NCBI RefSeq assembly: GCF_001514195.1
Contig: NZ_KQ948737.1
Span: forward strand, 248,001-312,000
From: Streptomyces griseorubiginosus
GTDB lineage: Bacteria > Actinomycetota > Actinomycetes > Streptomycetales > Streptomycetaceae
Direction of reading: 5' to 3'
Length of the DNA: 64,000 nt
Below are positions 1-64,000 of the stretch, in pieces; position 1 is the stretch's first letter; every line of letters starts with the position of its first letter. Made by a program: the position numbers and the translations under genes. Below the pieces are notes generated by a model, which did not search any database, was not told where the DNA came from, and was given only the letters and a program-made list of their open reading frames with translations.

Positions 1-2132
1 CCGCCGGCACCCCAGATGTCGGCTCCCGCGTCGGTGACGGTGAAGCTGCCACCGCTCTGGCCGGTCAGGCCGGGAGTGGAGGAGTAGCCGCTGTAAGGGG
101 CCGTGACGGGGCCCGTTGTCAGGGGCCGGTACTGGGGCTGGATGCCCGCGTTGTTCATGACCGTGCGGGCGCCGGAGGGCCAGTTGCCGTCGGATACGAC
201 CACCGTACCGCTCACGACATTGCCGCGGTTACCGTCGGTTATGTCGGTCGAGGAGTTGCTCGTCCAGTTGTTCTGGACGGTCAGGGCACCGGTGTTGTTG
301 GTGGAGTTGGCGTTCTCGTGGGCCCACTCGCCCACGTTGCGGAAGACGTTGTTGGTGTCCGTGAAGTGCCGGGAGCCCTCGTCGTGGTAGAAGCCGAAGT
401 AGTTGTTGTTGGTGTGGCAGTAGTTGCGTTCGAAGGTGCTGCCGGGCGAATCCGACAGGGTGTACAGACAGCCGCCGTCGTTCATCTGCTGCATGATGTC
501 GTGGATGTAGTTGTCGGTGATGTGGTTGTTCGCGGCGGTGGTGGGAGTCGAGTAGACGGGCTGGTAGTCGTACAGACCGCGGTTCGCGTAGTCCTGGCTG
601 CCGCCCGGGTCGTTGACGCCCCAGCCGTAGCCGATGGTCAGCCCTGAGTAGGGCAGGTTGTACACCTCGTTGTGCGAGACGGTCGCGCCGTTGACGTAGG
701 TCAGCAGGATGGCCGACATGTCCCGGTAGTCGATCGCCACGTCGTGGATGAGGTTGTTGCTCAGGGTGATGTTCTTGTTGGTCATCCGGCTGTCACTGGG
801 ATGATGCGCGTCGGCCTGGAGCCCGCCCACGGCGATGCCGCCGCCGGCGTCCTGGGTGAAGACGTTGCCGTTGGCGGTGATGGTGTCGGCGCCGAGGCCG
901 ACCCCGGTGGCGTGGGCGTTGGCGTCCTGGCCGATGCCCAGCGCCACCTGCCCGAGCTGGGTGAACCGGTTGCCGGTGAAGGTGATGTGGTCGGCGGCCG
1001 AGACCTGGACGGCGGCCGGCATCTGGTCCCAGTGGGGGCGGGTCGCCTCGAAGAGCGGGCAGCCGCTCTGGCAGGAGGTCAGCGCGTCGGAGGGGCGGTT
1101 CCAGGTGCCGGTGAGGTACGCGCCGGTCTGCTGGCTGGCGTAGCCGCGAGTGCTGGGGTCCAGCCAGCTGGTGCCGGAGAACTGGAGCCCTGAGAACGTG
1201 ATGTGGGTGGCGGGAGAGGCATAGCTTCCCCCGACGTCGATGAGCGAGTCCAGCTTCGGCACCTCGACGTCCGCGGTGCTCATGCTCTGCCCCGGCAGCG
1301 GCTTGTAGTAGAGGGTGCCGGTGCCGGTGTCGAGGTACCACTCGCCGGCCGCGTCGAGGAACTCGTAGGCGTTCTCGATGTAGAGCGATGCCGCCCGGAA
1401 GGGTTTGGTCAGGGTGTCGTAGCCGAAGGTGTTGTCGTCCCAGGCGGGCTGATCCATGGTGATGGTGCCGTTGCTGATGCCGGACACCGGGGAGTAGCGG
1501 TCGGTGAAGGAGCCGATGCCGTGGATCTCGGTCCGGCCGGGGTTCGCAAGGGTGTTGAGGTAGTTCAGCGCGCTGTTGGTGAACGTGTAGCCGCTGGTGG
1601 TCGCGGTCAGGTCGGCGCGGTTGATCGAGGATCGGGCCCTGGTCGCCAGGACGCCGTCGACGTACAGCTGCCGGGTGTCGAACCCGGTCCCGACATTGGC
1701 CTTCCAGATGTTCTTCGCCGAGTCCTGCACGGTCCAGCCCGTGGCCCGCTGCGCGCCGGTGATGACCGGGCGGGCGCCCGGCGCGGCCTTCCAGATCACC
1801 GAGTTGCCGCCGGTGCCGGAATCGGCGGAGGTGAAGGTGAGGGGGGCCGTCAGCCGGTACGTACCGTCGGCGACCTCAACCACGATGTCGCCCGTCATGG
1901 AGCTGCTCATCGCCCGGACGTTGGTCTTGGCCTGGGTCAGGGAGCACGGCTGGCTCGTCGAGCAGGCGGTGCCGGTGCCGTCGGGCGACACATGGAGTGT
2001 CGCGGCGGTGGCGGCTGACGCGGGCACGGCCTGCGCGACGACGGCGCCGGCAGAGGCGGTGAGGAGAGCGAGAGCCGCCAGACATGGTCTGAGCCGGTCA
2101 CGCAGTGCGGGACGAGGGCGGGTTGGGCGCAT
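1..2132 (-). CDS. Secreted right-handed parallel beta-helix protein (3' end beyond window)
   Basis: Only the first ~710 codons are visible because the gene runs off the left edge. The ATG at 2132 opens a Sec signal peptide: basic stretch RPTRPRPALRDRLRP, hydrophobic core LAALALLTASAGAVV, and a likely Ala-x-Ala cut near residue 40. The mature part starts LHVSPDGTG and then shows beta-helix rungs with Asn-rich turns (ITFTGNRFTQLG, ITLSNNLIHDVAI, TVSHNEVYNL, HITDNYIHDI). Proteins of this pectate-lyase-like fold usually bind or cut polysaccharides outside the cell. The substrate and catalytic residues cannot be read here. The gene has its own promoter (2230-2257) overlapping an operator shared with the upstream GntR gene, so that regulator probably controls it. 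Confidence 0.85.
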   Translation of the reverse strand, partial: MRPTRPRPALRDRLRPCLAALALLTASAGAVVAQAVPASAATAATLHVSPDGTGTACSTSQPCSLTQAKTNVRAMSSSMTGDIVVEVADGTYRLTAPLTFTSADSGTGGNSVIWKAAPGARPVITGAQRATGWTVQDSAKNIWKANVGTGFDTRQLYVDGVLATRARSSINRADLTATTSGYTFTNSALNYLNTLANPGRTEIHGIGSFTDRYSPVSGISNGTITMDQPAWDDNTFGYDTLTKPFRAASLYIENAYEFLDAAGEWYLDTGTGTLYYKPLPGQSMSTADVEVPKLDSLIDVGGSYASPATHITFSGLQFSGTSWLDPSTRGYASQQTGAYLTGTWNRPSDALTSCQSGCPLFEATRPHWDQMPAAVQVSAADHITFTGNRFTQLGQVALGIGQDANAHATGVGLGADTITANGNVFTQDAGGGIAVGGLQADAHHPSDSRMTNKNITLSNNLIHDVAIDYRDMSAILLTYVNGATVSHNEVYNLPYSGLTIGYGWGVNDPGGSQDYANRGLYDYQPVYSTPTTAANNHITDNYIHDIMQQMNDGGCLYTLSDSPGSTFERNYCHTNNNYFGFYHDEGSRHFTDTNNVFRNVGEWAHENANSTNNTGALTVQNNWTSNSSTDITDGNRGNVVSGTVVVSDGNWPSGARTVMNNAGIQPQYRPLTTGPVTAPYSGYSSTPGLTGQSGGSFTVTDAGADIWGAG

Positions 2133-2229
2133 CTGGGACCTTCCGATGGTGCAAGAGGGCACGCGCAGGCGTCCTCCCCCTCAGCGGGATGCGGCCCTGC
2201 GGTGATTGCGGAGGTGATACGGCGACGTA

Positions 2230-2257
2230 ACATTAGTCGTCATACGTATGCTGTCAA
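2230..2257 (-). promoter_or_regulatory. Sigma-70-type promoter of the beta-helix gene
   Basis: On the minus strand, TTGACA (2257-2252) and TAATGT (2235-2230) are separated by 16 bp. Transcription would start near 2223, giving a leader of about 90 nt before the ATG at 2132. The spacer is filled by the palindrome CATACGTATG, the centre of the putative GntR operator. Confidence 0.6.
2234..2255. promoter_or_regulatory. Putative GntR operator, copy 1 (beta-helix promoter)
   Basis: Read on the minus strand this is GACAGCAT-a-CGTAT-g-ACGACTA. The copy at 3174-3195 is identical except at the two lower-case positions (20 of 22 bases). The centre ATACGTAT is palindromic, as expected for a dimeric GntR protein. 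It lies between the -10 and -35 boxes, where binding should block RNA polymerase. Confidence 0.65.
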
Positions 2258-2294
2258 TATGTGCCGCAGAAACTGATCTGCACCCCAAAAGGAA

Positions 2295-2323
2295 CCGCCC
2301 CCGGGCCTACGACCCGGGGGCGG
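2295..2323 (-). terminator. Hairpin terminator after the GntR gene
   Basis: A perfect 11-bp stem (2295-2305 with 2313-2323, CCGCCCCCGGG) encloses a 7-nt loop. On the minus strand it is followed by TTCCTTTT. It lies 30 bp past the stop of the GntR gene and separates it from the beta-helix transcription unit. Confidence 0.75.
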
Positions 2324-2354
2324 ATACCGGCGCGCGCAAAGGTGCAGCGGGCGC

Positions 2355-3119
2355 TCAGCTGGCGATGTCGGGGTGCGGGATTCGGCGGCGGCTCCAGGCC
2401 GCTTCGATATGGGCCGTCATGGCCTGCGCCGCACCCTGCGCATCGCGGGCCAGGAGTCGCTCGACGATCCGGCGGTGCTCGGCGTTCGCCTGCTCGCACG
2501 AGTGGCCGTCGGGAGTGCCGTTGTACAGGAACGTGCTGCGGGCCTGGGTGTGGACGGTCCGGATGATGGAACGACCGAGCCTGTTCCGGGACGCCTGCAT
2601 GATCCGGTCATGGAAGAACACATCGGTCTCGACGAACCGGGCGGGAGCGGCGATCTCCTCGTCGAGACGGTCGAGCAGCCGCTCCACCTCCCGGAGATCG
2701 TCGTCGGTGGCGAGTTCGGCGGCTTGGGCCGCCATCTGCGCCTCGAGGGCGGAACGCACGCCGACGAGCTGGTCCAGCACGACGAGTTCACCGTCGTGCT
2801 GGACGGTGGCCGCCAGGACGACGGGATCCAGGAGGTTCCACTCCTCGGGCTGGGTGACGGTGGTGCCGGAACCCTGCCGGGCCCGAACCAGCCCCTTGGC
2901 CTCCAACGACTTGACCGCCTCGCGGACGGTGATCCGGCTGACGCCGAACGTCTCGCACAGTTCGGGCTCGACGGGCAAGGTGGCGCCGGGCGGAACGGCA
3001 CCCGAGACGATGCTGTCGGTGAGGGACTCCACCACCGCGTGGGCGAGCCGCGCAGGTCGCTTGGGCCACGGTTTCAGGGCTGCCGGATCCTGGACACCGC
3101 TTCGACCGCTCTTCGCCAT
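2355..3119 (-). CDS. FadR/GntR-family transcriptional regulator with FCD domain
   Basis: A 254-residue DNA-binding repressor of the FadR subfamily. An N-terminal winged helix (about residues 20-90 of the longest frame) carries the hallmark LCETFGVSRITVREAVKSLEAKGLV. A C-terminal all-helical FCD domain follows, with acidic and His residues (FVETDVFFHDRI, NAEHRRIVERL) typical of its metal and ligand pocket; FCD ligands are usually small organic acids. I chose the ATG at 3119 because GAGGGGG lies 6 bp upstream. An earlier in-frame start at 3170 would almost abut the operator at 3174-3195 and has no ribosome-binding site. The matching operator at the beta-helix promoter suggests autoregulation plus control of the neighbouring secreted protein. 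Confidence 0.85.
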   Translation of the reverse strand: MAKSGRSGVQDPAALKPWPKRPARLAHAVVESLTDSIVSGAVPPGATLPVEPELCETFGVSRITVREAVKSLEAKGLVRARQGSGTTVTQPEEWNLLDPVVLAATVQHDGELVVLDQLVGVRSALEAQMAAQAAELATDDDLREVERLLDRLDEEIAAPARFVETDVFFHDRIMQASRNRLGRSIIRTVHTQARSTFLYNGTPDGHSCEQANAEHRRIVERLLARDAQGAAQAMTAHIEAAWSRRRIPHPDIAS

Positions 3120-3151
3120 AAGGGCCCCCTCACCGCTGTGGACGATCGCCG

Positions 3152-3195
3152 AGTCTACTGCTCGCGACACCTAGACAGCATTCGTATTACGACTA
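3152..3195 (-). promoter_or_regulatory. GntR gene promoter with putative operator copy 2
   Basis: The operator copy is at 3174-3195 (plus strand GACAGCAT-t-CGTAT-t-ACGACTA). A TAGACT-like -10 box on the minus strand lies at 3157-3152. Transcription would start near 3145, with the operator about 30-50 bp upstream over the -35 region, consistent with autorepression. Confidence 0.55.
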
Positions 3196-3311
3196 CGGGG
3201 CTTCCCGCCTGACCAGGGTCCCACCGACCCCGGCTGCGGCACAGACCGGTCGGGGCTCGCATGCCAGAATGGAGAGTCCGTTCTCCGCCCGGCTTCTTCG
3301 AGGTTCCCTTC

Positions 3312-3941
3312 GTGTCCCAGCCCGTCGGTCGTGTGCCCCAGCGACGCAACGCCCGGTCCAACCGGGCGCGCATCCTCGCCACCGCCCGCCAGGAGCTCGG
3401 GCGGAATCCCGACGTCACCCTGGAGGAACTCGCCCGCGCCGCCGGTGTCGTACGGCGCACGCTGTTCGGGCACTTCCCCGGCCGGGCGGCGCTGCTGGAC
3501 GCGCTGGCCGAGGAGGCCGCAGAGGCGATCCATGCCGCCGTTTCCGCAGGAGAAGGCGGGACGGAACCGGCCGACCGGGCCCTCGCCCACTTCACGTTGG
3601 CGCTGTGGCCCGTCGGCGACCGTTACCGGATGCTCCTGGCGCTGGCCCGACGGGACCTCGGCATGGACCGGGTCGCCGGGATCCTGGAGCCCGCCCGGGT
3701 CAGGGTCGCGGCCGTCCTGGAACAGGGACAGCGGGACGGGATCTTCCACACGCAACTGCCGGCCCCGGTCCTGAGCGCCGGTCTGGAGGCGATGACGGTC
3801 GCCCTGCTGGAAGAGGTCAACACCGGAGCGCTGGAGGACGACGGCACCCGGGTGGCCGTCACGACGCTGGTCGCGGCCGGGGTGCCGGAGAAGCGGGCGC
3901 AGATCGTGGTCGACGAGGTGGCAGCAGCCGCCGAGGGGTGA
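3312..3941 (+). CDS. TetR-family transcriptional regulator
   Basis: A 209-residue regulator. The N-terminal helix-turn-helix reads NRARILATARQEL, then VTLEELARAAGVVRRTLFGHFPGRAALLDAL, the classic TetR pattern with the HF recognition end. The rest is a helical ligand-binding domain without a recognisable ligand class. The GTG at 3312 is preferred because GAGG lies about 9 bp upstream; an in-frame ATG at 3261 has no such site. An imperfect inverted repeat (GGAGAG-TCCG-TTCTCC, 3271-3286) lies just upstream and may be its own operator. Its helix-turn-helix closely resembles the decayed TetR gene at 7875-8085 beside the efflux pump, so the two are probably paralogues. The gene ends before a terminator at 3958-3982. 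Confidence 0.85.
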   Translation: MSQPVGRVPQRRNARSNRARILATARQELGRNPDVTLEELARAAGVVRRTLFGHFPGRAALLDALAEEAAEAIHAAVSAGEGGTEPADRALAHFTLALWPVGDRYRMLLALARRDLGMDRVAGILEPARVRVAAVLEQGQRDGIFHTQLPAPVLSAGLEAMTVALLEEVNTGALEDDGTRVAVTTLVAAGVPEKRAQIVVDEVAAAAEG

Positions 3942-3957
3942 GCTCCCCGTCGGACGT

Positions 3958-3982
3958 GACCCCGGTGCTGAGCGCCGGGGTC
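3958..3982 (+). terminator. Terminator after the TetR gene
   Basis: A perfect 8-bp stem GACCCCGG/CCGGGGTC encloses a 9-nt loop and is followed by TTT. It lies 16 bp after the TetR stop codon and before the kinase gene. Confidence 0.7.
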
Positions 3983-4009
3983 TTTCCATGTCCGCCCCCA
4001 CTTCTTTAC

Positions 4010-4026
4010 TTACCCTTCGACGTGCA
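4010..4026. promoter_or_regulatory. TetR-box-like sequence just upstream of the kinase gene
   Basis: TTACCCTTCGACGTGCA resembles the two boxes in front of the efflux pump (7803-7819 and 7830-7846; shared pattern TTRCCC, then GTGCA at the same spacing). It is followed by TTATCT (4028-4033), a possible -10 hexamer ending 6 nt before the ATG at 4040, so the kinase mRNA may be leaderless. Confidence 0.35.
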
Positions 4027-4039
4027 ATTATCTTGAGCC

Positions 4040-5956
4040 ATGAACTTCGGTGGACCAGACGATCTGGCCTTCTCCCAGCCTGCGCCGGTGGCGGTCCTCG
4101 GCGACAGATACGAACTGCGGCTGCTGCTCGGCTCCGGAGGCATGGCCGAGGTGCATCTCGCGCACGATCTCCGGCTCGACCGCAGCGTCGCGGTGAAGAC
4201 TCCGCGCACCGACCTCGCCCACGATCCGGCCCTCCAGGAGCGGTTCCGGCGGGAGGCCCAGTCCACCGCCTCGCTCAACCACCCGGCCATCGCCGCCGTC
4301 TACGACACGGGCGAACACTTCTCGTACGGGGCGCAGTTGCCGTACCTCGTGATGGAGTACGTCGACGGCATGACCCTGCGCGAGTCCCTGTACTCCGGAC
4401 CGCCGCTGACGGTCGAACGCGCCTTGGAGGTGACGGCGGGCATCCTGGAGGCGCTCGCACATTCCCATCAGCACGGCATCGTGCACCGGGACATCAAGCC
4501 GGCCAACGTCATGGTGACCTGGTCCGGTCAGGTCAAGGTCATGGACTTCGGCGTCGCCCGTGACGCACGGGACGTCGGCATGACCCAGACCTCCCTGGTG
4601 ATCGGCACCGCGCAGTACCTCTCCCCGGAGCAGGCGATGGGCCACGCCGTCGACGCCCGCTCCGACCTGTACTCGGTGGGCTGCCTTCTGTACGAACTCC
4701 TCACCCTGCGCACGCCGTTCACCGGTGAATCGCCGATGGCGGTGATGTACCAGCACGTCCAGGAGGAACCGCGACCGCCGAGCCTCTACAACCCCGAGGT
4801 CGGACCGCGGGTCGACGCGATCGTCCTGCGGGCCCTCGCGAAGGATCCCGCGTACCGCTACCAGTCCGCGCAGGAGATGCTGGCCGACGTGGACGCGCGC
4901 CTCGGGGTGCAGACCGTCCTGGACCGGCCGTTCGACGGCGGTGAGGAGGAGCCCGACGATGACGTCATGGCGGAGAGCGGCCGCCACAGAGGCAGAGCCG
5001 CGCTGATCGGCGCGGGTGTCGCGGTCGCCGTCGGGGCGCTCGCGGTCGGCTGGTTCATGTTCGGGCGCGGTACGGCCGACGACGGCAGGACCGACGTACC
5101 CGATCTCGTCGGCCAGACCCTGGAGCAGGCCCGCCGCACTACGGACAACGTCGGACTCACGCTCACCGTCACCGAGAACGAACCCTGCGCGGACCAGCCC
5201 AAGGGGCACATCTGCGAGCAGACCCCGCTGGACGGCCGGCTCGACAAGGGCGACGCGGTGTCGGTCACCGTCTCCACCGGCGCACCGAAGGTCGAGGTGC
5301 CGGAGGTCACGGACAAGGACGAGGACGACGCGTCCCGCATTTTGGAGAACAAGGGGTTCAAGGTGAAGCTCCGGCACAAGGTGTCCACCGAGGACGCCGG
5401 GACCGTTCTGGAGCAGGACCCGGAAGGCGGCGAGAGCGTCGAGAAGGGCACCGAGATCACCCTCACGGTGGCCGAGGAAGCTGAGAAGGCCACGGTTCCC
5501 GACCTCACCGGCAGCACCCTGAGCCAGGCCCGCACGCTGCTCGCCGAGCACGACCTCGAACTGGGCGACACCACCGAGGTGGACAGCACCGCCGCGGCCG
5601 GGACCGTCGTCGAGCAGAGCACCGCCGCGGGAGCTGAGGTCGAGCCCGGTTCGTCGGTCGACGTCTGGATCGCCAAGTCGGTGCAGACCGTGCAGATCCC
5701 GGCGGACATCGTCGGCAAGACGCTTGCCGAGGTCCAGAACGAACTGGGTGACCTCGGCCTCCAGGTGACCGTCGCCTCCGGGTACTCCCAGGCCGCCGAC
5801 GCGGTGGTCACCTCCAGCACTCCGACAGCCGGGAGCGAGGTCGAGGCGGGCAGCACGGTGGTCGTCGTCACCGAGGAGGCGCAGGCCACGCCGTCGGACG
5901 GCGGGACACCGGACGATGGCACCGCGACGCCTGGGGCGACGAACGGCGCCCAGTGA
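4040..5956 (+). CDS. Membrane Ser/Thr protein kinase with four PASTA repeats (PknB type)
   Basis: A 638-residue receptor-like kinase. Residues 1-275 form a complete kinase domain: glycine loop GSGGMAEV (31-38), ATP-binding Lys53 (VAVKTP), catalytic HRDIKPAN (Asp151) and DFG (169-171). A single membrane helix (about 320-342, AALIGAGVAVAVGALAVGWF) leads to four extracellular PASTA repeats, opening VPDLVGQTL, VPEVTDKDE, VPDLTGSTL and IPADIVGKTL. A Thr/Gly/Asp-rich tail ends the protein. PASTA kinases sense peptidoglycan or lipid II and phosphorylate cell-wall and division proteins. No phosphatase or division gene lies beside it, so this is not the main dcw-linked PknB locus. No strong ribosome-binding site precedes the ATG. 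Confidence 0.93.
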   Translation: MNFGGPDDLAFSQPAPVAVLGDRYELRLLLGSGGMAEVHLAHDLRLDRSVAVKTPRTDLAHDPALQERFRREAQSTASLNHPAIAAVYDTGEHFSYGAQLPYLVMEYVDGMTLRESLYSGPPLTVERALEVTAGILEALAHSHQHGIVHRDIKPANVMVTWSGQVKVMDFGVARDARDVGMTQTSLVIGTAQYLSPEQAMGHAVDARSDLYSVGCLLYELLTLRTPFTGESPMAVMYQHVQEEPRPPSLYNPEVGPRVDAIVLRALAKDPAYRYQSAQEMLADVDARLGVQTVLDRPFDGGEEEPDDDVMAESGRHRGRAALIGAGVAVAVGALAVGWFMFGRGTADDGRTDVPDLVGQTLEQARRTTDNVGLTLTVTENEPCADQPKGHICEQTPLDGRLDKGDAVSVTVSTGAPKVEVPEVTDKDEDDASRILENKGFKVKLRHKVSTEDAGTVLEQDPEGGESVEKGTEITLTVAEEAEKATVPDLTGSTLSQARTLLAEHDLELGDTTEVDSTAAAGTVVEQSTAAGAEVEPGSSVDVWIAKSVQTVQIPADIVGKTLAEVQNELGDLGLQVTVASGYSQAADAVVTSSTPTAGSEVEAGSTVVVVTEEAQATPSDGGTPDDGTATPGATNGAQ

Positions 5957-5981
5957 GACGCCGCTGCCACCAACGGAAAAG

Positions 5982-6017
5982 GGGACGGTGCCGGGTGTCC
6001 CCTCCCGGCACCGTCCC
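5982..6017. terminator. Strong hairpin between kinase and efflux-pump genes
   Basis: A perfect 14-bp stem (5982-5995 with 6004-6017, GGGACGGTGCCGGG) has an 8-nt loop. It follows AAAA on the plus strand and lies 25 bp after the kinase stop, between two convergent genes, so it can stop transcription from the kinase side. Confidence 0.75.
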
Positions 6018-6060
6018 GGGGCCGTGCGCCGCTCAGGCACAGCCCGTCATGGGGGTGGAG

Positions 6061-6086
6061 GAGGCCGGAATCGGAGTTCCGGCCTC
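6061..6086 (-). terminator. Hairpin terminator of the efflux-pump gene
   Basis: A perfect 10-bp stem GAGGCCGGAA/TTCCGGCCTC has a 6-nt loop, 14 bp past the stop codon of the minus-strand transporter gene. Confidence 0.65.
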
Positions 6087-6100
6087 AGGTCGTACGGGAC

Positions 6101-7702
6101 TCAGGCGTTCACGGTCTCGACCTGCTCCTCGGCCGTCTGCTCCACTTCCCTCGCACCGCGCTCGCGACCGGGCAGGACGGCAATGACGATCAGGGTTCCC
6201 GCGGCCATGATGATGCCGCCGATGAGGCTGGTGTGGGCGATGGCGTGGGCGAACGACTCGTGCACCGCACCCAGCAGGGTCTGGGCCTGCTCGGCGCCGC
6301 CCTGGGGGTTCTTGGCGACCTGTTCGGCGACCGCGATGCCACCGCCGACGGAGTCCTTGGCGGTGTCCATGGCCGCGGCCGGGAGGTGGCCTCCGACCAG
6401 GTCGGTCAGCTTGTCCTTGTAGGCGGTGGCCAGCAGCGAGCCGAGGATGGCGATGCCCAGTGAGGCACCGAGTTCCAGGGCGGTGTCGTTGGCGCCGCCG
6501 CCGACGCCCAGCTCCGACTCGGGGAAGGAGCCCATGATGGTGTCGGTGGCCGGGGACAGGCTCAGGCCGATGGCGAAGCCGAGCAGCAGCAGGGGCGCCA
6601 GGAAGTCGGTGTAGGTCGAGCCCGACTCGATTCGCGTGAGCAGGAAGACGCCCACGGTGCCGATGACCATGCCGGTTCCGACCACGAGCTTGACGCCCAG
6701 CTTGGGAGCCAGCTTGCCGGTGACGGCGGCGCCGACGAAGACCGCACCGGCCAGCGGCAGCAGGCGGATGCCGGTCTCCAGGGCGTCGTAGCCGAGGACG
6801 AACTGGAGGAACTGGGTGGAGTAGTAGATCGAGCCGAAGGTGCCGAAGAAGAAGAACAGCACCGCCATCATCGAGCCGGTGAAGGGGCGCTCGGTGAACT
6901 TGCGCACGTTCAGCATGGGGTTGGGGTGCTTCAGCTCCCAGGCCACGAAGGCCAGCAGGCCCACGCCGGCGACGACGGCCGCGGTGACGGGGCCGACGCC
7001 CCAGCCGAAGTGCGGGCCCTCGATGGTGGCGTACACCAGAGAACCGACCGACACGATCGACAGCAGGCCCCCGACGTAGTCGATGCGGCCCATGCCCTCC
7101 GCCTTCGACGGCGGCACCAGCAGCAGCGCGCCGACGACACCGAGGACGGCGACCGGGACGTTCATCAGGAACGTCGAGCCCCAGGCGTGGTTCTCCAGCA
7201 GCCAGCCGGCGGCCAGCGGGCCGGCGGCGATGGCGAGGCCGGAGGTCGCGGACCAGGCGGTGATGGCCTTGGCGCGCTCGGCGCGCGGGAAGATCGCGAC
7301 CAGCAGCGAGAGGGTGGCCGGCATGACGACGGCGGCGCCGACGCCCATGATCGCGCGGGCCGTGATGACGAGGTTCGTCTCGTCGACCAGGCCGCCCATC
7401 ACCGCGCCCCCGGCGAAGATCAACAGGCCCAGGACGAGAGCGCCGCGACGGCTGTACTTGTCGCCGATCGCGCCGAGCACCAACATCAGCGCGGCGTAGG
7501 GGACGGTGTAACCGTCGATCACCCACTGCAAATCGCTGCTGCTCAGGCCCAGGTCCCTGGTCATGTCGGGGGCGGCCACGATCAGAGACGTGTTCGCCAT
7601 GACGACGATCAGCAGGCTCAGGCACAGAACCAGCAGGGCCCACCAGCGGCGGTGGTAGGGCTCCGTCATCTTCTCGACGGGTGTGTTCGGAAAGAGCGGC
7701 AT
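6101..7702 (-). CDS. DHA2-family major facilitator efflux transporter (14 TM)
   Basis: A 533-residue proton-driven multidrug exporter of the EmrB/QacA type. It opens with a short cytoplasmic tail, then helix 1 (WALLVLCLSLLIVVMANTSLIVAAPDM). The antiporter pattern continues with LQWVIDGYTVPYAALMLVLGAIGDKYSRRGALVLGLLIF and about 14 hydrophobic segments. The ATG at 7702 was chosen because AAGGAG lies 7 bp upstream; an earlier in-frame start at 7789 gives an unlikely hydrophilic extension. Two operator-like boxes lie upstream and a decayed TetR gene stands divergently at 7875-8085, the usual partner position for a pump repressor. The substrate cannot be deduced. Confidence 0.9.
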   Translation of the reverse strand: MPLFPNTPVEKMTEPYHRRWWALLVLCLSLLIVVMANTSLIVAAPDMTRDLGLSSSDLQWVIDGYTVPYAALMLVLGAIGDKYSRRGALVLGLLIFAGGAVMGGLVDETNLVITARAIMGVGAAVVMPATLSLLVAIFPRAERAKAITAWSATSGLAIAAGPLAAGWLLENHAWGSTFLMNVPVAVLGVVGALLLVPPSKAEGMGRIDYVGGLLSIVSVGSLVYATIEGPHFGWGVGPVTAAVVAGVGLLAFVAWELKHPNPMLNVRKFTERPFTGSMMAVLFFFFGTFGSIYYSTQFLQFVLGYDALETGIRLLPLAGAVFVGAAVTGKLAPKLGVKLVVGTGMVIGTVGVFLLTRIESGSTYTDFLAPLLLLGFAIGLSLSPATDTIMGSFPESELGVGGGANDTALELGASLGIAILGSLLATAYKDKLTDLVGGHLPAAAMDTAKDSVGGGIAVAEQVAKNPQGGAEQAQTLLGAVHESFAHAIAHTSLIGGIIMAAGTLIVIAVLPGRERGAREVEQTAEEQVETVNA

Positions 7703-7801
7703 GGTCAGGCTCCTTGGCGGGGTGAAGCGGTGGCTTCGGGGGTGCGGAATCGGTGGATCGGTGCACGCGAGGCCAAGAGGGCCCGGCACCAGGGACAGCT
7801 A

Positions 7802-7846
7802 ATTGCCCACTGATGTGCAGACTAGTTTATTGCCCGCCGGTGTGCA
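7802..7846. promoter_or_regulatory. Pair of TetR-type operators upstream of the efflux pump
   Basis: Two related boxes, ATTGCCCACTGATGTGCA (7802-7819) and ATTGCCCGCCGGTGTGCA (7829-7846), repeat at a 27-bp interval. Each is an imperfect inverted repeat of the TTGCMC...GTGCAA kind that TetR repressors of MFS pumps often bind. They lie 100-145 bp upstream of the transporter start and directly before the TetR remnant. Confidence 0.5.
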
Positions 7847-7874
7847 ACTATCGAGCCGCCCTCCCCCGTCTACT

Positions 7875-8085
7875 GGAGCGGTGCGCCGCACGGTCTACGG
7901 CCACTACAACGGCCGGGCCGCACTGATGGAGTGACTGGTGGAGGAGGCCACGTGAGCCTTGCGGAAGGCACCCGCCGGCCGATGCCGGACACCGTCACGG
8001 AACTGGCGCGCCTCACCCACGCCGCGTAACCCGCCACCGACCGCTACCGCATCCGGCTCCGCCTCGCCCGATGGCGACGCCGCGT
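7875..8085 (+). pseudogene. Decayed TetR-family regulator
   Basis: The frame opening at 7875 reads GAVRRTVYGHYNGRAALME, then a stop (7932), LVEEAT and another stop (7953). This matches GVVRRTLFGHFPGRAALLDALAEEA in the intact TetR at 3312-3941. Further on, shifted in frame, 8038-8085 reads DRYRIRLRLARWRRR, matching DRYRMLLALARRD of the intact protein. The N-terminal third, including the start and first helices, is missing. The remnant is therefore 5'-truncated with at least two stops and a frameshift. Its position divergent from an MFS pump and next to operator-like boxes says it was the pump's repressor. Confidence 0.75.
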
Positions 8086-8121
8086 AGGCGCACCCCCAAG
8101 CAGCACTCGAAGAGGAGAACC

Positions 8122-8922
8122 ATGCATCAGCCCCACCGCGACGAGGAGTACGCCGACGAGGCCCACTACGGCGACAGCTCCACGTACGTGAGCCCCCCGA
8201 CCCGGACCAGGCGACGCATGTTCATCGCCGCCGCGTCCCTGCTGGCCGTGCTGGTCGGCGGAGTCGCGGTCGACCGGATCGCCGCAGCTCGCGCCGAGAG
8301 CCGTACGGCGGAGGCGTTCCAGGACGGCATGGGGACCGCCGAGCGGCCATCGGTGCACGTCAGCGGCTTTCCTGTACTGAGCCAACTGGCTGCGGGCAGC
8401 CTGGACCATGTCGACCTGACCGCTCATGACATTCCGGCCGACGGCACGACCCGGCCGCTCCCGGTGACGAAGCTGGCGGTCGGGATGGTCGGACTGAAGA
8501 CCTCGGGGAGCGCCGACGAGGCTCACGCGGACAGCGTCACCGCGACCGCGTTCCTGTCGTACGCGGACATGTCGAGCGCGCTCGGCGTGCAGGTGTCACG
8601 GGGGAACGAGCCCGGCCGGGTCGACGCGACCGCGAGTCTGCCGCTCGTGGGCGACGTGACGGTGAGCGCGGCCGTCTCGGCGGCGAGCGGAAACCGCATC
8701 GCCTTCACGGACGTACGGGCGGAGCAGGGCGAGCTGCTCCCTCCGCTGAAGTCACTGCTCGACAGAGCCCTGACCGAGCCCATTCCGCTGCGGAACGTGC
8801 CTGACGGGCTGCATCTGCGGTCGGTCACCTCCACCGAGGACGGCATCGACGCCCACTTCACAGGCCGCTCGGTCACGTTCCACCCGGACTCGTCGTCTGG
8901 GCGAGTCCAATCACAGTCCTGA
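8122..8922 (+). CDS. DUF2993 (LmeA-like) membrane-anchored lipid-binding protein
   Basis: A 266-residue protein. A hydrophilic N-terminus (1-35) is followed by one membrane or signal segment (RMFIAAASLLAVLVGGVAVDRIAA). A domain typical of DUF2993 follows: VHVSGFPVLSQLAAGSLDHVDLTAHDIP, with the FP and L/V-x-V-x-L pattern of the family. Characterised relatives bind phosphatidylinositide-type lipids and act at the cell envelope. The ATG at 8122 follows AGAGGAGAACC; the frame is open further upstream into the pseudogene but has no ribosome-binding site there. Its TGA (8920-8922) is part of the palindrome at 8920-8933, close to the promoter of the next operon. It is probably transcribed alone. Confidence 0.8.
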   Translation: MHQPHRDEEYADEAHYGDSSTYVSPPTRTRRRMFIAAASLLAVLVGGVAVDRIAAARAESRTAEAFQDGMGTAERPSVHVSGFPVLSQLAAGSLDHVDLTAHDIPADGTTRPLPVTKLAVGMVGLKTSGSADEAHADSVTATAFLSYADMSSALGVQVSRGNEPGRVDATASLPLVGDVTVSAAVSAASGNRIAFTDVRAEQGELLPPLKSLLDRALTEPIPLRNVPDGLHLRSVTSTEDGIDAHFTGRSVTFHPDSSSGRVQSQS

Positions 8923-8933
8923 TGAATTCATCA
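8920..8933. promoter_or_regulatory. Perfect 14-bp palindrome before the ring-cleavage operon
   Basis: TGATGAATTCATCA begins at the stop codon of the DUF2993 gene, 82 bp upstream of the ATG of the dioxygenase-like gene. A weak promoter, TTGACG (8952-8957) with GATGAT (8975-8980) at 17-bp spacing, lies just downstream, so this may be an upstream activator or repressor site. No regulator for it is encoded adjacent. Confidence 0.35.
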
Positions 8934-9014
8934 TTTCGCGCCGCGAACACCTTGACGACAGAACTGTCACAGTTGATGATTTCCTCATTACGGCAATGTT
9001 GCTCGGAGGGCACC

Positions 9015-10160
9015 ATGTCTGAAATCCGCGTCAACGGGGCCGACGTCATCACGGCCCACCAGGACCTCCACAGCGAGCAGGGCGCCCTGCGGGGCGAACA
9101 CACCGGCCGCTCCCGGAATCCCGTGATCAAGGTGGCCGACCTGGCCTGGCTGGAGTTCGAGAAGCCCGACCTCGACCGTGCGGAGGTCTTCGCCCGGGAC
9201 TTCGGGTTCGGGGTCGCCGCCCGCACCGAGCGGGAGCTGTGGCTGCGCGGCACGTTCGCCGGCTCGCCCTGCATGGTGATCCGGCGTGGACGGACCTCGC
9301 GTTTCATCGGCCCCGCGTTCCGCGCGGCGGAGCGGGCCGACCTGGACCGGCTGGCTCGCGCGACGGGCCGGGACGTACGGGACGCCGACGTGCCCGGTGG
9401 CGGCAAGGTGGTCGACCTGCTCGACCCCTCGGGCTTCCCGGTACGGGTCGTGCACTGCGCCGAACAGCTCCGCGCCCTGCCGGAACAGCAGCCCCTGCTC
9501 CTCAACTTCGGCACGGATCACCTTCGTACGAACGCCACCCAGCGGCCGCCACGCGAGCCCTCCCGCATCCAGCGTCTTGGGCATGTGGTGCTGGAGACGC
9601 GGGTGTTCGGCCGGGCCCTGGACTGGTATCTGGACACCCTCGGGATGATCGTGTCCGACTTCCTGTTCCTGGACGGGCAGCGTGGCCGTGGTCCGACGAT
9701 GGCGTTCATCCGCTGCGACCTCGGCGGCGTGCCGGCCGACCACCACACCCTCGCGATGCATCTGGGGCCGGGCACCGGTTACGTCCACTCCGCGTACCAG
9801 GTCACCGACCTGGACTCCATCGCCGCCGGTGGCGAGTACCTCAAGGAGCGCGGCTACAAGCGCAGTTGGGGCATCGGCCGGCACATCCAGGGCAGCCAGC
9901 TCTTCGACTACTGGCGCGACCCGGACCACTTCATGCTGGAGCACTTCGCCGACGGCGACCTGTTCTCCTGCGACGTCGAGCCCGGCTGGGCGCCCATGTC
10001 GACCAGCGGTCTGGCCCAGTGGGGCCCGCCGGCCACCCGCGACTTCCTCGGCGCGAGCCCCTCCCCACAACGCGTCCGCGATGTCATCGAGGCCCTGCGC
10101 GGCGACAACGAAATGGACCCGGCGCGACTGTTCGGCCTGCTCAAGGCCGCCAACTCCTGA
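9015..10160 (+). CDS. VOC-superfamily extradiol-type ring-cleavage dioxygenase
   Basis: A 381-residue two-domain vicinal-oxygen-chelate protein of the catechol 2,3-dioxygenase type. The N-terminal half (IKVADLAWLEFEKPDLDRAEVFARDFGFGV) is one betaalphabetabetabeta module. The second half carries the probable Fe(II) ligands: His in RLGHVVLET, His in HHTLAMHLG, and Glu in HFMLEHFADGD. Known relatives cleave aromatic diols next to the hydroxyls using O2. The ATG at 9015 has GGAGG 5 bp upstream; the longer open frame has no such site. It is the first gene of an operon with a hydrolase, a flavin hydroxylase and acetoacetyl-CoA synthetase, so it probably cleaves the diol made by the hydroxylase. The natural substrate is unknown. 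Confidence 0.85.
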   Translation: MSEIRVNGADVITAHQDLHSEQGALRGEHTGRSRNPVIKVADLAWLEFEKPDLDRAEVFARDFGFGVAARTERELWLRGTFAGSPCMVIRRGRTSRFIGPAFRAAERADLDRLARATGRDVRDADVPGGGKVVDLLDPSGFPVRVVHCAEQLRALPEQQPLLLNFGTDHLRTNATQRPPREPSRIQRLGHVVLETRVFGRALDWYLDTLGMIVSDFLFLDGQRGRGPTMAFIRCDLGGVPADHHTLAMHLGPGTGYVHSAYQVTDLDSIAAGGEYLKERGYKRSWGIGRHIQGSQLFDYWRDPDHFMLEHFADGDLFSCDVEPGWAPMSTSGLAQWGPPATRDFLGASPSPQRVRDVIEALRGDNEMDPARLFGLLKAANS

Positions 10161-10196
10161 CCCCCGCACGCGAATCCCCCTCACGAAGGCACTGAC

Positions 10197-11147
10197 ATGA
10201 GCACCAATGTCCTGCGCACCGCCGACGGCTGGTGGGTCGTCCGAGGCGACCGAGCTGTCCCGGTCGACACCAAGGCCGCCACCACCGCCGAACTCCTCGC
10301 CGACCGCGACGCCGTACAAGAGGCGGCCCTCTCGGATGAGGCGGGCACACCCGTCGCCGACCTGGTAGCCCTCTCGCCGGTCACCACCCCCTGCCGGGTG
10401 GTCGCCCAGATGGTCAACTACCGCAGCCACGCCCGCGATTCGGGCTTCAAGGGCGACATCCCGCCCGCGTTCTTCCGCAAGGCGTCCGGCTCGGTCAGCG
10501 GCCCCGGCGAGGCCGTCGTCCGCCCCTCCCACGTGAAGTTCCTCGACTACGAGATCGAACTCGGCCTGGTCATGGGTGCGCCGCTGCCTGTCGGCACGGT
10601 CGTCGAGGAGCGGGACCTGCCCTCGTACGTCGCCGGACTGGTGATCACCAACGATGTCAGCGCCCGCGAGGTGCAGCTGACCAAGACGCAGTTCTACGAG
10701 AGCAAGTCGTACCCCACCTTCACGCCGACCGGTCCGTACCTGTCGCTGCTGGAGCCGGAGGACTTCGCCCATCTCCTGGACCTGCGGCTGAAGTTGAGCG
10801 TCAACGGCGAGCTGCGCCAGGACCGCACCCTGGCCGACATGATCGTCCGCCCGGCCCAGGCGCTCACTCTGCTGGCCCGCTTCCAGACCCTGGACGCCGG
10901 TGACCTGCTGCTGACCGGCACGCCTGGCGGCACGGCCCTGAAGGCCCCGCCGAAGGCCGTCGAGAAGATCGGCGCGCTGCTGCCGCCCGCCGTGAAGTGG
11001 AAGGCGTTCTTCAAGAGCCAGGCCAAGAACCCGCACTACCTGAACCCGGGCGACGTGATCACGGCGACGATCGCGACCCCCGACGGCCGCATCGACCTCG
11101 GCGAGCAGCGCACGCCCGTCGCGGACGCGAACCAGACCCCGAGGTGA
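10197..11147 (+). CDS. Fumarylacetoacetate hydrolase (FAH) family enzyme
   Basis: A 316-residue member of the FAH superfamily, with the metal-binding motif FLDYEIELGLVMG, downstream ITNDVSAREVQ, and the closing LLTGTPGG. These Mg2+/Mn2+ enzymes hydrolyse C-C bonds of beta-diketo acids or decarboxylate/isomerise ring-cleavage products. The ATG at 10197 follows AAGG and lies 36 bp after the dioxygenase stop. The hydroxylase starts only 7 bp after its own stop, so all are one transcript. In this order it should process the product of the ring-cleavage enzyme. The downstream acetoacetyl-CoA synthetase hints that one product is acetoacetate or a similar beta-keto acid, but this is inference. Confidence 0.88.
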   Translation: MSTNVLRTADGWWVVRGDRAVPVDTKAATTAELLADRDAVQEAALSDEAGTPVADLVALSPVTTPCRVVAQMVNYRSHARDSGFKGDIPPAFFRKASGSVSGPGEAVVRPSHVKFLDYEIELGLVMGAPLPVGTVVEERDLPSYVAGLVITNDVSAREVQLTKTQFYESKSYPTFTPTGPYLSLLEPEDFAHLLDLRLKLSVNGELRQDRTLADMIVRPAQALTLLARFQTLDAGDLLLTGTPGGTALKAPPKAVEKIGALLPPAVKWKAFFKSQAKNPHYLNPGDVITATIATPDGRIDLGEQRTPVADANQTPR

Positions 11148-11154
11148 GCCGCAC

Positions 11155-12735
11155 ATGACCGTCGACGAAGCCGCACGTGTGCCCGTCGTGATCGTCGGAG
11201 CGGGGCCGGTGGGCGTGACCGCCGCACTTCTCCTGGCCCGGCGCGGAGTACGCAGTGTCCTGCTCGAACGCCACAGGGACATCTACCCGCTCCCCCGGGC
11301 CGCCGCCACCGACGACGAGGTGCGCCGGATCCTCCAGGCCGCTGGCGTGGGAGAGCAGTTCGCCGCGATGGCCCGCCCTGCGAACGGGCTGCGGCTGCTG
11401 GACGCCCGGCACCGGGTGATGGCCGAATTCCGGCGCACCGAGCACGGCCTGCACGGCTACCCGCAGACCAGCATGTTCGACCAGCCCGAGCTGGAGCGCG
11501 TCCTGCGCGACGCCCTGGCCCGGCACCCCGAGTGCGAACTGCGCGGAGGCGTGGAAGTCACCGGGATCGGCCCGGACACCGAAGGCCCTGTGCGCGTGAC
11601 CTTCCGCGACCACACCGGCGAGCATGAGCTGTGGGCCGAGGCCGTCCTCGGCTGCGACGGTGCGAACAGCCTCACCCGCGAGGCGATCGGCGCCGTGTGG
11701 GAGGACCTGCGTTTCGAGGAACGCTGGAGCGTCATCGACGTCCGCACGACGGCCGACGTGCGCTCCTGGGAGGGGGTCGACCAGGTCTGTGACCCGGACC
11801 GGCCGGCGACCTTCACGCGCATCGGCGAGGACCGCTACCGCTGGGAGTTCCGGATGCGCGAGGGGGCGGAGCAGCCGGTCCGCGACTTGGTCGCTCCGTG
11901 GCTGCCGCCCTCGTACGAGGGGGACTTCGAGGTCATCCGCGAAGCTCAGTACACCTTCCGGGCCCGCCTCGCCGACCGCTGGCGCAGCGGACGGGTCTTC
12001 CTGCTCGGCGATGCCGCCCACCTCACCCCGCCGTTCATCGGACAGGGACTGTGCGCGGGCTTGCGGGACGCATACAACCTCACCTGGAAGCTCGCCCGCG
12101 TCCTCCAACAGGGGGCCGATCAACGGCTTCTGGACACTTATGAGAGCGAACGGAGGCCGCACGCACGGCATGTCATCCGGCTCGCGGTCGTCATGGGCTG
12201 GGCCATGACCGGCGGCCAGGACGGCGCCGCCGCCCTTCGCCGCAGGGTGCTGTCCGCGGCCTGCCGCATACCCGGCCTGACCGAGCTGGCCGGCCGCGAC
12301 CTCAGCCCGCCCCTCACCGCCGGACCGCTGGTGCGGCGCGGGTACCGCCGAGGCCTGGCGGGCACGCACTGTCCGCAGCCGTGGGTGAGCGCCGGGGGAC
12401 GGCGGGTCCGTCTCGACGACGCGCTCGGCGACTCCTTCGCCGTACTGACCGCCACCGAGCCCGGCCCTTCCCTGACCGCCCTCGCCCACAGTCTCGGCGT
12501 TCACGCCGTCACGGTGACCGACCTCGGCGACGACGGCACTCTCGCCGCCTGGCTGCGCGCCGGACACGCGGACGCGGTCCTGCTGCGGCCCGACCGCGTC
12601 GTCATGGACATCGTCCCGACAAGCGGCCGCGACTTCACGTCGACCGCCGCCTGGGCCCCTCTGCTGCACACCACACGAAGCCCAGTCCCTTCCGAACAGA
12701 CGGCCTCGAAAAGCCTGTTGAGGAGTACGACGTGA
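11155..12735 (+). CDS. FAD-dependent aromatic hydroxylase (MhpA/PHBH-like)
   Basis: A 526-residue class A flavoprotein monooxygenase. It has the N-terminal Rossmann motif VIVGAGPVGVTAALLLARRG, the middle GCDGANSLTRE (DG motif), and the FAD-ribityl motif FLLGDAAHLTPPFIGQGLCAGLRDAYNLTWKL. A C-terminal thioredoxin-like extension (about 400-526) is typical of MhpA and phenol hydroxylase relatives. These enzymes add a hydroxyl ortho to an existing phenol group using NAD(P)H and O2, producing the diol needed for extradiol cleavage. The start follows GAGGTGAGCCGCAC. Its TGA overlaps the ATG of the synthetase by one base (TGATG), showing coupling. The precise phenolic substrate is not evident. Confidence 0.88.
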   Translation: MTVDEAARVPVVIVGAGPVGVTAALLLARRGVRSVLLERHRDIYPLPRAAATDDEVRRILQAAGVGEQFAAMARPANGLRLLDARHRVMAEFRRTEHGLHGYPQTSMFDQPELERVLRDALARHPECELRGGVEVTGIGPDTEGPVRVTFRDHTGEHELWAEAVLGCDGANSLTREAIGAVWEDLRFEERWSVIDVRTTADVRSWEGVDQVCDPDRPATFTRIGEDRYRWEFRMREGAEQPVRDLVAPWLPPSYEGDFEVIREAQYTFRARLADRWRSGRVFLLGDAAHLTPPFIGQGLCAGLRDAYNLTWKLARVLQQGADQRLLDTYESERRPHARHVIRLAVVMGWAMTGGQDGAAALRRRVLSAACRIPGLTELAGRDLSPPLTAGPLVRRGYRRGLAGTHCPQPWVSAGGRRVRLDDALGDSFAVLTATEPGPSLTALAHSLGVHAVTVTDLGDDGTLAAWLRAGHADAVLLRPDRVVMDIVPTSGRDFTSTAAWAPLLHTTRSPVPSEQTASKSLLRSTT

Positions 12736-14702
12736 TGAGCACGCCCTTCTTCACACCCGATCCGGAGACGGCGGCCGCCAGTCGCATCGCGGACTTCGCC
12801 CGGCGTCAGGACATCGCCCCGGACGACTACGCCGCCCTGCACCAGTGGTCGGTCACCGACCTGGAGGGCTTCTGGGGCGCGGTGTGGGAGTACTTCGACA
12901 TCGACGCGGACACTTCTTACGAGCAGGTGCTGGCGGAGGAACGGATGCCGGGCGCCCGCTGGTTCCCGGGCGCGACCCTCAACTACGCCCACCATGCCCT
13001 GCGCAACCTGGCCGACGACGCCGTGGCGATCATCGCCCTCGACGAGACCGGTGCCGGATACGAGGTGACCGGCGCCCAGTTGCGCGTCCGGGTGGCGTCC
13101 GTGGCCGCCACCCTGCGCGACCTCGGCGTCGGCAAGGGCGACCGGGTCGTCGGCTATCTGCCCAACACCCCGCACGCCATCGTGGCGTTCCTCGCCGCCG
13201 CGAGCCTGGGGGCGGTGTGGTCGGTGTGCGGGCAGGACTACGCCCCGAAGGCCGCCGCCGACCGCTTCGCCCAGCTCGAACCCACCGTGTTGATCGCCGC
13301 CGACGGCTACCTCTTCAACGGCACGACCCACGACCGGCGCGACGCCACCCTCGAACTCGCCCATGCGCTGCCCACGTTGAAGGCGACCTTGCTGGTGGAC
13401 CATGTCGGCCTGCCGTGGCCTTCCCAGGCGTACCCGTCCCTGGTGGTCCCCTGGGAGGACGCCTCCACCCGTACCGAGGAACTCGCCTGCGCACCGGTCC
13501 CGTTCGACCATCCGCTGTGGGTCGTGTTCTCCTCCGGCACCACCGGCCTGCCCAAGGGCATCGTCCACGGCCACGGCGGTGTCCTGGTGGAGCACCTCAA
13601 AACCCTGGGCCTGCACTCGGACTTGGGGCCCGGCGACCGCCTCCTCTGGTACACCACCACCCACTGGATGATGTGGAACCTGATCGCCTCCACACTCCTG
13701 ACCGGCGCCACGACCTGCACGTACGACGGCAGCCCGGCCCCCTTCGCCCAGCTCGACCGCCTCTGGGAACTGGCCGCCCGCCACCGGGTGACCGTCTTCG
13801 GCACAAGCCCCCAGTACCTGCTGGGCATGGCCAAGTTCGGCATCGACCCGTCGGCGCACGACCTGTCGTCGATCCGCGTGGTCGGCTGCACGGGCTCGGC
13901 CCTGCCTGCCTCCGCCTACCCGTGGGTCCGCGAGCACGTCGGCGAGCATGTGCTGCTGGCGTCCATCAGCGGCGGCACCGACATCGTCTCCGGGTTCGCG
14001 GGCAGCGCCCCCAACACACCGGTGTGGGCGGGCGAGTTGTCGGCTCCCCATCTCGGCGTGGCGCTGGCCGCGTACGACGCCGAGGGCTTCCCCGTCGTCG
14101 ACCAGGTCGGCGAGCTGGTCGTCACCCGCCCCATGCCGTCGATGCCGCTGTACTTCTGGAACGACCCGGAGGGCACCCGCTACCGCGACGCCTACTTCTC
14201 GGCGTACCCCGGGGTGTGGCGGCACGGCGACTGGATCACGGTCACGGGACACGGCTCGGTGATCATCCACGGTCGCTCCGACTCGACGCTCAACCGCAAC
14301 GGGGTACGGCTGGGCAGCGCCGACATCCATGACGTCGTCGAACGCCTCCCGGAGATCACCGAGGCCCTGGTCATCGGCGCGGAGGAACCCGACGGCGGCT
14401 ACTGGATGCCCCTGTTCGTGGTCCCGGCGGCCGGCGTCGTCCTGGACGACGCCCTGCGCGAGAACATCCGCGACGCCGTTCGTACGGGCGCATCACCCCG
14501 CCACGTCCCGGACGAAATCCTCGAAGTGCCGGGCATCCCGCACACCCGCACCGGCAAGAAGCTTGAGGTTCCGATCAAGCGTCTGCTCCAGGGCGCCGCG
14601 GTCGAGCAGGTCGTCAACCCAGCCACCGTGGACAGCCCCGAACTCATCGAGTACTACGCGCGTCTGGGCGCGGAGCGTCGCGAGAACAGGATCACCGCAT
14701 GA
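12735..14702 (+). CDS. Acetoacetyl-CoA synthetase (acetoacetate-CoA ligase)
   Basis: A 655-residue ANL-superfamily ligase that activates acetoacetate with ATP and CoA. Family marks are the N-terminal EDRMPGARWFPGA-like segment (EERMPGARWFPGATLNYA), the P-loop SSGTTGLPKGIVHGHGG, the TTTHWMMWN region, the GGTDIVSGF motif and the C-terminal catalytic-lysine region HTRTGKKLEVPIKRLLQG. Length fits AacS (about 650 residues). The ATG at 12735 overlaps the hydroxylase stop and GAGGAG lies 10 bp upstream. Being inside a ring-cleavage operon is unusual for this enzyme. It would feed acetoacetate released by the FAH-family enzyme into central metabolism as acetoacetyl-CoA. A related branched beta-keto acid is also possible. 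Confidence 0.9.
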   Translation: MSTPFFTPDPETAAASRIADFARRQDIAPDDYAALHQWSVTDLEGFWGAVWEYFDIDADTSYEQVLAEERMPGARWFPGATLNYAHHALRNLADDAVAIIALDETGAGYEVTGAQLRVRVASVAATLRDLGVGKGDRVVGYLPNTPHAIVAFLAAASLGAVWSVCGQDYAPKAAADRFAQLEPTVLIAADGYLFNGTTHDRRDATLELAHALPTLKATLLVDHVGLPWPSQAYPSLVVPWEDASTRTEELACAPVPFDHPLWVVFSSGTTGLPKGIVHGHGGVLVEHLKTLGLHSDLGPGDRLLWYTTTHWMMWNLIASTLLTGATTCTYDGSPAPFAQLDRLWELAARHRVTVFGTSPQYLLGMAKFGIDPSAHDLSSIRVVGCTGSALPASAYPWVREHVGEHVLLASISGGTDIVSGFAGSAPNTPVWAGELSAPHLGVALAAYDAEGFPVVDQVGELVVTRPMPSMPLYFWNDPEGTRYRDAYFSAYPGVWRHGDWITVTGHGSVIIHGRSDSTLNRNGVRLGSADIHDVVERLPEITEALVIGAEEPDGGYWMPLFVVPAAGVVLDDALRENIRDAVRTGASPRHVPDEILEVPGIPHTRTGKKLEVPIKRLLQGAAVEQVVNPATVDSPELIEYYARLGAERRENRITA

Positions 14703-15043
14703 CCACCGTCCTCACCATCATTCTGGCCTTGGTCTTCCTCCCGCTGGGCCTGGCCAAGATCGCGGCTGTGCCGGTCATGCGGCAGGCCGCGGCCCATCTC
14801 GGTATGCCGATCGGCCTCTACCGCGTGGTCGGCGCGCTGGAGGTGGCCGGCGGCGCCGGTCTGCTGATGGGTCTGACCTGGACGTGGCTGGGTGTGGCGG
14901 CGGCGACAGGTCTCGCCCTGCTGATGGCCGCGGCTGCAGTGGTCCACCGGCGGCACGGCGACCCACTGCCGCGGGCGCTGCCTGCCGTCGTACTGGCCGT
15001 GGCGGCGCTGGCGTACATGGGGGCGGCGGTGGCCGCGGGCTGA
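14699..15043 (+). CDS. DoxX-like small integral membrane protein
   Basis: A 114-residue protein with four hydrophobic segments: MTTVLTIILALVFLPLGLAKIA, VVGALEVAGGAGLLMGL, WLGVAAATGLALLMAAAAVV and ALPAVVLAVAALAYMGAAVA. The KIA...R..GALE pattern is that of the DoxX family. Members often accompany oxidative aromatic catabolism or oxidoreductases, but their biochemical role is poorly defined. The ATG overlaps the preceding TGA (ATGA, 14699-14702), so it is translationally coupled as the last gene of the ring-cleavage operon. Confidence 0.8.
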   Translation: MTTVLTIILALVFLPLGLAKIAAVPVMRQAAAHLGMPIGLYRVVGALEVAGGAGLLMGLTWTWLGVAAATGLALLMAAAAVVHRRHGDPLPRALPAVVLAVAALAYMGAAVAAG

Positions 15044-15170
15044 CACCGTCCGAAGGCTCGCCGACGACTGAGGCCCGCTGCGGCAGGGTGGCTGCGGCGT
15101 GAGGTCCCGGAGCTCTGGACCGTAGCGTCCCGACACCGCCTCGGCCGGTCGGCCGACCACACCGGTCCCC

Positions 15171-15270
15171 TCGTCCTCGCTGGTTCCGGTCCGTCCTCGC
15201 TGGTTCCGGTCCGTCCTCGCTGGTTCCGGTCCGTCCTCGCTGGATCCGGTTCGTCCTCGCCGATTCCGGC
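15171..15270. repeat. Tandem repeat, five 20-bp units
   Basis: The unit is (c/t)CGTCCTCGCTGGTTCCGGT, at 15171, 15191, 15211, 15231 and 15251. Units 2 and 3 are identical, unit 4 has one change, unit 5 is degenerate. The array lies between the convergent DoxX and aldehyde dehydrogenase genes and ends 15 bp before the latter's stop codon. There are no unique spacers, so it is not a CRISPR array. Confidence 0.9.
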
Positions 15271-15284
15271 AATCGTCCCCGCGA

Positions 15285-16748
15285 TCACACGGAACCCGGG
15301 GTCGTCATCCAGCGCCACTGCGTGAACTGCTCCAGGTTGGCGGTGCCGCCGATGCGAGAGCCGTTGCCCGACGCTCCCATCCCGCCGAAGGGGGCGTTCG
15401 CGGCGTCCTTGGCGGAGACGTCGTTGAGGTGCACCATGCCGGTGCGCAACTGCTCGGCGACGGCCGCGGCCCTCGGCATCGAACGGGAGTGCACGGCCGC
15501 CGTCAGTCCGTACGCGGTGTCGTTGGCGATCTCGACGGCCTCCTGGTCGCTACGGAACGCGACGAGGGGAGCGACCGGCCCGAAGATCTCTTCGGTGAAG
15601 GCGGGCATGGTCCGCTCGACGCGGTCCAGGACGGTGGGCGGGTAGAACAGTCCGTCGCGGCGGCCGCCCGCCAGTACCCGTGCGCCGGCGGCCACGCTCT
15701 CGTCCACGATGCGTTCGATCCTCGCGGCCTGGCGCTCGCTGATCACAGGGCCGAGGGCCACGCCCTCCTCACGGGGGTCGCCGACCCGCAGCGCCGCGGC
15801 CTGCCTGATCAGCGCCTCCGTGTAGGGCGCCACGACGTCGGCGTGCACCAGATGTCGTCCGGCGGCGACGCAGGCCTGCCCCTGGTAGCCGAAGGAGCTC
15901 ATCGCCCCGGCTGCCGCGGCGGAGTCGATGTCCGCGTCGTCGAGCACGACGATCGAGTTCTTGCCGCCGAGCTCCAGGGCCACCCGCTTGAGCCGGTCGC
16001 CCGCTGCGCGGGCGACCGCCCGTCCCGCCTCGGTGGAGCCGGTGAAGACGACCATGGCGACGTGGGGATCGGCCACGACCGCCTCACCGGTGCCGGGGCC
16101 TCCGGGCAGGACGTGGAGCAGCCCCTGGGGCAGTCCGGCCTCCTCGAACAGCCGCGCCACGACGACGCCGCCGGACACGGGTGTGTGGGGATCGGGCTTG
16201 AGCAGAACGGCGTTGCCCAGGACGAGTGCGGGCGCCAGGGCCCGCATGGCGAACAGCAGGGGCGCGTTCCAGGGATTGACGACACCGACCACCCCCAGGG
16301 GGACCCGCCAGGCGTAACTGGTCCCGGCGGGCGCCGACGGGCTCAGGATCTCGCCGCGGGGCAGCGACGCGAGTCCGGCGGCCTGCGCAAGCTGGCTGAG
16401 TCCGGCCGCGATCTCGTAGTCGCCCTTCGCCGGGACGCCCCCGGACTCCCTGACAATCCACTCGCGCACCGCTCCGGCGTTGTCGCGCAGTGCCTGGGCG
16501 GTGCGGAGCAGGACCTGGGCGCGCTCCTGGGGCGCTGCCTCGGCCCAGTCCCGCTGGGCTCGGGCGGCCAGGGTTCCGGCGCGGGCGACGTCCGCGGGCG
16601 CTGCCACGCCCACCTCGGCCAGCCGCTCACCCGTGGCGGGTTCGAGCACCGGCTGAACACCGCCCTCGGACGGCCGCCAGCCGTCGCTGTAGATCTTCCC
16701 GGTCCACTGGGCCGCGTCCGGCCATGTCTTCTCATCGGTGACGGTCAT
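15285..16748 (-). CDS. NAD(P)-dependent aldehyde dehydrogenase, benzaldehyde-dehydrogenase type
   Basis: A 487-residue ALDH. It has the cofactor-fold signature VVNPWNAPLLFAMRALAPALVLGNAVLLKPDPHTP, catalytic Glu in LELGGKNSIVVLDDADI, catalytic Cys in FGYQGQACVAAGR, and the C-terminal FGGMGASGNGSRIGG. The pattern (NPWNAPL, GQACVAAGRH) resembles actinobacterial benzaldehyde and vanillin dehydrogenases, which oxidise aromatic aldehydes to benzoates. Start ATG at 16748 follows GGAGGG at 9 bp. It is divergent from the PAS-phosphatase gene (16886) and convergent with the ring-cleavage operon. It could be a second benzaldehyde-oxidising activity alongside the ALDH at 19604-21064; aromatic specificity is inference. 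Confidence 0.82.
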   Translation of the reverse strand: MTVTDEKTWPDAAQWTGKIYSDGWRPSEGGVQPVLEPATGERLAEVGVAAPADVARAGTLAARAQRDWAEAAPQERAQVLLRTAQALRDNAGAVREWIVRESGGVPAKGDYEIAAGLSQLAQAAGLASLPRGEILSPSAPAGTSYAWRVPLGVVGVVNPWNAPLLFAMRALAPALVLGNAVLLKPDPHTPVSGGVVVARLFEEAGLPQGLLHVLPGGPGTGEAVVADPHVAMVVFTGSTEAGRAVARAAGDRLKRVALELGGKNSIVVLDDADIDSAAAAGAMSSFGYQGQACVAAGRHLVHADVVAPYTEALIRQAAALRVGDPREEGVALGPVISERQAARIERIVDESVAAGARVLAGGRRDGLFYPPTVLDRVERTMPAFTEEIFGPVAPLVAFRSDQEAVEIANDTAYGLTAAVHSRSMPRAAAVAEQLRTGMVHLNDVSAKDAANAPFGGMGASGNGSRIGGTANLEQFTQWRWMTTPGSV

Positions 16749-16885
16749 GACACGACCCTCCAGCCCCGATGCATGGGTTCCTCTTGTGCATTTATGCCCT
16801 TATCGAGGATATATGTCTCACCGGCTCCCCTGGGTTGCCCGTGGCCGGGCCGGGACGCACGGTGGTAGGACCGAAGCGAGGGCGG

Positions 16886-19357
16886 ATGAACGCGATGACG
16901 GGTTCTGACACCGCCGGCGACGACCGGGCGGCGTGGCAGCCGGACGACCTCATCGACGAGTCGGCCACGGCCAGAGCCGAGGTGGACCCGCACGGCATCG
17001 TCACCGGGTGGAGCGAGGGAGCACGGCGGCTGCTCGGATACCGGTCCACGGAGATCATCGGCCGCCCGGCGGCATCGTTGCTCGCAGGGGAGCCGCCCGT
17101 CGAGACGCTTCGATCCCTGAAAACCCTGCCGAGGTGGAACGGCGCGACGACTCTCCGGCACCGGGACGGCCACCACCTCACAGTGAACCTGCTGGCCCAC
17201 CGCGTGGAGCCCGACGGCGAGGAGAAGGGAGGCGGCGAGTGGCTCCTGGTGTGCCCCCTGGCCCGGCCGCCGTCGTCGCCGCCGCACGACGACGCGCTGG
17301 TGATGTGGGCGTTCACCCGGTCCCCCGTCACGACGGCGCTCTACGACACCGGCCTGCGGCTGCGACGGGCGAACGCGGACATGGAGCGCGTGATCGGCCT
17401 GCCCGAAGCGGCGATGCAGGGGCTGCGCGTATCCGAGATCGTGGTCGACCCGGAGAGCGACCGGACGGAACGGATCATGCGGCGGGCGCTGGAGACGGGC
17501 GAACAGCAGCATCTCCAGCAGTCCCTGCACCTGGCGGGCCATGAGAGCCCGAGCGTCTGGACGACGTTGCTCACCCCCGTGCGGGACGCCGAGGGAACGA
17601 TACGGGGAGTACTCCTTTCCGCGTACGACATGACCGAGGAGCACCTGGCCCGAGGACGCCTGGCCCTGCTCAACGAGGCCAGCATCCGCATCGGCAGCAC
17701 CCTGGACCTCGCCCGGACCGCGCAGGAACTCGCCGATGTGGCCATCCCGCAACTGGCGGACTTCGTCACCGTCGACCTGCTTCCCGCCATCGAGGGCGGC
17801 GACGACCCGCGCGCAGGCTCGCCGCCCAGCCCCGTCATGCTGCGCCGTGTCGCCTACCAGTCCGTCCTGGAGGGGTGCCCCGAGGTCGTGGTGGAGCGCG
17901 GAACAGTGGCCGCGTACCCGGACGACTCCACTGCGGCCAGGTGCCTGGCCACCGGTCGGCCGCTGATCGAGAACGTGACAGCCGCCGCGATGGACCGGGT
18001 GGCGAGCCAGACCCCGGACCGGGCCGAGCGGATGCAGCGCTACGGCTTTCACTCCGTGCTGGCCGTGCCGATGCGGGCCCGCGGCATCACCCTCGGCGTG
18101 GCCACGTTCTCCCGCCACCGGAACCCGGAACCCTTCGCGCAGGACGACCTGCTCCTGGGCGAGGAGATCACCGCCAGGGCCGCCGTCTGCATCGACAACG
18201 CCCGCCGCTACGGCCGCGAGCGCCGCATCTCCCTCACTCTTCAGAGCAGTCTCCTGCCGCAGCGGTTGCCCCCGCAGGCCGCCGTCGAAGTCGCCTCCCG
18301 CTACCTGCCGGCCAGCACGCAAGCCGGCATCGGCGGCGACTGGTTCGACGTGATCCCGCTGTCCGGCGCCCGGGTCGCGCTCGTCGTCGGCGACGTCGTC
18401 GGCCACGGCATCCAGGCCTCGGCCGCCATGGGACGGCTGCGTACCGCCGTGCGCACCCTTGCCGATGTCGACCTTCCGCCCGACGAGCTGCTGACCCACC
18501 TGGACGACATGGTCGTCCGCCTGTCCGCCGAGGCCGACATCGCGGCCGGCGTGGTCGGCGAGATCGGGGCGACCTGCCTGTACGCCGTCTACGACCCGGT
18601 CTCCCGGCGCTGCGCCATGGCTCGCGCGGGCCACCCGGTACCCGCCCTGGCGACCCCGGACGGCGTTGTCGTGTTCCCCGACATCCCTGCGGGCCCGCCG
18701 CTGGGTCTTGGCGGCCTGCCCTTCGAGGTCACCGAGATCGAGCTGACCGAAGGAAGCATCCTCGCGCTGTACACCGACGGCCTCATCGAGGCCCGCGGCC
18801 GCGACATCGACGACGGCCTCGACGCACTGCGCAAGGTACTGGCCCGGCCGACTTCGTCCTTGGAGAACACCTGCGACACGGTGCTCCAGACACTCCTCCC
18901 GGACCACCCCGCGGACGACGTGGCGCTGTTGATGGCCCGCACCCGCGCCCTGGACGAGGCCCATGTCGCCACCTGGGACGTGCCGCCCGATCCCGCGGCG
19001 GTCGCCGAGACCCGAAAGAACGCCACCCGGCAGCTGTCCGCCTGGGGCCTGGACGAGGCCGCCTTCGTCACCGAACTGGTCGTCAGTGAACTCGTCACCA
19101 ACGCCATCCGTTACGGTGGCGCCCCCATCCAGCTCCGTCTCATCCGCGACCGCAACCTCATCTGCGAAGTCTCCGACGCCAGCAACACCACTCCCCATCT
19201 GCGCCGCGCGCGCACCTTCGACGAAGGCGGCCGCGGCCTGCTCCTCGTCGCTCAGCTCACCCAGGCCTGGGGCACTCGCCAGACGTACACGGGTAAGACG
19301 ATCTGGGCCGAACAGTCGCTCTCCCCGCATGCATCACCGTCGACGAAGACGGACTGA
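16886..19357 (+). CDS. PAS-PAS-GAF-SpoIIE phosphatase-HATPase stress signalling protein
   Basis: An 823-residue multidomain regulator. Order: PAS domain (ATARAEVDPHGIVTGWSEGARRLLGY), second PAS (VTTALYDTGLRLRRANADMERVIGLPE), GAF domain (LNEASIRIGSTLDLARTAQELADVA onward), PP2C/SpoIIE Ser phosphatase (GGDWFDVIPLSGARVALVVGDVVGHG, with metal Asp residues, and LYTDGLIEARG), and a C-terminal GHKL ATPase like anti-sigma kinases (VTELVVSELVTNAIRYG, FDEGGRGLLLVAQL). Such proteins are both phosphatase and kinase of anti-sigma-factor antagonists and tune sigma-B-like stress responses in Streptomyces. The ATG at 16886 was chosen for the GAGG just upstream; an ATG at 16769 gives a hydrophobic stretch absent from relatives. 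A terminator follows at 19430-19457. No partner anti-sigma gene is adjacent. Confidence 0.9.
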   Translation: MNAMTGSDTAGDDRAAWQPDDLIDESATARAEVDPHGIVTGWSEGARRLLGYRSTEIIGRPAASLLAGEPPVETLRSLKTLPRWNGATTLRHRDGHHLTVNLLAHRVEPDGEEKGGGEWLLVCPLARPPSSPPHDDALVMWAFTRSPVTTALYDTGLRLRRANADMERVIGLPEAAMQGLRVSEIVVDPESDRTERIMRRALETGEQQHLQQSLHLAGHESPSVWTTLLTPVRDAEGTIRGVLLSAYDMTEEHLARGRLALLNEASIRIGSTLDLARTAQELADVAIPQLADFVTVDLLPAIEGGDDPRAGSPPSPVMLRRVAYQSVLEGCPEVVVERGTVAAYPDDSTAARCLATGRPLIENVTAAAMDRVASQTPDRAERMQRYGFHSVLAVPMRARGITLGVATFSRHRNPEPFAQDDLLLGEEITARAAVCIDNARRYGRERRISLTLQSSLLPQRLPPQAAVEVASRYLPASTQAGIGGDWFDVIPLSGARVALVVGDVVGHGIQASAAMGRLRTAVRTLADVDLPPDELLTHLDDMVVRLSAEADIAAGVVGEIGATCLYAVYDPVSRRCAMARAGHPVPALATPDGVVVFPDIPAGPPLGLGGLPFEVTEIELTEGSILALYTDGLIEARGRDIDDGLDALRKVLARPTSSLENTCDTVLQTLLPDHPADDVALLMARTRALDEAHVATWDVPPDPAAVAETRKNATRQLSAWGLDEAAFVTELVVSELVTNAIRYGGAPIQLRLIRDRNLICEVSDASNTTPHLRRARTFDEGGRGLLLVAQLTQAWGTRQTYTGKTIWAEQSLSPHASPSTKTD

Positions 19358-19429
19358 TCGATGCCGAGGTCCTGCTGCTGCGAGTCCCTTGAGGATGGTG
19401 TCTCCACCGGCAGGCCACCGGAGACCGGG

Positions 19430-19457
19430 CCGCCCGGGAGGCGAAGTCGCCGGGCGG
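19430..19457 (+). terminator. Hairpin terminator after the PAS-phosphatase gene
   Basis: An 8-bp stem CCGCCCGG/CCGGGCGG with a 12-nt loop lies 73 bp past the stop and is followed by TTCTTG. The rest of the 246-bp gap up to 19603 shows no gene. Confidence 0.5.
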
Positions 19458-19603
19458 TTCTTGCCGATCAACGCTCATCCTTCGCACTTTCGCAGGTCAG
19501 GTGCGGTGATCCAGGTTGGTGCTCCTCAGCCCTTGCCAGTCTGTTCCTGTCCTTGCGGCCTCAACTCGGCCTCAATGGGCCCCGACAGGCCCGACAGGTC
19601 GAT

Positions 19604-21064
19604 TCAGAAGGGGTAGTGCGCTTGCTGTGTCGCGATGGTCACCCAGCGGGTGTTGGAGAACGCCTCGATCCCCCACCGGCCGCCGAAGCGCCCGTACCCG
19701 GAGGCCTTCGCCCCACCGAACGGGGCTTGCGGCTCGTCGGCCACGGACTGGTCGTTGATGTGCACGATGCCCGTACGGATCCTGCGCGCCACCGTCAGTC
19801 CGTGGGTGGCGTTCTCCGTGATGATGCCGCAGGTCAGGCCGTTTTCGGTGTCGTTGGCGAGGGCCACCGCGGTGTCGTCGTCGGTGAAGGTCTCGATCAC
19901 GCAGACCGGGCCGAACGCCTCCGCGTGGTACAGGTCCGCGTCCCTCGGGACATCGGTGAGGACGGTCGCCGGGTGGACCGCGCCCTCCGGTTCACCGCCG
20001 CCGACCAGGATCTTCGCGCCCTTCGCCACGGCGTCCGCGACCAGGTCGGCCACCCGCCGGGCGGCCTGTGCGCTCACCAGCGGGCCCACGACCGTGTACG
20101 GCTCCCCGGGGTCACCGGCCGGCAGCGAATCCGCCTTCGCGGTGAACTTCCGGGTGAACTCCTCCGCCAGGGACGCGTGGACGAGGATCCGGTCGCCGGA
20201 CATGCAGATCTGCCCGGCGTTCATGAACACGCTGAACGTCACGGCGTCCACGGCGTAGTCCACGTCCGCGTCGTCGAGGACGAGCACAGCGTTCTTGCCG
20301 CCCAACTCCAGCACCGCAGGCTTGAGGTGACGGGCCGCCAGCTCGCCGACGATCCGCCCGACAGCGGTGGAGCCGGTGAAGTTCACTGCCCGCACCCGCT
20401 CGTCGGCGATCAGCGTCTCGGCGATCTCGGCCGCGTCCTCACGGGCGTTGGTGATGACGTTGAGCACGCCGTCCGGCAGCCCGGCTTCCCGCAGCACGTC
20501 GGCGACCAGCAGCCCACAGGCGATCGGCGCGTCCTCGCTCGCCTTGACGACCACCGTGTTGCCCGCGGCCAGCGGCGCCGCCACGGCACGCACGCCCAGG
20601 ATGACCGGCGCGTTCCAGGGCGCGAACGCGGCCACCACACCCAGCGGTTCGCGCACCGCCAGGCCCAGCGCGCCCTGCTCCTGCGCGCTGAGCACCTCAC
20701 CGCGCGGGGCGGTGATCGCGGCCGCCGCCTCGCGCAGGATGTTCGCCGCCAATCCCACGTTGAAGAACGCCCACGGCCGTGTGCCGCCCGCCTCCTGCGC
20801 CATGAGGTCGGCGACCTGTGCGCCGCGCCCGTCCAGCAGGTCGGCGGCCCTCAGGAAGATGGCCCGACGGGCGTAGGGCGCCAAGGCGGCCCACTCCTCG
20901 AACGCCGCGTCGGCCGCGTCCACGGCACGCACGACGTCCTCGGGACCGGCGGCGGAGACCGTGGCGTACACCTCCCCGGTGAAGGGGTTGATGTCGTCGG
21001 TGGTGCGGCCGGAGGCGGCGGGCACGTCTCTGCCGGCGATGTAGAGGGCTCGGGTGGTGGCCAT
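19604..21064 (-). CDS. Aldehyde dehydrogenase (aromatic type), end of the benzoylformate operon
   Basis: A 486-residue NAD(P)-dependent ALDH: cofactor region FAPWNAPVILGVRAVAAPLAAGNTVVVKASEDAP, catalytic Glu in LELGGKNAVLVLDDADV, catalytic Cys in FMNAGQICMSGDRI, C-terminal FGGAKASGYGRFGGRWGIEAFS. The AGQICMS motif and overall form match salicylaldehyde/benzaldehyde/vanillin-type dehydrogenases. The ATG at 21064 follows AAGGAG at 9 bp. It is the third gene after the benzoylformate-decarboxylase-like and dehydrogenase genes on the same strand (59-bp gap), so it most likely oxidises the aldehyde made by the decarboxylase, benzaldehyde to benzoate. The aromatic substrate is inferred mainly from this context. 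Confidence 0.85.
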   Translation of the reverse strand: MATTRALYIAGRDVPAASGRTTDDINPFTGEVYATVSAAGPEDVVRAVDAADAAFEEWAALAPYARRAIFLRAADLLDGRGAQVADLMAQEAGGTRPWAFFNVGLAANILREAAAAITAPRGEVLSAQEQGALGLAVREPLGVVAAFAPWNAPVILGVRAVAAPLAAGNTVVVKASEDAPIACGLLVADVLREAGLPDGVLNVITNAREDAAEIAETLIADERVRAVNFTGSTAVGRIVGELAARHLKPAVLELGGKNAVLVLDDADVDYAVDAVTFSVFMNAGQICMSGDRILVHASLAEEFTRKFTAKADSLPAGDPGEPYTVVGPLVSAQAARRVADLVADAVAKGAKILVGGGEPEGAVHPATVLTDVPRDADLYHAEAFGPVCVIETFTDDDTAVALANDTENGLTCGIITENATHGLTVARRIRTGIVHINDQSVADEPQAPFGGAKASGYGRFGGRWGIEAFSNTRWVTIATQQAHYPF

Positions 21065-21123
21065 GAGGTGGTTCTCCTTGCTCCGTAGCGTCGTTGATAC
21101 GTCGTGATGCGTGGTGAGCGGTG

Positions 21124-22065
21124 TCAGGACTGCTGGGCCACGACCTGGTCGGTCAGTTCGGAGGCGCCCGCCTCGACACGGGCCGCGGCCCGGACCATGC
21201 CGGCCGCTTCCTCGTCCGGCAGGTCCCAGTCCGCGATACGGCGTACACCCTCGGGCCCGAGTTCGACGGGCACGGTGAGGCTGGTGCCGTGCACGCCGTA
21301 CTCGCCGTCCAGCACGACGGAGGCGGGGACGAGGGTTCCGGAACCGGTGGCGATCGCCTCGATGAGGCGGGCGGTGCCCAGGCCGGTGGTCCACGTGGAG
21401 GTGCGGCCGGAGTCCAGGGCGACGTGCTTGGAGTACCAGGTGTCCACGTACTCCTCGGCGGCCGCGCGCTGTTCGTCGCTGAGCACGACGGGTTCCCCGC
21501 CGACCGTGACCCGGCTGTACAGCGGGACCTGGCCCTCGCCGTGTTCGCCGAGCATCCATGCGTCGACGTCCTTCGGCGGCACCCCGAGCGCGAACGCGAT
21601 ACCGGTGCGCAGCCGGAGGCTGTCGTTGAGGGTGTAGCCGATCAGCCGCTCGCGGGGCAGCCGGCTCTGCCGATGCACCCAGGTCAGCAGCGGGTCGACG
21701 GGGTTGGTGAGCAGGAGGACCACACCGCCGAAGTCCGCTCCGGCTTCCCGCACGGGGCGCAGGCACTCCTCCACGATCCGCGCGTTGTCGGCGAGGAAGA
21801 CCGAACGGGAGGAGTTCAGCCGCAGCGGGACAGCCGCGCTCAGTACGACCACGTCCGCGTCGAGCGCGTCCTCGGGGGTGCCGCCCCGCACGGTGTCCGC
21901 GGTGCCGCCGAGGCCGAGGGCGTTCTCCAGGTCCATGGTGTGGCTGGTGATCATGTTCGGGCGGGTGTCGACGAGCACGATCTCGTACGTCCCCTGCGCG
22001 GAGAGCAGGTTGAACGCGGCGGAGGAGCCGATGCCGCCGGCGCCCCCGATGATGACGACCTTCAC
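21124..22065 (-). CDS. Malate/lactate-dehydrogenase-fold NAD-dependent 2-hydroxyacid dehydrogenase
   Basis: A 313-residue LDH/MDH-superfamily enzyme. It has the Rossmann motif VVIIGGAGGIGSSAAFNL, Asn121 (TNPVDP), Asp148 and Arg151 (LNDSLRLR) and catalytic His175 (LGEHGEG), so the machinery is intact. The residue that separates lactate (Gln) from malate (Arg) dehydrogenases falls in AAVPLRLNSSR and is Leu81, while the mobile-loop Arg87 is kept. A hydrophobic residue here suggests a bulky nonpolar 2-hydroxy/2-oxo acid. Sitting directly after the benzoylformate-decarboxylase-like gene (25 bp), it is a good candidate NAD mandelate dehydrogenase; that role is inference. The GTG start at 22065 follows GGAAGG at 9 bp; upstream in-frame codons overlap the decarboxylase gene. 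Confidence 0.82.
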   Translation of the reverse strand: MKVVIIGGAGGIGSSAAFNLLSAQGTYEIVLVDTRPNMITSHTMDLENALGLGGTADTVRGGTPEDALDADVVVLSAAVPLRLNSSRSVFLADNARIVEECLRPVREAGADFGGVVLLLTNPVDPLLTWVHRQSRLPRERLIGYTLNDSLRLRTGIAFALGVPPKDVDAWMLGEHGEGQVPLYSRVTVGGEPVVLSDEQRAAAEEYVDTWYSKHVALDSGRTSTWTTGLGTARLIEAIATGSGTLVPASVVLDGEYGVHGTSLTVPVELGPEGVRRIADWDLPDEEAAGMVRAAARVEAGASELTDQVVAQQS

Positions 22066-22090
22066 GGGTCTGTGCCTTCCGTTCAGCGGG

Positions 22091-23719
22091 TCAGGAGGAG
22101 TAGTGGGCGTCGGCCTCGACGGCGACTTCGAGCACGAGCGGCTCGCGTCGGTCCGCAAGGGAGGGCAGGACCTTGTCCAGGGCGGACAGCAACGCGGTGT
22201 GGTCCTCGACCCGTTCGGCCGGGCAGCCCAGGCCCTTGGCCAGGGTGGACACGCTCAGCTCGGTGAACGCGGGCCAGGCCGGGGCCGCGGAGCCCTCACG
22301 CTCGGAAAGGCGGTCCATGATCGCGTAGCGGCCGTTGGCGAGGACGACGAACAGGACGCCGATGCCGTAGTGGGCGGCGCTCCACAGGGCCTGGATCGAG
22401 TAGAGGGAGGAGCCGTCGCCGAGCACGGCCACGACGGGCCGGTCCGGAGCGCCGTGGCGGACCCCGATCGCGGCCGGCATGGCGAAGCCCAGTCCGCCCA
22501 TGGCCGCGCTGAGGAAGCCGAGCGGCGCGCGGGCGGGCAGCAGCCGGTGCAGGTCCGGGCGGCTGGAGGGGGTCTCCTCGACCACCACGGCCTTCGGGTC
22601 GAGCCGCTCGGCGAGGGCGGCCAGTACGTGAGCGGCACGCAGAGGCTCACCGGGCGCAGGGGGCTGGGGCGTTGCAGGCCGGTTCAGTGTCGAGGAACGC
22701 GGCACGTCGGGCACCAGCGGGGCCAACCGGCGTACGGTGTCGGCCGGTTCGGCGAGCAGTACCAGCTCCGCTGGGCTGCGGTGGGCTTCCTCCGGGTCGT
22801 CCGTGATGACGGCGACCCGGGTGCCCGCCAGGGTGAAGTCGCCTGGCGCGTAGGTGTACTGGCGGAACGCGGCGGTTCCGACGGTGAGGACCGTGTCGTA
22901 CGGTGCGAGCGCCTCCCGCAGTGCGGGTCGGACAGCGGGGAGGTGGCCGGCGAAGAGACGGTGGTCCTGGGGGAAGCCGGCGCGGGCACCGAACGGCTCC
23001 TGGTAGACGGGGCAGTCGAGGCGCTCGGCCAGCGTGACGAGGGCCTCCCAGCCGTCCACCGTGTCGTTGCCGGCGCCCGCCACGAGACAGGGCGAGCCGG
23101 CGGCCGTCAACAGCGCGCCGAGGTCGGCCAGTGCTTCGTCGGAGGCCGTACGACCGCCTCGTAGCGCGACCGGTCCGCGCGGCGCCGCTGGAGCGATGTC
23201 CTCGTCGGCCTCGGCGAACCAGTCGTCCATCGGGACCACGACGACCGCCGCACCACGGCCTTCCTGGGCCTCGTGCCAGGCGCGGGCCACGGCGCCGGGG
23301 ACGTCCTGCGGACGGGTGGGCGTGTGCTGCCATACCGGGTACTCCCCCGCCAGGCCGTCCAACCTCCCGGCCAGGAACGGCTCGTGGGCCAGATGCCGAC
23401 GGTCCTGCTGGCCCACGATCACCACCAGGGGCGCGCGGTTCGCGCGGGCGGTGGCCAGGGCGCTGACGGCGTTGCCGTATCCGGCCGTGGTGTGCAGCAG
23501 GACGAGCGCGGGGCGACCGGTGGCCAGGGCGCTGCCGGCGGCCATCCCGACGACCGAGCCCTCGTGCAGGCCGAGCACGAAGGAGATGTCGGCCGGCAGG
23601 TCGGCGAGGAAGCCGACCTCGGTGGAGCCCGGATTGCTGAAGAGGGTGGTGAGGTCGTACTCGCGCAGGACGTCGAAGGTCTGTTCCTTGACGGTCCTGG
23701 CGTGGGCGGCCGTGGTCAT
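22091..23719 (-). CDS. mdlC: Benzoylformate decarboxylase-like ThDP enzyme
   Basis: A 542-residue thiamine-diphosphate enzyme that aligns along its length with Pseudomonas putida benzoylformate decarboxylase, which turns benzoylformate into benzaldehyde and CO2. Conserved: Ser32 (NPGSTEV, = Ser26), Glu53 (LHEGSVVG, = Glu47, activates ThDP), His76 (LLHTTAGYGN, = His70), and the ThDP/Mg motif GDGSSLYSIQALWSAAHYGIG ending near LANGRYAIM. Position 288 is Tyr (FRQYTY) where P. putida has active-site His281, so specificity or activity may differ. The ATG at 23719 follows AAGGGG. It is first of a three-gene operon with the 2-hydroxyacid dehydrogenase and ALDH. Other ThDP decarboxylases of 2-oxo acids are possible; the symbol is tentative. 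Confidence 0.82.
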   Translation of the reverse strand: MTTAAHARTVKEQTFDVLREYDLTTLFSNPGSTEVGFLADLPADISFVLGLHEGSVVGMAAGSALATGRPALVLLHTTAGYGNAVSALATARANRAPLVVIVGQQDRRHLAHEPFLAGRLDGLAGEYPVWQHTPTRPQDVPGAVARAWHEAQEGRGAAVVVVPMDDWFAEADEDIAPAAPRGPVALRGGRTASDEALADLGALLTAAGSPCLVAGAGNDTVDGWEALVTLAERLDCPVYQEPFGARAGFPQDHRLFAGHLPAVRPALREALAPYDTVLTVGTAAFRQYTYAPGDFTLAGTRVAVITDDPEEAHRSPAELVLLAEPADTVRRLAPLVPDVPRSSTLNRPATPQPPAPGEPLRAAHVLAALAERLDPKAVVVEETPSSRPDLHRLLPARAPLGFLSAAMGGLGFAMPAAIGVRHGAPDRPVVAVLGDGSSLYSIQALWSAAHYGIGVLFVVLANGRYAIMDRLSEREGSAAPAWPAFTELSVSTLAKGLGCPAERVEDHTALLSALDKVLPSLADRREPLVLEVAVEADAHYSS

Positions 23720-23746
23720 CTCGGGTCCCCTTTCTGACAGGACGGG

Positions 23747-23798
23747 ACGCTAGGCCGTGCGTCCCCCGCGAACCACAGGCACGTTCGCTATGCGAAAC
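23747..23798 (-). promoter_or_regulatory. Putative promoter and IclR operator A, upstream of the decarboxylase operon
   Basis: TTCGCTATGCGAAAC (23784-23798) is one of three copies of a motif TTCG(C/A)(T/A)ATGCGA(A/G)AC in this catabolic region, and its core TTCGCtATGCGAA is nearly palindromic. A TAGCGT -10 box lies at 23752-23747 on the minus strand without a good -35. The motif would sit about 45-58 bp upstream of transcription start, a position typical for an activator. Confidence 0.6.
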
Positions 23799-23824
23799 GA
23801 GTCGTACCCGCGGCGGCGGACGGG

Positions 23825-24562
23825 TCACTCGACCCCGGGCAGAACCGCTCCGGTGGACAGCTCCGCACGCAGCCGGCCGGTGATGAGGCGGGCGGTGTCG
23901 AGGACGGCCTCGATCTGCGGTGGGCCGGGGTGTTCGACGGTGAAGGCGATCGACACGGCGGCGACGGCGTGGCCCGGCGCCGACACGACCGGCGCCGAGA
24001 TCGTCCCGAGGCCGCGCACGACCTCGTTGCGTGTGGTGGCGTAGCCGCTGGCCCGGGCCCGGCTGATCTCCGGTCGCTCACCGAGCAGTTGAGGCTCGGC
24101 GGAGAGCATGGCGATGCCCGGGGAGCCCAGGGTCAGCGGATGCCGGTCGCCGGGGCTGTAGACGGTGCGCGAGCGGGTGCTCTCGACCTCGACGGACACC
24201 AGCGTGACCGCTTCTTCGCCGTCCCGGACGACGAAGAACGAGGTCAGGCCCACGCGTGTGGCCAGCTTGGCGATCTCCGGTTTGGCGATGCGCTGCAGCA
24301 TGGGCAGGGTGCGGCGGCCCAGCGACTGGGCGCGGGTGCCGATGACGTACCCGTGGGTGGTGTGCGCGACCAGGTGGTGGTCCTGGAGGGTGCGCAGCAG
24401 CCGGTAGACGATCGAGCGGTGCAGCCCCATCTGCTGGCTCAGTTCGGCCAGTGTCAGCGGCACGTCCGACAGCGCGATCACTTCCAGCAGCCGCAGCCCC
24501 CGGTCCAGGGTCTGGACGGGGGGCCGGCCCGGCGGCGGGGGGTCTTCGGCGGGTCCGGTCAT
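23825..24562 (-). CDS. IclR-family transcriptional regulator of the nitrile/benzoylformate region
   Basis: A 245-residue regulator. The N-terminal winged helix reads VQTLDRGLRLLEVIALSDVPLTLAELSQQMGLHRSIVYRLLRTLQDHHLV. A C-terminal GAF-like ligand domain follows (LTSFFVVRDGEEAVTLVSVE, PLTLGSPGIAMLSA, GYATTRNEVVRGLGTISAPV), typical of IclR effectors that are aromatic or short organic acids. The ATG at 24562 overlaps the nitrilase TGA by four bases (ATGA), so it is co-translated as the third gene of the amidase-nitrilase operon. Three copies of a TTCG..ATGCGA motif in the neighbouring control regions are likely its binding sites. It may act as an activator at the decarboxylase promoter. Confidence 0.88.
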   Translation of the reverse strand: MTGPAEDPPPPGRPPVQTLDRGLRLLEVIALSDVPLTLAELSQQMGLHRSIVYRLLRTLQDHHLVAHTTHGYVIGTRAQSLGRRTLPMLQRIAKPEIAKLATRVGLTSFFVVRDGEEAVTLVSVEVESTRSRTVYSPGDRHPLTLGSPGIAMLSAEPQLLGERPEISRARASGYATTRNEVVRGLGTISAPVVSAPGHAVAAVSIAFTVEHPGPPQIEAVLDTARLITGRLRAELSTGAVLPGVE

Positions 24563-25578
24563 GGTTCCGGGATCTCTTCGTCCAGGGACGGAAACGCCGG
24601 GAACACGCTCTCGGCGGGGCTTCCCTCCCGGACGACGGGCCGGCGGCCTTCGCGTCGGTGAACGAGGTAGGTGGCGTCGGCGCGTGCGTAGTGGCCGGCC
24701 GGGTCGTAGGCGTTCTTCGCGAGGTCGATCTCGTCGAGGTCGATGTCGGCGTACACCAGTGCCTCCTCGCCCTCGTCGACGTCCTTGGTGAGGGTACGTC
24801 CGTCGGGGCCGAAGATCCGCGAGCACCCGCCGCCGGCTGTGAGCAGGCGGCGCTGCTCGGGGGTGGACGCGAAGACGTCGATGCCGGCCGGGGAGATGAC
24901 CTGCGTGGCCATCAGGACGAACGCGCTGCCCTCGATGGCGTAGACCTGGGACGCGGCGATGTTGGCCTCGGCGCTGAGCTGGAAGGCGAGGTCGCGGTAG
25001 AGACCGAAGCACGGCCAACTGGCCACGTGCACCTGCTCGTTCTGCGCGTACAGGGCGTACTTGCTGAGCGGCTGGACGTGCTCGGCGCAGTTCAGGGCGC
25101 CGAGCCGGCCGACCGCGCTGTCGACGACCTTGAGGTCGCTGCCGTCTCCCTCGCCGAACAGGGTGCGCTCGACGTGCGTCGGCTTGAGCTTGCGGCGGTG
25201 CAGGAGCACGCTGCCGTCGGCGGCGATCACGGTCTGGGTGATGTAGAGGGTGCCGTGGTCCTTCTCGCTGTATCCGAGCGCGACGGTGATGCCGTGCCGG
25301 CGGGCCGCGCGGCGGATCGTGGTCAGTCCGTCGCTGTCGGAGGCGAGGGAGGCGGCGTGGTAGCGACCGACGAAGGGGACCTGGTCGGCGACCGCGCCCA
25401 GCCACAGGAAGTGCGGATAGCCGGGAATCCACACTTCGGGGAAGGCGATGAGCGAGGCACCGCCCCGGGCCGCTTCCGCGATCAGGTCGACGGTCTTGGC
25501 GACCCCGGCCTCCGCGTCGAGCCAGGCGGGCTCGGCCTGGACGGCCGCGGCCTTGAAGCGGCGGATGGTGTCTGTCAT
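24559..25578 (-). CDS. Nitrilase (carbon-nitrogen hydrolase), aromatic/arylacetonitrile type
   Basis: A 339-residue nitrilase with the complete triad: Glu48 (FPEVWIPGYP), Lys130 (HRRKLKPTHVER) and Cys164 (ALNCAEHVQPL). The CAEHVQPLSKYALYAQNEQ and THVER patterns are those of true nitrilases, which convert R-CN to R-COOH and ammonia, rather than amidases or NAD synthetase domains. With the neighbouring amidase, dehydrogenase and benzoylformate-decarboxylase-like genes, a mandelonitrile-type or other arylacetonitrile substrate is plausible. The start is uncertain: ATG at 25578 has AAGGAG 10 bp upstream, while ATG at 25602 overlaps the amidase stop (ATGA) and adds eight basic residues. It overlaps the IclR start by four bases. 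Confidence 0.88.
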   Translation of the reverse strand: MTDTIRRFKAAAVQAEPAWLDAEAGVAKTVDLIAEAARGGASLIAFPEVWIPGYPHFLWLGAVADQVPFVGRYHAASLASDSDGLTTIRRAARRHGITVALGYSEKDHGTLYITQTVIAADGSVLLHRRKLKPTHVERTLFGEGDGSDLKVVDSAVGRLGALNCAEHVQPLSKYALYAQNEQVHVASWPCFGLYRDLAFQLSAEANIAASQVYAIEGSAFVLMATQVISPAGIDVFASTPEQRRLLTAGGGCSRIFGPDGRTLTKDVDEGEEALVYADIDLDEIDLAKNAYDPAGHYARADATYLVHRREGRRPVVREGSPAESVFPAFPSLDEEIPEP

Positions 25579-25598
25579 GTCCGATCGTCTCCTTCTCT

Positions 25599-26966
25599 TC
25601 ATGCTCCCGCTTCCAGGAGTTTTTCGACCAGCAGGCCGATGCCCAGGAGCTGTCGGTCGGTGTTCCAGGGCCCGTCGAGCGCCACACCCACCGGCAGTCC
25701 AGGACCCGCCGACCGGACGGGCACGGTGAGACCGGGAAGCGCGGCGATACTGCCGGGTCCCGTGTTGCGGATGTAGGTGGGAAAGGACGGACGCAGGGCA
25801 CCGTCGAGCCGTACACGCTCGGTGTCGGTGTCGATCCGTCCGGCGGGCAGGGGGGTGGTGGGGAAGAGGACGGCATGGGCTCCGGTGGCGCGGAAGATCC
25901 GCCGGTAGCCGTCCACGAGCACACGGTCACGGATCCTGAGGGCGGCCTCGTACGCACGTTCAGTGACTGCCCGCGGGAACACGACGTCCGCCATCGTCGC
26001 CTGTACGTGCCGGTCGGTGATCCGGTCCAGAAGTTTCGCGGGATCGGTATGGCCCGTGGCCTGGCCCAGATACTGGGGCAGCTGCCGGGCCGCCTCGTAG
26101 AGGGTGATCGGGAATCCGGCCCGTTCCTCGGCCGTCTCGACCTCCGGCAGCTGTACCGGCACGAGCCTGACCCCGGCGGTCCTCAGGACGTCCAGGGAGT
26201 GCTCCCACACCTCGGCGGTGCGCGGATGCAGCGGCTCGGTGAAGTGGTGCTCGGGGACGGCGAGCAGGATCTCGCGTGGGTCGGGTGCCTCGGCAGGGTC
26301 GTGGTCGGCGGCGAGGACGCTGTCCAGGAGGACCAGGTCCGCGACGGTCGGGGCCATGGGTCCGATGGTGTCGCGGGTCCACGACAGCGGGGTCACTCCC
26401 CCGGCCGGGTAACGGCCCCTGGTCGGGCGGAGACCGGCGATGCCGGTGAGCGCGGCCGGGACGCGGACCGAGCCGCCGGTGTCGGTGCCCAGACCGGCCG
26501 GCGCCAGACCGGCGGCGACGGCCGTGGCGGTGCCGCCGCTGCTTCCGCCCGCGAATCGGGTGGGGTCGGCGGGGTTGCGGGCGGGGCCGTACGGGCCGCC
26601 CGTGGTGGTGGCTCCCAGGGCCAGCTCGTGCATGTTGGTCTTGCCGAGCACGATCGCGCCTGCCGCGCGCAGCCGGGTGATCGCCTGCGCGTCGCGGTCC
26701 GGGACGAATCCGGCGAGCACCTCGCAGGCCGCGGTGTTGGGGAGCCCGGCGACGTGGATGTTGTCCTTGACCGCGATCGGCAGCCCGTGCAGCGGGCCCC
26801 GCGCGGGGCCACGGTCCGCAGCTGCGGCCTCGGCGAGAGCGCGGTCGGCATCGAGGGTGACATAGGCCCCCAGGTCGCCGGCCCGCTCCGCACGTGTGAG
26901 GAGTTCCTCGGTGAGCGAGACGCTGGTGAGCGTCCCGGCGGCGAGCCGGGAGAGGGCGGTGTGCAT
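25599..26966 (-). CDS. Amidase-signature-family hydrolase (possible mandelamide hydrolase)
   Basis: A 455-residue amidase with the Ser-cisSer-Lys triad: Lys67 (AVKDNIH), Ser142 (FAGGSSGGTATAV) and Ser166 (TDTGGSVRVP). The family hydrolyses many amides. In Pseudomonas putida an amidase-signature mandelamide hydrolase belongs to the mandelate operon, a precedent for this context, but relatives also include allophanate and other hydrolases, so substrate is inference. It is the first gene of a coupled amidase-nitrilase-IclR operon, divergent from the ABC importer. The ATG at 26966 has only a weak upstream site. A motif copy (27011-27025) lies 45 bp upstream, fit to control it. Confidence 0.85.
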   Translation of the reverse strand: MHTALSRLAAGTLTSVSLTEELLTRAERAGDLGAYVTLDADRALAEAAAADRGPARGPLHGLPIAVKDNIHVAGLPNTAACEVLAGFVPDRDAQAITRLRAAGAIVLGKTNMHELALGATTTGGPYGPARNPADPTRFAGGSSGGTATAVAAGLAPAGLGTDTGGSVRVPAALTGIAGLRPTRGRYPAGGVTPLSWTRDTIGPMAPTVADLVLLDSVLAADHDPAEAPDPREILLAVPEHHFTEPLHPRTAEVWEHSLDVLRTAGVRLVPVQLPEVETAEERAGFPITLYEAARQLPQYLGQATGHTDPAKLLDRITDRHVQATMADVVFPRAVTERAYEAALRIRDRVLVDGYRRIFRATGAHAVLFPTTPLPAGRIDTDTERVRLDGALRPSFPTYIRNTGPGSIAALPGLTVPVRSAGPGLPVGVALDGPWNTDRQLLGIGLLVEKLLEAGA

Positions 26967-27010
26967 GGGCGGACCATAAGGGCCTCGCCGCTACCGGTGA
27001 ACAGGGCTGT

Positions 27011-27025
27011 TTCGCAATGCGAGAC
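27011..27025. promoter_or_regulatory. Putative IclR operator B (amidase side of the divergent region)
   Basis: TTCGCAATGCGAGAC matches site A in 13 of 15 positions. It lies 45 bp upstream of the amidase start and 230 bp upstream of the binding-protein start. Confidence 0.6.
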
Positions 27026-27138
27026 TCCAGAACGGGTCTCCGGGAGCCACCCGCGACCCCGTTCCGGACGTGCCGTATCCCCTCTACGTCCCTCGGCCTA
27101 CGACTGGACGTCTCATTGAGGTCACCGACGGCCCAGCT

Positions 27139-27153
27139 GTCTCGCATATCGAA
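27139..27153. promoter_or_regulatory. Putative IclR operator C (ABC importer side)
   Basis: On the minus strand this reads TTCGATATGCGAGAC, matching site B in 13 of 15 positions. It lies 102 bp upstream of the binding-protein ATG. Sites B and C are 128 bp apart and flank the centre of the 289-bp divergent region. Confidence 0.6.
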
Positions 27154-27255
27154 TCCATGCCCTGTCCAGGCACGAACGGCGGGCCTACGTTCGCGGCCAC
27201 TTCCTCCACCCGCCGCAGCCCGCGACCTGCGGCTCAAGGCCCTCCGGAGCCCGCC

Positions 27256-28578
27256 ATGGAACATCCCGCGATCAAGCCCTCCCGCCGCACCGTCCTCAGA
27301 GGCCTCGGAGTCTCTGCCGTGGCGGCCGCCCCGATCCTCTCCGCCTGTTCCTCCGGCCTCAAGGGCTCGGGCACCTCGACCGGCGACACGATCAAGATCG
27401 GTTACGTCAGCCCGCGCACCGGTGCCTACGCGGCCTTCGCCGAGTCCGACGCCTACATCCTCCAGCAGGTGCGTGCCTTCTTCGCCAAGGGGATCACCCA
27501 CGACGGCAAGAAGTACGACGTGCAGATCCTGGACCGCGACACCGGCTCGGACCCGCAGCAGGCGGCCACCATCGCGGACGAGCTGATCTCCCAGCAGCAG
27601 GTCGACCTGGTCCTCGTCACCGCGACGCCGGACACGATCCACCCGGTGGCGGCCAAGTGCGAGAGCGAGGGCGTGCCCTGCGTCTCGACCATCGAGCCCT
27701 GGCAGGCCTGGTTCTTCGGGCGCGGCGGCACGCCGAAGAAGACCTTCACGTACACGTTCCACTTCTTCGACGGCATCGAGCACCTGGCCAGGGTCGAGAG
27801 CGACATGTGGCGCCAGCACGCCACCGACAAGAAGGTCGGCGTGCTGTGGCCCAACGACTCCGACGGCAACGCCTTCCGGGACAAGGCCACCGGCTACCGC
27901 GCGCAGCCCCCGACCAAGGGCTTCACCTTCGTCGACCCGGGTCCCTACGAGCCCGGCACCAAGGACTTCTCGTCGATCATCGCGAAGTTCAAGAAGGAGG
28001 GGGTCGAGATCCTCGCCGGCGTGCCCTCGCCTCCCGACTTCTCGACGTTCTGGACGCAGGCCGCACAGCAGAACTTCAAGCCCAAGGTCGCCACCATCTC
28101 CAAGGCCATCCTCTTCGAGTCGTCGGTGGCGTCCCTGCCGAACGGTCTGGGCAACGGCCTGTGCACGGCGAGCTGGTGGGTGCCGCAGTACCCGTTCACC
28201 TCCACGCTCACCGGTCAGACGGCCACCGCCCTGGCCGACGACTACGAGAAGTCCCCGCTCTCCAAAGGCCGTTCGTGGAACCAGGGACTCGGCCCCAACC
28301 ACGCGCTGTTCGAGGTCGCCAACCACGTCCTGCGCAACGCGAACCCCAAGGACCGCGAGGCCGTCGCCGCCCAGATCGCGAGGACCAGCCTCGACACCGT
28401 CCTCGGCCACCTGTCCTGGACCGGCGGCGGTGCGGCCAATCCGGTCAAGAACGTCGCCACCATCCCCATGGTCGGCACCCAGTGGGTCAAGGGCAGCGGT
28501 GCGGCGTACGAGCTGAAGGTCATCAGCAACAGCTTGCTGCCCGAGGTCAAGCCCGACGCCAAGGCGGCGGAACTGTGA
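27256..28578 (+). CDS. ABC transporter substrate-binding lipoprotein, branched-chain amino-acid type
   Basis: A 440-residue extracellular binding protein. The N-terminus SRRTVLRGLGVSAVAAAPILSACSS combines a twin-arginine stretch with a lipobox (LSAC), so it is probably Tat-exported and lipid-anchored. The body is a Peripla_BP_6 fold: IKIGYVSPRTGAYAAFAES, DRDTGSDPQQAATIADELI, KKVGVLWPNDSDGNAF. The ATG at 27256 has GGAG at 7 bp; upstream in-frame codons overlap the control region. It is followed with a 4-base overlap by two ATPases and two permeases. Family members bind amino acids, urea or aromatic acids. The divergent amidase-nitrilase operon makes an aryl-nitrile, amide or 2-hydroxyacid ligand more likely than leucine. 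Confidence 0.88.
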   Translation: MEHPAIKPSRRTVLRGLGVSAVAAAPILSACSSGLKGSGTSTGDTIKIGYVSPRTGAYAAFAESDAYILQQVRAFFAKGITHDGKKYDVQILDRDTGSDPQQAATIADELISQQQVDLVLVTATPDTIHPVAAKCESEGVPCVSTIEPWQAWFFGRGGTPKKTFTYTFHFFDGIEHLARVESDMWRQHATDKKVGVLWPNDSDGNAFRDKATGYRAQPPTKGFTFVDPGPYEPGTKDFSSIIAKFKKEGVEILAGVPSPPDFSTFWTQAAQQNFKPKVATISKAILFESSVASLPNGLGNGLCTASWWVPQYPFTSTLTGQTATALADDYEKSPLSKGRSWNQGLGPNHALFEVANHVLRNANPKDREAVAAQIARTSLDTVLGHLSWTGGGAANPVKNVATIPMVGTQWVKGSGAAYELKVISNSLLPEVKPDAKAAEL

Positions 28579-29303
28579 CCGCTCCCCTGCTCGAAGTGGA
28601 CCATCTCGCCGTGCACTTCGGCGAGTTGCGCGTCCTGGAGGACGTCGAGCTGACCGTCCCCCGGGGGCAGGCCGTCGGCATCGTCGGCCCGAACGGCGCG
28701 GGCAAGTCCACCCTGCTCAGCGCGATCTCGGGCGTCGAGCGCGCGACCGCAGGTTCCGTGCGGCTGGCGGGCCGCGATGTCACGCGCACCTCCGCGGCGC
28801 AGCGATGCCGGCTCGGCGTCGGCCGCTCCTTCCAGATACCGCGCCCCTTCGGCGACCTGACCGTGTTCGAGAACGCCCTGGTCGGCGCCGAGCGGGGAGC
28901 CCGGTTGCGCGGCGCCCCCGCCCGCGAACAGGCCCTGCGCGCGCTGGAGACCGCCGGACTGCTCCACCTCGCCAACAAGCCCGCCGGTTCCCTGCCCCTC
29001 CTCGGCCGCAAACGGCTGGAGCTGGCACGGGCCCTCGCCACCGGCCCCGACCTGCTCCTCCTCGACGAGATCGCGGGCGGCCTCACCGAGGCCGAGGCCG
29101 AGGAACTCGTCGCCACCGTGCTGTCCCTGAAGGAGTCCGGCGTGACGATCCTGTGGATCGAGCATGTCGTCAAGGCCCTGGTCCAGGTCGTCGACCGGCT
29201 GGTCTGCCTCGCCTACGGCCGGATCCGCGTCGACGGCGACCCGCACGAGGTACTGGCCAGCGACGAGGTCGCGGAGGTCTATCTGGGAGGTACGGCGGCA
29301 TGA
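28575..29303 (+). CDS. ABC transporter ATP-binding protein, LivG type
   Basis: A 242-residue cytoplasmic ATPase: Walker A GPNGAGKSTLLSAIS, LivG-type FQIPRPFGDLTVFENALVGA, Walker B DLLLLDEIAGGL, and the downstream His of the switch in LWIEHVVKALVQV. The ABC signature region reads GSLPLLGRKRLELARAL, in which the usual LSxGQ is not obvious (LPLLGRK); LivG proteins often read LSYGQQ here. Start is GTG at 28575, overlapping the binding-protein stop (GTGA). It should pair with the LivF-type ATPase at 29300 to energise the importer. Confidence 0.88.
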   Translation: MTAPLLEVDHLAVHFGELRVLEDVELTVPRGQAVGIVGPNGAGKSTLLSAISGVERATAGSVRLAGRDVTRTSAAQRCRLGVGRSFQIPRPFGDLTVFENALVGAERGARLRGAPAREQALRALETAGLLHLANKPAGSLPLLGRKRLELARALATGPDLLLLDEIAGGLTEAEAEELVATVLSLKESGVTILWIEHVVKALVQVVDRLVCLAYGRIRVDGDPHEVLASDEVAEVYLGGTAA

Positions 29304-30028
29304 GCACGCTGCTGCGAGTCGACTCCGTCGATGCCGGATACGGCGACTTTCAGGCCCTGTTCGGCATCGACCTCGACGTGGCCGAGGGCGAGCTGCTCGC
29401 CCTCGTCGGCGCCAACGGCGCGGGGAAATCAACCCTGTTGAAGACCATCGCGGGAGCCCTGAAGCCCTTCCGCGGCACCATCGGCCTGGCCGGTGAGGAC
29501 GTCACCGCCGAGCCCGACATCCGACGAGCCCGCAAGGGAGTCTGCCTGGTCCCGGAGGGCCGGCGCCTCTTCCCGTCGCTCACCGTCGAGGAGAACCTCC
29601 AGGTGGGCGCCGCCACCGGGCGCAAGGGCCCCTGGAACCTGGCCAAGGTGTACGAGGCGATGCCGCTCGTCGCCGACCGCCGTACCCGCAAGGCGGCCCG
29701 GCTCTCCGGCGGTGAGCAGCAGGCCGTCGCCATCGGCCGCGCCCTGATGGGCAATCCGCGGCTGCTGCTCCTCGACGAGGTCTCCCTGGGCCTGGCCCCG
29801 CTCGTCGTGGACCAGCTCTACACGGCGCTGCCCGGTATCCGCGCCGAGGGCGCGACCGTGATCCTGGTCGAGCAGGACCTGAACCGCACGTTCGCCGTGG
29901 CGGACCGCATCGCGTGTGTCCTGGAGGGCCGGATCGTGCTGACGGGCTCGGCGGCCGGACTCACCCGCGACGAGGTGACCGCCGCGTACTTCGGCACCGG
30001 TGCCTTCCCGGAGGTGAAGACCCCATGA
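29300..30028 (+). CDS. ABC transporter ATP-binding protein, LivF type
   Basis: A 242-residue ATPase: Walker A GANGAGKSTLLKTIAG, LivF-type VPEGRRLFPSLTVEENLQVGA, ABC signature LSGGEQQAVAIGRALM, Walker B LLLLDEVSLGLAP, and the switch region ILVEQDLNRTFAVADR. The ATG overlaps the preceding TGA by four bases (ATGA). It forms the second half of the heterodimeric ATPase of this importer. Confidence 0.92.
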   Translation: MSTLLRVDSVDAGYGDFQALFGIDLDVAEGELLALVGANGAGKSTLLKTIAGALKPFRGTIGLAGEDVTAEPDIRRARKGVCLVPEGRRLFPSLTVEENLQVGAATGRKGPWNLAKVYEAMPLVADRRTRKAARLSGGEQQAVAIGRALMGNPRLLLLDEVSLGLAPLVVDQLYTALPGIRAEGATVILVEQDLNRTFAVADRIACVLEGRIVLTGSAAGLTRDEVTAAYFGTGAFPEVKTP

Positions 30029-30897
30029 ACTGGCTCAACGCAATCCTGCAGGGCGTCCTGCTGGGCGGCATCTTCGCGATGGCCGCCGCGGGCCTGTCCC
30101 TCGTCTTCGGCGTGATGCGGATCGCCAACCTCGCCCACGGGGACCTGATGATCCTCGGCGGTTACGTCGCCTCGGTGACCGCCGCGCACTACGGCGTGCC
30201 GGTCCCCGTCACCATCGTCGTGTCGATGATCGCGGTCGGCGCGCTCGGCTACCTCGTCCAACGCTCCCTGCTGGACCGGGCGATGGGCCTCGGCGAACTC
30301 GCCCCGATGCTGGTCACCTTCGGCATCTCGGTCATCATCCCGAACGTCCTGGTCCAGGTGTTCAGCAGCGACGCGCAGCCGCTGCCCATCGGCTCGCTCG
30401 GCACCGCGAGCATCGACCTGGGCGGTGGCCTGGCCATCGGCTGGTTCCCCCTGATCACGGTGGCCGCGGCGGTGGCGGTCCTGGTCTCCCTCCACCTCTT
30501 CCTCTTCCGCACGCAGCCCGGCCGTATCGTCCGGGCCACGTCCGACGACCGCGCGGTGGTCCGCCTGATGGGCGTCGACAACCGCCGCGTGTACGCCCTG
30601 ACGTCGGTCATCGCCTTCGCGACGGTGGCCCTGGCCGGTGTCCTGTACACGATGCGGCAGGGCGGAGTCACCCCCTTCGAGGGTCAGCTCACCGTCCTGT
30701 TCGCCTTCGAGACGGTGATCATCGGCGGTCTCGGCTCGCTGTGGGGAACGCTCGCGGGTGGCGTGGTGCTCGGTGTGGCGCAGTCCGTCGGCGCCCAGAT
30801 CTCCCCGGACCTTCCCCTGCTCACGGGGCACGTGGTCTTTCTCCTGGTCCTGGTGTTCCGCCCGCAGGGCCTGTTCGGCAGGAGTGTCCTCGCATGA
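30025..30897 (+). CDS. ABC transporter permease, LivH type
   Basis: A 290-residue inner-membrane permease with about eight hydrophobic segments, starting MNWLNAILQGVLLGGIFAMAAAGLSLVFGVMRIANLAHGDLMILG, the LivH opening. The coupling segment RATSDDRAVVRLMGVDNRRVYALTSVIAFATVALAGVL contacts the ATPase in this family. The ATG at 30025 overlaps the previous stop (ATGA). Together with the LivM-type protein it forms the transport channel. Confidence 0.92.
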   Translation: MNWLNAILQGVLLGGIFAMAAAGLSLVFGVMRIANLAHGDLMILGGYVASVTAAHYGVPVPVTIVVSMIAVGALGYLVQRSLLDRAMGLGELAPMLVTFGISVIIPNVLVQVFSSDAQPLPIGSLGTASIDLGGGLAIGWFPLITVAAAVAVLVSLHLFLFRTQPGRIVRATSDDRAVVRLMGVDNRRVYALTSVIAFATVALAGVLYTMRQGGVTPFEGQLTVLFAFETVIIGGLGSLWGTLAGGVVLGVAQSVGAQISPDLPLLTGHVVFLLVLVFRPQGLFGRSVLA

Positions 30898-31910
30898 CCG
30901 TCCAGACAGCACCCGCCGCCGAGGCGACCGCACGGCCGGCCGTCCACCGCGGTGGCCGCGCGACCGCCCTGGGCCTGGCGGGAACAGCCGTCGTCCTCCT
31001 GACGATGGCGGCCCTCCCCTACGTCGTCGAATCGGGTGTCACGGCCCAACTGGTCAAGCTCTGCTACCTGGTGGCCCTGGCCTCCATGTGGAATCTGCTC
31101 GCGGGATACGCGGGCATGATGTCGATGGGCCAGCAGGCGTTCATCGGCCTGGGCGCCTACCTGCTCTTCGTCGTCAACGACCACGGCGTGAACGTCTACG
31201 TCGGCACGCTCGTCGTCTCCGCCGCGGTGGCGCTGCTCGCCTGGCCGGTGTCGTACCTCGCCTTCCGGCTGCGCGGCGGCTACTTCGCCGTCGGCACCTG
31301 GGTGATCGCCGAGGTGGTACGCCTGATCGTGGTCCGCTTCGACTCCCTGGGCGCGGCGAGCGGACGCACCCTCTCGGACGTCACCGCCGATCCGGTGCTG
31401 CGGCGCGCCTTCACCTACTGGCTGGCGCTCGCCGTCATGGCCGCGGCCGTGCTCGGCACCTACGCCGTCCTGCGCAGCCGGCTCGGCCTGAGCCTCCAGG
31501 CCATCCGTGACGACGACACCGCGGCCGGTTCCCTCGGCGTGAACGTCACGCGCGGCAAGCGGATCATCTACATCACCGCGGCCGCCGGATGTGCCGCCGC
31601 CGGTGCGGTGATCTGTGTCAACAGCCTGGGAGTGGCGTCGCCGACGCAGATCTTCGGGGTGCAGTACTCGGCCCTGATGGTCTTCATGGTGATCATCGGC
31701 GGCATCGGCACGATCGAAGGCCCCGTCGTCGGCGCGGTCGCGTACTTCCTCCTCGACAAGTACTTCGCGCAGAGCGGTGTCTGGTACCTGATCGTGGTGG
31801 GCGCGGCGGCGATCGTGGTCTCGCTGTACCTGCCGCGGGGGCTGTGGGGGACGCTGGCGCACCGCACGGGGTTCGCCGTCTTCCCGGTGCGCCACACGGT
31901 CCGGTCGTAG
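30894..31910 (+). CDS. ABC transporter permease, LivM type
   Basis: A 338-residue permease with the LivM pattern: LCYLVALASMWNLLAGYAGMMSMGQQAFIGLGAYLLF, the coupling loop LGLSLQAIRDDDTAAGSLGVNVTRGKRIIYI, and GGIGTIEGPVVGAVAYFLLDKYFAQSG. The ATG overlaps the preceding TGA (ATGA). It is the last gene of the five-gene importer operon. After it, a 12-bp palindrome CCCCTGCAGGGG (31926-31937) lies in the 105-bp gap before the LAL regulator; its role is unclear. Confidence 0.92.
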   Translation: MTVQTAPAAEATARPAVHRGGRATALGLAGTAVVLLTMAALPYVVESGVTAQLVKLCYLVALASMWNLLAGYAGMMSMGQQAFIGLGAYLLFVVNDHGVNVYVGTLVVSAAVALLAWPVSYLAFRLRGGYFAVGTWVIAEVVRLIVVRFDSLGAASGRTLSDVTADPVLRRAFTYWLALAVMAAAVLGTYAVLRSRLGLSLQAIRDDDTAAGSLGVNVTRGKRIIYITAAAGCAAAGAVICVNSLGVASPTQIFGVQYSALMVFMVIIGGIGTIEGPVVGAVAYFLLDKYFAQSGVWYLIVVGAAAIVVSLYLPRGLWGTLAHRTGFAVFPVRHTVRS

Positions 31911-32015
31911 GCCCGACTAAAGCGACCCCTGCAGGGGAACCACCCGTCTCTGCGATTACAACGATCACCGAAGGAGCATGGTATGTGAGGGGAATGTAAA
32001 GGCAGGGGGGCAACT

Positions 32016-34982
32016 ATGGTCGCGGGCGATGCAGTTGGGGACAGCGGGAACGGAGCACCGTTACTGGGCCGCTCCGTCGAGCTGGCCCGGTGTGACGCGC
32101 TTCTCGACCGCGCGGCGGGTGGCGCGCGCGGCACGAGGCGGCGCGGGGAGTTCCGTGACAGCGACCGTTCCCGGCTCGTCGACATCACCGGTGAGGCCGG
32201 CATCGGCAAGAGTCGGCTGCTCGGCGAGGTCTGCGCACGGGCGCGCCGACGCGGAATGACGGTGCTGCGCGGCAGAGCCACGGAGTACGAACGGCAGGTG
32301 CCGTTCCAGGTGTTCACCGACGCACTCGCCCACCTCGACCCGCATACCCCGGACGGCTTCCCGGAGACCGGGACGGAGGCGATGACAACCCTTCTTCAAC
32401 GAAGCGGGGCGGTCGACCGATTTGGACTGCACCGGTCCACGGCCGGCCTGCTCGCCCGGCTCGCCGCCCCGTCCGGACTGCTGCTGGCCCTCGACGACGT
32501 GCACTGGGCGGACGCGGCGTCACTGGAGCTGCTGGACCATCTCGTACGCCATCCCCTGCACGCCCCTGTCGTCCTGGCTGTGACCCGTCGTGACCGCCAA
32601 GGTCCCGAGTCCCTCGCCGCCGGGCTCACCCGAGGCCTCGACACCGGCGCGGTCGTCAGACTCGGCCTGAGACCGCTGAGCGCACGCGACTGCGCCGAGC
32701 TGGCCGGCCCTGGCCTGCCGCCCACCGAGGCCGCCGCGCTGTACGCCACGAGCGAGGGCAACCCGTTCTACTTCCTGACGCTCCTTCAAGCCCGCCGCGC
32801 GAGTGCGACGCCCGAGTCCTCGGCGCCGCCCGGGCTCGGCACCCTGCTGCTGGACGAACTGACCGCGCTCACCTCATCCCGGCGCGCCATCGTGGAGGCC
32901 GTGGCGGTACTGGGCGACCACGCCAACCCGGCGATGGTGAGCCGGGTGACCGGACACTCCGGCACCGCGTTCACCGCCGACGTCCACGCCCTCACCCGAC
33001 GCGACCTGCTGCGCTCCGCCCCGCAGGGGCTGCTGACCCTGCGGCATCCGGTCGTTCGGACCCTCGTCCACGAAAGCACGCCCTTCTTGAGGCGCGTCGA
33101 GATCCACGGGCTCGCCGCGCAGGAACTCGCGCGCGCCGGCGCCTCGGCCGCCGAGCGGGCCCACCACGTGGAACAGTCGCTGACCGCCTGGGACCCGGCA
33201 GCGGTGGCCGTGCTCGACGAGGCCGCCGCAAGCACCGCCCGAACGGCCCCGGCGAGCTGCGCCCACTGGCTCGATGTAGCCCTGCGCCATCTTCCGCACA
33301 AGCCCGAACACACCGCTCGGCGGCGCGAGTTGGTCCTCCGGCGAGCCCGCGCGCTGGCCGCGTGCGGTGGCCTGCGCGAGAGCCGCGACCTGCTCCAGGA
33401 GCTGATCGCCACCCCGCGGCGGTCACCCGACGGCCCGGCCACCGGAGAGGACCAGGGCCTCAGAGTGCGCGCGGTCGTCCTGTGCGCGCTGGTGGAGCGT
33501 CATCTGGGGCGCTGCACCGAGGCCGTCGCCCTGTTGCGCCGGGAGCTGGCCCGCGGCCCCGCTCCGGCCCACGTCGTCCGGCTCGGCCTGGAGCTCGGCT
33601 CGGCCGCGCCCCAGGACAGCGACACCTCGTACGCCCGGGTGCGTACCGAGGTGGAGGCCGCGCTCGCGGCGGCCCGGTCCACGGGCGACGAGGTCGGGGA
33701 GGCCGGCGTCCTCGCCGTCGCCGCCCTGGGAGAGGCGTACGAGGGCAACATGACCGCGGCGCACAGGCTCGCCCGCCAGGCCGCCGCCCTGGTCGACTCC
33801 CTGCCCGACAACGATCTCACCGCGCTGTGCGAACCCCTGGCCCGGCTCGGCTGGGCGGAGGCATTCCTGGAGCACTACCCGGACGCCGAGCGGCACGCGG
33901 AGCGCGGCCTCGACATCGCCCGCCGCAGCGGTCAGCTCTATGTCGTGCCCCACCTGCTGCTGTGCCTGTCCCATGTCCGGGTCCAGACCTGCCGGATCTC
34001 CTCGGCGCTGGAACTGGCCGACCAGGCCGAGGACATCGCCCGCGGGATCGGCAGCGACCAGTTGCTCGCGTTCGTACTGGCGAGCAAGGCGGCAGCGCTC
34101 GTCGCCGGCTGCCCGCCGGGCGATCCGCGCCCCCTCGCCGTCGCCGAGGAGGCGGTGGCCGCAGCCGGTAGCGGGGTGAACTGGTGGGCGTCCACGGCCT
34201 GGTGCATCTTCGGCTGGGCCGCGCTCATGGCCGGCGACCCGGCCCGCGCGCGGGACGCGATGCTCCAGGCGGGCGGCCCCGAACTGCAACGGATCCAGCC
34301 GTCGCTGCGCCCGCTGTACCTGGAGATCCTGGTCACCTCCGCGCTGATCACAGGAAGCTCCGAGGAGGCCCGGAGCTGGGCGGAACGGGCTCGGAAGGAG
34401 GCGGAACAGCTCGGGCTGCCGATGCAGCGGGCGTCCGCGCTGCGCAGCAGCGCCCATCTGCCGCTGGCCCAGGGGGACATGGCAGCAGCGGCGGACCTGT
34501 TCGCGGAGGCCGCGGCGGAGAGCGCCCGCTGCGGCGCGGCCTTCTGGGAGACCTACTCCCTGCTGCTCGGCGCCCCGCTGGAAGCGGCGGCGGGCCGCGG
34601 ACGGGACGGCACGCATGCCTGGCTCAGGGGACGCCGGCTCGCCGAGGCGGGCGGCAGCGGAATGCTGATCGGCCTCGCCGACGCCACCCGTCCGCCCGGC
34701 GGCGGCCCGGAGGCTCCGTACGGTTCCCCGGCCCGCGCCGAACTCGCCGAGCGACTGGCCACGTTGACCGCCCGGGAGCTGGAGGTAGCCGAGCTGGTGG
34801 CGCAGGGGCTCACCAGCCAGGCCATCGCGGACCGGCTCTACCTCAGCCGTCGTACCGTCGAAACCCATGTCTCCCGGGCCTTCCGCAAGACCGGGGTCTC
34901 CTCGCGCACCGCCCTGGCGACGTTGATGGCCCGCCGCCGCGGTGGGAGCCGTTTCGGGGACGGTCGCGCCGACCAGGGCTGA
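32016..34982 (+). CDS. Large ATP-binding LuxR-family (LAL) transcriptional regulator
   Basis: A 988-residue STAND-type regulator. It opens with a nucleotide-binding AAA module: LLGRSVELARCDALLDRA, Walker A GEAGIGKS (59-66), Walker B LLLALDDVHWADAAS. A long helical middle with TPR-like repeats follows (about 380-880; ERHAERGLDIARRSGQLYVV, ALELADQAEDIARGIG). The C-terminal LuxR helix-turn-helix reads LTARELEVAELVAQGLTSQAIADRLYLSRRTVETHVSRAF. Such proteins are usually cluster-situated activators of catabolic or antibiotic genes. The ATG at 32016 has GGGGGG 5 bp upstream. It lies on the same strand 105 bp after the importer operon, so it could control that operon, or stand alone. Confidence 0.9.
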   Translation: MVAGDAVGDSGNGAPLLGRSVELARCDALLDRAAGGARGTRRRGEFRDSDRSRLVDITGEAGIGKSRLLGEVCARARRRGMTVLRGRATEYERQVPFQVFTDALAHLDPHTPDGFPETGTEAMTTLLQRSGAVDRFGLHRSTAGLLARLAAPSGLLLALDDVHWADAASLELLDHLVRHPLHAPVVLAVTRRDRQGPESLAAGLTRGLDTGAVVRLGLRPLSARDCAELAGPGLPPTEAAALYATSEGNPFYFLTLLQARRASATPESSAPPGLGTLLLDELTALTSSRRAIVEAVAVLGDHANPAMVSRVTGHSGTAFTADVHALTRRDLLRSAPQGLLTLRHPVVRTLVHESTPFLRRVEIHGLAAQELARAGASAAERAHHVEQSLTAWDPAAVAVLDEAAASTARTAPASCAHWLDVALRHLPHKPEHTARRRELVLRRARALAACGGLRESRDLLQELIATPRRSPDGPATGEDQGLRVRAVVLCALVERHLGRCTEAVALLRRELARGPAPAHVVRLGLELGSAAPQDSDTSYARVRTEVEAALAAARSTGDEVGEAGVLAVAALGEAYEGNMTAAHRLARQAAALVDSLPDNDLTALCEPLARLGWAEAFLEHYPDAERHAERGLDIARRSGQLYVVPHLLLCLSHVRVQTCRISSALELADQAEDIARGIGSDQLLAFVLASKAAALVAGCPPGDPRPLAVAEEAVAAAGSGVNWWASTAWCIFGWAALMAGDPARARDAMLQAGGPELQRIQPSLRPLYLEILVTSALITGSSEEARSWAERARKEAEQLGLPMQRASALRSSAHLPLAQGDMAAAADLFAEAAAESARCGAAFWETYSLLLGAPLEAAAGRGRDGTHAWLRGRRLAEAGGSGMLIGLADATRPPGGGPEAPYGSPARAELAERLATLTARELEVAELVAQGLTSQAIADRLYLSRRTVETHVSRAFRKTGVSSRTALATLMARRRGGSRFGDGRADQG

Positions 34983-35004
34983 GCCTGGTGGGCCGGTGAG
35001 CTGC

Positions 35005-35862
35005 CTACCTGACGTCGACGAAGTCGCCGGGCGCCGTCGTGGAGCCTGTCGTGGTGGTGCCTGCGAAGGCGAAGCGGTAGTAGCCGTCCGAGATGGCCTT
35101 GGTGGTGGCCTTCAAGGTGCCGGTGCTGCTGGTGTTGACCGTCTTGAGGGTGGTGTACGTGTTGCTGCCCTTCTTGCGGAACTGCAACTGCACCGGCTGG
35201 TTCGCGTATCCCGCGTACTTGCCCGTGGTCCAGTTGGCGCGGCTCAGCTTGCCGGTGACGGTGATGGTCCTGCCCTTCTTCACGGGCTCGGGGGCAGCGT
35301 TTGCCGTCAGCGCGGCGGCACGCTTGATCTTGGTCCTGGCAACGTCGTCGTTGTAACTGGCGTTCGCGTAGAGGTCGTAGGCGCCCAGGAAGAGCTTCCA
35401 GGTCCCCGCAGTGCCGTTGCCGTCCTTGAAGGCGACCGCGGGGTCGATGGTGAAGACCGTCTTGCAGCTGTAGCTGTAACCGCCCTCGACCGTGGTCTCC
35501 GTGCAGACGGGGTTGTCATCCGTCCCCAGGGCGCCGGTGATGGTGTCCGTGCTCGAACTGTCGGTGCCCTGCCACAGGAACGCCACGGTGAGAGCCAGGC
35601 CTTCCTCGTCGAAGGCGGTGAACGTGACGGGAACGGCCTTCTTGCCCGTCACACCGAGGACGACGTCCTTGCCGTTGTTGACGACTCCGTCCTTGAACGT
35701 GGTTCCGCCCAGCGCGTCGTTCGGCCGGACGCCCTGTGACGCGAAGGCTCTGAGATCCGGCGCCGTCCCGGGGCGCTCCGCCGCCTGTGCGGCACCCGGA
35801 AGAACGAGCGCCGGGAGGACGAGGGCGCCGGAAAGAACGGCGGTCGTGGTGTGCATACGCAT
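35005..35862 (-). CDS. Secreted protein of unknown function
   Basis: A 285-residue protein with a clear Sec signal peptide (MRMHTTTAVLSGALVLPALVLPGAAQA, cut after AQA). The mature part is rich in Thr, Gly and Asp and seems to be made of beta-sandwich modules. Its final third (APEPVKKGRTITVTGKLSRANWTTGKYAGYANQPVQLQFRKKG) resembles the Ig-like repeats common in Streptomyces secreted proteins. Two Cys (NPVCTET, YSCKTV) could form a disulfide. No catalytic motif is visible. The ATG at 35862 has GGAAG 8 bp upstream. It lies 76 bp after the lipoprotein gene on the same strand and may be co-transcribed. Confidence 0.75.
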   Translation of the reverse strand: MRMHTTTAVLSGALVLPALVLPGAAQAAERPGTAPDLRAFASQGVRPNDALGGTTFKDGVVNNGKDVVLGVTGKKAVPVTFTAFDEEGLALTVAFLWQGTDSSSTDTITGALGTDDNPVCTETTVEGGYSYSCKTVFTIDPAVAFKDGNGTAGTWKLFLGAYDLYANASYNDDVARTKIKRAAALTANAAPEPVKKGRTITVTGKLSRANWTTGKYAGYANQPVQLQFRKKGSNTYTTLKTVNTSSTGTLKATTKAISDGYYRFAFAGTTTTGSTTAPGDFVDVR

Positions 35863-35938
35863 GTGGTCTTCCCAGGAAGTGGTCGGGCGACCCTGCCCAA
35901 CTGGCGTTGCGACAGGGTCTGTTGATATGGCGATGAGC

Positions 35939-36820
35939 TCAAGGCGTGGGAGAGCGGAAGACGTCGTCGATGTCGATGCTGTAGTCGGGCGTCGGGTGGA
36001 GATCGGTCGGATACAGGTCGGTCGGGTACAGGTCCGTCGGCTGGGAGCCCGGAGCGGGTACGTCGGCCGGATCCGCGGTGGGCTTGCCGTCCGGGCTGCA
36101 CACCTGCGGTGCCGAGGGCTCGGACAGTTCGTAGTCGGCGACCCTCTGCGACCGGAATTCCACCGTGGTGCGCCCCCAGATGTCCTTGGTGCCGCCGACC
36201 CCGACCTCCTTGGGCAGTTCCCTGCTCGCCAGCGGTTTGCCCACGGTGATCGAGACCAGGGCTCCCTCACAGGGACTGCGGTCCGTCGCGTAGAGGGACG
36301 CGGGCAGGGCGATCTTCTGCTCGACGGCGGCGTCCGTACGGAGTTCGACGCGCTTCACCCGGCGGATGTCGAAGTAGTAGTCGGGCCGCCGCCCGTCCGA
36401 GAGCCGGTCACCGTCGTCTCCGTTCGCAGCTCCGTAGACCAGTTTCCAGAACTCGACCTGCACGGTGATCTTCCGGCAGAGCGGGCCGTTGTACCCCGGC
36501 AGGCTGTCCACCTTCACCACGTCGTCCCCGTAGGCCTCCTTGGGAGTGTCGACGAAGCGTCGGACCCACTCCCTGGATTCCTCGGCCGTCCACGCCTTGT
36601 TGTCGTGGCAACCGGACGCCCCGGTGGGATACGGCGGCGTGAGCGAGGGAGTCGGCGAAGGGCTCGGCGACTCGGAAACCCCCGTCGCGCTCTCGGACGG
36701 ATCCCCGGCAAGGGAGGTGCCGTGGGCGCTCGAACAGCCCCCGGTGAACGGTACGGCGACGGCGAGGGCCGCCGCGACAGCCACGACGAAGTGCTTCGGC
36801 CCGGGTATGCGCCTCGACAC
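35939..36820 (-). CDS. Putative lipoprotein with PTDLY repeats
   Basis: A 293-residue protein. The N-terminus (HFVVAVAAALAVAVPFTGGCSS) ends in a lipobox (TGGC), giving a lipid-anchored cell-surface protein. A Ser/Pro-rich linker (SESPSPSPTPSLTPPYPTG) precedes a globular part (about 70-250) with four Cys and no recognised domain. Near the C-terminus three tandem repeats, PTDLYPTDLYPTDLHPTPD, are encoded by 15-bp DNA repeats at about 35998-36042. The GTG at 36820 overlaps the control region of the preceding membrane-protein gene, whose TGA ends at 36826, so the two are probably co-transcribed. Function is unknown. Confidence 0.7.
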   Translation of the reverse strand: MSRRIPGPKHFVVAVAAALAVAVPFTGGCSSAHGTSLAGDPSESATGVSESPSPSPTPSLTPPYPTGASGCHDNKAWTAEESREWVRRFVDTPKEAYGDDVVKVDSLPGYNGPLCRKITVQVEFWKLVYGAANGDDGDRLSDGRRPDYYFDIRRVKRVELRTDAAVEQKIALPASLYATDRSPCEGALVSITVGKPLASRELPKEVGVGGTKDIWGRTTVEFRSQRVADYELSEPSAPQVCSPDGKPTADPADVPAPGSQPTDLYPTDLYPTDLHPTPDYSIDIDDVFRSPTP

Positions 36821-36825
36821 GTACC

Positions 36826-37230
36826 TCACTGGTCGAACCAGTTCCTGGCTTCCGCGGAACTGAAGCCCCGCAGCACGACGAGAGCGAGGACGATGCCGGG
36901 GACCACCCCGACTCCGCCCCCTTGGAACAGGCCGAGCACACCGCTGAGCAGGCCCAGCGCCTCGATGACGATGACCGTGACGCGTATCCCGTTCGACCGC
37001 TTGCCCGCGAGAACACCGCACAGCAGGAGCGCCCCGGCGATCAGCAGCGACAGCACCGCCACGAACCGGAGCAGCCCGGCCCCCTCGTCCTGACCGTGGT
37101 CCACCGCGTCGTTCACCAAGGCCAGCAACAGGAATCCCGCGGCAAGGTTCAACACGGCCTGGACCCATACCCCCACCAGCGCCAGCCTGACGTTCCTCGG
37201 CATCTGCGCTTTCACGCTCGGTGTCGTCAT
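36826..37230 (-). CDS. Small membrane protein, four predicted helices
   Basis: A 134-residue protein with hydrophobic segments LALVGVWVQAVLNLAAGFLLLALV, LLRFVAVLSLLIAGALLLCGVLA, VTVIVIEALGLLSGVLGLF and VVPGIVLALVVLRGF. No catalytic motif and no family were recognised beyond a general actinobacterial membrane protein. The ATG at 37230 is chosen by frame; the upstream ribosome-binding site is weak. A pair of TACGTAT boxes (37276-37282 and 37288-37294) lies about 50 bp upstream. The lipoprotein gene follows at once. Confidence 0.6.
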   Translation of the reverse strand: MTTPSVKAQMPRNVRLALVGVWVQAVLNLAAGFLLLALVNDAVDHGQDEGAGLLRFVAVLSLLIAGALLLCGVLAGKRSNGIRVTVIVIEALGLLSGVLGLFQGGGVGVVPGIVLALVVLRGFSSAEARNWFDQ

Positions 37231-37827
37231 GAAGGCAAGGAAACGGCACAAGTGTCAGGGACACGTCGGTAGGAGTACGTATTCATCTACGTATATGCCC
37301 TCACCGCCTGTACGCCGCGTGCTGCGGCGGAAGGTGCCTAGACGAACCGGCGCACCCATGACGACACCACGACGAGCTTGACGACCACTGCTGGATTTCG
37401 GCGAAGTCGCAGATAAGAGCCACTGCGTGTACGGGGTCGCCTCGTGGCAGAGCAGCGAGGCGGGTGGCAGCGCGGATGCGTGAGTGAACTCGTGCCCGCG
37501 TCGCCGAGGGACCGGCCGTCGCGACGAAGTAGCAGACGGACACGGCAAGCCCCACACGCCCCAGGCTGAATCCCGGACGAGGGTCCGGGAACGGGGCCGC
37601 GCTCTACAGCTGGGGTGCAGGACAGTCCCACCCGGCGCACACTGGAACGGTAGGCCCGAGAAGGCCTCGGACACGCCGCCCGAGCACTCGCTACCCGTAA
37701 GCGAAGGCACCTTTGGATCGCCGGGCAGAAGACGTGGAACATCCGGCGCGTGTCCATGATCTCCAGAACTCATCATCGGCACTGCCAGGTCGCAGCACGG
37801 TGCGAAGAAAGTCGGCAAGGAGTTCAG
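37231..37827. other. 597-bp stretch without a convincing gene
   Basis: No frame shows a recognisable protein or a good ribosome-binding site. Near the left end are GTGTC-AGG-GACAC (37252-37264) and two direct TACGTAT boxes 12 bp apart, probably control elements of the minus-strand membrane-protein gene. The right end must hold the promoter of the metalloprotease gene. Base use is less strictly GC-skewed than in neighbouring genes. Confidence 0.5.
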
Positions 37828-40080
37828 ATGTCACAAAACACTGTCCAGATGGGCGTCATGCGGAATCCCTGTGGAACATGGGAGGACCATCTTGAGCTCC
37901 TCAAGCGGGATTTGGGTTACCGTCGGCGATTCGTGGCATCGGAAGCATTCATCAACCTCTACGTGCGGGAAAACGCCGACGCGGCATTCCGTTTGACCCC
38001 GGTGGTCGTTCCCGTCGTAGTCCACGTCGTCTACAACACCACAGCTCAGAACATCCCAGACGCAGCGGTTCACACCCAGATTGACGCGTTGAACCGCGAC
38101 TTCGGCAAGGGAAACGCCGATCTCTCCACAGCGCCCCCGGAGTTCTCCTCACTGGCGGCTGACACAGGCATCCGCTTCCAGCTGGCCGCCCGGGACCCCT
38201 CGTGCAAGCCGACGAACGGCATCACCCGGACTCACACCGAAACCACGTCGTTCGACATCTTCAACACCGACGACGTCAAATCCGCGGCTACCGGAGGAGC
38301 AGATCCGTGGCCAAGGGACACGTACTTGAACATCTGGGTATGTCCGGCACTGGACGGGCAGGGCGGTCGCGGCACGTTCCCCAGCGCGCCCGCCGCCAGG
38401 GACGGGGTGATCGTCAACTACACCGTGTTCGGCCCCGGTGTCCCACCGTACGATCTCGGCCGCATCACCGTGCACGAGGTGGGGCACTACTTCCAACTGT
38501 TCCACGTGTTCCAGGGAGGCTGCGCGGACAACGACCAGTGCGGCGACACTCCGCCACAGGCCGACCCCAACTTCGGCACCCCGACCTTCCCGCACGTCTC
38601 CTGCCAAGGTGCTCCGCACGGAGATATGTTCGTCAATCACATGGATTACACCAACGACTCCACGAAGGTGATGTTCACCGTCGACCAGGCCGCGCGGATC
38701 CAGGCCACGTTGACCGGACCGCGGTCCTACCTTCTCGCATCCGACGGTTTGGTTCCCCCCTACGCCACCAACGCGGGCAGCCTGTGGTCGGCCGACACTC
38801 CGCGGGACACGGCCGTGGAGCCGGACCCGCTCACGGAGCCGATGTGGCAGAGCGAAGACATTTGGGTGCGCAACCAGAACGACGGCCGCATCACCCAGCA
38901 ACACCAGAACCCGGTCCATCGCCCCGCAGGGTCGCAGCCGAACTATGTCTACGTACGTGTTCGCAACGCCGCCTGCGGGACACCCGCCGCCGGCACGGTG
39001 AAACTCTATTGGGCCAAGGCGTCCTCGGCACTGGCATGGCCGGATCCCTGGGACGGCAGCATCACTGCACCCGCACTGATGGGCGGGCTGATCGGGACCC
39101 AACCGACGGGATCCGTCCCGGGGCGCGGGTCGTCAGTGCTGGAGTTCCCCTGGTCCCCGCCCGACCCGGCCGACTACAGCATGTTCGGCGGCGACCAGAA
39201 CCATTTCTGCCTGCTGAGCCGGATCGAGACCGCTGCCACCCCGCCGTACGGGATGACCTTCCCCGAAACTTCAAATCTCTACGACAACGTCAAGAACAAC
39301 AACAAAATCGTCTGGAAAAACGTGGAAGTGGCCACCAGTAACCACTTCGACCTGCCGGGATTCGCCACGCTGGGCAATCCCCAACCCATCGAACGCGAGG
39401 TGCTGTTCGCCGTGCGTGCGCCATCGCTTGCCGGCAAGGACCCGTGGGGACACGTCGAGCTGGAAGTGCCGAACGAGCTGGCCGACAAGCTGCGGGAGGC
39501 ACAACTCGACCTGACGGTGGCGAGCTTTGAGAAGGACACGCTCCTGATCCACAAGCTCGATACACCGATCGGCCCAGTGACAGTCGACAGTGGGCAGTAC
39601 TACACGCTCGGTGTCCGGATCACAGCCGACACCGAAGCCCCGCTCTTCGGCCTGTTCCTCATCGACATTGAGCAATACGAGCGCCGTGACCAGAAGAACG
39701 TTCTGGTCGGCGGACAGCGAGTCGCCTTCAAGGTGCTCCCCCCCAAGCAGGGCGACAAGCAAGTACCCCTGGGGCGATGGTGGCACTCGCATGAGGAAGA
39801 CCGAACGGACATGCAGATGTTCCGGCCGGAAGGTTATGAGTTCCCCGTCTCCCACGGCCGCTGGGGACTTGAACTACTCCCGGACCACACCGCAGTCGTC
39901 TTCGACATCGGAGCTACGGACGGCGTCGACCGGGTCGACGGCTATTGGTGGACCGACCATGACGATCGCGTCCTCATCGGCCTGGGTGACCCGGAGCGGG
40001 GTGACTTCGTATTGCATGTCCACGCGGCCGATGAGGAATCGCTCTCGCTGCGAAGGACAAGGATCGTCCTCGAAGAATGA
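37828..40080 (+). CDS. M43-type (pappalysin-like) zinc metalloprotease without signal peptide
   Basis: A 750-residue protein. The N-terminal part has the family's opening (RNPCGTWEDHLELL) and then the peptidase domain: HVVYNTTAQNIPDAAVHTQIDALNRDF, NIWVCPA, zinc motif HEVGHYFQLFH (His216, Glu217, His220, His226), disulfide-type Cys residues (GGCADNDQCGDTP), and the Met-turn VNHMDYTND. The C-terminal ~400 residues have no recognised domain; WSPPDPADYSMFGGDQNHFCLL and later segments look beta-rich. Related proteases are secreted, but no signal peptide follows the start here. The ATG at 37828 has AAGGAG at 6 bp. The coding sequence uses more A/T (AAC AAC AAC AAA ATC) than its neighbours, and its 3' end abuts a truncated amidohydrolase; both hint at acquisition. 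Confidence 0.82.
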   Translation: MSQNTVQMGVMRNPCGTWEDHLELLKRDLGYRRRFVASEAFINLYVRENADAAFRLTPVVVPVVVHVVYNTTAQNIPDAAVHTQIDALNRDFGKGNADLSTAPPEFSSLAADTGIRFQLAARDPSCKPTNGITRTHTETTSFDIFNTDDVKSAATGGADPWPRDTYLNIWVCPALDGQGGRGTFPSAPAARDGVIVNYTVFGPGVPPYDLGRITVHEVGHYFQLFHVFQGGCADNDQCGDTPPQADPNFGTPTFPHVSCQGAPHGDMFVNHMDYTNDSTKVMFTVDQAARIQATLTGPRSYLLASDGLVPPYATNAGSLWSADTPRDTAVEPDPLTEPMWQSEDIWVRNQNDGRITQQHQNPVHRPAGSQPNYVYVRVRNAACGTPAAGTVKLYWAKASSALAWPDPWDGSITAPALMGGLIGTQPTGSVPGRGSSVLEFPWSPPDPADYSMFGGDQNHFCLLSRIETAATPPYGMTFPETSNLYDNVKNNNKIVWKNVEVATSNHFDLPGFATLGNPQPIEREVLFAVRAPSLAGKDPWGHVELEVPNELADKLREAQLDLTVASFEKDTLLIHKLDTPIGPVTVDSGQYYTLGVRITADTEAPLFGLFLIDIEQYERRDQKNVLVGGQRVAFKVLPPKQGDKQVPLGRWWHSHEEDRTDMQMFRPEGYEFPVSHGRWGLELLPDHTAVVFDIGATDGVDRVDGYWWTDHDDRVLIGLGDPERGDFVLHVHAADEESLSLRRTRIVLEE

Positions 40081-40089
40081 GCCGGCCTC

Positions 40090-40427
40090 GGAGACAGTCG
40101 TTCGGGAAGAACGCCCGCATGTTGGGGTGGAACGTGAAGCCCCGGACCTGATGCTTCTCGACCAGGCGCCGGGCGGTCCGCACTCCCGTCCGCCCCTTCG
40201 CCGGGTCGATGCCGGCGAAGGGGATCAAGTCCGGGTGTGCCGCCGCCGCTTCGGCGACCTCTTCGTTGGCGATGGCCGGAGAGCCGGTGGTGGACTCGGC
40301 GTCCACAGTGAACACGACACATGCCATGTGCCGTTCCCGGTAGTACGCGGCGACCTCGGCAGTTTCCTGGTGCGCGGTGAACAGTTCGGATAGAGCGACG
40401 CCGTAGGTGGCCGGGACATGCGTCGCA
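40090..40427 (-). pseudogene. Amidohydrolase fragment
   Basis: Reading on the minus strand, the frame gives ATYGVALSELFTAHQETAEVAAYYRERHMACVVFTVDAEST, then NEEVAEAAAAHPDLIPFAGIDP, then RGFTFHPNMRAFFPND. This is the early-middle part of a metal-dependent amidohydrolase (amidohydrolase_2, TIM-barrel type). The N-terminal metal-binding strand is missing, and after FFPND the frame runs into the end of the metalloprotease gene and loses all similarity. It lacks a start with a ribosome-binding site and lies directly after the P450 stop on the same strand, so it was probably a third enzyme of the P450 operon. Confidence 0.65.
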
Positions 40428-40433
40428 GGCCAC

Positions 40434-41639
40434 TCAGCGCGTTCGGTGGACGCGCACGGGCAGGGAGGCCCAGGAGCGGAGGGTGTTGTTGAGGTGCCGG
40501 CCCGGGGTCGCCGTGAGTTCGATGTGCTCGACGCGGGCGGCGAGCGCGGTCAGCAGGGTTTCGGCCTCCAGTCGGGCGACGTGCTGTCCGACGCACTGGT
40601 GGATGCCCATGCCGAAGCCGACGTGCCCCGAGGGATCCCTCGTGAGGTCGAACCGGTCCGGATCGTCCCATCGGTCCGGGTCGCGGTTGGCGGCGCCGAG
40701 GAACATGAGGATCTTCGTGCCCTCGGGGACGAGCGCGCCGGCGATGGTCACGTCGGTGGTGGCGGTCCGGAAGAAGGTCTGTACCGGCGACTGCCAGCGC
40801 ACCGCTTCGTCGAAGGCGACGCGCGCCAGTTCCGGTCGTTCGCGCAGCCGCTGCCACTGCTCGGGGTGGGTGGCGAAGGCGTAGAGACAGGCCGCCAGGC
40901 CGTGCACGGTGGTGTCGACTCCTGCGGTGAGCAGGGAGCGCACCACGAGGGGGGCCTGTGCCCGGGTGAGGTCCCCGCGGTCGGCGGCGGCCCAGATCCT
41001 CGCTCCGAATCCGTCATCGGTGAGCGCCTCACGGGCGCATTGGGCGTTCACCCACGCCGACAGCTCGGCGACCCGGTGGGCGTCGGCTCTGACCAGGTCG
41101 TTGACAGGGCCGAAGGAGTTGAAGGCCACGTTGCCATACGGCAGGAGGTTCTCCCGGCCGTACGGGCCGAGACCCACGGCGTCGGGAAACACTTTGAGCG
41201 GAAACGCGCACGCCAGCTCGGTGAAGGCATCGAACTCCCCTGTACCGCTGGTGAGAACCTGCTCGACGAGTTCCTCGGCCGCCCGCTGCCAGGCCGCGCG
41301 CAGCACGCGCAGCGCGGAGGGGGCCAGAATGTCCCGCAGCACCCGGCGGGGGGCGTCGTGCCGGGGCGGGTCGGCCTCCAGCAGCACGCTGGGCGGACGC
41401 CACGGCTCCTCGTGGCGGAAGTTGGCCAGGCCCACCCCCGACCCCGACTCGAAGTGCTGCCAGTCCGCGAGTGCGGCATGCACCTCCTCATGGCGGGCCA
41501 GGGCACGTACGTCGTATCGGGAGAGATACACGACGGGGCCGGCGCCCCTCAGGACGCGGTGCAACTCCTCGGGATCTTCGAGGGCGGCGGGTGAGAAGAC
41601 GTCGATGTCACAGACGGGCAGCTCGGCGGTCCCGGGCAT
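40434..41639 (-). CDS. Cytochrome P450, CYP199A-like
   Basis: A 401-residue soluble bacterial P450. I-helix oxygen-activation motif AGVDTT, K-helix ExxR in FDEAVRWQSP, and heme loop FGMGIHQCVGQ with Cys349. The run of ENLLPYGNVAFNSFGPVNDL, RSLLTAGVDTTVHGLAA and ESPVQTFFRT-like (WQSPVQTFFRTATTDV) closely recalls the CYP199A family, whose known members demethylate or hydroxylate para-substituted benzoates such as 4-methoxybenzoate. The ATG at 41639 has AGGAG at 6 bp. It follows the reductase by 49 bp on the same strand, an operon, with an IclR gene upstream. CYP199A enzymes normally use a separate ferredoxin and reductase, so the neighbour is notable. The substrate remains inference. Confidence 0.88.
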   Translation of the reverse strand: MPGTAELPVCDIDVFSPAALEDPEELHRVLRGAGPVVYLSRYDVRALARHEEVHAALADWQHFESGSGVGLANFRHEEPWRPPSVLLEADPPRHDAPRRVLRDILAPSALRVLRAAWQRAAEELVEQVLTSGTGEFDAFTELACAFPLKVFPDAVGLGPYGRENLLPYGNVAFNSFGPVNDLVRADAHRVAELSAWVNAQCAREALTDDGFGARIWAAADRGDLTRAQAPLVVRSLLTAGVDTTVHGLAACLYAFATHPEQWQRLRERPELARVAFDEAVRWQSPVQTFFRTATTDVTIAGALVPEGTKILMFLGAANRDPDRWDDPDRFDLTRDPSGHVGFGMGIHQCVGQHVARLEAETLLTALAARVEHIELTATPGRHLNNTLRSWASLPVRVHRTR

Positions 41640-41688
41640 GGCGGCTCCTGGCTACGGGGAAGACGGGGAGGGGAAGGGGAGGGAGGGA

Positions 41689-42630
41689 TCACAGGTCGAG
41701 GACCAGACGGTCATCGAGGGACCGGGACACGCACGGGAACATGCAGGTGTTCGCCACGCGCTCGTGATCGGCGAGGATCGAGTCGCGGTGGTCGGGGCTG
41801 CCTTCCAGTACGGGGGTGAGGCAGGTGCCGCAGGTGCCCTGCTCGCAGGAGGACAGCACGTCCACTCCGACGCTGCGCACAGCGTCCAGCACCGAGACGT
41901 CCGGAGTGACGGTGACGACGCGCCCCGTCCGTCGCAACTCGACCTCGAAGGGCACGTCCCGTACCGGCGCGGCCTGTTCGGCGGCGGTGAACCGCTCGGT
42001 ACGCAGCGTGTACGCGGGCCAGTGTGCGCAGGCGGCCTCCACCGCGGTGAGCAGCGGGGCGGGTCCGCAGCAGTAGACCTTGGTGTCCAGGCGCGGGGCG
42101 CCGAGCCAGGACCCGAGATCGAGCAGCCCGACCTCGTCCTGGGGAGCGATGTGTACCCGCTCTCCGTAGGCCGCGGTCAACTCCTCCAGGAAGGCCATGG
42201 AGGCCCGCGTCCGTCCGCCGTACAACAACTGCCACTCCGCGCCCAGTAGTTCGGCCTGCTGGACCATCGGCAGAAGGGGGGTGATGCCGATGCCGCCGGC
42301 GATGAACAGGTACGTCTCCGAGGGCACCAGGGGGAAGTGGTTGCGTGGTCCTCCGACGCCCACCCGGTCGCCCGGACGCAGTGTGTCGTGGACAAGCGCC
42401 GATCCGCCGCGGCCGTACGGCTCACGCAGGACCGCGACTCGGTAGGTGTAGGCGTCCCACCGGCTTCCGCACAGCGAATAGTGCCGCACCGTCCTGTCCG
42501 GAAGAACGACCTCGATATGGGAGCCGGGGGTCCAGTCCGGCAGTCGCGCGCCGGCCGGATGCACAAGGGTCAGCGCGACCACGCCCTCGGCCACGGCTTC
42601 CTTGGCGGAGATTTCCAGAGTCACGACCAC
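41689..42630 (-). CDS. Phthalate-dioxygenase-reductase-type flavin/2Fe-2S oxidoreductase
   Basis: A 313-residue single-chain electron-transfer protein. Flavin-binding RHYSLCG (RxYS motif), NAD-binding GGIGITPLLPM and CCGPAPLL, then a C-terminal plant-type ferredoxin domain with cluster ligands CEQGTCGTC and a later Cys (NTCMFPC). This VanB/phthalate-dioxygenase-reductase layout carries electrons from NADH to an oxygenase. Placed directly before a P450 gene with no oxygenase component nearby, it is probably the P450's reductase. The GTG at 42630 has GGGAGG 7 bp upstream. The palindrome at 42696-42712 in the 95-bp gap after the IclR gene probably controls it. Confidence 0.88.
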   Translation of the reverse strand: MVVTLEISAKEAVAEGVVALTLVHPAGARLPDWTPGSHIEVVLPDRTVRHYSLCGSRWDAYTYRVAVLREPYGRGGSALVHDTLRPGDRVGVGGPRNHFPLVPSETYLFIAGGIGITPLLPMVQQAELLGAEWQLLYGGRTRASMAFLEELTAAYGERVHIAPQDEVGLLDLGSWLGAPRLDTKVYCCGPAPLLTAVEAACAHWPAYTLRTERFTAAEQAAPVRDVPFEVELRRTGRVVTVTPDVSVLDAVRSVGVDVLSSCEQGTCGTCLTPVLEGSPDHRDSILADHERVANTCMFPCVSRSLDDRLVLDL

Positions 42631-42695
42631 GTCGTCGCCTCCCGTCTTCGGATTGCGGGAAGCATGCGCGCGGGTGAGCGAAGGGCGCGACGGGA

Positions 42696-42712
42696 CTCTC
42701 ATTGAATGAGAG
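42696..42712. promoter_or_regulatory. Perfect palindrome upstream of the reductase-P450 operon
   Basis: CTCTCATTGAATGAGAG is an 8-bp inverted repeat around one G, with GA before and AC after. It lies 66 bp upstream of the reductase GTG and just after the IclR stop codon, a likely IclR operator. Confidence 0.6.
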
Positions 42713-42725
42713 ACGAATCGAAAAC

Positions 42726-43487
42726 TCAGCCGGGCAAGCCGTGAGCCGCAAGGGCCCGGGAAACGCCGCGCGCCGCGGTGCGCACCACGGGCACGACAGC
42801 GGCTGCCCCGGCATCGTTCGGGACGATCACCGAGAATGCGGCCACCACTTCCCCTTGCCGGCCGCGCACCGGGGCGGCGATACCGAGAGCCTCCTCGTGC
42901 ACGTATCCCGGGCAGTACGCGTATCCCTGGCGTCGGATGGCGGCCAGGGTGGAACGCAGCGCGGTGGGGTTGGTGATGGTGTGCGGCGTGTACGCCTTCA
43001 GAGGTCCGGCGAGGATGCGCTCCTGGAGCGCGACGGGACCATGGGCAAGCAGTACCAGGCCGCTGGACGACCCGTGCATCGGCAGCCGACCCGCGATACG
43101 GGTGTAGTTGATGACCGCTCCCGGCGCTGTGAGACGTTCGAGGAACAGCACCTCGTCGCCGTCCAGCACCCCGAGCTGGACATGATGTCCCACCACATCG
43201 TGCACGCCCTCCAGGAACGGCATCGCCGCGTCCCGCAGTGACAGGGTGGGCGACGCCCGCGTCCCCAGCTCCCACAGACGCATACCGACCCGCACCCGGC
43301 GGTCGGCGTCACGTGCCAGGAAGCCGTGCTCGATCAACTCTGCCACCAGCCGCGAGGCCGTTGCCAGGTGCAGTCCCGTACGCCGGGAGATCTCGGAGAC
43401 AGTGAGAGCAGGATCGTCGGGTGTGAACACTTCGAGGATCCGCACGGCTCGCGACAGAACCGACTCACCCGTCCGTGTTGTCCTCAC
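42726..43487 (-). CDS. IclR-family regulator of the P450 operon
   Basis: A 253-residue regulator. Winged helix SVLSRAVRILEVFTPDDPALTVSEISRRTGLHLATASRLVAELIEHGFL, then the ligand domain with GHHVQLGVLDGDEVLFLERL, LPMHGSSSGLVLLA and GYAYCPGYVHEEALGIAAPVRG, the IclR effector pocket. It starts with GTG at 43487; the upstream ribosome-binding site (GGGGCC) is weak. It lies 95 bp before the reductase-P450 operon on the same strand, and the perfect palindrome in that gap is its probable target. Many IclR proteins near aromatic oxygenases respond to benzoate-type compounds. Confidence 0.87.
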   Translation of the reverse strand: MRTTRTGESVLSRAVRILEVFTPDDPALTVSEISRRTGLHLATASRLVAELIEHGFLARDADRRVRVGMRLWELGTRASPTLSLRDAAMPFLEGVHDVVGHHVQLGVLDGDEVLFLERLTAPGAVINYTRIAGRLPMHGSSSGLVLLAHGPVALQERILAGPLKAYTPHTITNPTALRSTLAAIRRQGYAYCPGYVHEEALGIAAPVRGRQGEVVAAFSVIVPNDAGAAAVVPVVRTAARGVSRALAAHGLPG

Positions 43488-44305
43488 ACCGACATGATCG
43501 GCCCCTGGTGTCCGGAGGTCCAGGTCCGCACGGTTGCGGATGTCCGTTCGCGGCGGTCGGCCCTTTGACTTTCGGGGCGCTCGTCCGGGCTGTCTTCGAG
43601 GAGACGACGCACCAGTGGCTGGTCAGTCCGGGGACAACGGATCGCTCAGCGGCTGTCCGGGCTTTACTGCTCCTTGATCAACACCCCTCGCCCGTGCCGT
43701 CCACCGCAATCAGCCGCAGGCCCGCCAGAAACGCATCCGCTCATCCGCTCATCCGCTCATCCGCGACCGGAGCGGCAACCTCGTCGAACAGGTTCCGCAC
43801 AGCGCCTCGCCGAGCCGTGGGTCGATGCCACCAAGACGGGCCTTACGGCGGCGAGGGCGGCGGCCCGGCAGCACTTCAGAATCCTCGTGTCCAGCCAGCG
43901 TCCAGAATCCGGCGCCCCATGCCTCGCACACGCCACCCTCGGCAACCTGCCCCATCGCCGGTGCACGACATCTGCGCAGGTCAGAGTGATGCGAACCAAC
44001 ACTGACCGCAACGGAGCCGAACTCACGCGCAGCGGATTCAGTCCGTTCAAGCAACGCTGACGACCCGACAGGACAAATTGAACGTTTCCGCAGGTCAGCA
44101 ACCTCAACAGGTGGGGCGGGTGACAGGGCAGCCGCCACCGACATCCCCCAGCCTGCATCCCCCGCAGGGCCCCGCGCCGAAGCACCTGCGAAGGCACAAT
44201 AAGCCGCAGAGCCAGAGGAGCGCTCATGACCCACACGGAAGTCCGCCTTCGGATAAGTGGGCCGAAGTGGCGCCATGCGCCGGGCAGGCGGGCCGGTGTT
44301 CGGCG
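43488..44305. other. 818-bp gap with short repeats and possible transposase scraps
   Basis: No intact gene was found. Four tandem CATCCGCT/CATCCGCG units lie at about 43732-43764. On the minus strand, 43735-43681 reads AFLAGLRLIAVDGTGEGC and a stop. GLRLxAVDGT is a motif of IS4-type transposases, so this may be a remnant, but it is too short to be sure. The promoter of the UBP-DUF427 gene must be at the right end. Confidence 0.4.
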
Positions 44306-45103
44306 ATGACGAGGTGGACACCCCGGCACGACGGCGGGCGACCGTCCGGCAGGGACTGCTCCCATACCTGGACGGCCGACCCCGCCCCGCTGAGCGAGAC
44401 GTGCCTGTCCTGCGCGGCGCGCGGACGTGTGCCGGGCGATCTGCTGCTGTGCCTGACCTGCGGCCACGTGGGATGCAGTGACAGCTCCCCCGGCGCTCAC
44501 GCCACAGCGCACTTCGACTCCAGCAAACATCCCGCGGCCCGGAGTCTGACGGCAGGCCAAGCATGGGCTTGGTGCTACGTCGACGAGGTGTACCTGGATG
44601 TGCTGGACGACCACCAGCCGCCGTCCGCTCCGCGTCCCGTCGAGTCCGTCTGGGATTACCCGCGGCCACCTGCCCTGCACCACGACGACCGGCTCGTACG
44701 TGTCGAGTGCGCCGGGCAGGTCGTGGCCGAGACCCGTACGGCGATCCGCGTGCTGGAGACCAGCCATCCCCCCGTCTTCTACATCCCCGCCCACGACATC
44801 CGCACCGAGTTCGTCTTCCCCGCCCACTCCGGCCGGACCTGGTGCGAATGGAAGGGCGCCGCCCGCTACTGGGACGTGATCGTCGGAGACGATGTACGCG
44901 CTCGCGCCGCCTGGAGCTACCCCCACCCCGAACCCGACTACGCAGCCCTCACCAACTTCCTCGCCTTCTACCCCAGCCGCATGGACCACTGCACCGTCGC
45001 CGGAGAGGACGTCACCCCACAAGAAGGGGACTTCTACGGTGGCTGGATCACCTCCGAGATCCAAGGACCCTTCAAAGGCGCACCCGGGACCAGCCTGTGG
45101 TGA
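44306..45103 (+). CDS. UBP-type zinc finger fused to DUF427
   Basis: A 265-residue protein. Residues about 18-95 form a UBP zinc finger: CSH, CLSC, LCLTCGHVGCSDSS, HATAHFDSSKHP, ending AWAWCYVDEV. In eukaryotes this finger binds ubiquitin tails; in bacteria it stands alone with unknown role. After a short linker, DUF427 follows (SVWDYPRPPALHHDDRLVRVECAGQVVAETRTAIRVLETSHPPVFYIP, then CEWKGAARYWDVIVG, AWSYPHPEPDYAAL, YGGWITSEIQGPFKGAPGT), a small beta-rich domain. Start ATG at 44306 is a guess: the frame is open upstream with no good ribosome-binding site. Gene-level context (scars upstream, no operon partners) gives no function. Confidence 0.78.
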   Translation: MTRWTPRHDGGRPSGRDCSHTWTADPAPLSETCLSCAARGRVPGDLLLCLTCGHVGCSDSSPGAHATAHFDSSKHPAARSLTAGQAWAWCYVDEVYLDVLDDHQPPSAPRPVESVWDYPRPPALHHDDRLVRVECAGQVVAETRTAIRVLETSHPPVFYIPAHDIRTEFVFPAHSGRTWCEWKGAARYWDVIVGDDVRARAAWSYPHPEPDYAALTNFLAFYPSRMDHCTVAGEDVTPQEGDFYGGWITSEIQGPFKGAPGTSLW

Positions 45104-45409
45104 GCGCGCCGAACGTCCCTGACGGGGCGTGGCGAGAGCGGCCCGCGCCAGCGAGCACGTGGAACCTGCGCCGCTGAGCTTGGGGTTGCTGAGTCTGGCC
45201 TAGGAAATCCCGCCTGACACAACGTCCGAACATCACACCCGCCACGGACAGATCACGCGTGGGCTTCGCGCGCGGCGTCGGAAATGCTCGAAGTACCGGG
45301 GCAGGCACACGCTGCGCGCCGCGGGCGCAGGCTGGTCGCACTCGGCGAGGTGATGCCGGGTATGGCCGCTGCGGATCTTCTTCGTCGCCGACTCCACCGG
45401 AGGAACAGC
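45104..45409. other. 306-bp intergenic region before the cupin gene
   Basis: No gene, repeat or clear promoter was recognised. The cupin frame is open through part of it, but the upstream codons (basic, Arg-rich) do not look like protein sequence of this family. Confidence 0.5.
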
Positions 45410-45763
45410 ATGTCGCTCCTGAAGACCATCGATCCCAACCCCTCCTTCGCACCCCAGGAGTCCGGCCCGCTGCCGGAACGCCTGATCTCCGGTGACCCGG
45501 CCTACAAGACGTGGGTCCAGGACGCTGCCCGCTGGGAAACGGTCAAGACCGGGGTATGGGAGGCGACGCCCGGTGAGACGCGCTCCGTCAAGGGCGAGCT
45601 CTTCGAGTTCTGCCACATCCTTTCCGGCGTCGTCGAGATCACGCCGGACGGCGGCCGACCCGTGATCTACAAAGCAGGGGACAGCTTTGTCATGAAGCCG
45701 GGCTTCGTCGGCGTCTGGAAGACCATCGAAACCGTGCGCAAGATGTACCTGACCGTTTCGTAG
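45410..45763 (+). CDS. Small cupin-domain protein
   Basis: A 117-residue single cupin. The pattern WEATPGETRSVKGELFEFCHILSGVVEITPDGG and GDSFVMKPGFVGVWKTIETVRKMYLTV matches the DUF861/EutQ-like cupin group related to ureidoglycine aminohydrolase. One His (FCHILSG) and Glu (ELFEF) are present; other metal ligands are not evident. The ATG at 45410 has GGAGGA at 7 bp. It converges on the 2-hydroxyacid dehydrogenase gene with a 21-bp-stem terminator between. A role in amino-acid or ureide metabolism is possible from the family, no more. Confidence 0.75.
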   Translation: MSLLKTIDPNPSFAPQESGPLPERLISGDPAYKTWVQDAARWETVKTGVWEATPGETRSVKGELFEFCHILSGVVEITPDGGRPVIYKAGDSFVMKPGFVGVWKTIETVRKMYLTVS

Positions 45764-45821
45764 ATACAGTCGTTTCGTAGCCACAGTGCGGTGACGCGAC
45801 CCGCCGCGAGAAAAAGCGAGT

Positions 45822-45868
45822 AGCGCGTGGCTCCGGCCGGTAATCCCTACCGGCCGGAGCCACGCGCT
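45822..45868. terminator. Very strong bidirectional terminator
   Basis: A perfect 21-bp stem (45822-45842 with 45848-45868) encloses a 5-nt loop ATCCC. It is preceded by GAAAAAGCG on the plus strand. It lies between the convergent cupin and dehydrogenase genes. Confidence 0.85.
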
Positions 45869-45876
45869 GCTTGCCT

Positions 45877-46860
45877 TCAGGCGTGGTGCGTGTCGTCGAC
45901 CACGTATCCGCGCTGCTTGTCCACCACATTGCGCAGCGGCCGGCCCTCGAGGTGGCGGGCGTAGTTGTCGAGGAACACCCCGATGAGAGCCTCCCGCTCG
46001 CTGGTGGTCTCGCCCGCCGTGTGCGGGGAGATCAGCACGCCGGGCATGTTCCACAGGGGTGATTCGGCCGGCAGCGGCTCCCGGGTGAACACGTCCAGGG
46101 CCGCGCCGGCGAGTCGTCCGGAGGCGAGGTGGTCGACCAGCGCCTCCTCGTCGACGAGACCGCCCCGGCCCACGTTGATCAGCCGCGCCCCCGGTTTCAT
46201 GGCCGCCAGCACGGGGGCGTCGACCATTCCCCGGGTGCCCTGGGTGAGGGGCGCGGCCAGGACGACGTAGTCCGCTTCCGTCAGGGCGGAGCGCAGGGTC
46301 GCCGTCCCGTGGACCGTGCCGAAGTCGGGGTCGTCCGTGCGGGGCTTGCGGCCTGCTCCGCTCACCCGCATCCCGACGGCGCGCAGCAGCCGGGCGATGG
46401 CCCGCCCGATCGGCCCCGTCCCCCAGACCAGCACGGTACGTCCGGTGATGCTGTCACTGGGGCGCGGGCGCCACTCGCGGCGCCGCTGGTGCTCCCACGT
46501 GCCGGGGAAGTCCTTGGCGAGGGCGAGGATGAGGCCCAGGACGTACTCGGCGGTGGGCTGCTCGTAGACCCCGCGGGCGTTGGTCAGGACGACGTCCGGA
46601 TCGTCCACCAGGGCGGGGAAGAGGAAGGAGTCCACTCCCGCCGAGGACGCGTGCACCCAGCGCGGCGCCTTGTGCGGGTCGTCCGGCCATGACTCCCGGA
46701 TGGCCGGGGTGATGTTCACCCAGGCCAGCAGGACGTCGGCGCCGGGGAGGAGGTAGCGCAGTTCCTCCTCGGTCGCGTACACGGTGTCGGCGAGGCTTTC
46801 GAGGCGCGCGGTGGCGGGGGGCCTGTTTCCGCGGTAGAGGACGACGAGTCGCTCGCGCAT
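45877..46860 (-). CDS. D-isomer-specific 2-hydroxyacid dehydrogenase
   Basis: A 327-residue NAD(P)-dependent dehydrogenase. Cofactor fold TVLVWGTGPIGRAIARLLRAVG; catalytic Arg in INVGRGGLVDEEAL, Glu in REPLPAESPLW, His in ISPHTAGETT. N-terminal catalytic domain: WVHASSAGVDSFLFP. The family interconverts 2-oxo acids and D-2-hydroxy acids (glycerate, lactate, phosphoglycerate). The ATG at 46860 has GGAG at 6 bp and lies one base after the upstream aldehyde dehydrogenase stop, so it is the last gene of that operon. Its substrate may be the product of the oxidase/dehydrogenase steps before it. Confidence 0.87.
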   Translation of the reverse strand: MRERLVVLYRGNRPPATARLESLADTVYATEEELRYLLPGADVLLAWVNITPAIRESWPDDPHKAPRWVHASSAGVDSFLFPALVDDPDVVLTNARGVYEQPTAEYVLGLILALAKDFPGTWEHQRRREWRPRPSDSITGRTVLVWGTGPIGRAIARLLRAVGMRVSGAGRKPRTDDPDFGTVHGTATLRSALTEADYVVLAAPLTQGTRGMVDAPVLAAMKPGARLINVGRGGLVDEEALVDHLASGRLAGAALDVFTREPLPAESPLWNMPGVLISPHTAGETTSEREALIGVFLDNYARHLEGRPLRNVVDKQRGYVVDDTHHA

Positions 46861-46861
46861 G

Positions 46862-48313
46862 TCAGGCTCCGACGGGGACGGCCAGGTACTTGTACTCCAG
46901 GAACTCGTCGATGCCGACGCGGCCGCCTTCACGGCCCAGTCCGGACTGCTTGACGCCGCCGAAGGGTGCGGCGGGGTTGGAGACCAGTCCGGTGTTGATG
47001 CCGATCATGCCGCTTTCGAGGCGTTCGGCGACCTGCAGGGCGCGGTCGAGGCTCTGGGTGAACAGGTAGGCGGCCAGGCCGAATTCGGTGTCGTTGGCCG
47101 CGGCGACGGCCTCGTCCTCGGTCTCGAAGGTGCGGATCGCGGCGACCGGGCCGAAGATCTCGGAGTCGATGATCGCGGAGTCCGGGGCGATACCGGTGAG
47201 GACGGTGGGCGGGTAGAAGCAGCCGGCGCCTTCGGGGAGTTCACCGCCGGTCAGGACGGTGGCACCGCGCTTGACGGCGTCCCGCACCAGGTCGTGTGCC
47301 TTGCTGCGGCCGACGGCGTCGATGAGGGGGCCGACGTCGGTGCCGGGTTCGGTGCCGGGTCCGACGGTGAGGGCGGCCATGCGGGCGGTGAGGCGCTGGG
47401 CGAACTCGTCGGCGACGGAGGTGTGGACGAAGATGCGGTTGGCCGCGCAGCAGGACTCGCCCATGTTGCGCATCTTGGCGACCATGGTGCCTTCGACGGC
47501 CACGTCGAGGTCGGCGTCGTCGAACACGAGGAGCGGGGCGTTGCCGCCCAGTTCCATGGAGGTGCGGATGACAGTGTCGGCACACTGGGCCAGCAGGATC
47601 CGGCCGACCTGGGTGGAGCCGGTGAAGGACAGCTTGCGGATCTGCCCGCCGCGAAGGAGGGGTTCGACGACTCCGGCGGCGTCGGAGGTGGTGACGACGT
47701 TCAGCACACCGTCCGGCAGTCCCGCTTCGGTGAGGATCTGGGCGAGGGCGAGGCTGGTCAGGGGCGTCTGCGGGGCGGGTTTGAGGACGATGGTGCAGCC
47801 GGCGGCGATGGCGGGGCCGATCTTGCGGGTGCCCATGGCCAGGGGGAAGTTCCAGGGCGTGATCAGCAGACAGGGGCCGACGGGCTGCCGGGTGACCAGC
47901 AGCCGGTTCCTGCCGTCGGGGGCGGTCATCATGCCGCCGTCGACACGTACGGCTTCTTCGGAGAACCAGCGGAAGAACTCCGCCCCGTAGGCCACTTCGG
48001 CACGCGCCTCGGCCAGCGGCTTGCCCATCTCCAGGGTCATCAGCAGCGCCAGCTCCTCGGTGCGCGCGATGATGATGTCGTAGGCGCGCCGCAGGATCTC
48101 GCTGCGCACACGCGGCGCAGTGGCGGCCCAGGCGGCCTGCGCGGCCACGGCCGCATCGAGGGCACGCCGGCCGTCGCCGGGTGAGGCGTCGGCGACCTGG
48201 CACAGTTCCTCGCCGGTGGCCGGGTTGTCGACGGACAGGGTCCGGCCGGACTCCGCGTCCTGCCAGTTGCCGCCGATGAACAGCTGCTTGGGAACATCAC
48301 GGACGACAGTCAT
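46862..48313 (-). CDS. gabD: Succinate-semialdehyde-dehydrogenase-type aldehyde dehydrogenase
   Basis: A 483-residue NAD(P)-dependent ALDH. LLITPWNFPLAMGTRKIGPAIAAGCTIVLKPAPQTPLT, catalytic Glu in SMELGGNAPLLVFDDADLD, catalytic Cys in RNMGESCCAANRIFVH, C-terminal FGGVKQSGLGREGGRVGIDEFLEYKYL. The GNAPLLVFDDAD and GLGREGG patterns are those of GabD/SSADH, which oxidises succinate semialdehyde to succinate in GABA breakdown. The ATG at 48313 follows AAGGAG at 8 bp. It stands between the FAD amine oxidase and the D-2-hydroxyacid dehydrogenase on the same strand, fitting aldehyde oxidation after an amine oxidase. Glutarate-semialdehyde dehydrogenase is the main alternative. Confidence 0.83.
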   Translation of the reverse strand: MTVVRDVPKQLFIGGNWQDAESGRTLSVDNPATGEELCQVADASPGDGRRALDAAVAAQAAWAATAPRVRSEILRRAYDIIIARTEELALLMTLEMGKPLAEARAEVAYGAEFFRWFSEEAVRVDGGMMTAPDGRNRLLVTRQPVGPCLLITPWNFPLAMGTRKIGPAIAAGCTIVLKPAPQTPLTSLALAQILTEAGLPDGVLNVVTTSDAAGVVEPLLRGGQIRKLSFTGSTQVGRILLAQCADTVIRTSMELGGNAPLLVFDDADLDVAVEGTMVAKMRNMGESCCAANRIFVHTSVADEFAQRLTARMAALTVGPGTEPGTDVGPLIDAVGRSKAHDLVRDAVKRGATVLTGGELPEGAGCFYPPTVLTGIAPDSAIIDSEIFGPVAAIRTFETEDEAVAAANDTEFGLAAYLFTQSLDRALQVAERLESGMIGINTGLVSNPAAPFGGVKQSGLGREGGRVGIDEFLEYKYLAVPVGA

Positions 48314-48354
48314 GATGGGTGTCTCCTTGTGGGTGCAGAGAGGCTGCCGACCGG

Positions 48355-49635
48355 TCAGCGGATGCGGTCGAGGGTCTTGTAGTAGGCGCCCGCGAAGGGC
48401 AGGAACCAGGCGGTGCCGTTGTAGAGGGGGATGCGCGGCGGGGTGATGTCACGCACGGGGTTGACTTCGGGGTGGCCGTCCAGGACCTCGGCCATGACGT
48501 GCCCCATGTGGGTGGCCATCTGTACGCCGTGGCCCGCGTAGCCCATGGAGTAGTGGACGCCGTCCTCGGTCTGCCCGGCGTGCACGATGCGGTCCATGGC
48601 GAAGCCGACGGAGCCGCCCCACACGTACTCGATCTTCGTGCGGGCGAGCTGGGGGAAGATCCCGCACATCTCGCGGAACAGGACGGCCCCGCTCTTCTTG
48701 TCCGAGGTGGGGTCGGACGGCGCGAAGCGGGCGCGGCCGCCGAACAGCAGCCGGTTGTCCGGGGTGAGCCGGAAGTAGTGGCAGACCTTGTTCGAGTCGA
48801 CGATGAGGCGGGCCTTGGGGATGATGTCCCGGGCGAGTTCCTCGCCGAGCGGCTCGGTGACGATGATGAAGCTGCCCACGCAGACCTGTTGGCGGCGCAG
48901 CCACGGGAAGTTCTTGTCGGTGTAGGCGTCGGTGGCCATCATGACCTGCCCTGCACGGATCACGCCGCGCTCGGTGCTGACCTCGAACCGGCCCGCCGCG
49001 GTACGCCGCACACCGATGGCCGCGTTGCGCTCGTGGATCTCCACACCGGCGCGCTCGCATGCCTCGGCCATGCCGCGCACGAAGCGGCCGACGTGCAGGG
49101 CCGCGCTGAACGGGTCGAGCAGGCCGCCGTGGTAGACGTCGGATCCGATCTCGGAACGCAGCTCGGACTTGCCGATCAGGATGGTCTCGTGGCCGAAGTA
49201 CTTGGCCAGGTCGCGCTGTTGGGCCTTCTTGCTCTCGAAGTGGGCGGGGCGGGAGGCGACGCCCAGGCGTCCGACGCGGCGGAACTGGCAGTCGATGGAC
49301 TCCTCGTTCACGAGCCGCTCGACGGTGTCCACGGCCTCGCCGTAGGAGTTGTAGATCTCGCGGGCCCGTTCGAGTCCGTACCGGCGGACCGCCTGGCCCA
49401 CGCCGATGGTGAAGCCCAGGTTGGCCATGCCTCCGTTGCGGGCGGAGGCGCCGGAGCCGATCTGGCCCTTCTCGACGAGGGTGACGCGGGCGCCCTTGCG
49501 GGCGGAGTGCAGGGCGGTGGACAGACCCGTCAGGCCGGCGCCGATGACGACCAGGTCGGTGTCCTCGGTCAGCGGCTTGCCGGATCGGTCGGGAAACGCC
49601 CCTGCGGTTTCTATCCAGTAGGGAATCGTCTTCAT
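48355..49635 (-). CDS. FAD-dependent amine oxidase (PuuB/gamma-glutamylputrescine oxidase-like)
   Basis: A 426-residue DAO-family flavoenzyme. FAD motif DLVVIGAGLTGLSTALHSARKG, typical PuuB-family GSGASARNGGMANLGFTIG, and the C-terminal YSMGYAGHGVQMATHMGHVMAEVLDG. Related enzymes oxidise gamma-glutamylputrescine or other secondary amines to aldehydes with release of an amine and H2O2. The ATG at 49635 has GAGG 8 bp upstream. It is followed 41 bp later by the SSADH-type gene. No glutamylputrescine synthetase is in the window, so the exact amine is open. A hairpin (49669-49700) separates it from the importer genes upstream. Confidence 0.85.
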   Translation of the reverse strand: MKTIPYWIETAGAFPDRSGKPLTEDTDLVVIGAGLTGLSTALHSARKGARVTLVEKGQIGSGASARNGGMANLGFTIGVGQAVRRYGLERAREIYNSYGEAVDTVERLVNEESIDCQFRRVGRLGVASRPAHFESKKAQQRDLAKYFGHETILIGKSELRSEIGSDVYHGGLLDPFSAALHVGRFVRGMAEACERAGVEIHERNAAIGVRRTAAGRFEVSTERGVIRAGQVMMATDAYTDKNFPWLRRQQVCVGSFIIVTEPLGEELARDIIPKARLIVDSNKVCHYFRLTPDNRLLFGGRARFAPSDPTSDKKSGAVLFREMCGIFPQLARTKIEYVWGGSVGFAMDRIVHAGQTEDGVHYSMGYAGHGVQMATHMGHVMAEVLDGHPEVNPVRDITPPRIPLYNGTAWFLPFAGAYYKTLDRIR

Positions 49636-49668
49636 CTCGGGTCCTCTGCGGGGAGTTTCGTGGTGGGG

Positions 49669-49700
49669 GACGGCCGGGCACCACCAGGGGCCCGGCCGTC
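49669..49700 (-). terminator. Hairpin between importer and amine-oxidase genes
   Basis: An 11-bp stem GACGGCCGGGC/GCCCGGCCGTC with a 10-nt loop lies in the 140-bp gap between the ATP-binding protein stop and the oxidase start. It has no U run, so it may be a processing or attenuation hairpin rather than a full terminator. Confidence 0.5.
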
Positions 49701-49775
49701 GGCGCGGTGAGCGCTGTGACGGTCGGATCGACGTAGAACTCGGAGCCGGAACCGTTTCCGCGAGTGCGGGCCGTT

Positions 49776-50543
49776 CTACAGGACCCTTTCGAGGAACGCC
49801 TGCGTGCGCTTCTCGCGTGGGTTGGCCAGCAGTTCGCGTGCGTCGCCGCGTTCGACCGCGACGCCTTCGTCCATGAACAGCACTTCGTCGGCGACCTCGC
49901 GGGCGAAGGCCATCTCGTGGGTGACGAGGAGCATGGTCATTCCGTTGCCGGCGAGGTCGCGCATGACGGCGAGTACTTCGCCCACGCGCTCGGGGTCCAG
50001 TGCGCTGGTGGGTTCGTCGAACAGCATGATGGTGGGTTCCATCGCCAGCGCGCGGGCGATGGCCACGCGTTGTTGCTGGCCGCCGGAGAGCTGGGCCGGG
50101 TACTTGTGGCCGCATCCCTTGAGGCCGGCCTTGGCCAGCAGTTCGTTTGCCTGCTCCCGGCAGCTGGCGCGGTTCTTCTTCTGCACCAGGACCGGTCCGG
50201 ACATGACGTTGGACTCTGCGGTCATGTTGGGGAACAGGTTGAACTGCTGGAACACCATGCCGATCCGGGCGCGCTGCTCGGCCAGCCGCTTGGGGCGCAC
50301 GGCGTGGTAGGCGTCGTCCTTCTCGACGTAGCCGAAGTCCTCTCCGTTGACCCTGAGGACTCCGCGGTCGACGGTCTCCAGGCCGTTGACGCACCGCAGC
50401 AGGGTCGATTTGCCCGAGCCGCTGGGCCCGATGATGCAGGAGATCTCCCCGGCCTTGACGGTCAGGTCGATGTCACGCAGGACCTGGTGACGTCCGAAGC
50501 TCTTGCACAGCTTGCGTGCGACGATCGTTCCGTCCGGGTTCAC
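49776..50543 (-). CDS. Polar amino-acid ABC transporter ATP-binding protein (GlnQ type)
   Basis: A 255-residue ATPase. Walker [19 protein letters not shown], the PAAT-type [25 protein letters not shown], signature [16 protein letters not shown], Walker [15 protein letters not shown], switch His in [15 protein letters not shown]. The GTG at 50543 overlaps the permease stop (GTGA) and has GGGAG 8 bp upstream. It energises import with the permease and binding protein before it. The transported compound is probably an amino acid or amine derivative. Confidence 0.93.
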
Positions 50544-51490
50544 AGCACTGACTCCCTCGTGGTGGCGACGGGCTGCCCGGGCCCGGCGGAGGTGACGGCC
50601 GGGGTCAGCCGTGTGCGGGTGGAGCGGGAGAACCGGCGCTCGATCATGGACTGGGGCACGCTGAGCACCAGCGTCATGATCAGGTACCAGAGGCTGGCCA
50701 CGATCAGCAGCGGGATCGTCTGGTAGGTGCGGGCGTAGATCGCCTGTGCGCTTTGCAGCAGGTCGGCGACGCCGAGCACGCTCACCAGCGAGGTCTCCTT
50801 GAGCATGCCGATCATCTGGTTGCCGGTGGCCGGGATGATCGCCGGCATGGTCTGCGGGATGATCACGTGACGGAGCTTGGTGAAGGCCGACATGCCCAGC
50901 GATTCGGCGGCCTCGTGCTGGCCGCGGCTGACCGCGGCGAAGCCGCCACGGATGATCTCGGACATGTAGGCGGCCTGGTTCAGTGACAGTCCCACGATGG
51001 CCGCGGTCATCGGAGTCATGATCGCGTTCACGTTCACCGGTGTGGAGATGTCGGTGAACGGGATCCCGATCGACAGATTCGGGTACAGCGCCGCGATGTT
51101 GAACCAGAACACCAGCTGCACCAGCACCGGGGTGCCGCGGAAGAAGGTGATGTAGAGCTGGGCCAGTCCGGAGACGGGCCGCTGGTGCGACATGCGCATC
51201 ACGGCCAGCACCAGCCCCAGCAGCGTGCCCAGGGCCATGCTCGTCACGGTCAGCAGCAGCGTGATCAGCAGGCCGTTGAGGATGGTCTGCGTGGTGAAGT
51301 AGCTGAACACCACCGGCCAGCGATAGTTCTCGTTCGTCACCGCGGTCCACACCAGACCGGCGACGATCGCGATGGCGACGGCCCAGGCGACATAGTCGCG
51401 GGGACGCTTCGGCGTGATCCGCTTCTTCTCTTCGGCCCGTAGGGGTGACACCGGTCCGCGCCTGGTCGTCGTGGTCTCGATCACGTCCAT
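50540..51490 (-). CDS. Polar amino-acid ABC transporter permease
   Basis: A 316-residue permease of the His/Glu/Gln/Arg family. A cytoplasmic N-tail leads to about five helices, with [15 protein letters not shown] (the HisM/GlnP signature) and the coupling loop [23 protein letters not shown] that docks on the ATPase. Only one permease gene is present, so it would form a homodimer. The ATG at 51490 lies 7 bp after the binding-protein stop. Confidence 0.92.
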
Positions 51491-51497
51491 CGGAGTC

Positions 51498-52517
51498 TCA
51501 GTCCTGCGGGACGGCCATGGCCGCGGACGTGACCCCGAGATCCGTGAAACCCCAGCGTCCCAGCGCCTGGGCGTACTTGGGGCTGTCGATGATCGACTGG
51601 ATGGCGGCCTTCAGCGCGGGGGTCAGCGGTGAGCCCTTCTTCAGGCCGACGGTCACGGGCTTGGTGGTCACCAGCGGCTTGAGCACGTCGAAGGTCTTGG
51701 GCTGCTGCGTGTCCGCCCACTCGAGTGCGATGAAGTCGTACATGACCGCGTCGATCCGCTTGGAGACCAGCTGGGTCAGAGCGTCGTTCACGCTGGGCAG
51801 GGACACCGCCTGGATGGCCGGCTTGCCCTTGCTCGTACAGTCCTGCTTGGACAGCTGGGGCAGCCACTGGAGCTGCTGGGTGGTGCCGGAGGTGACCCCG
51901 ACGCGGTGCCCGCACAGCGTGTGGGTGCCCAGCTTCTGCGGGTTGCCGTAGGGGACGGACACGCCGGTGCCGGAGTTGACGTAGTCGACCATGTCGAGCG
52001 CCTTCAGCCGGTCCTTCGTGGCACCCATGGTGGAGGCGGTGAAGTCGTACCGGTCGGCCTGAAGTCCGGTGATGATGGTGTCGAACTTGACGTTGTCGAT
52101 CTGGAGTTTCAGACCGAGCTTGGCGGCGATGAGCCGGGCCATGTCCGGGTTGAACCCGATCGGGGTCTTGTTGTCCGACGCCATGAACATGGTGGGCGGG
52201 TACGACAGGTCCATGGCCACCGAGAGCGTGCCCTTGGCCTTCACCGACGGGGGCAGCAGCTTCACCGCGTTCTGGTCGGGCTTCACACCGGCCGAGATGT
52301 CGTCGGTGTGCTCGGCCGACGAGCCGGACCCTGCGCCCTGTGCTGTGCTCTTCGCCCCCACGTTCTGCCCGGTGGCGCCCGCCCCGCACGCGGCGAGCGC
52401 GAGGGCCAGGGCGGTGGTGACGATCGGGATGCTCAGGTGCCTGTTGACGTGCATGGCGGCCCCTGCGGCGCCTGCGGTGCGGCGTACGGTTCTGCGGCCT
52501 GTCCGGTTGTTTTCCAT
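51498..52517 (-). CDS. Polar amino-acid ABC transporter substrate-binding lipoprotein
   Basis: A 339-residue extracellular binding protein. After a basic N-tail with twin Arg pairs, the signal core IVTTALALALAACGAG carries a lipobox (LAAC). Mature part is the SBP_bac_3 fold: LSVAMDLSYPPTMFMASDNKTPIGFNPDMARLIAAKLGLKL and VKFDTIITGLQADRYDFTAS. Binds amino-acid-like ligands in this family. The ATG at 52517 has AGGAGG 8 bp upstream. It starts 46 bp after the haloacid-dehalogenase-like gene and opens the transporter genes. Confidence 0.9.
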   Translation of the reverse strand: MENNRTGRRTVRRTAGAAGAAMHVNRHLSIPIVTTALALALAACGAGATGQNVGAKSTAQGAGSGSSAEHTDDISAGVKPDQNAVKLLPPSVKAKGTLSVAMDLSYPPTMFMASDNKTPIGFNPDMARLIAAKLGLKLQIDNVKFDTIITGLQADRYDFTASTMGATKDRLKALDMVDYVNSGTGVSVPYGNPQKLGTHTLCGHRVGVTSGTTQQLQWLPQLSKQDCTSKGKPAIQAVSLPSVNDALTQLVSKRIDAVMYDFIALEWADTQQPKTFDVLKPLVTTKPVTVGLKKGSPLTPALKAAIQSIIDSPKYAQALGRWGFTDLGVTSAAMAVPQD

Positions 52518-52563
52518 GGCGGTGCCTCCTGGGGGAAACGCTGGGGATACGGGGGGAACGGCG

Positions 52564-53244
52564 TCAGATGCCGAGCATCTGGTTGAGCTCGTCGAGGGAC
52601 TTGACGGTCACGTAGTCGTAGCCGTGGGTGACCGGGTCGTAGCCGCGGTCCAGGAGGACCAGGTTGCGGAAACCCATGTCGTGCATCGGCATCAGGTCGT
52701 AGCGGGTGTGCGACGAGACGTGCACGAAGTCCTCGGGGGAAGCGTCGAGTTGGTCGAGCATGTACTCGAACGCCGCGTAGCGGGGCTTGTAGTAGCCGGC
52801 CTGCTCCGCGGTGAAGACCGCGTGGAAGTCCGCGCCGAGCCGGGGCACACTCTCCGCGAGGAAGGCGTCGTCGGCGTTGGAGAGGATTACGAGCTTGTAG
52901 TGCTCGCCCATCTTCTTCAGCGGTGCCGGCACATCCGCGTGCGGACCCCAGCTGCGCACGCCGTCGGCGAGCCGCTTGCCGGCGTCCGGGGCGGCCTTGA
53001 CGCCCCACTTGCGGCAGACGCCCTCGAAGGCGGCCTGGAGCGACTGCTCGTAGGGGTAGTACTTGTCGAGGATCGAGTCGTAGCGGTAGCCGCGGAACTC
53101 CTTGACGAACTGGTCCCACTGCTCGGCCGGGATCTGGTCGCCGACGAGTTCACGGGTGATGGGGGTCATCGGCCACTCGATCAACGTGCCGTAGCAGTCG
53201 AACGAGACGTACTTCGGGCGGAACTGGAACGAGGGGATGGGCAT
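52564..53244 (-). CDS. Haloacid dehalogenase-like (type II) hydrolase
   Basis: A 226-residue HAD-superfamily protein. Motif 1 FDCYGTLIEW (Asp nucleophile), motif 2 LVILSNADD, Lys in YYKPRYAAFEYML, motif 4 in SHTRYDLMPMHDMGFRNLVLLDRG. It follows the 2-haloacid dehalogenase layout, but many annotated members act on other small acids or are phosphatases. The ATG at 53244 has GGAG 8 bp upstream. Two 15-bp direct repeats (53256-53285) lie in its leader. It stands between the FAD amine oxidase and the importer on the same strand. Confidence 0.82.
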   Translation of the reverse strand: MPIPSFQFRPKYVSFDCYGTLIEWPMTPITRELVGDQIPAEQWDQFVKEFRGYRYDSILDKYYPYEQSLQAAFEGVCRKWGVKAAPDAGKRLADGVRSWGPHADVPAPLKKMGEHYKLVILSNADDAFLAESVPRLGADFHAVFTAEQAGYYKPRYAAFEYMLDQLDASPEDFVHVSSHTRYDLMPMHDMGFRNLVLLDRGYDPVTHGYDYVTVKSLDELNQMLGI

Positions 53245-53255
53245 GGCAGTACTCC

Positions 53256-53285
53256 AGTCTCTGGTGCGTGAGTCTCTGATGCGTG
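53256..53285. repeat. Two tandem 15-bp direct repeats in a leader
   Basis: AGTCTCTGGTGCGTG (53256-53270) and AGTCTCTGATGCGTG (53271-53285) differ at one base. They are directly adjacent and lie 12-41 bp upstream of the dehalogenase-like ATG. They may be an operator or part of the translation start region. Confidence 0.7.
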
Positions 53286-53373
53286 GGTGACCGGCATGGC
53301 CGGCGTGCATTGTTTGGCATGCGCACGACATACAGGTCGGTGCGCGGGGTGTCCCTGTGGACGATCGCCGGGA

Positions 53374-54510
53374 TCAGGCGGCGCCGACTCCGGCAGGAGC
53401 CAGGAAGGCGACGGGATGGCGGGTGCTGCCGTCGAGCGCGAGGTCGGCGGCGATCTCTCCCATCGCCGGCGAGATCTTGAAGCCGCTGCCGGAGAAGCCG
53501 GCCATGACGATGATGTCGTCCTCGCCGGGGAGATGACCGACGAGCGGGTTTCCGGACTGCGTATAGCCCTCCATGTAGGCCGACATCCGGATGGGGTCGG
53601 GGTTCAGGTCGGGCATGAGTTCGTCGATGAACTCGCGGAAGGTGCCGAGTTCCTCGGGGCGGACGGTGCGGTCGAGCCGTTCGGGCTCGGGCACCGGTGC
53701 GTGGTACTTGAAGGAGAGACCGAGCTTGACGGAGATGCCGTCGGGTGACGGGATGCCGAAGCAGTCGTGCGGTGCGACGCGCACGAACGGAGGAGCACCG
53801 CCCGCGAACCAGTCGTGGCGGGTGGGCAGGTGCCAGGAGCAGATCACCCGGCGGACGTCGACGGCTTGCGGGAGGTCCGGGAGCAGGGTGTTGATCCAGG
53901 GGCCCACGGTCACGACGGCGGCGTCCACGTGGTCCGTGCCCTGGTCGGTGACGATCCGTACCCCGCCGCCCGACAGGGGGACGACCTCGCGCACCGTGGT
54001 GTAGCGGTGCAGCCGGGCGCCCAGCTGCTCGGCACGGCCGGCGGCAGCCTGGATGGACGCCTCCGGCCTGATGACGGCGCCCAACCGGTCCAGGACGGCG
54101 ATGTGTCCGTCCGGAAGCCGGTGCTGCGGGTAGCGGCGGCCGAGTTCCTCCCGCTCCAGGACCTCATGATCCAGCCCCTGGGCGGTGCTGGTGGACAGGA
54201 GCAGGCTCATGGACGGCGAGGAGGCCTCCCCCATCACCAGGCTGCCGCTGCGGCGTCGCAGCGCCCGGCCGGTCTCCGCCTGGAGCTGCTCCCACATCCG
54301 GTCCGCCAGCCGCAGCAGGGGAATGTACGCGGGCTCCCCGAGGTGGGCGGCCCGGTAGATGCGGCTCTCGCCCCCGGCCGCGCCGCGGTCGTGCCCCGGT
54401 GCGTAGCGGTCGTAGCCGATGACCTCGGCCCCACGGACGGCCAGTCGCCACATGGCCTGGCTGCCCATGCTGCCGGCACCGATCACGGCGACGCGCTTCG
54501 GGATGCGCAT
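53374..54510 (-). CDS. FAD-dependent amine oxidase (MTOX/sarcosine-oxidase-like)
   Basis: A 378-residue DAO-family flavoprotein. FAD motif RVAVIGAGSMGSQAMWRLAVRGAEVIGYDRYAPGHDRGAAGGESRIYR is the MTOX signature, which in known members oxidises N-methyl amino acids. C-terminal VMAGFSGSGFKISPAMGEIAADLAL. The Cys that covalently holds FAD in sarcosine and N-methyltryptophan oxidases is not found at the corresponding place (SAYMEGYTQSGNPLVG). The ATG at 54510 has AGGAG at 8 bp. It is divergent from a PucR regulator (54786), which probably controls it. Confidence 0.85.
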   Translation of the reverse strand: MRIPKRVAVIGAGSMGSQAMWRLAVRGAEVIGYDRYAPGHDRGAAGGESRIYRAAHLGEPAYIPLLRLADRMWEQLQAETGRALRRRSGSLVMGEASSPSMSLLLSTSTAQGLDHEVLEREELGRRYPQHRLPDGHIAVLDRLGAVIRPEASIQAAAGRAEQLGARLHRYTTVREVVPLSGGGVRIVTDQGTDHVDAAVVTVGPWINTLLPDLPQAVDVRRVICSWHLPTRHDWFAGGAPPFVRVAPHDCFGIPSPDGISVKLGLSFKYHAPVPEPERLDRTVRPEELGTFREFIDELMPDLNPDPIRMSAYMEGYTQSGNPLVGHLPGEDDIIVMAGFSGSGFKISPAMGEIAADLALDGSTRHPVAFLAPAGVGAA

Positions 54511-54785
54511 GAGGTCGCTCCTCTCGATGGTGTGGTGGGAGGCAGTCGGCCCCGGCACGGTGCGGACACCGTGCGGACCTCTCCGGTTCGGATCCCGCTG
54601 GGGATGGCGTTCACTTTCCGCCCGGCGGAACCCGCAGGTCAACCCACACTGTGTTCCGCCCCGGGGCCTTCTCGAGACGGTCTGTCACGGCGGACGACCG
54701 GACTGCCCGAATGACGGGCCGCCTCTTGTCACGATGAGTGGCCGGTGCCAAGGTGAGCCCGATTCCTTCGGAAGAAAGACCCTCT

Positions 54786-56408
54786 ATGCCGCCCAGACAC
54801 CCCGCAAGCGGTCACTTCCCCACCCTCCGGGAGGTACTGCTCCTGCCCGTGCTCGCGGAAGGACTGCCACGCGTACTGGCCGGGGAGTCACGACTGGACA
54901 GCCCGGTGCGCTGGGTCCACGTCACGGAGCTGCTCAACCCCGCGGACTTCCTGGAGGGCGGGGAGCTGGTACTGACGACCGGCATGCCGCATCCCGAGGA
55001 CGCCTCCCAGCTGCGCGGCTACGTCGACCAGCTCGCGGACGTCGGCGCGGCAGGCCTGATCGTGGAGCTCGGATACCGCTACCAGAAGGTGCCCCAGGAG
55101 CTGGTGGCGGCGTGCCGCGCGCGGGACGTGCCGCTGGTCGAGCTGGCCCGCGGCGTCCGGTTCATCGACGTCACGCAGACGGTGCACGAGCTCATCCTCG
55201 ACGCCCAGGGGTCCCTGCTGCGCCGCGGCAAGGACATTCAGGACATCTTCACGGCCCTGACCCTGCGGGGCGCGGATCCCGAGGAACTGGTGCGCACCAC
55301 CGCGGAACTCACGGGAGCCCCCGCGGTGCTGGAGGATCTCACCCACCGGGTCCTCATGTGCGAGCTGCTCGGTCGGCCGTACGAGCCGGTGGTGTCGGCC
55401 TGGTCGCGGCGTTCGCGAGCCGCGCCGACGCCGGAGAGGATCACGCCGAGCGGCCCGGAGGGGTGGCTGATCGCCCCCGTGCAGGACCACCACGGGCCAT
55501 GGGGACGTCTCGTCCTGCTGGAGGGGCGCCTCAACGCCGAGCCCGACCCGGAACACGTCCTCGTACTGGAGAGCGCCGCCGTCGCGCTGACCATGGCGCG
55601 CTTGGCGGGGCAGGCCTGGTGGGAGCGCCGCGCCCATCGCTCCGTACTGCGGGACCTGTACGAACGGCGTTTCCGCTCCCCCGCCGACGCGCGTGCGCGC
55701 GCCGAGGCACTGGGGCTCCCCACCTTCGGCCACCGGCTCTTCGCTGTGGTCATTAGCCACCCGTACACCGGCACCGAGGACGAGCATCTCGACGAGCGCA
55801 TCGCGAAGGCGCTGACGCACACGGGCGTCCGCGCGCTGGTCGGCGAGACGGCCCAGGGCCGGATCGGCGTCCTCATGGCCTTGGCACAGGCGAGCGCATG
55901 GCAGCCGGTCGCCGAGCGGATCGGCCGTCTGACCAGGGAAGAGCTCGGACCGCGGGCAGTGGTCGCCGTCGGTCCGGGGGTGACCGACCTCGGCGGGATC
56001 GCCCGGTCGTGGCAGGAGGCGGAGCAGACGGCCGAGGCCATCACACCGACCTCCCCGGAGCGTTGGTTCTACGTGCCCTCCGACGTCCGGCTCCCGGATC
56101 TGCTGGGCGTCCTGCGGGTGGACACCCGTCTTCAGCGGTACGCGGAACGGCAGCTGACCCGCCTCATCGAGCACGACGACCGCAACAGCGGCGATCTGCT
56201 CCCGGCGCTGCGCGCCTACCTGGCGGCGGCCGGCAACAAGTCGGTCGCAGCGAAGAGCGTCGGCATGTCCCGGCAGGCGTACTACCAGCGCCTGCACACC
56301 ATCGAACGGCTTCTCGGCTGCGACCTGGAGTCAGGACTGGAGCGCACGTCCCTGCATGTCGCGGTGCTCGTCCTGGACGCGAGTGAGGCTCCTGCTCCGG
56401 GGGCCTGA
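54786..56408 (+). CDS. PucR-family transcriptional regulator (1)
   Basis: A 540-residue regulator. N-terminal PucR purine-catabolism-like domain (TLREVLLLPVLAEGLPRVLAGESRLDSPVRWVHVTELLNPADFLEGGELVLTTG), a middle GGDEF/CdaR-like region, and a C-terminal HTH_30 (LLPALRAYLAAAGNKSVAAKSVGMSRQAYYQRLHTIERLLG). Such regulators control amine, amino-acid or purine use. The start is uncertain: ATG at 54786 gives a typical N-terminus, GTG at 54738 is an alternative. It is divergent from the FAD amine oxidase, its likely target. A near-equal paralogue lies at 60475, next to a GABA-type aminotransferase. Confidence 0.87.
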   Translation: MPPRHPASGHFPTLREVLLLPVLAEGLPRVLAGESRLDSPVRWVHVTELLNPADFLEGGELVLTTGMPHPEDASQLRGYVDQLADVGAAGLIVELGYRYQKVPQELVAACRARDVPLVELARGVRFIDVTQTVHELILDAQGSLLRRGKDIQDIFTALTLRGADPEELVRTTAELTGAPAVLEDLTHRVLMCELLGRPYEPVVSAWSRRSRAAPTPERITPSGPEGWLIAPVQDHHGPWGRLVLLEGRLNAEPDPEHVLVLESAAVALTMARLAGQAWWERRAHRSVLRDLYERRFRSPADARARAEALGLPTFGHRLFAVVISHPYTGTEDEHLDERIAKALTHTGVRALVGETAQGRIGVLMALAQASAWQPVAERIGRLTREELGPRAVVAVGPGVTDLGGIARSWQEAEQTAEAITPTSPERWFYVPSDVRLPDLLGVLRVDTRLQRYAERQLTRLIEHDDRNSGDLLPALRAYLAAAGNKSVAAKSVGMSRQAYYQRLHTIERLLGCDLESGLERTSLHVAVLVLDASEAPAPGA

Positions 56409-56469
56409 CCCCGTCGCCCATGAGGGGACGCCGGGGGCGAGGGCGGGTCCGCACATGCGACGTCTGCCT

Positions 56470-56498
56470 GGTGGGCGGCGACGTCCTCGCCGCCCACC
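56470..56498. terminator. Hairpin terminator between convergent genes
   Basis: A perfect 11-bp stem GGTGGGCGGCG/CGCCGCCCACC with a 7-nt loop lies between the PucR stop and the dehydrogenase stop (56514), serving both directions. Confidence 0.7.
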
Positions 56499-56513
56499 GC
56501 GGGCGCCGACGGC

Positions 56514-57572
56514 TCAGAGGAGTTCGATCAGTCTGTCGGTGAACTCGGCGGTGGTCGCGGTGCCGCCCAGGTCACGGGTGCGGGTGTCGCTCTTGGCCAG
56601 AATCGACGCGATCGCGTCCGTGATGTCCTTGGCCGCGGCGGGATGGCCGAGGTGGTCGAGCATCATGGCCGCTGACCAGATCGCGCCCAGCGGGTTGGCG
56701 ATGCCCTTGCCGGCGATGTCGGGCGCGGAGCCGTGCACCGGCTCGAACATGGACGGAAAGTCCCGCTCGGGGTTGAGGTTGGCCGACGGGGCGATACCGA
56801 TGGATCCCGCGACCGCGGCGGCGAGGTCGCTGAGGATGTCACCGAAGAGGTTGGAGGCGACGACGACGTCGAAGCGGGCGGGGTCGAGGACGAACTTGGC
56901 CGCCAACGCGTCGATGAGCTCCTGGTCCCAGGTGACGCCCGGGTGCCCGGCGGCCCGCTCGGCGATCAGCTCGTCCCAGAACGGCATGGTGTGGATGATG
57001 CCGTTGGACTTGGTGGCGGAGGTGAGCCTTCCGCGGCGGCGAGCGGCGAGCGAGAAGGCGTAGTCGGCGATCCGGGTGACCCCGGCCCGCGTGAACACCG
57101 CTTCCTGGACGGCCAGTTCCTCGGCAGTGCCCTGGTTCAGCCGTCCGCCGATCGCGCTGTACTCGCCTTCGGCGTTCTCCCGCACGACGACCATGTCGAC
57201 CGCGCCCGGCCGTGCGCCGCGCACCGGACTGTCGACGCCCTCGAAGACACGGATCGGCCGGAGGTTGACGTACTGGCGGAAGCTGCGCCGGATCGGGATC
57301 AGCAACCCCCACAGCGAGACATGGTCCGGCACCCCCGGGTAGCCGACGGCACCCAGCAGGATCGCGTCCTTGTCGCGCAGCTGGTCGAGCCCGTCGGCCG
57401 GCATCATGGCGCCCTCGCGCAGGTAGCGCTCGCAGGACCAGTCGTACGAGGTGTAGGACAGGCTGAAGCCGTGGCGGTGGCCGAGGACATCGAGCACTTG
57501 CCGTGCCGGGGGCAGGACTTCGGCGCCGATGCCGTCGCCGGGGATCAGGGCAATGCGGTGGTTGGTCGTCAT
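56514..57572 (-). CDS. Isocitrate/isopropylmalate-dehydrogenase-family enzyme (tartrate/D-malate dehydrogenase-like)
   Basis: A 352-residue beta-decarboxylating dehydrogenase. Opening ALIPGDGIGAEVLPPARQVLDVL, substrate Arg in RSFRQYVNLRPIRVF, VVVRENAEGEYSAIGG, metal Asp residues in VVASNLFGDILSDLAAAVAGSIG, and FEPVHGSAPDIAGKGIANPLG near the cofactor site. The VNLRPIR and GGRLNQGT pattern is that of tartrate/D-malate dehydrogenases rather than leucine-pathway LeuB. Family chemistry: oxidises a 2-hydroxy diacid with loss of CO2. The ATG at 57572 has only a weak upstream site. It lies between two regulators, alone. Confidence 0.83.
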   Translation of the reverse strand: MTTNHRIALIPGDGIGAEVLPPARQVLDVLGHRHGFSLSYTSYDWSCERYLREGAMMPADGLDQLRDKDAILLGAVGYPGVPDHVSLWGLLIPIRRSFRQYVNLRPIRVFEGVDSPVRGARPGAVDMVVVRENAEGEYSAIGGRLNQGTAEELAVQEAVFTRAGVTRIADYAFSLAARRRGRLTSATKSNGIIHTMPFWDELIAERAAGHPGVTWDQELIDALAAKFVLDPARFDVVVASNLFGDILSDLAAAVAGSIGIAPSANLNPERDFPSMFEPVHGSAPDIAGKGIANPLGAIWSAAMMLDHLGHPAAAKDITDAIASILAKSDTRTRDLGGTATTAEFTDRLIELL

Positions 57573-57644
57573 GCCGTCGATTGCAGCAAGGCGATGTGTG
57601 GGGCGTCCAAGACGCAAAGCGGATATCCCTGATAAGCGCCGCCT

Positions 57645-57872
57645 ATCAGCCGCCGCGTGCCTGTTGGCTGCCGTGGTGCCTGTCAGGGGCTGTGGTGCCT
57701 ATCGGCTGCCGCGGTGCCTGTCTGGTGCTGCGGTGCCTATCGGCTGCCGCGATGCCTGTCAGCGGCCACGGTGCCTATCGACTGTCGTGGTGCCTGTCAG
57801 CTGCCGCGTGCCTGTCTGCTGTCGTGGTGCCTGTCTGCCGTCGTGGTGCCTATCGGCCGCTGCGGTGCTCAT
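57645..57872. repeat. Degenerate minisatellite, about twelve 19-bp units
   Basis: The unit is close to CCTATCGGCTGCCGCGGTG, alternating CCTAT and CCTGT openings and differing at a few bases each. Units begin at roughly 57640, 57659, 57678, 57697 and so on to 57850. The last units are inside the 3' end of the LysR gene and encode its final residues. The array fills most of the 277-bp gap between the dehydrogenase and LysR genes. Confidence 0.85.
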
Positions 57873-58776
57873 TCGGCTGTTGCAGTGCCTCTCCGGGTCC
57901 GGCGGCCGAGGTCGCGGCCGTGACGAACGCGGCGGCTGCGGGCGACAGTGTGCCGCGGCGGGTGACGAGTGCGATGTCCAGGCTGGTCTCCGGCTCGATG
58001 TCCAGGACGCGGGCGCCCAGTCGCCGGGCGAGGTCACGCCAGGAATCCATGACCACCGCGAGCCCTACGCCGGCCAGGACCAGGGGCATGAGCGACACCC
58101 GGTGCTCCGTCTCGGCGGCGATAGTGAACTCGATGCCCTGTGCCCGCAGCGCGTCGACGTAGGCGCGCATCCCGGTACCCGGCTGTCCGACGATCAGCCG
58201 TTGTCCGGCAAGCTCGCGGCAGTCCACCGCGGTCCGACCGGCGAACGGGCCGTCGGCCGGCACCATCAGCACGAAGCGCTGCCGCTCCAGCGCGTACGAG
58301 ACGACCTCCGTGTCGGAGAACGGCCCGGTGGACGCCAGGAGCCCCAGTTCCACGGCGCCCGTGCGCACCATGTCGACCACATCACGTGCGGTGAACGCCG
58401 CCTTGATGGCGACGGAGACCCCGGGGTACCGGTGGCTGAAGGTGCTCACCAGGCTCGTCAGCGGCTCCACCGCCTGCGACGGCACGGATGCCACGTCCAG
58501 ACGCCCCTCACGGAGCTCGTGCACCGCCGCGACGCTCGCCCGCGCCGTCTGCAAACTCCGCACGGCCTCCCGGGCAGGATGGATCAGTGCCTTGCCGGCC
58601 TCCGTCAGCACCACCCTGCGTCCGATGCGATGGAACAGGTCGGAACCGAGATCACGCTCCAGCGCCCGCACCGCCTGCGACAGCGACGGCTGTGACACGT
58701 ACAGGGCGGAGGCGGCACGGGTGAACCCGCCGCGGTCGACGATCGCCAGGAAGTACTCCAGCTGCCGGACATCCAT
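57850..58776 (-). CDS. LysR-family transcriptional regulator
   Basis: A 308-residue regulator. N-terminal helix-turn-helix MDVRQLEYFLAIVDRGGFTRAASALYVSQPSLSQAVRALERDLGSDLFHRIGRRVVLTEAG, then the two-lobed effector domain (GRLDVASVPSQAVEPLTSLVSTFSHRYPGVSV, LIVGQPGTGMRAY, HRVSLMPLVLAGVGLAVV). The ATG at 58776 has GAGG 8 bp upstream. The C-terminal tail (GEALQQPNEHRSGR) is encoded by minisatellite units, so this end has probably been replaced or extended. It lies 128 bp from the aminotransferase stop on the same strand and upstream of the tartrate-type dehydrogenase; either may be its target. Confidence 0.87.
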   Translation of the reverse strand: MDVRQLEYFLAIVDRGGFTRAASALYVSQPSLSQAVRALERDLGSDLFHRIGRRVVLTEAGKALIHPAREAVRSLQTARASVAAVHELREGRLDVASVPSQAVEPLTSLVSTFSHRYPGVSVAIKAAFTARDVVDMVRTGAVELGLLASTGPFSDTEVVSYALERQRFVLMVPADGPFAGRTAVDCRELAGQRLIVGQPGTGMRAYVDALRAQGIEFTIAAETEHRVSLMPLVLAGVGLAVVMDSWRDLARRLGARVLDIEPETSLDIALVTRRGTLSPAAAAFVTAATSAAGPGEALQQPNEHRSGR

Positions 58777-58904
58777 ACTCGCCCTCTGTCCCCATGTGAC
58801 GGTGGATGAACCGCTCGGGCGCAGCTCCACCGACCGCAGCGACGCCGTGCGGCGTGAGCGACTGCTCGCCCGTGATCGGTGCGGCCGCGGTGGCGTTGCG
58901 TTCG

Positions 58905-60173
58905 TCAGCGCCCTGCCGCTGCGGACGTGCCGGTCTCGACCGCGTTCGCCCAGGCCCGGAGGCCCTCGTCCACCGCCGTCTCGTCGATGACGAGCGCCGG
59001 GATCATGCGCACGACCTGGTTCCAGGCGCCGCACAGCAGCAGGAGAAGCCCCTCGTCGACGGCGGCGCGCTGGACGCGGGCTGCCGTCTCCGGGTCGGGG
59101 CTGCCGTCCTCGGTGACGAACTCGGTGGCCAGCATGAGGCCGAGGCCGCGCACGTCGCCGATGCCCGGCGTCCGGTCGGCCACCGCTTCCAGGCCGGTGC
59201 GCAGCCGCTTGCCCATCGCTTCGGCGTTCTCGACCAGGTTCTCGTCGCGTACGACGTCCAGGGTCGCGCAGGCCGCGGCGCAGGCGACCGCGTTGGCGCC
59301 GTACGTTCCGCCCTGCGAGCCGGGCCACGCCTTGGCCATCAGTTCCCCGGAGGCGGCGATGCCGGACAGCGGGAATCCGCTGGCCAGGCCCTTGGCGGTG
59401 ACGAGGATGTCGGGCGTGACCCCGAAGTGGTCGTGGCCCCAGAAGCGGCCGGTGCGGCCCACCCCGGTCTGCACCTCGTCGAGGATCAGCAGGAAGCCGT
59501 GCCGGTCCGCCCGCTCCCGGAGCCCCTCCATGAAGGTGCGGTTGGCGGGCACGTAGCCGCCCTCGCCGAGGACCGGCTCGACGATGATCGCGGCCGTGTC
59601 GGCGGGCGAGGAGATCGTCTGGAGCGTGTAGTCGAGCTCCGTCAGGGCGAAGCGGGTCGCGGTCTCCTCGTCCCAGCCGTAGCGGTAGGCCGCCGGGAAG
59701 GGGGTCACGACCACGCCGCTCATCAGCGGGGAGAAGCCGGAGCGGAAACGGGTGCCCGACGTCGTCATGGAGGCGGCGGCGACCGTACGGCCGTGGAAGC
59801 CGCCGTGGCAGACGATCACGTTCGGGCGGCCGGTGGCCTGACGGGCGAGCCGCAGAGCGGCCTCGACGGCCTCGCTCCCGGAGTTCGTGAAGAACAGGCT
59901 GTCGAGGCCTGTCGGCAGCACCTCACCGAGTTTGCCGACCAGGCGACGCAACGGCTCGTGCATGACGGTCGTGTACTGGCCGTGGATCAGCGAGCCGACC
60001 TGCTCCTGGGCCGCCGCCACGACCTTGGGGTGGCAGTGGCCGGTGCTGGTGACACCGATGCCGGCGGTGAAGTCCAGGAAGCGGCGGCCGTCCGGGTCGA
60101 AGAGGTGGACGCCCTCGCCCCGGGCCGCCACCACGGGAGTGGCCTGGCGAAGGTGCGGCGACAGTGCGGTCAT
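58905..60173 (-). CDS. gabT: Class III aminotransferase (GABA-type)
   Basis: A 422-residue PLP enzyme. FLDFTAGIGVTSTGHCHPKVVAA, FFTNSGSEAVEAALRLARQATGR (phosphate-binding), CHGGFHGRTVAAASMT, EPVLGEGGYVPA, LILDEVQTGVGRTGRFWGHDHFG (Asp for the pyridine), and the catalytic Lys in VTAKGLASGFPLSG. These match 4-aminobutyrate aminotransferases, which give succinate semialdehyde; ornithine- or diamine-specific relatives are alternatives. The ATG at 60173 has GGGAG at 8 bp. It is divergent from the second PucR regulator. With the SSADH-type gene at 46862 it would complete GABA-to-succinate conversion. Confidence 0.87.
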   Translation of the reverse strand: MTALSPHLRQATPVVAARGEGVHLFDPDGRRFLDFTAGIGVTSTGHCHPKVVAAAQEQVGSLIHGQYTTVMHEPLRRLVGKLGEVLPTGLDSLFFTNSGSEAVEAALRLARQATGRPNVIVCHGGFHGRTVAAASMTTSGTRFRSGFSPLMSGVVVTPFPAAYRYGWDEETATRFALTELDYTLQTISSPADTAAIIVEPVLGEGGYVPANRTFMEGLRERADRHGFLLILDEVQTGVGRTGRFWGHDHFGVTPDILVTAKGLASGFPLSGIAASGELMAKAWPGSQGGTYGANAVACAAACATLDVVRDENLVENAEAMGKRLRTGLEAVADRTPGIGDVRGLGLMLATEFVTEDGSPDPETAARVQRAAVDEGLLLLLCGAWNQVVRMIPALVIDETAVDEGLRAWANAVETGTSAAAGR

Positions 60174-60310
60174 GTTCGGCTCCCGGCCTCGGTGTTCGGT
60201 CTGCTACGGCCTCCCGAGCATCCCCGTCGGCAAGGACGGCGCCCACCCGCGATCTGTCCGGCCGGCGCACGGCATCCGGACGTTGTGTCAGGCCATCGAC
60301 GACGCATTGG

Positions 60311-60376
60311 GCACCGCCTGGACACCGACTGGGGAGCGCCTGGGGAGCGCCTGGGCACCGCCTGGGCAGCGCCCTT
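60311..60376. repeat. Six 11-bp tandem repeats in a divergent promoter region
   Basis: Units at 60311, 60322, 60333, 60344, 60355 and 60366 follow G(C/G)ACCGCCTGG with small changes (GCACCGCCTGG, GGAGCGCCTGG). The 11-bp period is about one DNA turn. The array fills the middle of the 301-bp gap between the aminotransferase and the second PucR regulator; no other element was recognised there. Confidence 0.8.
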
Positions 60377-60474
60377 TCCCCGACCGCCCTTGTGCAGGTC
60401 AGGGACGCTTGTCACAGTGACCGGACAGTCCCCGGGACCCGGGGCACGTCCCCGCGGGAACCCTGGGAGAGACC

Positions 60475-62100
60475 GTGAACGACCACCACCCGGCCGGCCA
60501 GGGGCCCACCCGTCCGCTCACTGTCGCCGACGTCCTGGCCCTTCCGGTACTGGCCGCCGGAGAACCGACGGTCGTCACCGGTGCGCCGCATCTGGACCGC
60601 CCGGTCCGATGGGTGCACATCACCGAGCTGACCGACCCCGCGTCATTCCTCAAGGGCGGCGAGCTCGTCCTGACCACCGGGATGCCGCTGCCGCAGGACG
60701 CGGCCGGTGTGCGCCGGTACGTCGACGAACTCGCCGAGGTCGGGGCCGCGGCCCTGGTCATCGAGCTCGTACGCCGCTACCACCGCCCGCCGGACACACT
60801 CGTCGAGGCCTGCAGGCGTCGCGGCCTCCCCCTCGTCACCCTGGTCAAGGACGTCAACTTCCTGGAGGTCACGCAGGTCGTGCACTCCCTTCTGCTCGGC
60901 AACCAGACGGAGGCGATACGCCGCACCCAGCGCATCCACGAGGCGTTCACCGCCCTGACCCTGCGCGGCGCCGGCCCGGAGGACGTGGTGCGTGCGGCGG
61001 CGGACATGAGCGGACACACGGTCGTCCTGGAGAACCTGGTGCACCAGGCCCTGATCTGCGAACCGTCCGGGCTGACCATGGAGGAGGCACTCGCCGACTG
61101 GGAACGACGCTCCAGAGCGACCGGCTCGGGCGACACCACGGCCACGCACGGCCCGGAAGGCTGGCTCACCGCCCCGGTCGAGTACCAGGGCGAGCGCTGG
61201 GGCCGTGTGGTCATGCTCCCGGCGCGCATCTCGGGAGCAGGCTTCGGACCGGAAGACATCACTCTGCTGGAGAGGGCCGCGATGGCATTGACCGTCGCGC
61301 GACTCATCCATCCCACTCCCTGGGAACGCACCGCACACCGCAACGCCCTGCTCGACCTTGCGGAACAGCGCCACCGCTCCGCCGAGGACGCCCGCGCCCG
61401 TTGCGCCGCCCTGGGGCTGGCCACGGATCGAGGCCACTTCGTCGCCGTCCTGGTGGACCTGCCTGCGAAGCACGGGGCAATCGAGGCCGAGGCACCGCTG
61501 GCGCAGGAGCTGAGCACGGCAGGAGTGGCGGCGCTCGTCGGCGAGTTGGCCGCCGGGCGCCTCGGCATCCTGCTGGCTCTGCGTACCGGGCAGCCCTGGC
61601 GACCGTTCGCCGAGCGCCTGGCCAGGACGGTACGGCGGCTGGACCCGGAAGCCGTCGTGAGTGCGGGTGGCGAGGTGGGAGACCTCACCGACAGCGCCCG
61701 GTCCTTCCGCGAAGCCGCCCGCGTCGCCGAGGCCACCCCGCCCGGCCAGCCCCTCCCCCAGGACCGCTCGTTCCATGAGCTGTCCGACATCGGTCTGCGC
61801 CGTGTGCTGTACGCGCTGCGAGAGGACCCTCGTGTCCAGGAGTACACCGAGCGACAGCTCCGGCGCCTCATCGACCATGACACTCAGCACGGCACCGACC
61901 TGCTGACCACCCTGCGCCACTACCTCGAAGCGGCCGGCAACAAGACGACCGCCGCCCGCCGGGGCGGCCTCTCCCGCGAGACCATGTACCAACGCCTGCG
62001 CACCATCGAGCGTCTCCTCGACCGTGACCTCGAATCGGGCGACCAGCGCACCGAGCTCCACGTGGCACTCACCGCGCTCGACGTGCTGCGAGCCGGCTGA
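60475..62100 (+). CDS. PucR-family transcriptional regulator (2)
   Basis: A 541-residue paralogue of the regulator at 54786. N-terminal PucR domain (LTVADVLALPVLAAGEPTVVTGAPHLDRPVRWVHITELTDPASFLKGGELVLTTG) and C-terminal HTH_30 (LLTTLRHYLEAAGNKTTAARRGGLSRETMYQRLRTIERLLD). GTG start at 60475 with GGGAG 7 bp upstream. It is divergent from the GABA-type aminotransferase across the 11-bp repeat array and so probably regulates it. Confidence 0.88.
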   Translation: MNDHHPAGQGPTRPLTVADVLALPVLAAGEPTVVTGAPHLDRPVRWVHITELTDPASFLKGGELVLTTGMPLPQDAAGVRRYVDELAEVGAAALVIELVRRYHRPPDTLVEACRRRGLPLVTLVKDVNFLEVTQVVHSLLLGNQTEAIRRTQRIHEAFTALTLRGAGPEDVVRAAADMSGHTVVLENLVHQALICEPSGLTMEEALADWERRSRATGSGDTTATHGPEGWLTAPVEYQGERWGRVVMLPARISGAGFGPEDITLLERAAMALTVARLIHPTPWERTAHRNALLDLAEQRHRSAEDARARCAALGLATDRGHFVAVLVDLPAKHGAIEAEAPLAQELSTAGVAALVGELAAGRLGILLALRTGQPWRPFAERLARTVRRLDPEAVVSAGGEVGDLTDSARSFREAARVAEATPPGQPLPQDRSFHELSDIGLRRVLYALREDPRVQEYTERQLRRLIDHDTQHGTDLLTTLRHYLEAAGNKTTAARRGGLSRETMYQRLRTIERLLDRDLESGDQRTELHVALTALDVLRAG

Positions 62101-62143
62101 CACGGGCTCCCTTGGCAGCCGCCCACGTCGGTCCGCACGGGGT

Positions 62144-63502
62144 TCATCCCGCCGTCAAGCGCGACAGCTCCGCGGCCGCCGCAACAGGGTGACCCTCCCT
62201 GCCCATGTCCTCCAAGTGCCCGGCCAGCGCTGCCAGCGGGCGGCAGAGGTCGTGGTGGGCCGCTTGATCGCCCTGCGCGAGGGCCAGATGCAGGACGGTG
62301 ATCGCGGTCTGTGCCCACCCCTCGCCGTGCTCACGCAGCCAGTCCTGCGGATCTTTCAGGAGATGGCGGAAGACGGCGTAGTACAGCAGGTGGCTCTCCA
62401 GTGCGAGGCGCCAGGCCACCTCCTGGTCGCCCTCCGCGTGCCGCAGTCCTGTTGCCAGGTGGCCCAGGCGCCGGGCGTACGGCGCGGCCGTGGCCAGGTG
62501 CGGCACCCGGCCCGTCACCGACGCGGACTCTCCGGCGGTGAGGGCTCGGTGGAGGGCCTCGACGGGCTCGCCCAGGGCCGCTCCCGCTTGGAGGATCGCC
62601 TCGCCGAGAGTCACCGGCACACCGTGGGCCAGGATGCGTTCCTGGCCCGGTACGGCGTCCGGATCGAGCTGGGCGGCCTGGACGAGCAGTGGCGCCGCCT
62701 CGTCCGGGCGGCCCGCGGCACGCAGGTGCACGCCGGTGCGAGCCAGCGCGCCCGCGAGGTCGCCCCAGCCCTGCTCGGCGACGCTCAGCGCGAAGCCGTC
62801 CACGGCCAGGGCATGGTCCCAGTTGCCCTGGGCCGCTTCGATGCGGGAGGCGACCTCGGCTGCCATGCCGGTGGCGTAGCCGAGGTGCGCACCGGGGTCG
62901 CTGCCCACGGTGTCGATCGCGTCCTGGTACCGGCTCAGGGCCTGTCCGGCACAGTAGAGGGCCTGGTCCGGGTCACCGTGCTGTGCCTGGACCACCGCGA
63001 CCATGCTCAGCACGCGGGAGAAGTCCAGCGAGAGGGGCGGCTCCGCGGCCTGCAACCCGGCTCCCGCGTACGCCTCCACGGCCAGGTCGGCGTCGGTGAG
63101 CGCGGAAGCGGCGTGCCCGGCCAGGGAGTGTGCCGTGGCGCGGCGTGCGCGCACATCGCCGATGCGTGCCGCCAGTTGAGGTGACGTGGGTCCGGACCGC
63201 TTGTAGCGGAGTTCGCTCTCGTCCAGCGAGGCCACTGCCTCCTCGATCAGCTCCACGCCGATCTGCGAGGACCCCACGGAGTAGAGCAGCGAGGCGAGTT
63301 GCTCGTTCAGCCGCTCGTCGTCGGGGTGGGAGGCCAGCTCCGCGCGCAGGACCTCTGCCGCCTGGCCGTGCTGGTCCAGCGACTGCAGAAAGAGCCGACG
63401 ACGTTCAGCGCCCTCGGCCTGCTGAGCCTGCGAACGGGTCTGCACGCCTTGCCAGTACAGCTCGTACACCCGCGACTGCCAGCCGTCGGCCGACGCAGCC
63501 AT
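62144..63502 (-). CDS. TPR-like helical-repeat protein of unknown function
   Basis: A 452-residue, Ala/Leu-rich, all-helical protein with no signal peptide. Repeats such as SQIGVELIEEAVASLDESELRYKR, DARALLRRA-like (DADLAVEAYAGAGLQ), DQALYCAGQALSRYQDAIDTVG and GMAAEVASRIEAAQGNWDHALAVDGFAL are of tetratricopeptide type. Such scaffolds mediate protein contacts. The ATG at 63502 has GAGGGGG about 8 bp upstream; an earlier codon at 63535 is an alternative. It converges with the second PucR gene and is divergent from the last gene. Function unknown. Confidence 0.7.
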   Translation of the reverse strand: MAASADGWQSRVYELYWQGVQTRSQAQQAEGAERRRLFLQSLDQHGQAAEVLRAELASHPDDERLNEQLASLLYSVGSSQIGVELIEEAVASLDESELRYKRSGPTSPQLAARIGDVRARRATAHSLAGHAASALTDADLAVEAYAGAGLQAAEPPLSLDFSRVLSMVAVVQAQHGDPDQALYCAGQALSRYQDAIDTVGSDPGAHLGYATGMAAEVASRIEAAQGNWDHALAVDGFALSVAEQGWGDLAGALARTGVHLRAAGRPDEAAPLLVQAAQLDPDAVPGQERILAHGVPVTLGEAILQAGAALGEPVEALHRALTAGESASVTGRVPHLATAAPYARRLGHLATGLRHAEGDQEVAWRLALESHLLYYAVFRHLLKDPQDWLREHGEGWAQTAITVLHLALAQGDQAAHHDLCRPLAALAGHLEDMGREGHPVAAAAELSRLTAG

Positions 63503-63727
63503 GCGCACCCCCTCGCCACCTGTGAAGGCGCCCACCCTACTCGAACACCCGCACGTTTAAGGCGCCTTCGGGGCCACGGGACGTCGACCGGATACCGTGT
63601 GCCACGAGGCAGGTGGCTTCGTAAGTGAGTTGACGCTGGATGCGGGGCGTCCGCCGTCCGGCAACAACAGCCACCACACGAGCCCGGCCTGCGCAGCCGG
63701 ACTGGACACGGAAGGGGCGGGCATCCC

Positions 63728-64000
63728 TTGAGCTGGTCGATGTTCAGCTTCCGCGGGCACTGGGCGCACGCACACAACGTCCAGCAGGAGACGTTCATGG
63801 CGCTGGCAGCCATGTACGTCGAAGCCGACCCCACCTACCGCGCGGTGCCGTGGCTGCGCGAATGGCAGGCCTTCTGGCTGCAATCGCTCGGACGGCAGGC
63901 CAACGGCCTCAGCCACATCGGCGCCGACGAGTACCTCACCGACGACGGGCGCGTCACCCACTTCCGGGAGTTCCTGCGCGACTACGAGTCGTGGCTCGTC
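63728..64000 (+). CDS. Unrecognised gene, cut by the right edge
   Basis: An open frame continues to the end of the window, giving about 90 residues rich in Trp and aromatics: MFSFRGHWAHAHNVQQETFMALAAMYV, PWLREWQAFWLQSLGRQANGLSHIG. Possible starts are TTG at 63728 (AAGG about 12 bp upstream) or ATG at 63740. The third-position GC is high, so coding is likely. I do not recognise the family. Confidence 0.55.
   Translation, partial: MSWSMFSFRGHWAHAHNVQQETFMALAAMYVEADPTYRAVPWLREWQAFWLQSLGRQANGLSHIGADEYLTDDGRVTHFREFLRDYESWLV

Follow-up and report, generated by a model that had tools for sequence, protein, structure and literature searches.

The window analysed here is a stretch of 64,000 nucleotides from the 9.87-Mb genome of Streptomyces griseorubiginosus (C4:248001-312000). 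Near its left end, the genes for a GntR/FCD regulator and for a secreted-type, GH141-like beta-helix protein are arranged in tandem on the minus strand, and both reading frames are intact (Table 1). The beta-helix gene extends leftward beyond the start of the window, and its product contains two DUF1349 stretches. The GntR gene begins with an ATG, and most aligned orthologues use the same start.

Table 1. Features around the regulator gene, in window coordinates
Feature	Position	Strand	Remarks
Secreted-type GH141-like beta-helix gene, 5' part	1..2132	minus	1052 aa whole, L005:10974-14132
Operator-like site 1 (H class), in the beta-helix promoter spacer	2234..2255	minus	counterpart in 29/32 orthologous loci
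Terminator-like hairpin, 13 pairs, 3' of the GntR gene, between GntR and beta-helix genes	2295..2323	minus	
GntR/FCD (FadR-subfamily) regulator gene	2355..3119	minus	254 aa; FCD 2.9e-25, GntR 9.8e-21
Operator-like site 2 (O class), over the putative GntR -35 region	3174..3195	plus	counterpart in 32/32 loci
Rearrangement junction	3195..3199		fucose-locus homology up to 3194, TetR-kinase homology from about 3197
TetR-family gene	3312..3941	plus	brought next to site 2 by the junction; unlikely to be a target

A reading of the letters alone, referred to below as the sequence-only reading, had proposed that the two genes share a nearly identical 22-bp operator, and the pair is indeed present: site 1 reads GACAGCATACGTATGACGACTA on the minus strand (2255-2234), site 2 reads GACAGCATTCGTATTACGACTA on the plus strand (3174-3195), and the two are identical at 20 of 22 positions. 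The promoter proposed for the beta-helix gene consists of a putative -35 box TTGACA (2257-2252, minus strand), a 16-bp spacer and a putative -10 box TAATGT (2235-2230). The position assigned to site 1, between these boxes, is conserved across loci, but the 22 bp overlap both of them, taking in the last four bases of the putative -35 and the first two of the putative -10. The other copy had been placed over the -35 region of the GntR gene, for which a putative -10 box TAGACT is found at 3157-3152 on the minus strand, and a counterpart lies upstream of the regulator in 32 of 32 orthologous loci. A strict sigma-70 scan of positions 2000-3400 returned no promoter-like sites, so the assignment of all these boxes depends on their conservation between loci.

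When region 2133-3300 was simulated with a first-order Markov model, a match of 20 out of 22 was reached in 1 of 100 simulations. The pair by itself is thus only moderately unlikely, and the case for the sites is decided by comparison with related loci. Genomes of the genus (199, then 392) were searched for the regulator at E <= 1e-90. It was found in only 20 of the 392, its own genome counted, which makes it an accessory gene; its closest named relatives are Streptomyces proteins. The comparison set contains 32 further loci whose regulators share at least 67% identity with it, 19 from the 392-genome search and 13 from a second search, in which 33 loci were found and nine that were already counted and 11 below 67% were set aside. 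None of the 32 duplicates the record of another; the most similar pair is 97.2% identical. A relaxed site pattern, GACNNNATWCRTATKACGWCTW, was written after 19 of the 32 loci had been viewed. The class O site, upstream of the GntR gene and in reverse orientation, is present in all 32 loci, in 29 of them with no mismatch to this pattern and in three with one or two, and a class H site precedes the beta-helix gene, where expected, in 29. In all 13 loci that were not used for the consensus both sites match the pattern without mismatch. Within the 64-kb window, the pattern with up to three mismatches finds the two sites only. The simulation result would leave some room for a chance match, but conservation of both sites at orthologous places refutes it, and its probability is negligible.

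The beta-helix gene directly adjoins the regulator in 28 of the 32 loci. In G107 an open reading frame of 460 aa (L056 7927-9309) lies between the two genes and the operator stays with the beta-helix gene; G099 ends at a contig edge, where the site is present and the beta-helix gene lies off the contig. In G183 the locus is rearranged and the enolase-family gene adjoins a second, broken copy of the regulator. G186 has genes for a mutarotase, a hydrolase, an SDR and a lactonase upstream of the regulator and in the same direction, and no beta-helix gene was found within the 20 kb examined. Where the beta-helix gene occurs in tandem copies (G013 and G294), each is preceded by its own site. One locus of S. 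antibioticus DSM 40234 (L165 6760-7060) retains the promoter and operator of the beta-helix gene but lacks the start region of the usual gene; a different beta-helix gene, 31% identical, follows the operator, an apparent swap of the controlled gene.

In the relatives, the counterpart of site 2 also lies in the promoter spacer of a divergent operon, between its putative -35 and -10 boxes. Aligned promoters of the beta-helix and operon directions follow the form TTGAC-N4-ATWCRTATKACGWC-TWAYGT with few departures, the spacer after the TTGACA-type hexamer being 16 bases long. The conserved block runs from TTGAC to TWAYGT, and the 22-bp match is therefore a mixture of operator and promoter bases. 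This extension, which reaches even beyond the boxes, is what would be expected if the block were a fixed-spacer -35/-10 element recognised by an alternative sigma factor or by some other regulator and not an operator of this GntR protein. We regard that reading as improbable. The spacer bases ATNCNTATGACG are conserved as strongly as the promoter boxes; in the GntR direction the site is inverted and covers the putative -35; the block has remained beside the GntR gene in S. griseorubiginosus, where the operon is missing; and a form of the site with one to three mismatches to the relaxed pattern stands immediately before the regulator in all five loci compared from Lentzea, Nocardioides and Solihabitans, whose regulators are 44-61% identical.

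At larger distances the site is not always present. Among 15 distant loci (L038-L046 and L061-L066; regulators 38-52% identical) a form with three mismatches lies about 110-120 bp before the regulator in L061-L064, and no site was found near the regulator in the other 11 (L038-L046, L065 and L066), including L065, where a beta-helix gene adjoins. The site was not found in the six remotest loci of the second search, L192-L197, either. Regulators 45-52% identical occur within a few kb of beta-helix genes 45-50% identical in L061, L062 and L065, and the association of this regulator type with GH141-like genes is thus wider than the operator form studied here. A regulator group of 41-42% identity (L041-L043) stands beside a similar gene set with a repeated motif of its own, GACAGCATACGTATKATGTTTC and variants, one copy of which is near the start of an AKR or zinc-dehydrogenase gene.

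The symmetry of the sites can be drawn in more than one way. The sequence-only reading had centred the palindrome on ATACGTAT, which is intact in site 1, and site 1 taken alone does pair better there (6/9, against 4/9 at GT-ATK-AC). Site 2, however, carries ATTCGTAT and pairs better at GT-ATK-AC (7/9, against 4/9 at ATACGTAT). Over 12 chosen site types the two centres pair at 66/108 (GT-ATK-AC) and 65/108 (ATACGTAT), and a third centre at 54/108; the core G is replaced by A in 10 of 37 unique site windows. The operator consensus described for the FadR subfamily is GTM-N-KAC (PMC4494728), and both cores, GTATGAC in site 1 and GTATTAC in site 2, fit it. This consensus and the G183 site, a near-perfect palindrome ATTCGTATTACGAAT, favour GT-ATK-AC, which on these sequences appears at least as likely a centre as ATACGTAT. 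The pairing counts alone do not decide between the two, and the proposed ATACGTAT centre is doubtful.

The domain composition of the regulator, a GntR HTH domain (PF00392) followed by FCD (PF07729), both above their cut-offs, places it in the FadR subfamily. Among the best 25 of 28 matches to curated NCBIfam equivalogs no cut-off was reached (NanR 120.6/260, LldR 86.1/311, UxuR-type 62.2/442), and the best solved match by sequence is 7c7e (E 5e-26). Asp166, His170, His215 and His237, invariant in an alignment of 13 regulator proteins, are candidate ligands for an Asp-His-His-His arrangement, which we take to be the FCD metal-ligand pattern. DgoR, ExuR, LldR and GlcC are described as FadR-subfamily regulators of sugar acids and related acids (PMC4494728). 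The present protein resembles them in its winged HTH and FCD domains, in the GT-N3-AC core of its sites and in the placement of these, both at its own promoter and at adjacent genes, and by analogy it is most likely a repressor. It differs in its predicted targets, an L-fucose-type operon and a GH141-type enzyme, and in that the operon is missing from this genome. In the literature searched, with most subscription journals outside the search, no title or abstract dealt with a GntR-type regulator of fucose use in Streptomyces.

What the regulator may respond to is suggested by the genes that its relatives face. A divergent operon gene lies opposite the regulator in 30 of the 32 loci, coding for an enolase-family protein in 28 and for a binding protein in two. 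The genes found on this side encode an enolase-superfamily protein, a sugar ABC transporter, a mutarotase, an FAH hydrolase, an SDR, an aldo/keto reductase and a lactonase. All eight query proteins were matched in ten loci (G139, G104, G124, G108, G097, G197, G242, G294, G252 and G263); the other loci show fewer, in part because shorter stretches of DNA were compared. The best solved match of the mutarotase (G139) is the L-fucose mutarotase 7byu (E 2.9e-34). The lactonase (G107) matches 4dlf (E 8.1e-47) with L-fucono-1,5-lactonase as its best family, the hydrolase matches the diketo-acid hydrolase family with a best family named for L-rhamnonate, and the best solved match of the aldo/keto reductase is an L-galactose dehydrogenase. 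Neither the lactonase nor the hydrolase reaches its curated NCBIfam cut-off, and no equivalog or named dehydratase model is reached by the enolase-family protein (371 aa).

Non-phosphorylating L-fucose catabolism appears to be the best fit for the fuller operons, an assignment that we base partly on general knowledge of the pathway. Mutarotase, AKR, lactonase, enolase-family protein, SDR, FAH hydrolase and ABC transporter are all shared with operons of that pathway; the difference is the lack of a named dehydratase model for the enolase-family protein. Because the family scores are below cut-off, they do not distinguish L-fucose from L-galactose or another 6-deoxy-L-sugar. The switch could then be real and serve L-galactose, L-rhamnose or a methylated 6-deoxy sugar of rhamnogalacturonan-II. 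The reductase match to L-galactose dehydrogenase and the action of BT1002, the GH141 enzyme discussed next, on RG-II (PMC10154630) would agree with this, but mutarotase and lactonase both indicate L-fucose, and we consider another sugar unlikely, though it is the strongest of the alternatives.

The second predicted target had been described as a probable polysaccharide-active secreted protein, and this description is supported. The product matches the catalytic beta-helix of BT_1002 (5mqp) with E 2.5e-43, a similarity that places it with GH141, and the GH141_M insertion domain scores 32.4, above its cut-off of 27; the general Pfam Beta_helix model, at 21.3, remains below its own of 25.9. For BT1002 a review gives D523 and D564 as the catalytic Asp pair (PMC10154630). 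Asp552 and Asp584 of the S. griseorubiginosus protein align with this pair, and Asp occupies both places in 21 of 21 beta-helix proteins; the correspondence between paper and chain numbering assumes an offset of 5, backed by the 41-residue spacing, which one other Asp pair in the fragment also has. Judged from these alignments the product is a GH141 relative that keeps the catalytic pair, and it is probably carbohydrate-active; its N-terminal sequence suggests secretion. It resembles BT_1002 in its beta-helix and Asp pair and differs from it by the two DUF1349 stretches, which are C-terminal. GH141 is stated also to include a xylanase (PMC10154630).

In S. griseorubiginosus the L-fucose catabolic operon is absent beside the regulator. 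The locus is the only one of the 33 in which no operon gene of the relatives' type was found, and a TetR-kinase pair takes the operon's place opposite the GntR gene. The genome contains no close orthologue of the operon's first gene, and the closest relative of the enolase-family protein is 31% identical. Near the locus there are only weak pathway paralogues, an SDR at 35% (L005) and an FAH-family gene at 37% (C4:258305). At the DNA level, 90.4% identity to G242 extends across L005:10904-15194 and stops at window position 3194; homology to G049, at 92%, starts at 3197. These two limits define a junction at the outer edge of site 2, which by this alignment removed the -10 side of the operon promoter. 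G049 gave no regulator match in the genus searches, and its TetR locus is without such a gene. The TetR gene is not favoured as a third target of site 2: its own upstream DNA is kept, the homology to G049 starting at 3197, and the divergent -10 of the relatives is missing here. A search for the kinase in six relatives (E 1e-150) gave no match and, having been run without a positive control, carries no weight.

The missing operon may reflect insertion of the module or loss of the operon in place; the flanking DNA on both sides is unlike that around the G242 and G104 loci. With regard to horizontal transfer of the module, identities in the rpoB region (92.0% to G049, 92.8% to G104, 92.6% to G139, 90.4% to G242 and 92.0% to G124) do not separate the histories. 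The lower G+C content of the module (67.7%, against 72.4% and 70.3% in the flanks) is only a hint of such transfer.

A scan for further copies had been proposed as a way to the regulator's carbohydrate regulon, and no such regulon emerged from it. With the merged 22-mer and up to three mismatches no third copy beyond sites 1 and 2 was found in the 9.87-Mb genome, and the reversed control had 0 matches. The 14-base core with up to two mismatches gave 55 matches including both sites, against seven for its reversed control; 11 of the 55 are one variant, AGTCGTACGACGWC, and none lies inside the three other fucose-type loci (C3, C5 and C10). These loci are three further fucose-type catabolic gene sets (L109, L110, L111 and L112), each with a GntR-type gene nearby. 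At least two GH141-like beta-helix genes lie beside the set on C10, and a fuller relative of the hydrolase, at 63%, stands alone on C13. Another ATACGTAT, in the form CATACGTATAACGTC then CATACGTA, is present at C6:302249 (L002 1501-1508) just before a gene that is presumably LacI-like, judged by its start, and may be this regulator gene's own site.

The absence of the operon raises the question whether the remaining module is a decaying relic whose sites no longer matter. The operon was not found and its promoter is cut at the junction; site 2 departs from the usual sequence of the relatives at positions 15 and 22 of 22, and its flank reads TAGACA where the relatives have TTGACA. For the enzyme, a dN/dS of 0.62 between G242 and G104, which both keep the operon, indicates that selection on it may be loose in general. 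The ratios for the S. griseorubiginosus genes themselves point the other way, however, at 0.14-0.18 for the GntR gene against three relatives and 0.31-0.33 for the enzyme against two. The regulator has a single change of its own at an otherwise invariant column of the 13-protein alignment, and both frames are open throughout. A relic is therefore a rather unlikely reading, only slightly more probable than the promoter element considered above.

In view of the above we favour the following explanation, to which we assign, taken as a whole, a probability of roughly 0.7. The subfamily of the regulator and the gene content around it would suggest repression rather than activation, the inducer and the substrate of the enzyme. 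The FadR-subfamily GntR regulator would bind both sites flanking its gene. In the ancestral locus, which the relatives retain, one shared site would have served for repression both of the regulator itself, which in occupying its own -35 region would limit its own synthesis, and of the divergent operon for uptake and catabolism of an L-fucose-type sugar. At the second site, in the promoter spacer, the bound regulator would block the GH141-type gene. Release of the regulator would come from a sugar-acid intermediate, for which L-fuconate and its 2-keto-3-deoxy derivative are the probable candidates.

In S. griseorubiginosus a rearrangement would have placed the module of two genes and two sites against an unrelated TetR-kinase region, with the breakpoint at the outer edge of site 2. 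The operon is missing together with the -10 side of its promoter; what remains are the sites through which the regulator would control itself and the enzyme. With the sites conserved, the operon absent and the junction at the operator edge, the locus resembles an autoregulated switch of the L-fucose type of which two genes are left. The sequence-only reading holds in its main lines, with another likely symmetry centre, a GH141-type assignment for the enzyme, a probable sugar and a third target that is missing here. The inducer would then have to come from one of the other fucose-type pathways of the strain. That the repressor and the exported hydrolase, cut from their operon, form a self-sufficient switch supplied by a paralogous pathway is a more tentative proposal, which we hold at somewhat less than even odds.

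If correct, this last proposal would mean that regulation has become uncoupled from the module's own catabolic operon and now depends on a paralogous pathway. For a Streptomyces regulator that was otherwise anonymous, the analysis supplies a probable sugar, an enzyme family and an operator consensus valid in 33 loci. The locus would also offer a clean natural example of a regulon severed at an operator, in which comparison of this strain with operon-bearing relatives could test how sensing is linked to catabolism.
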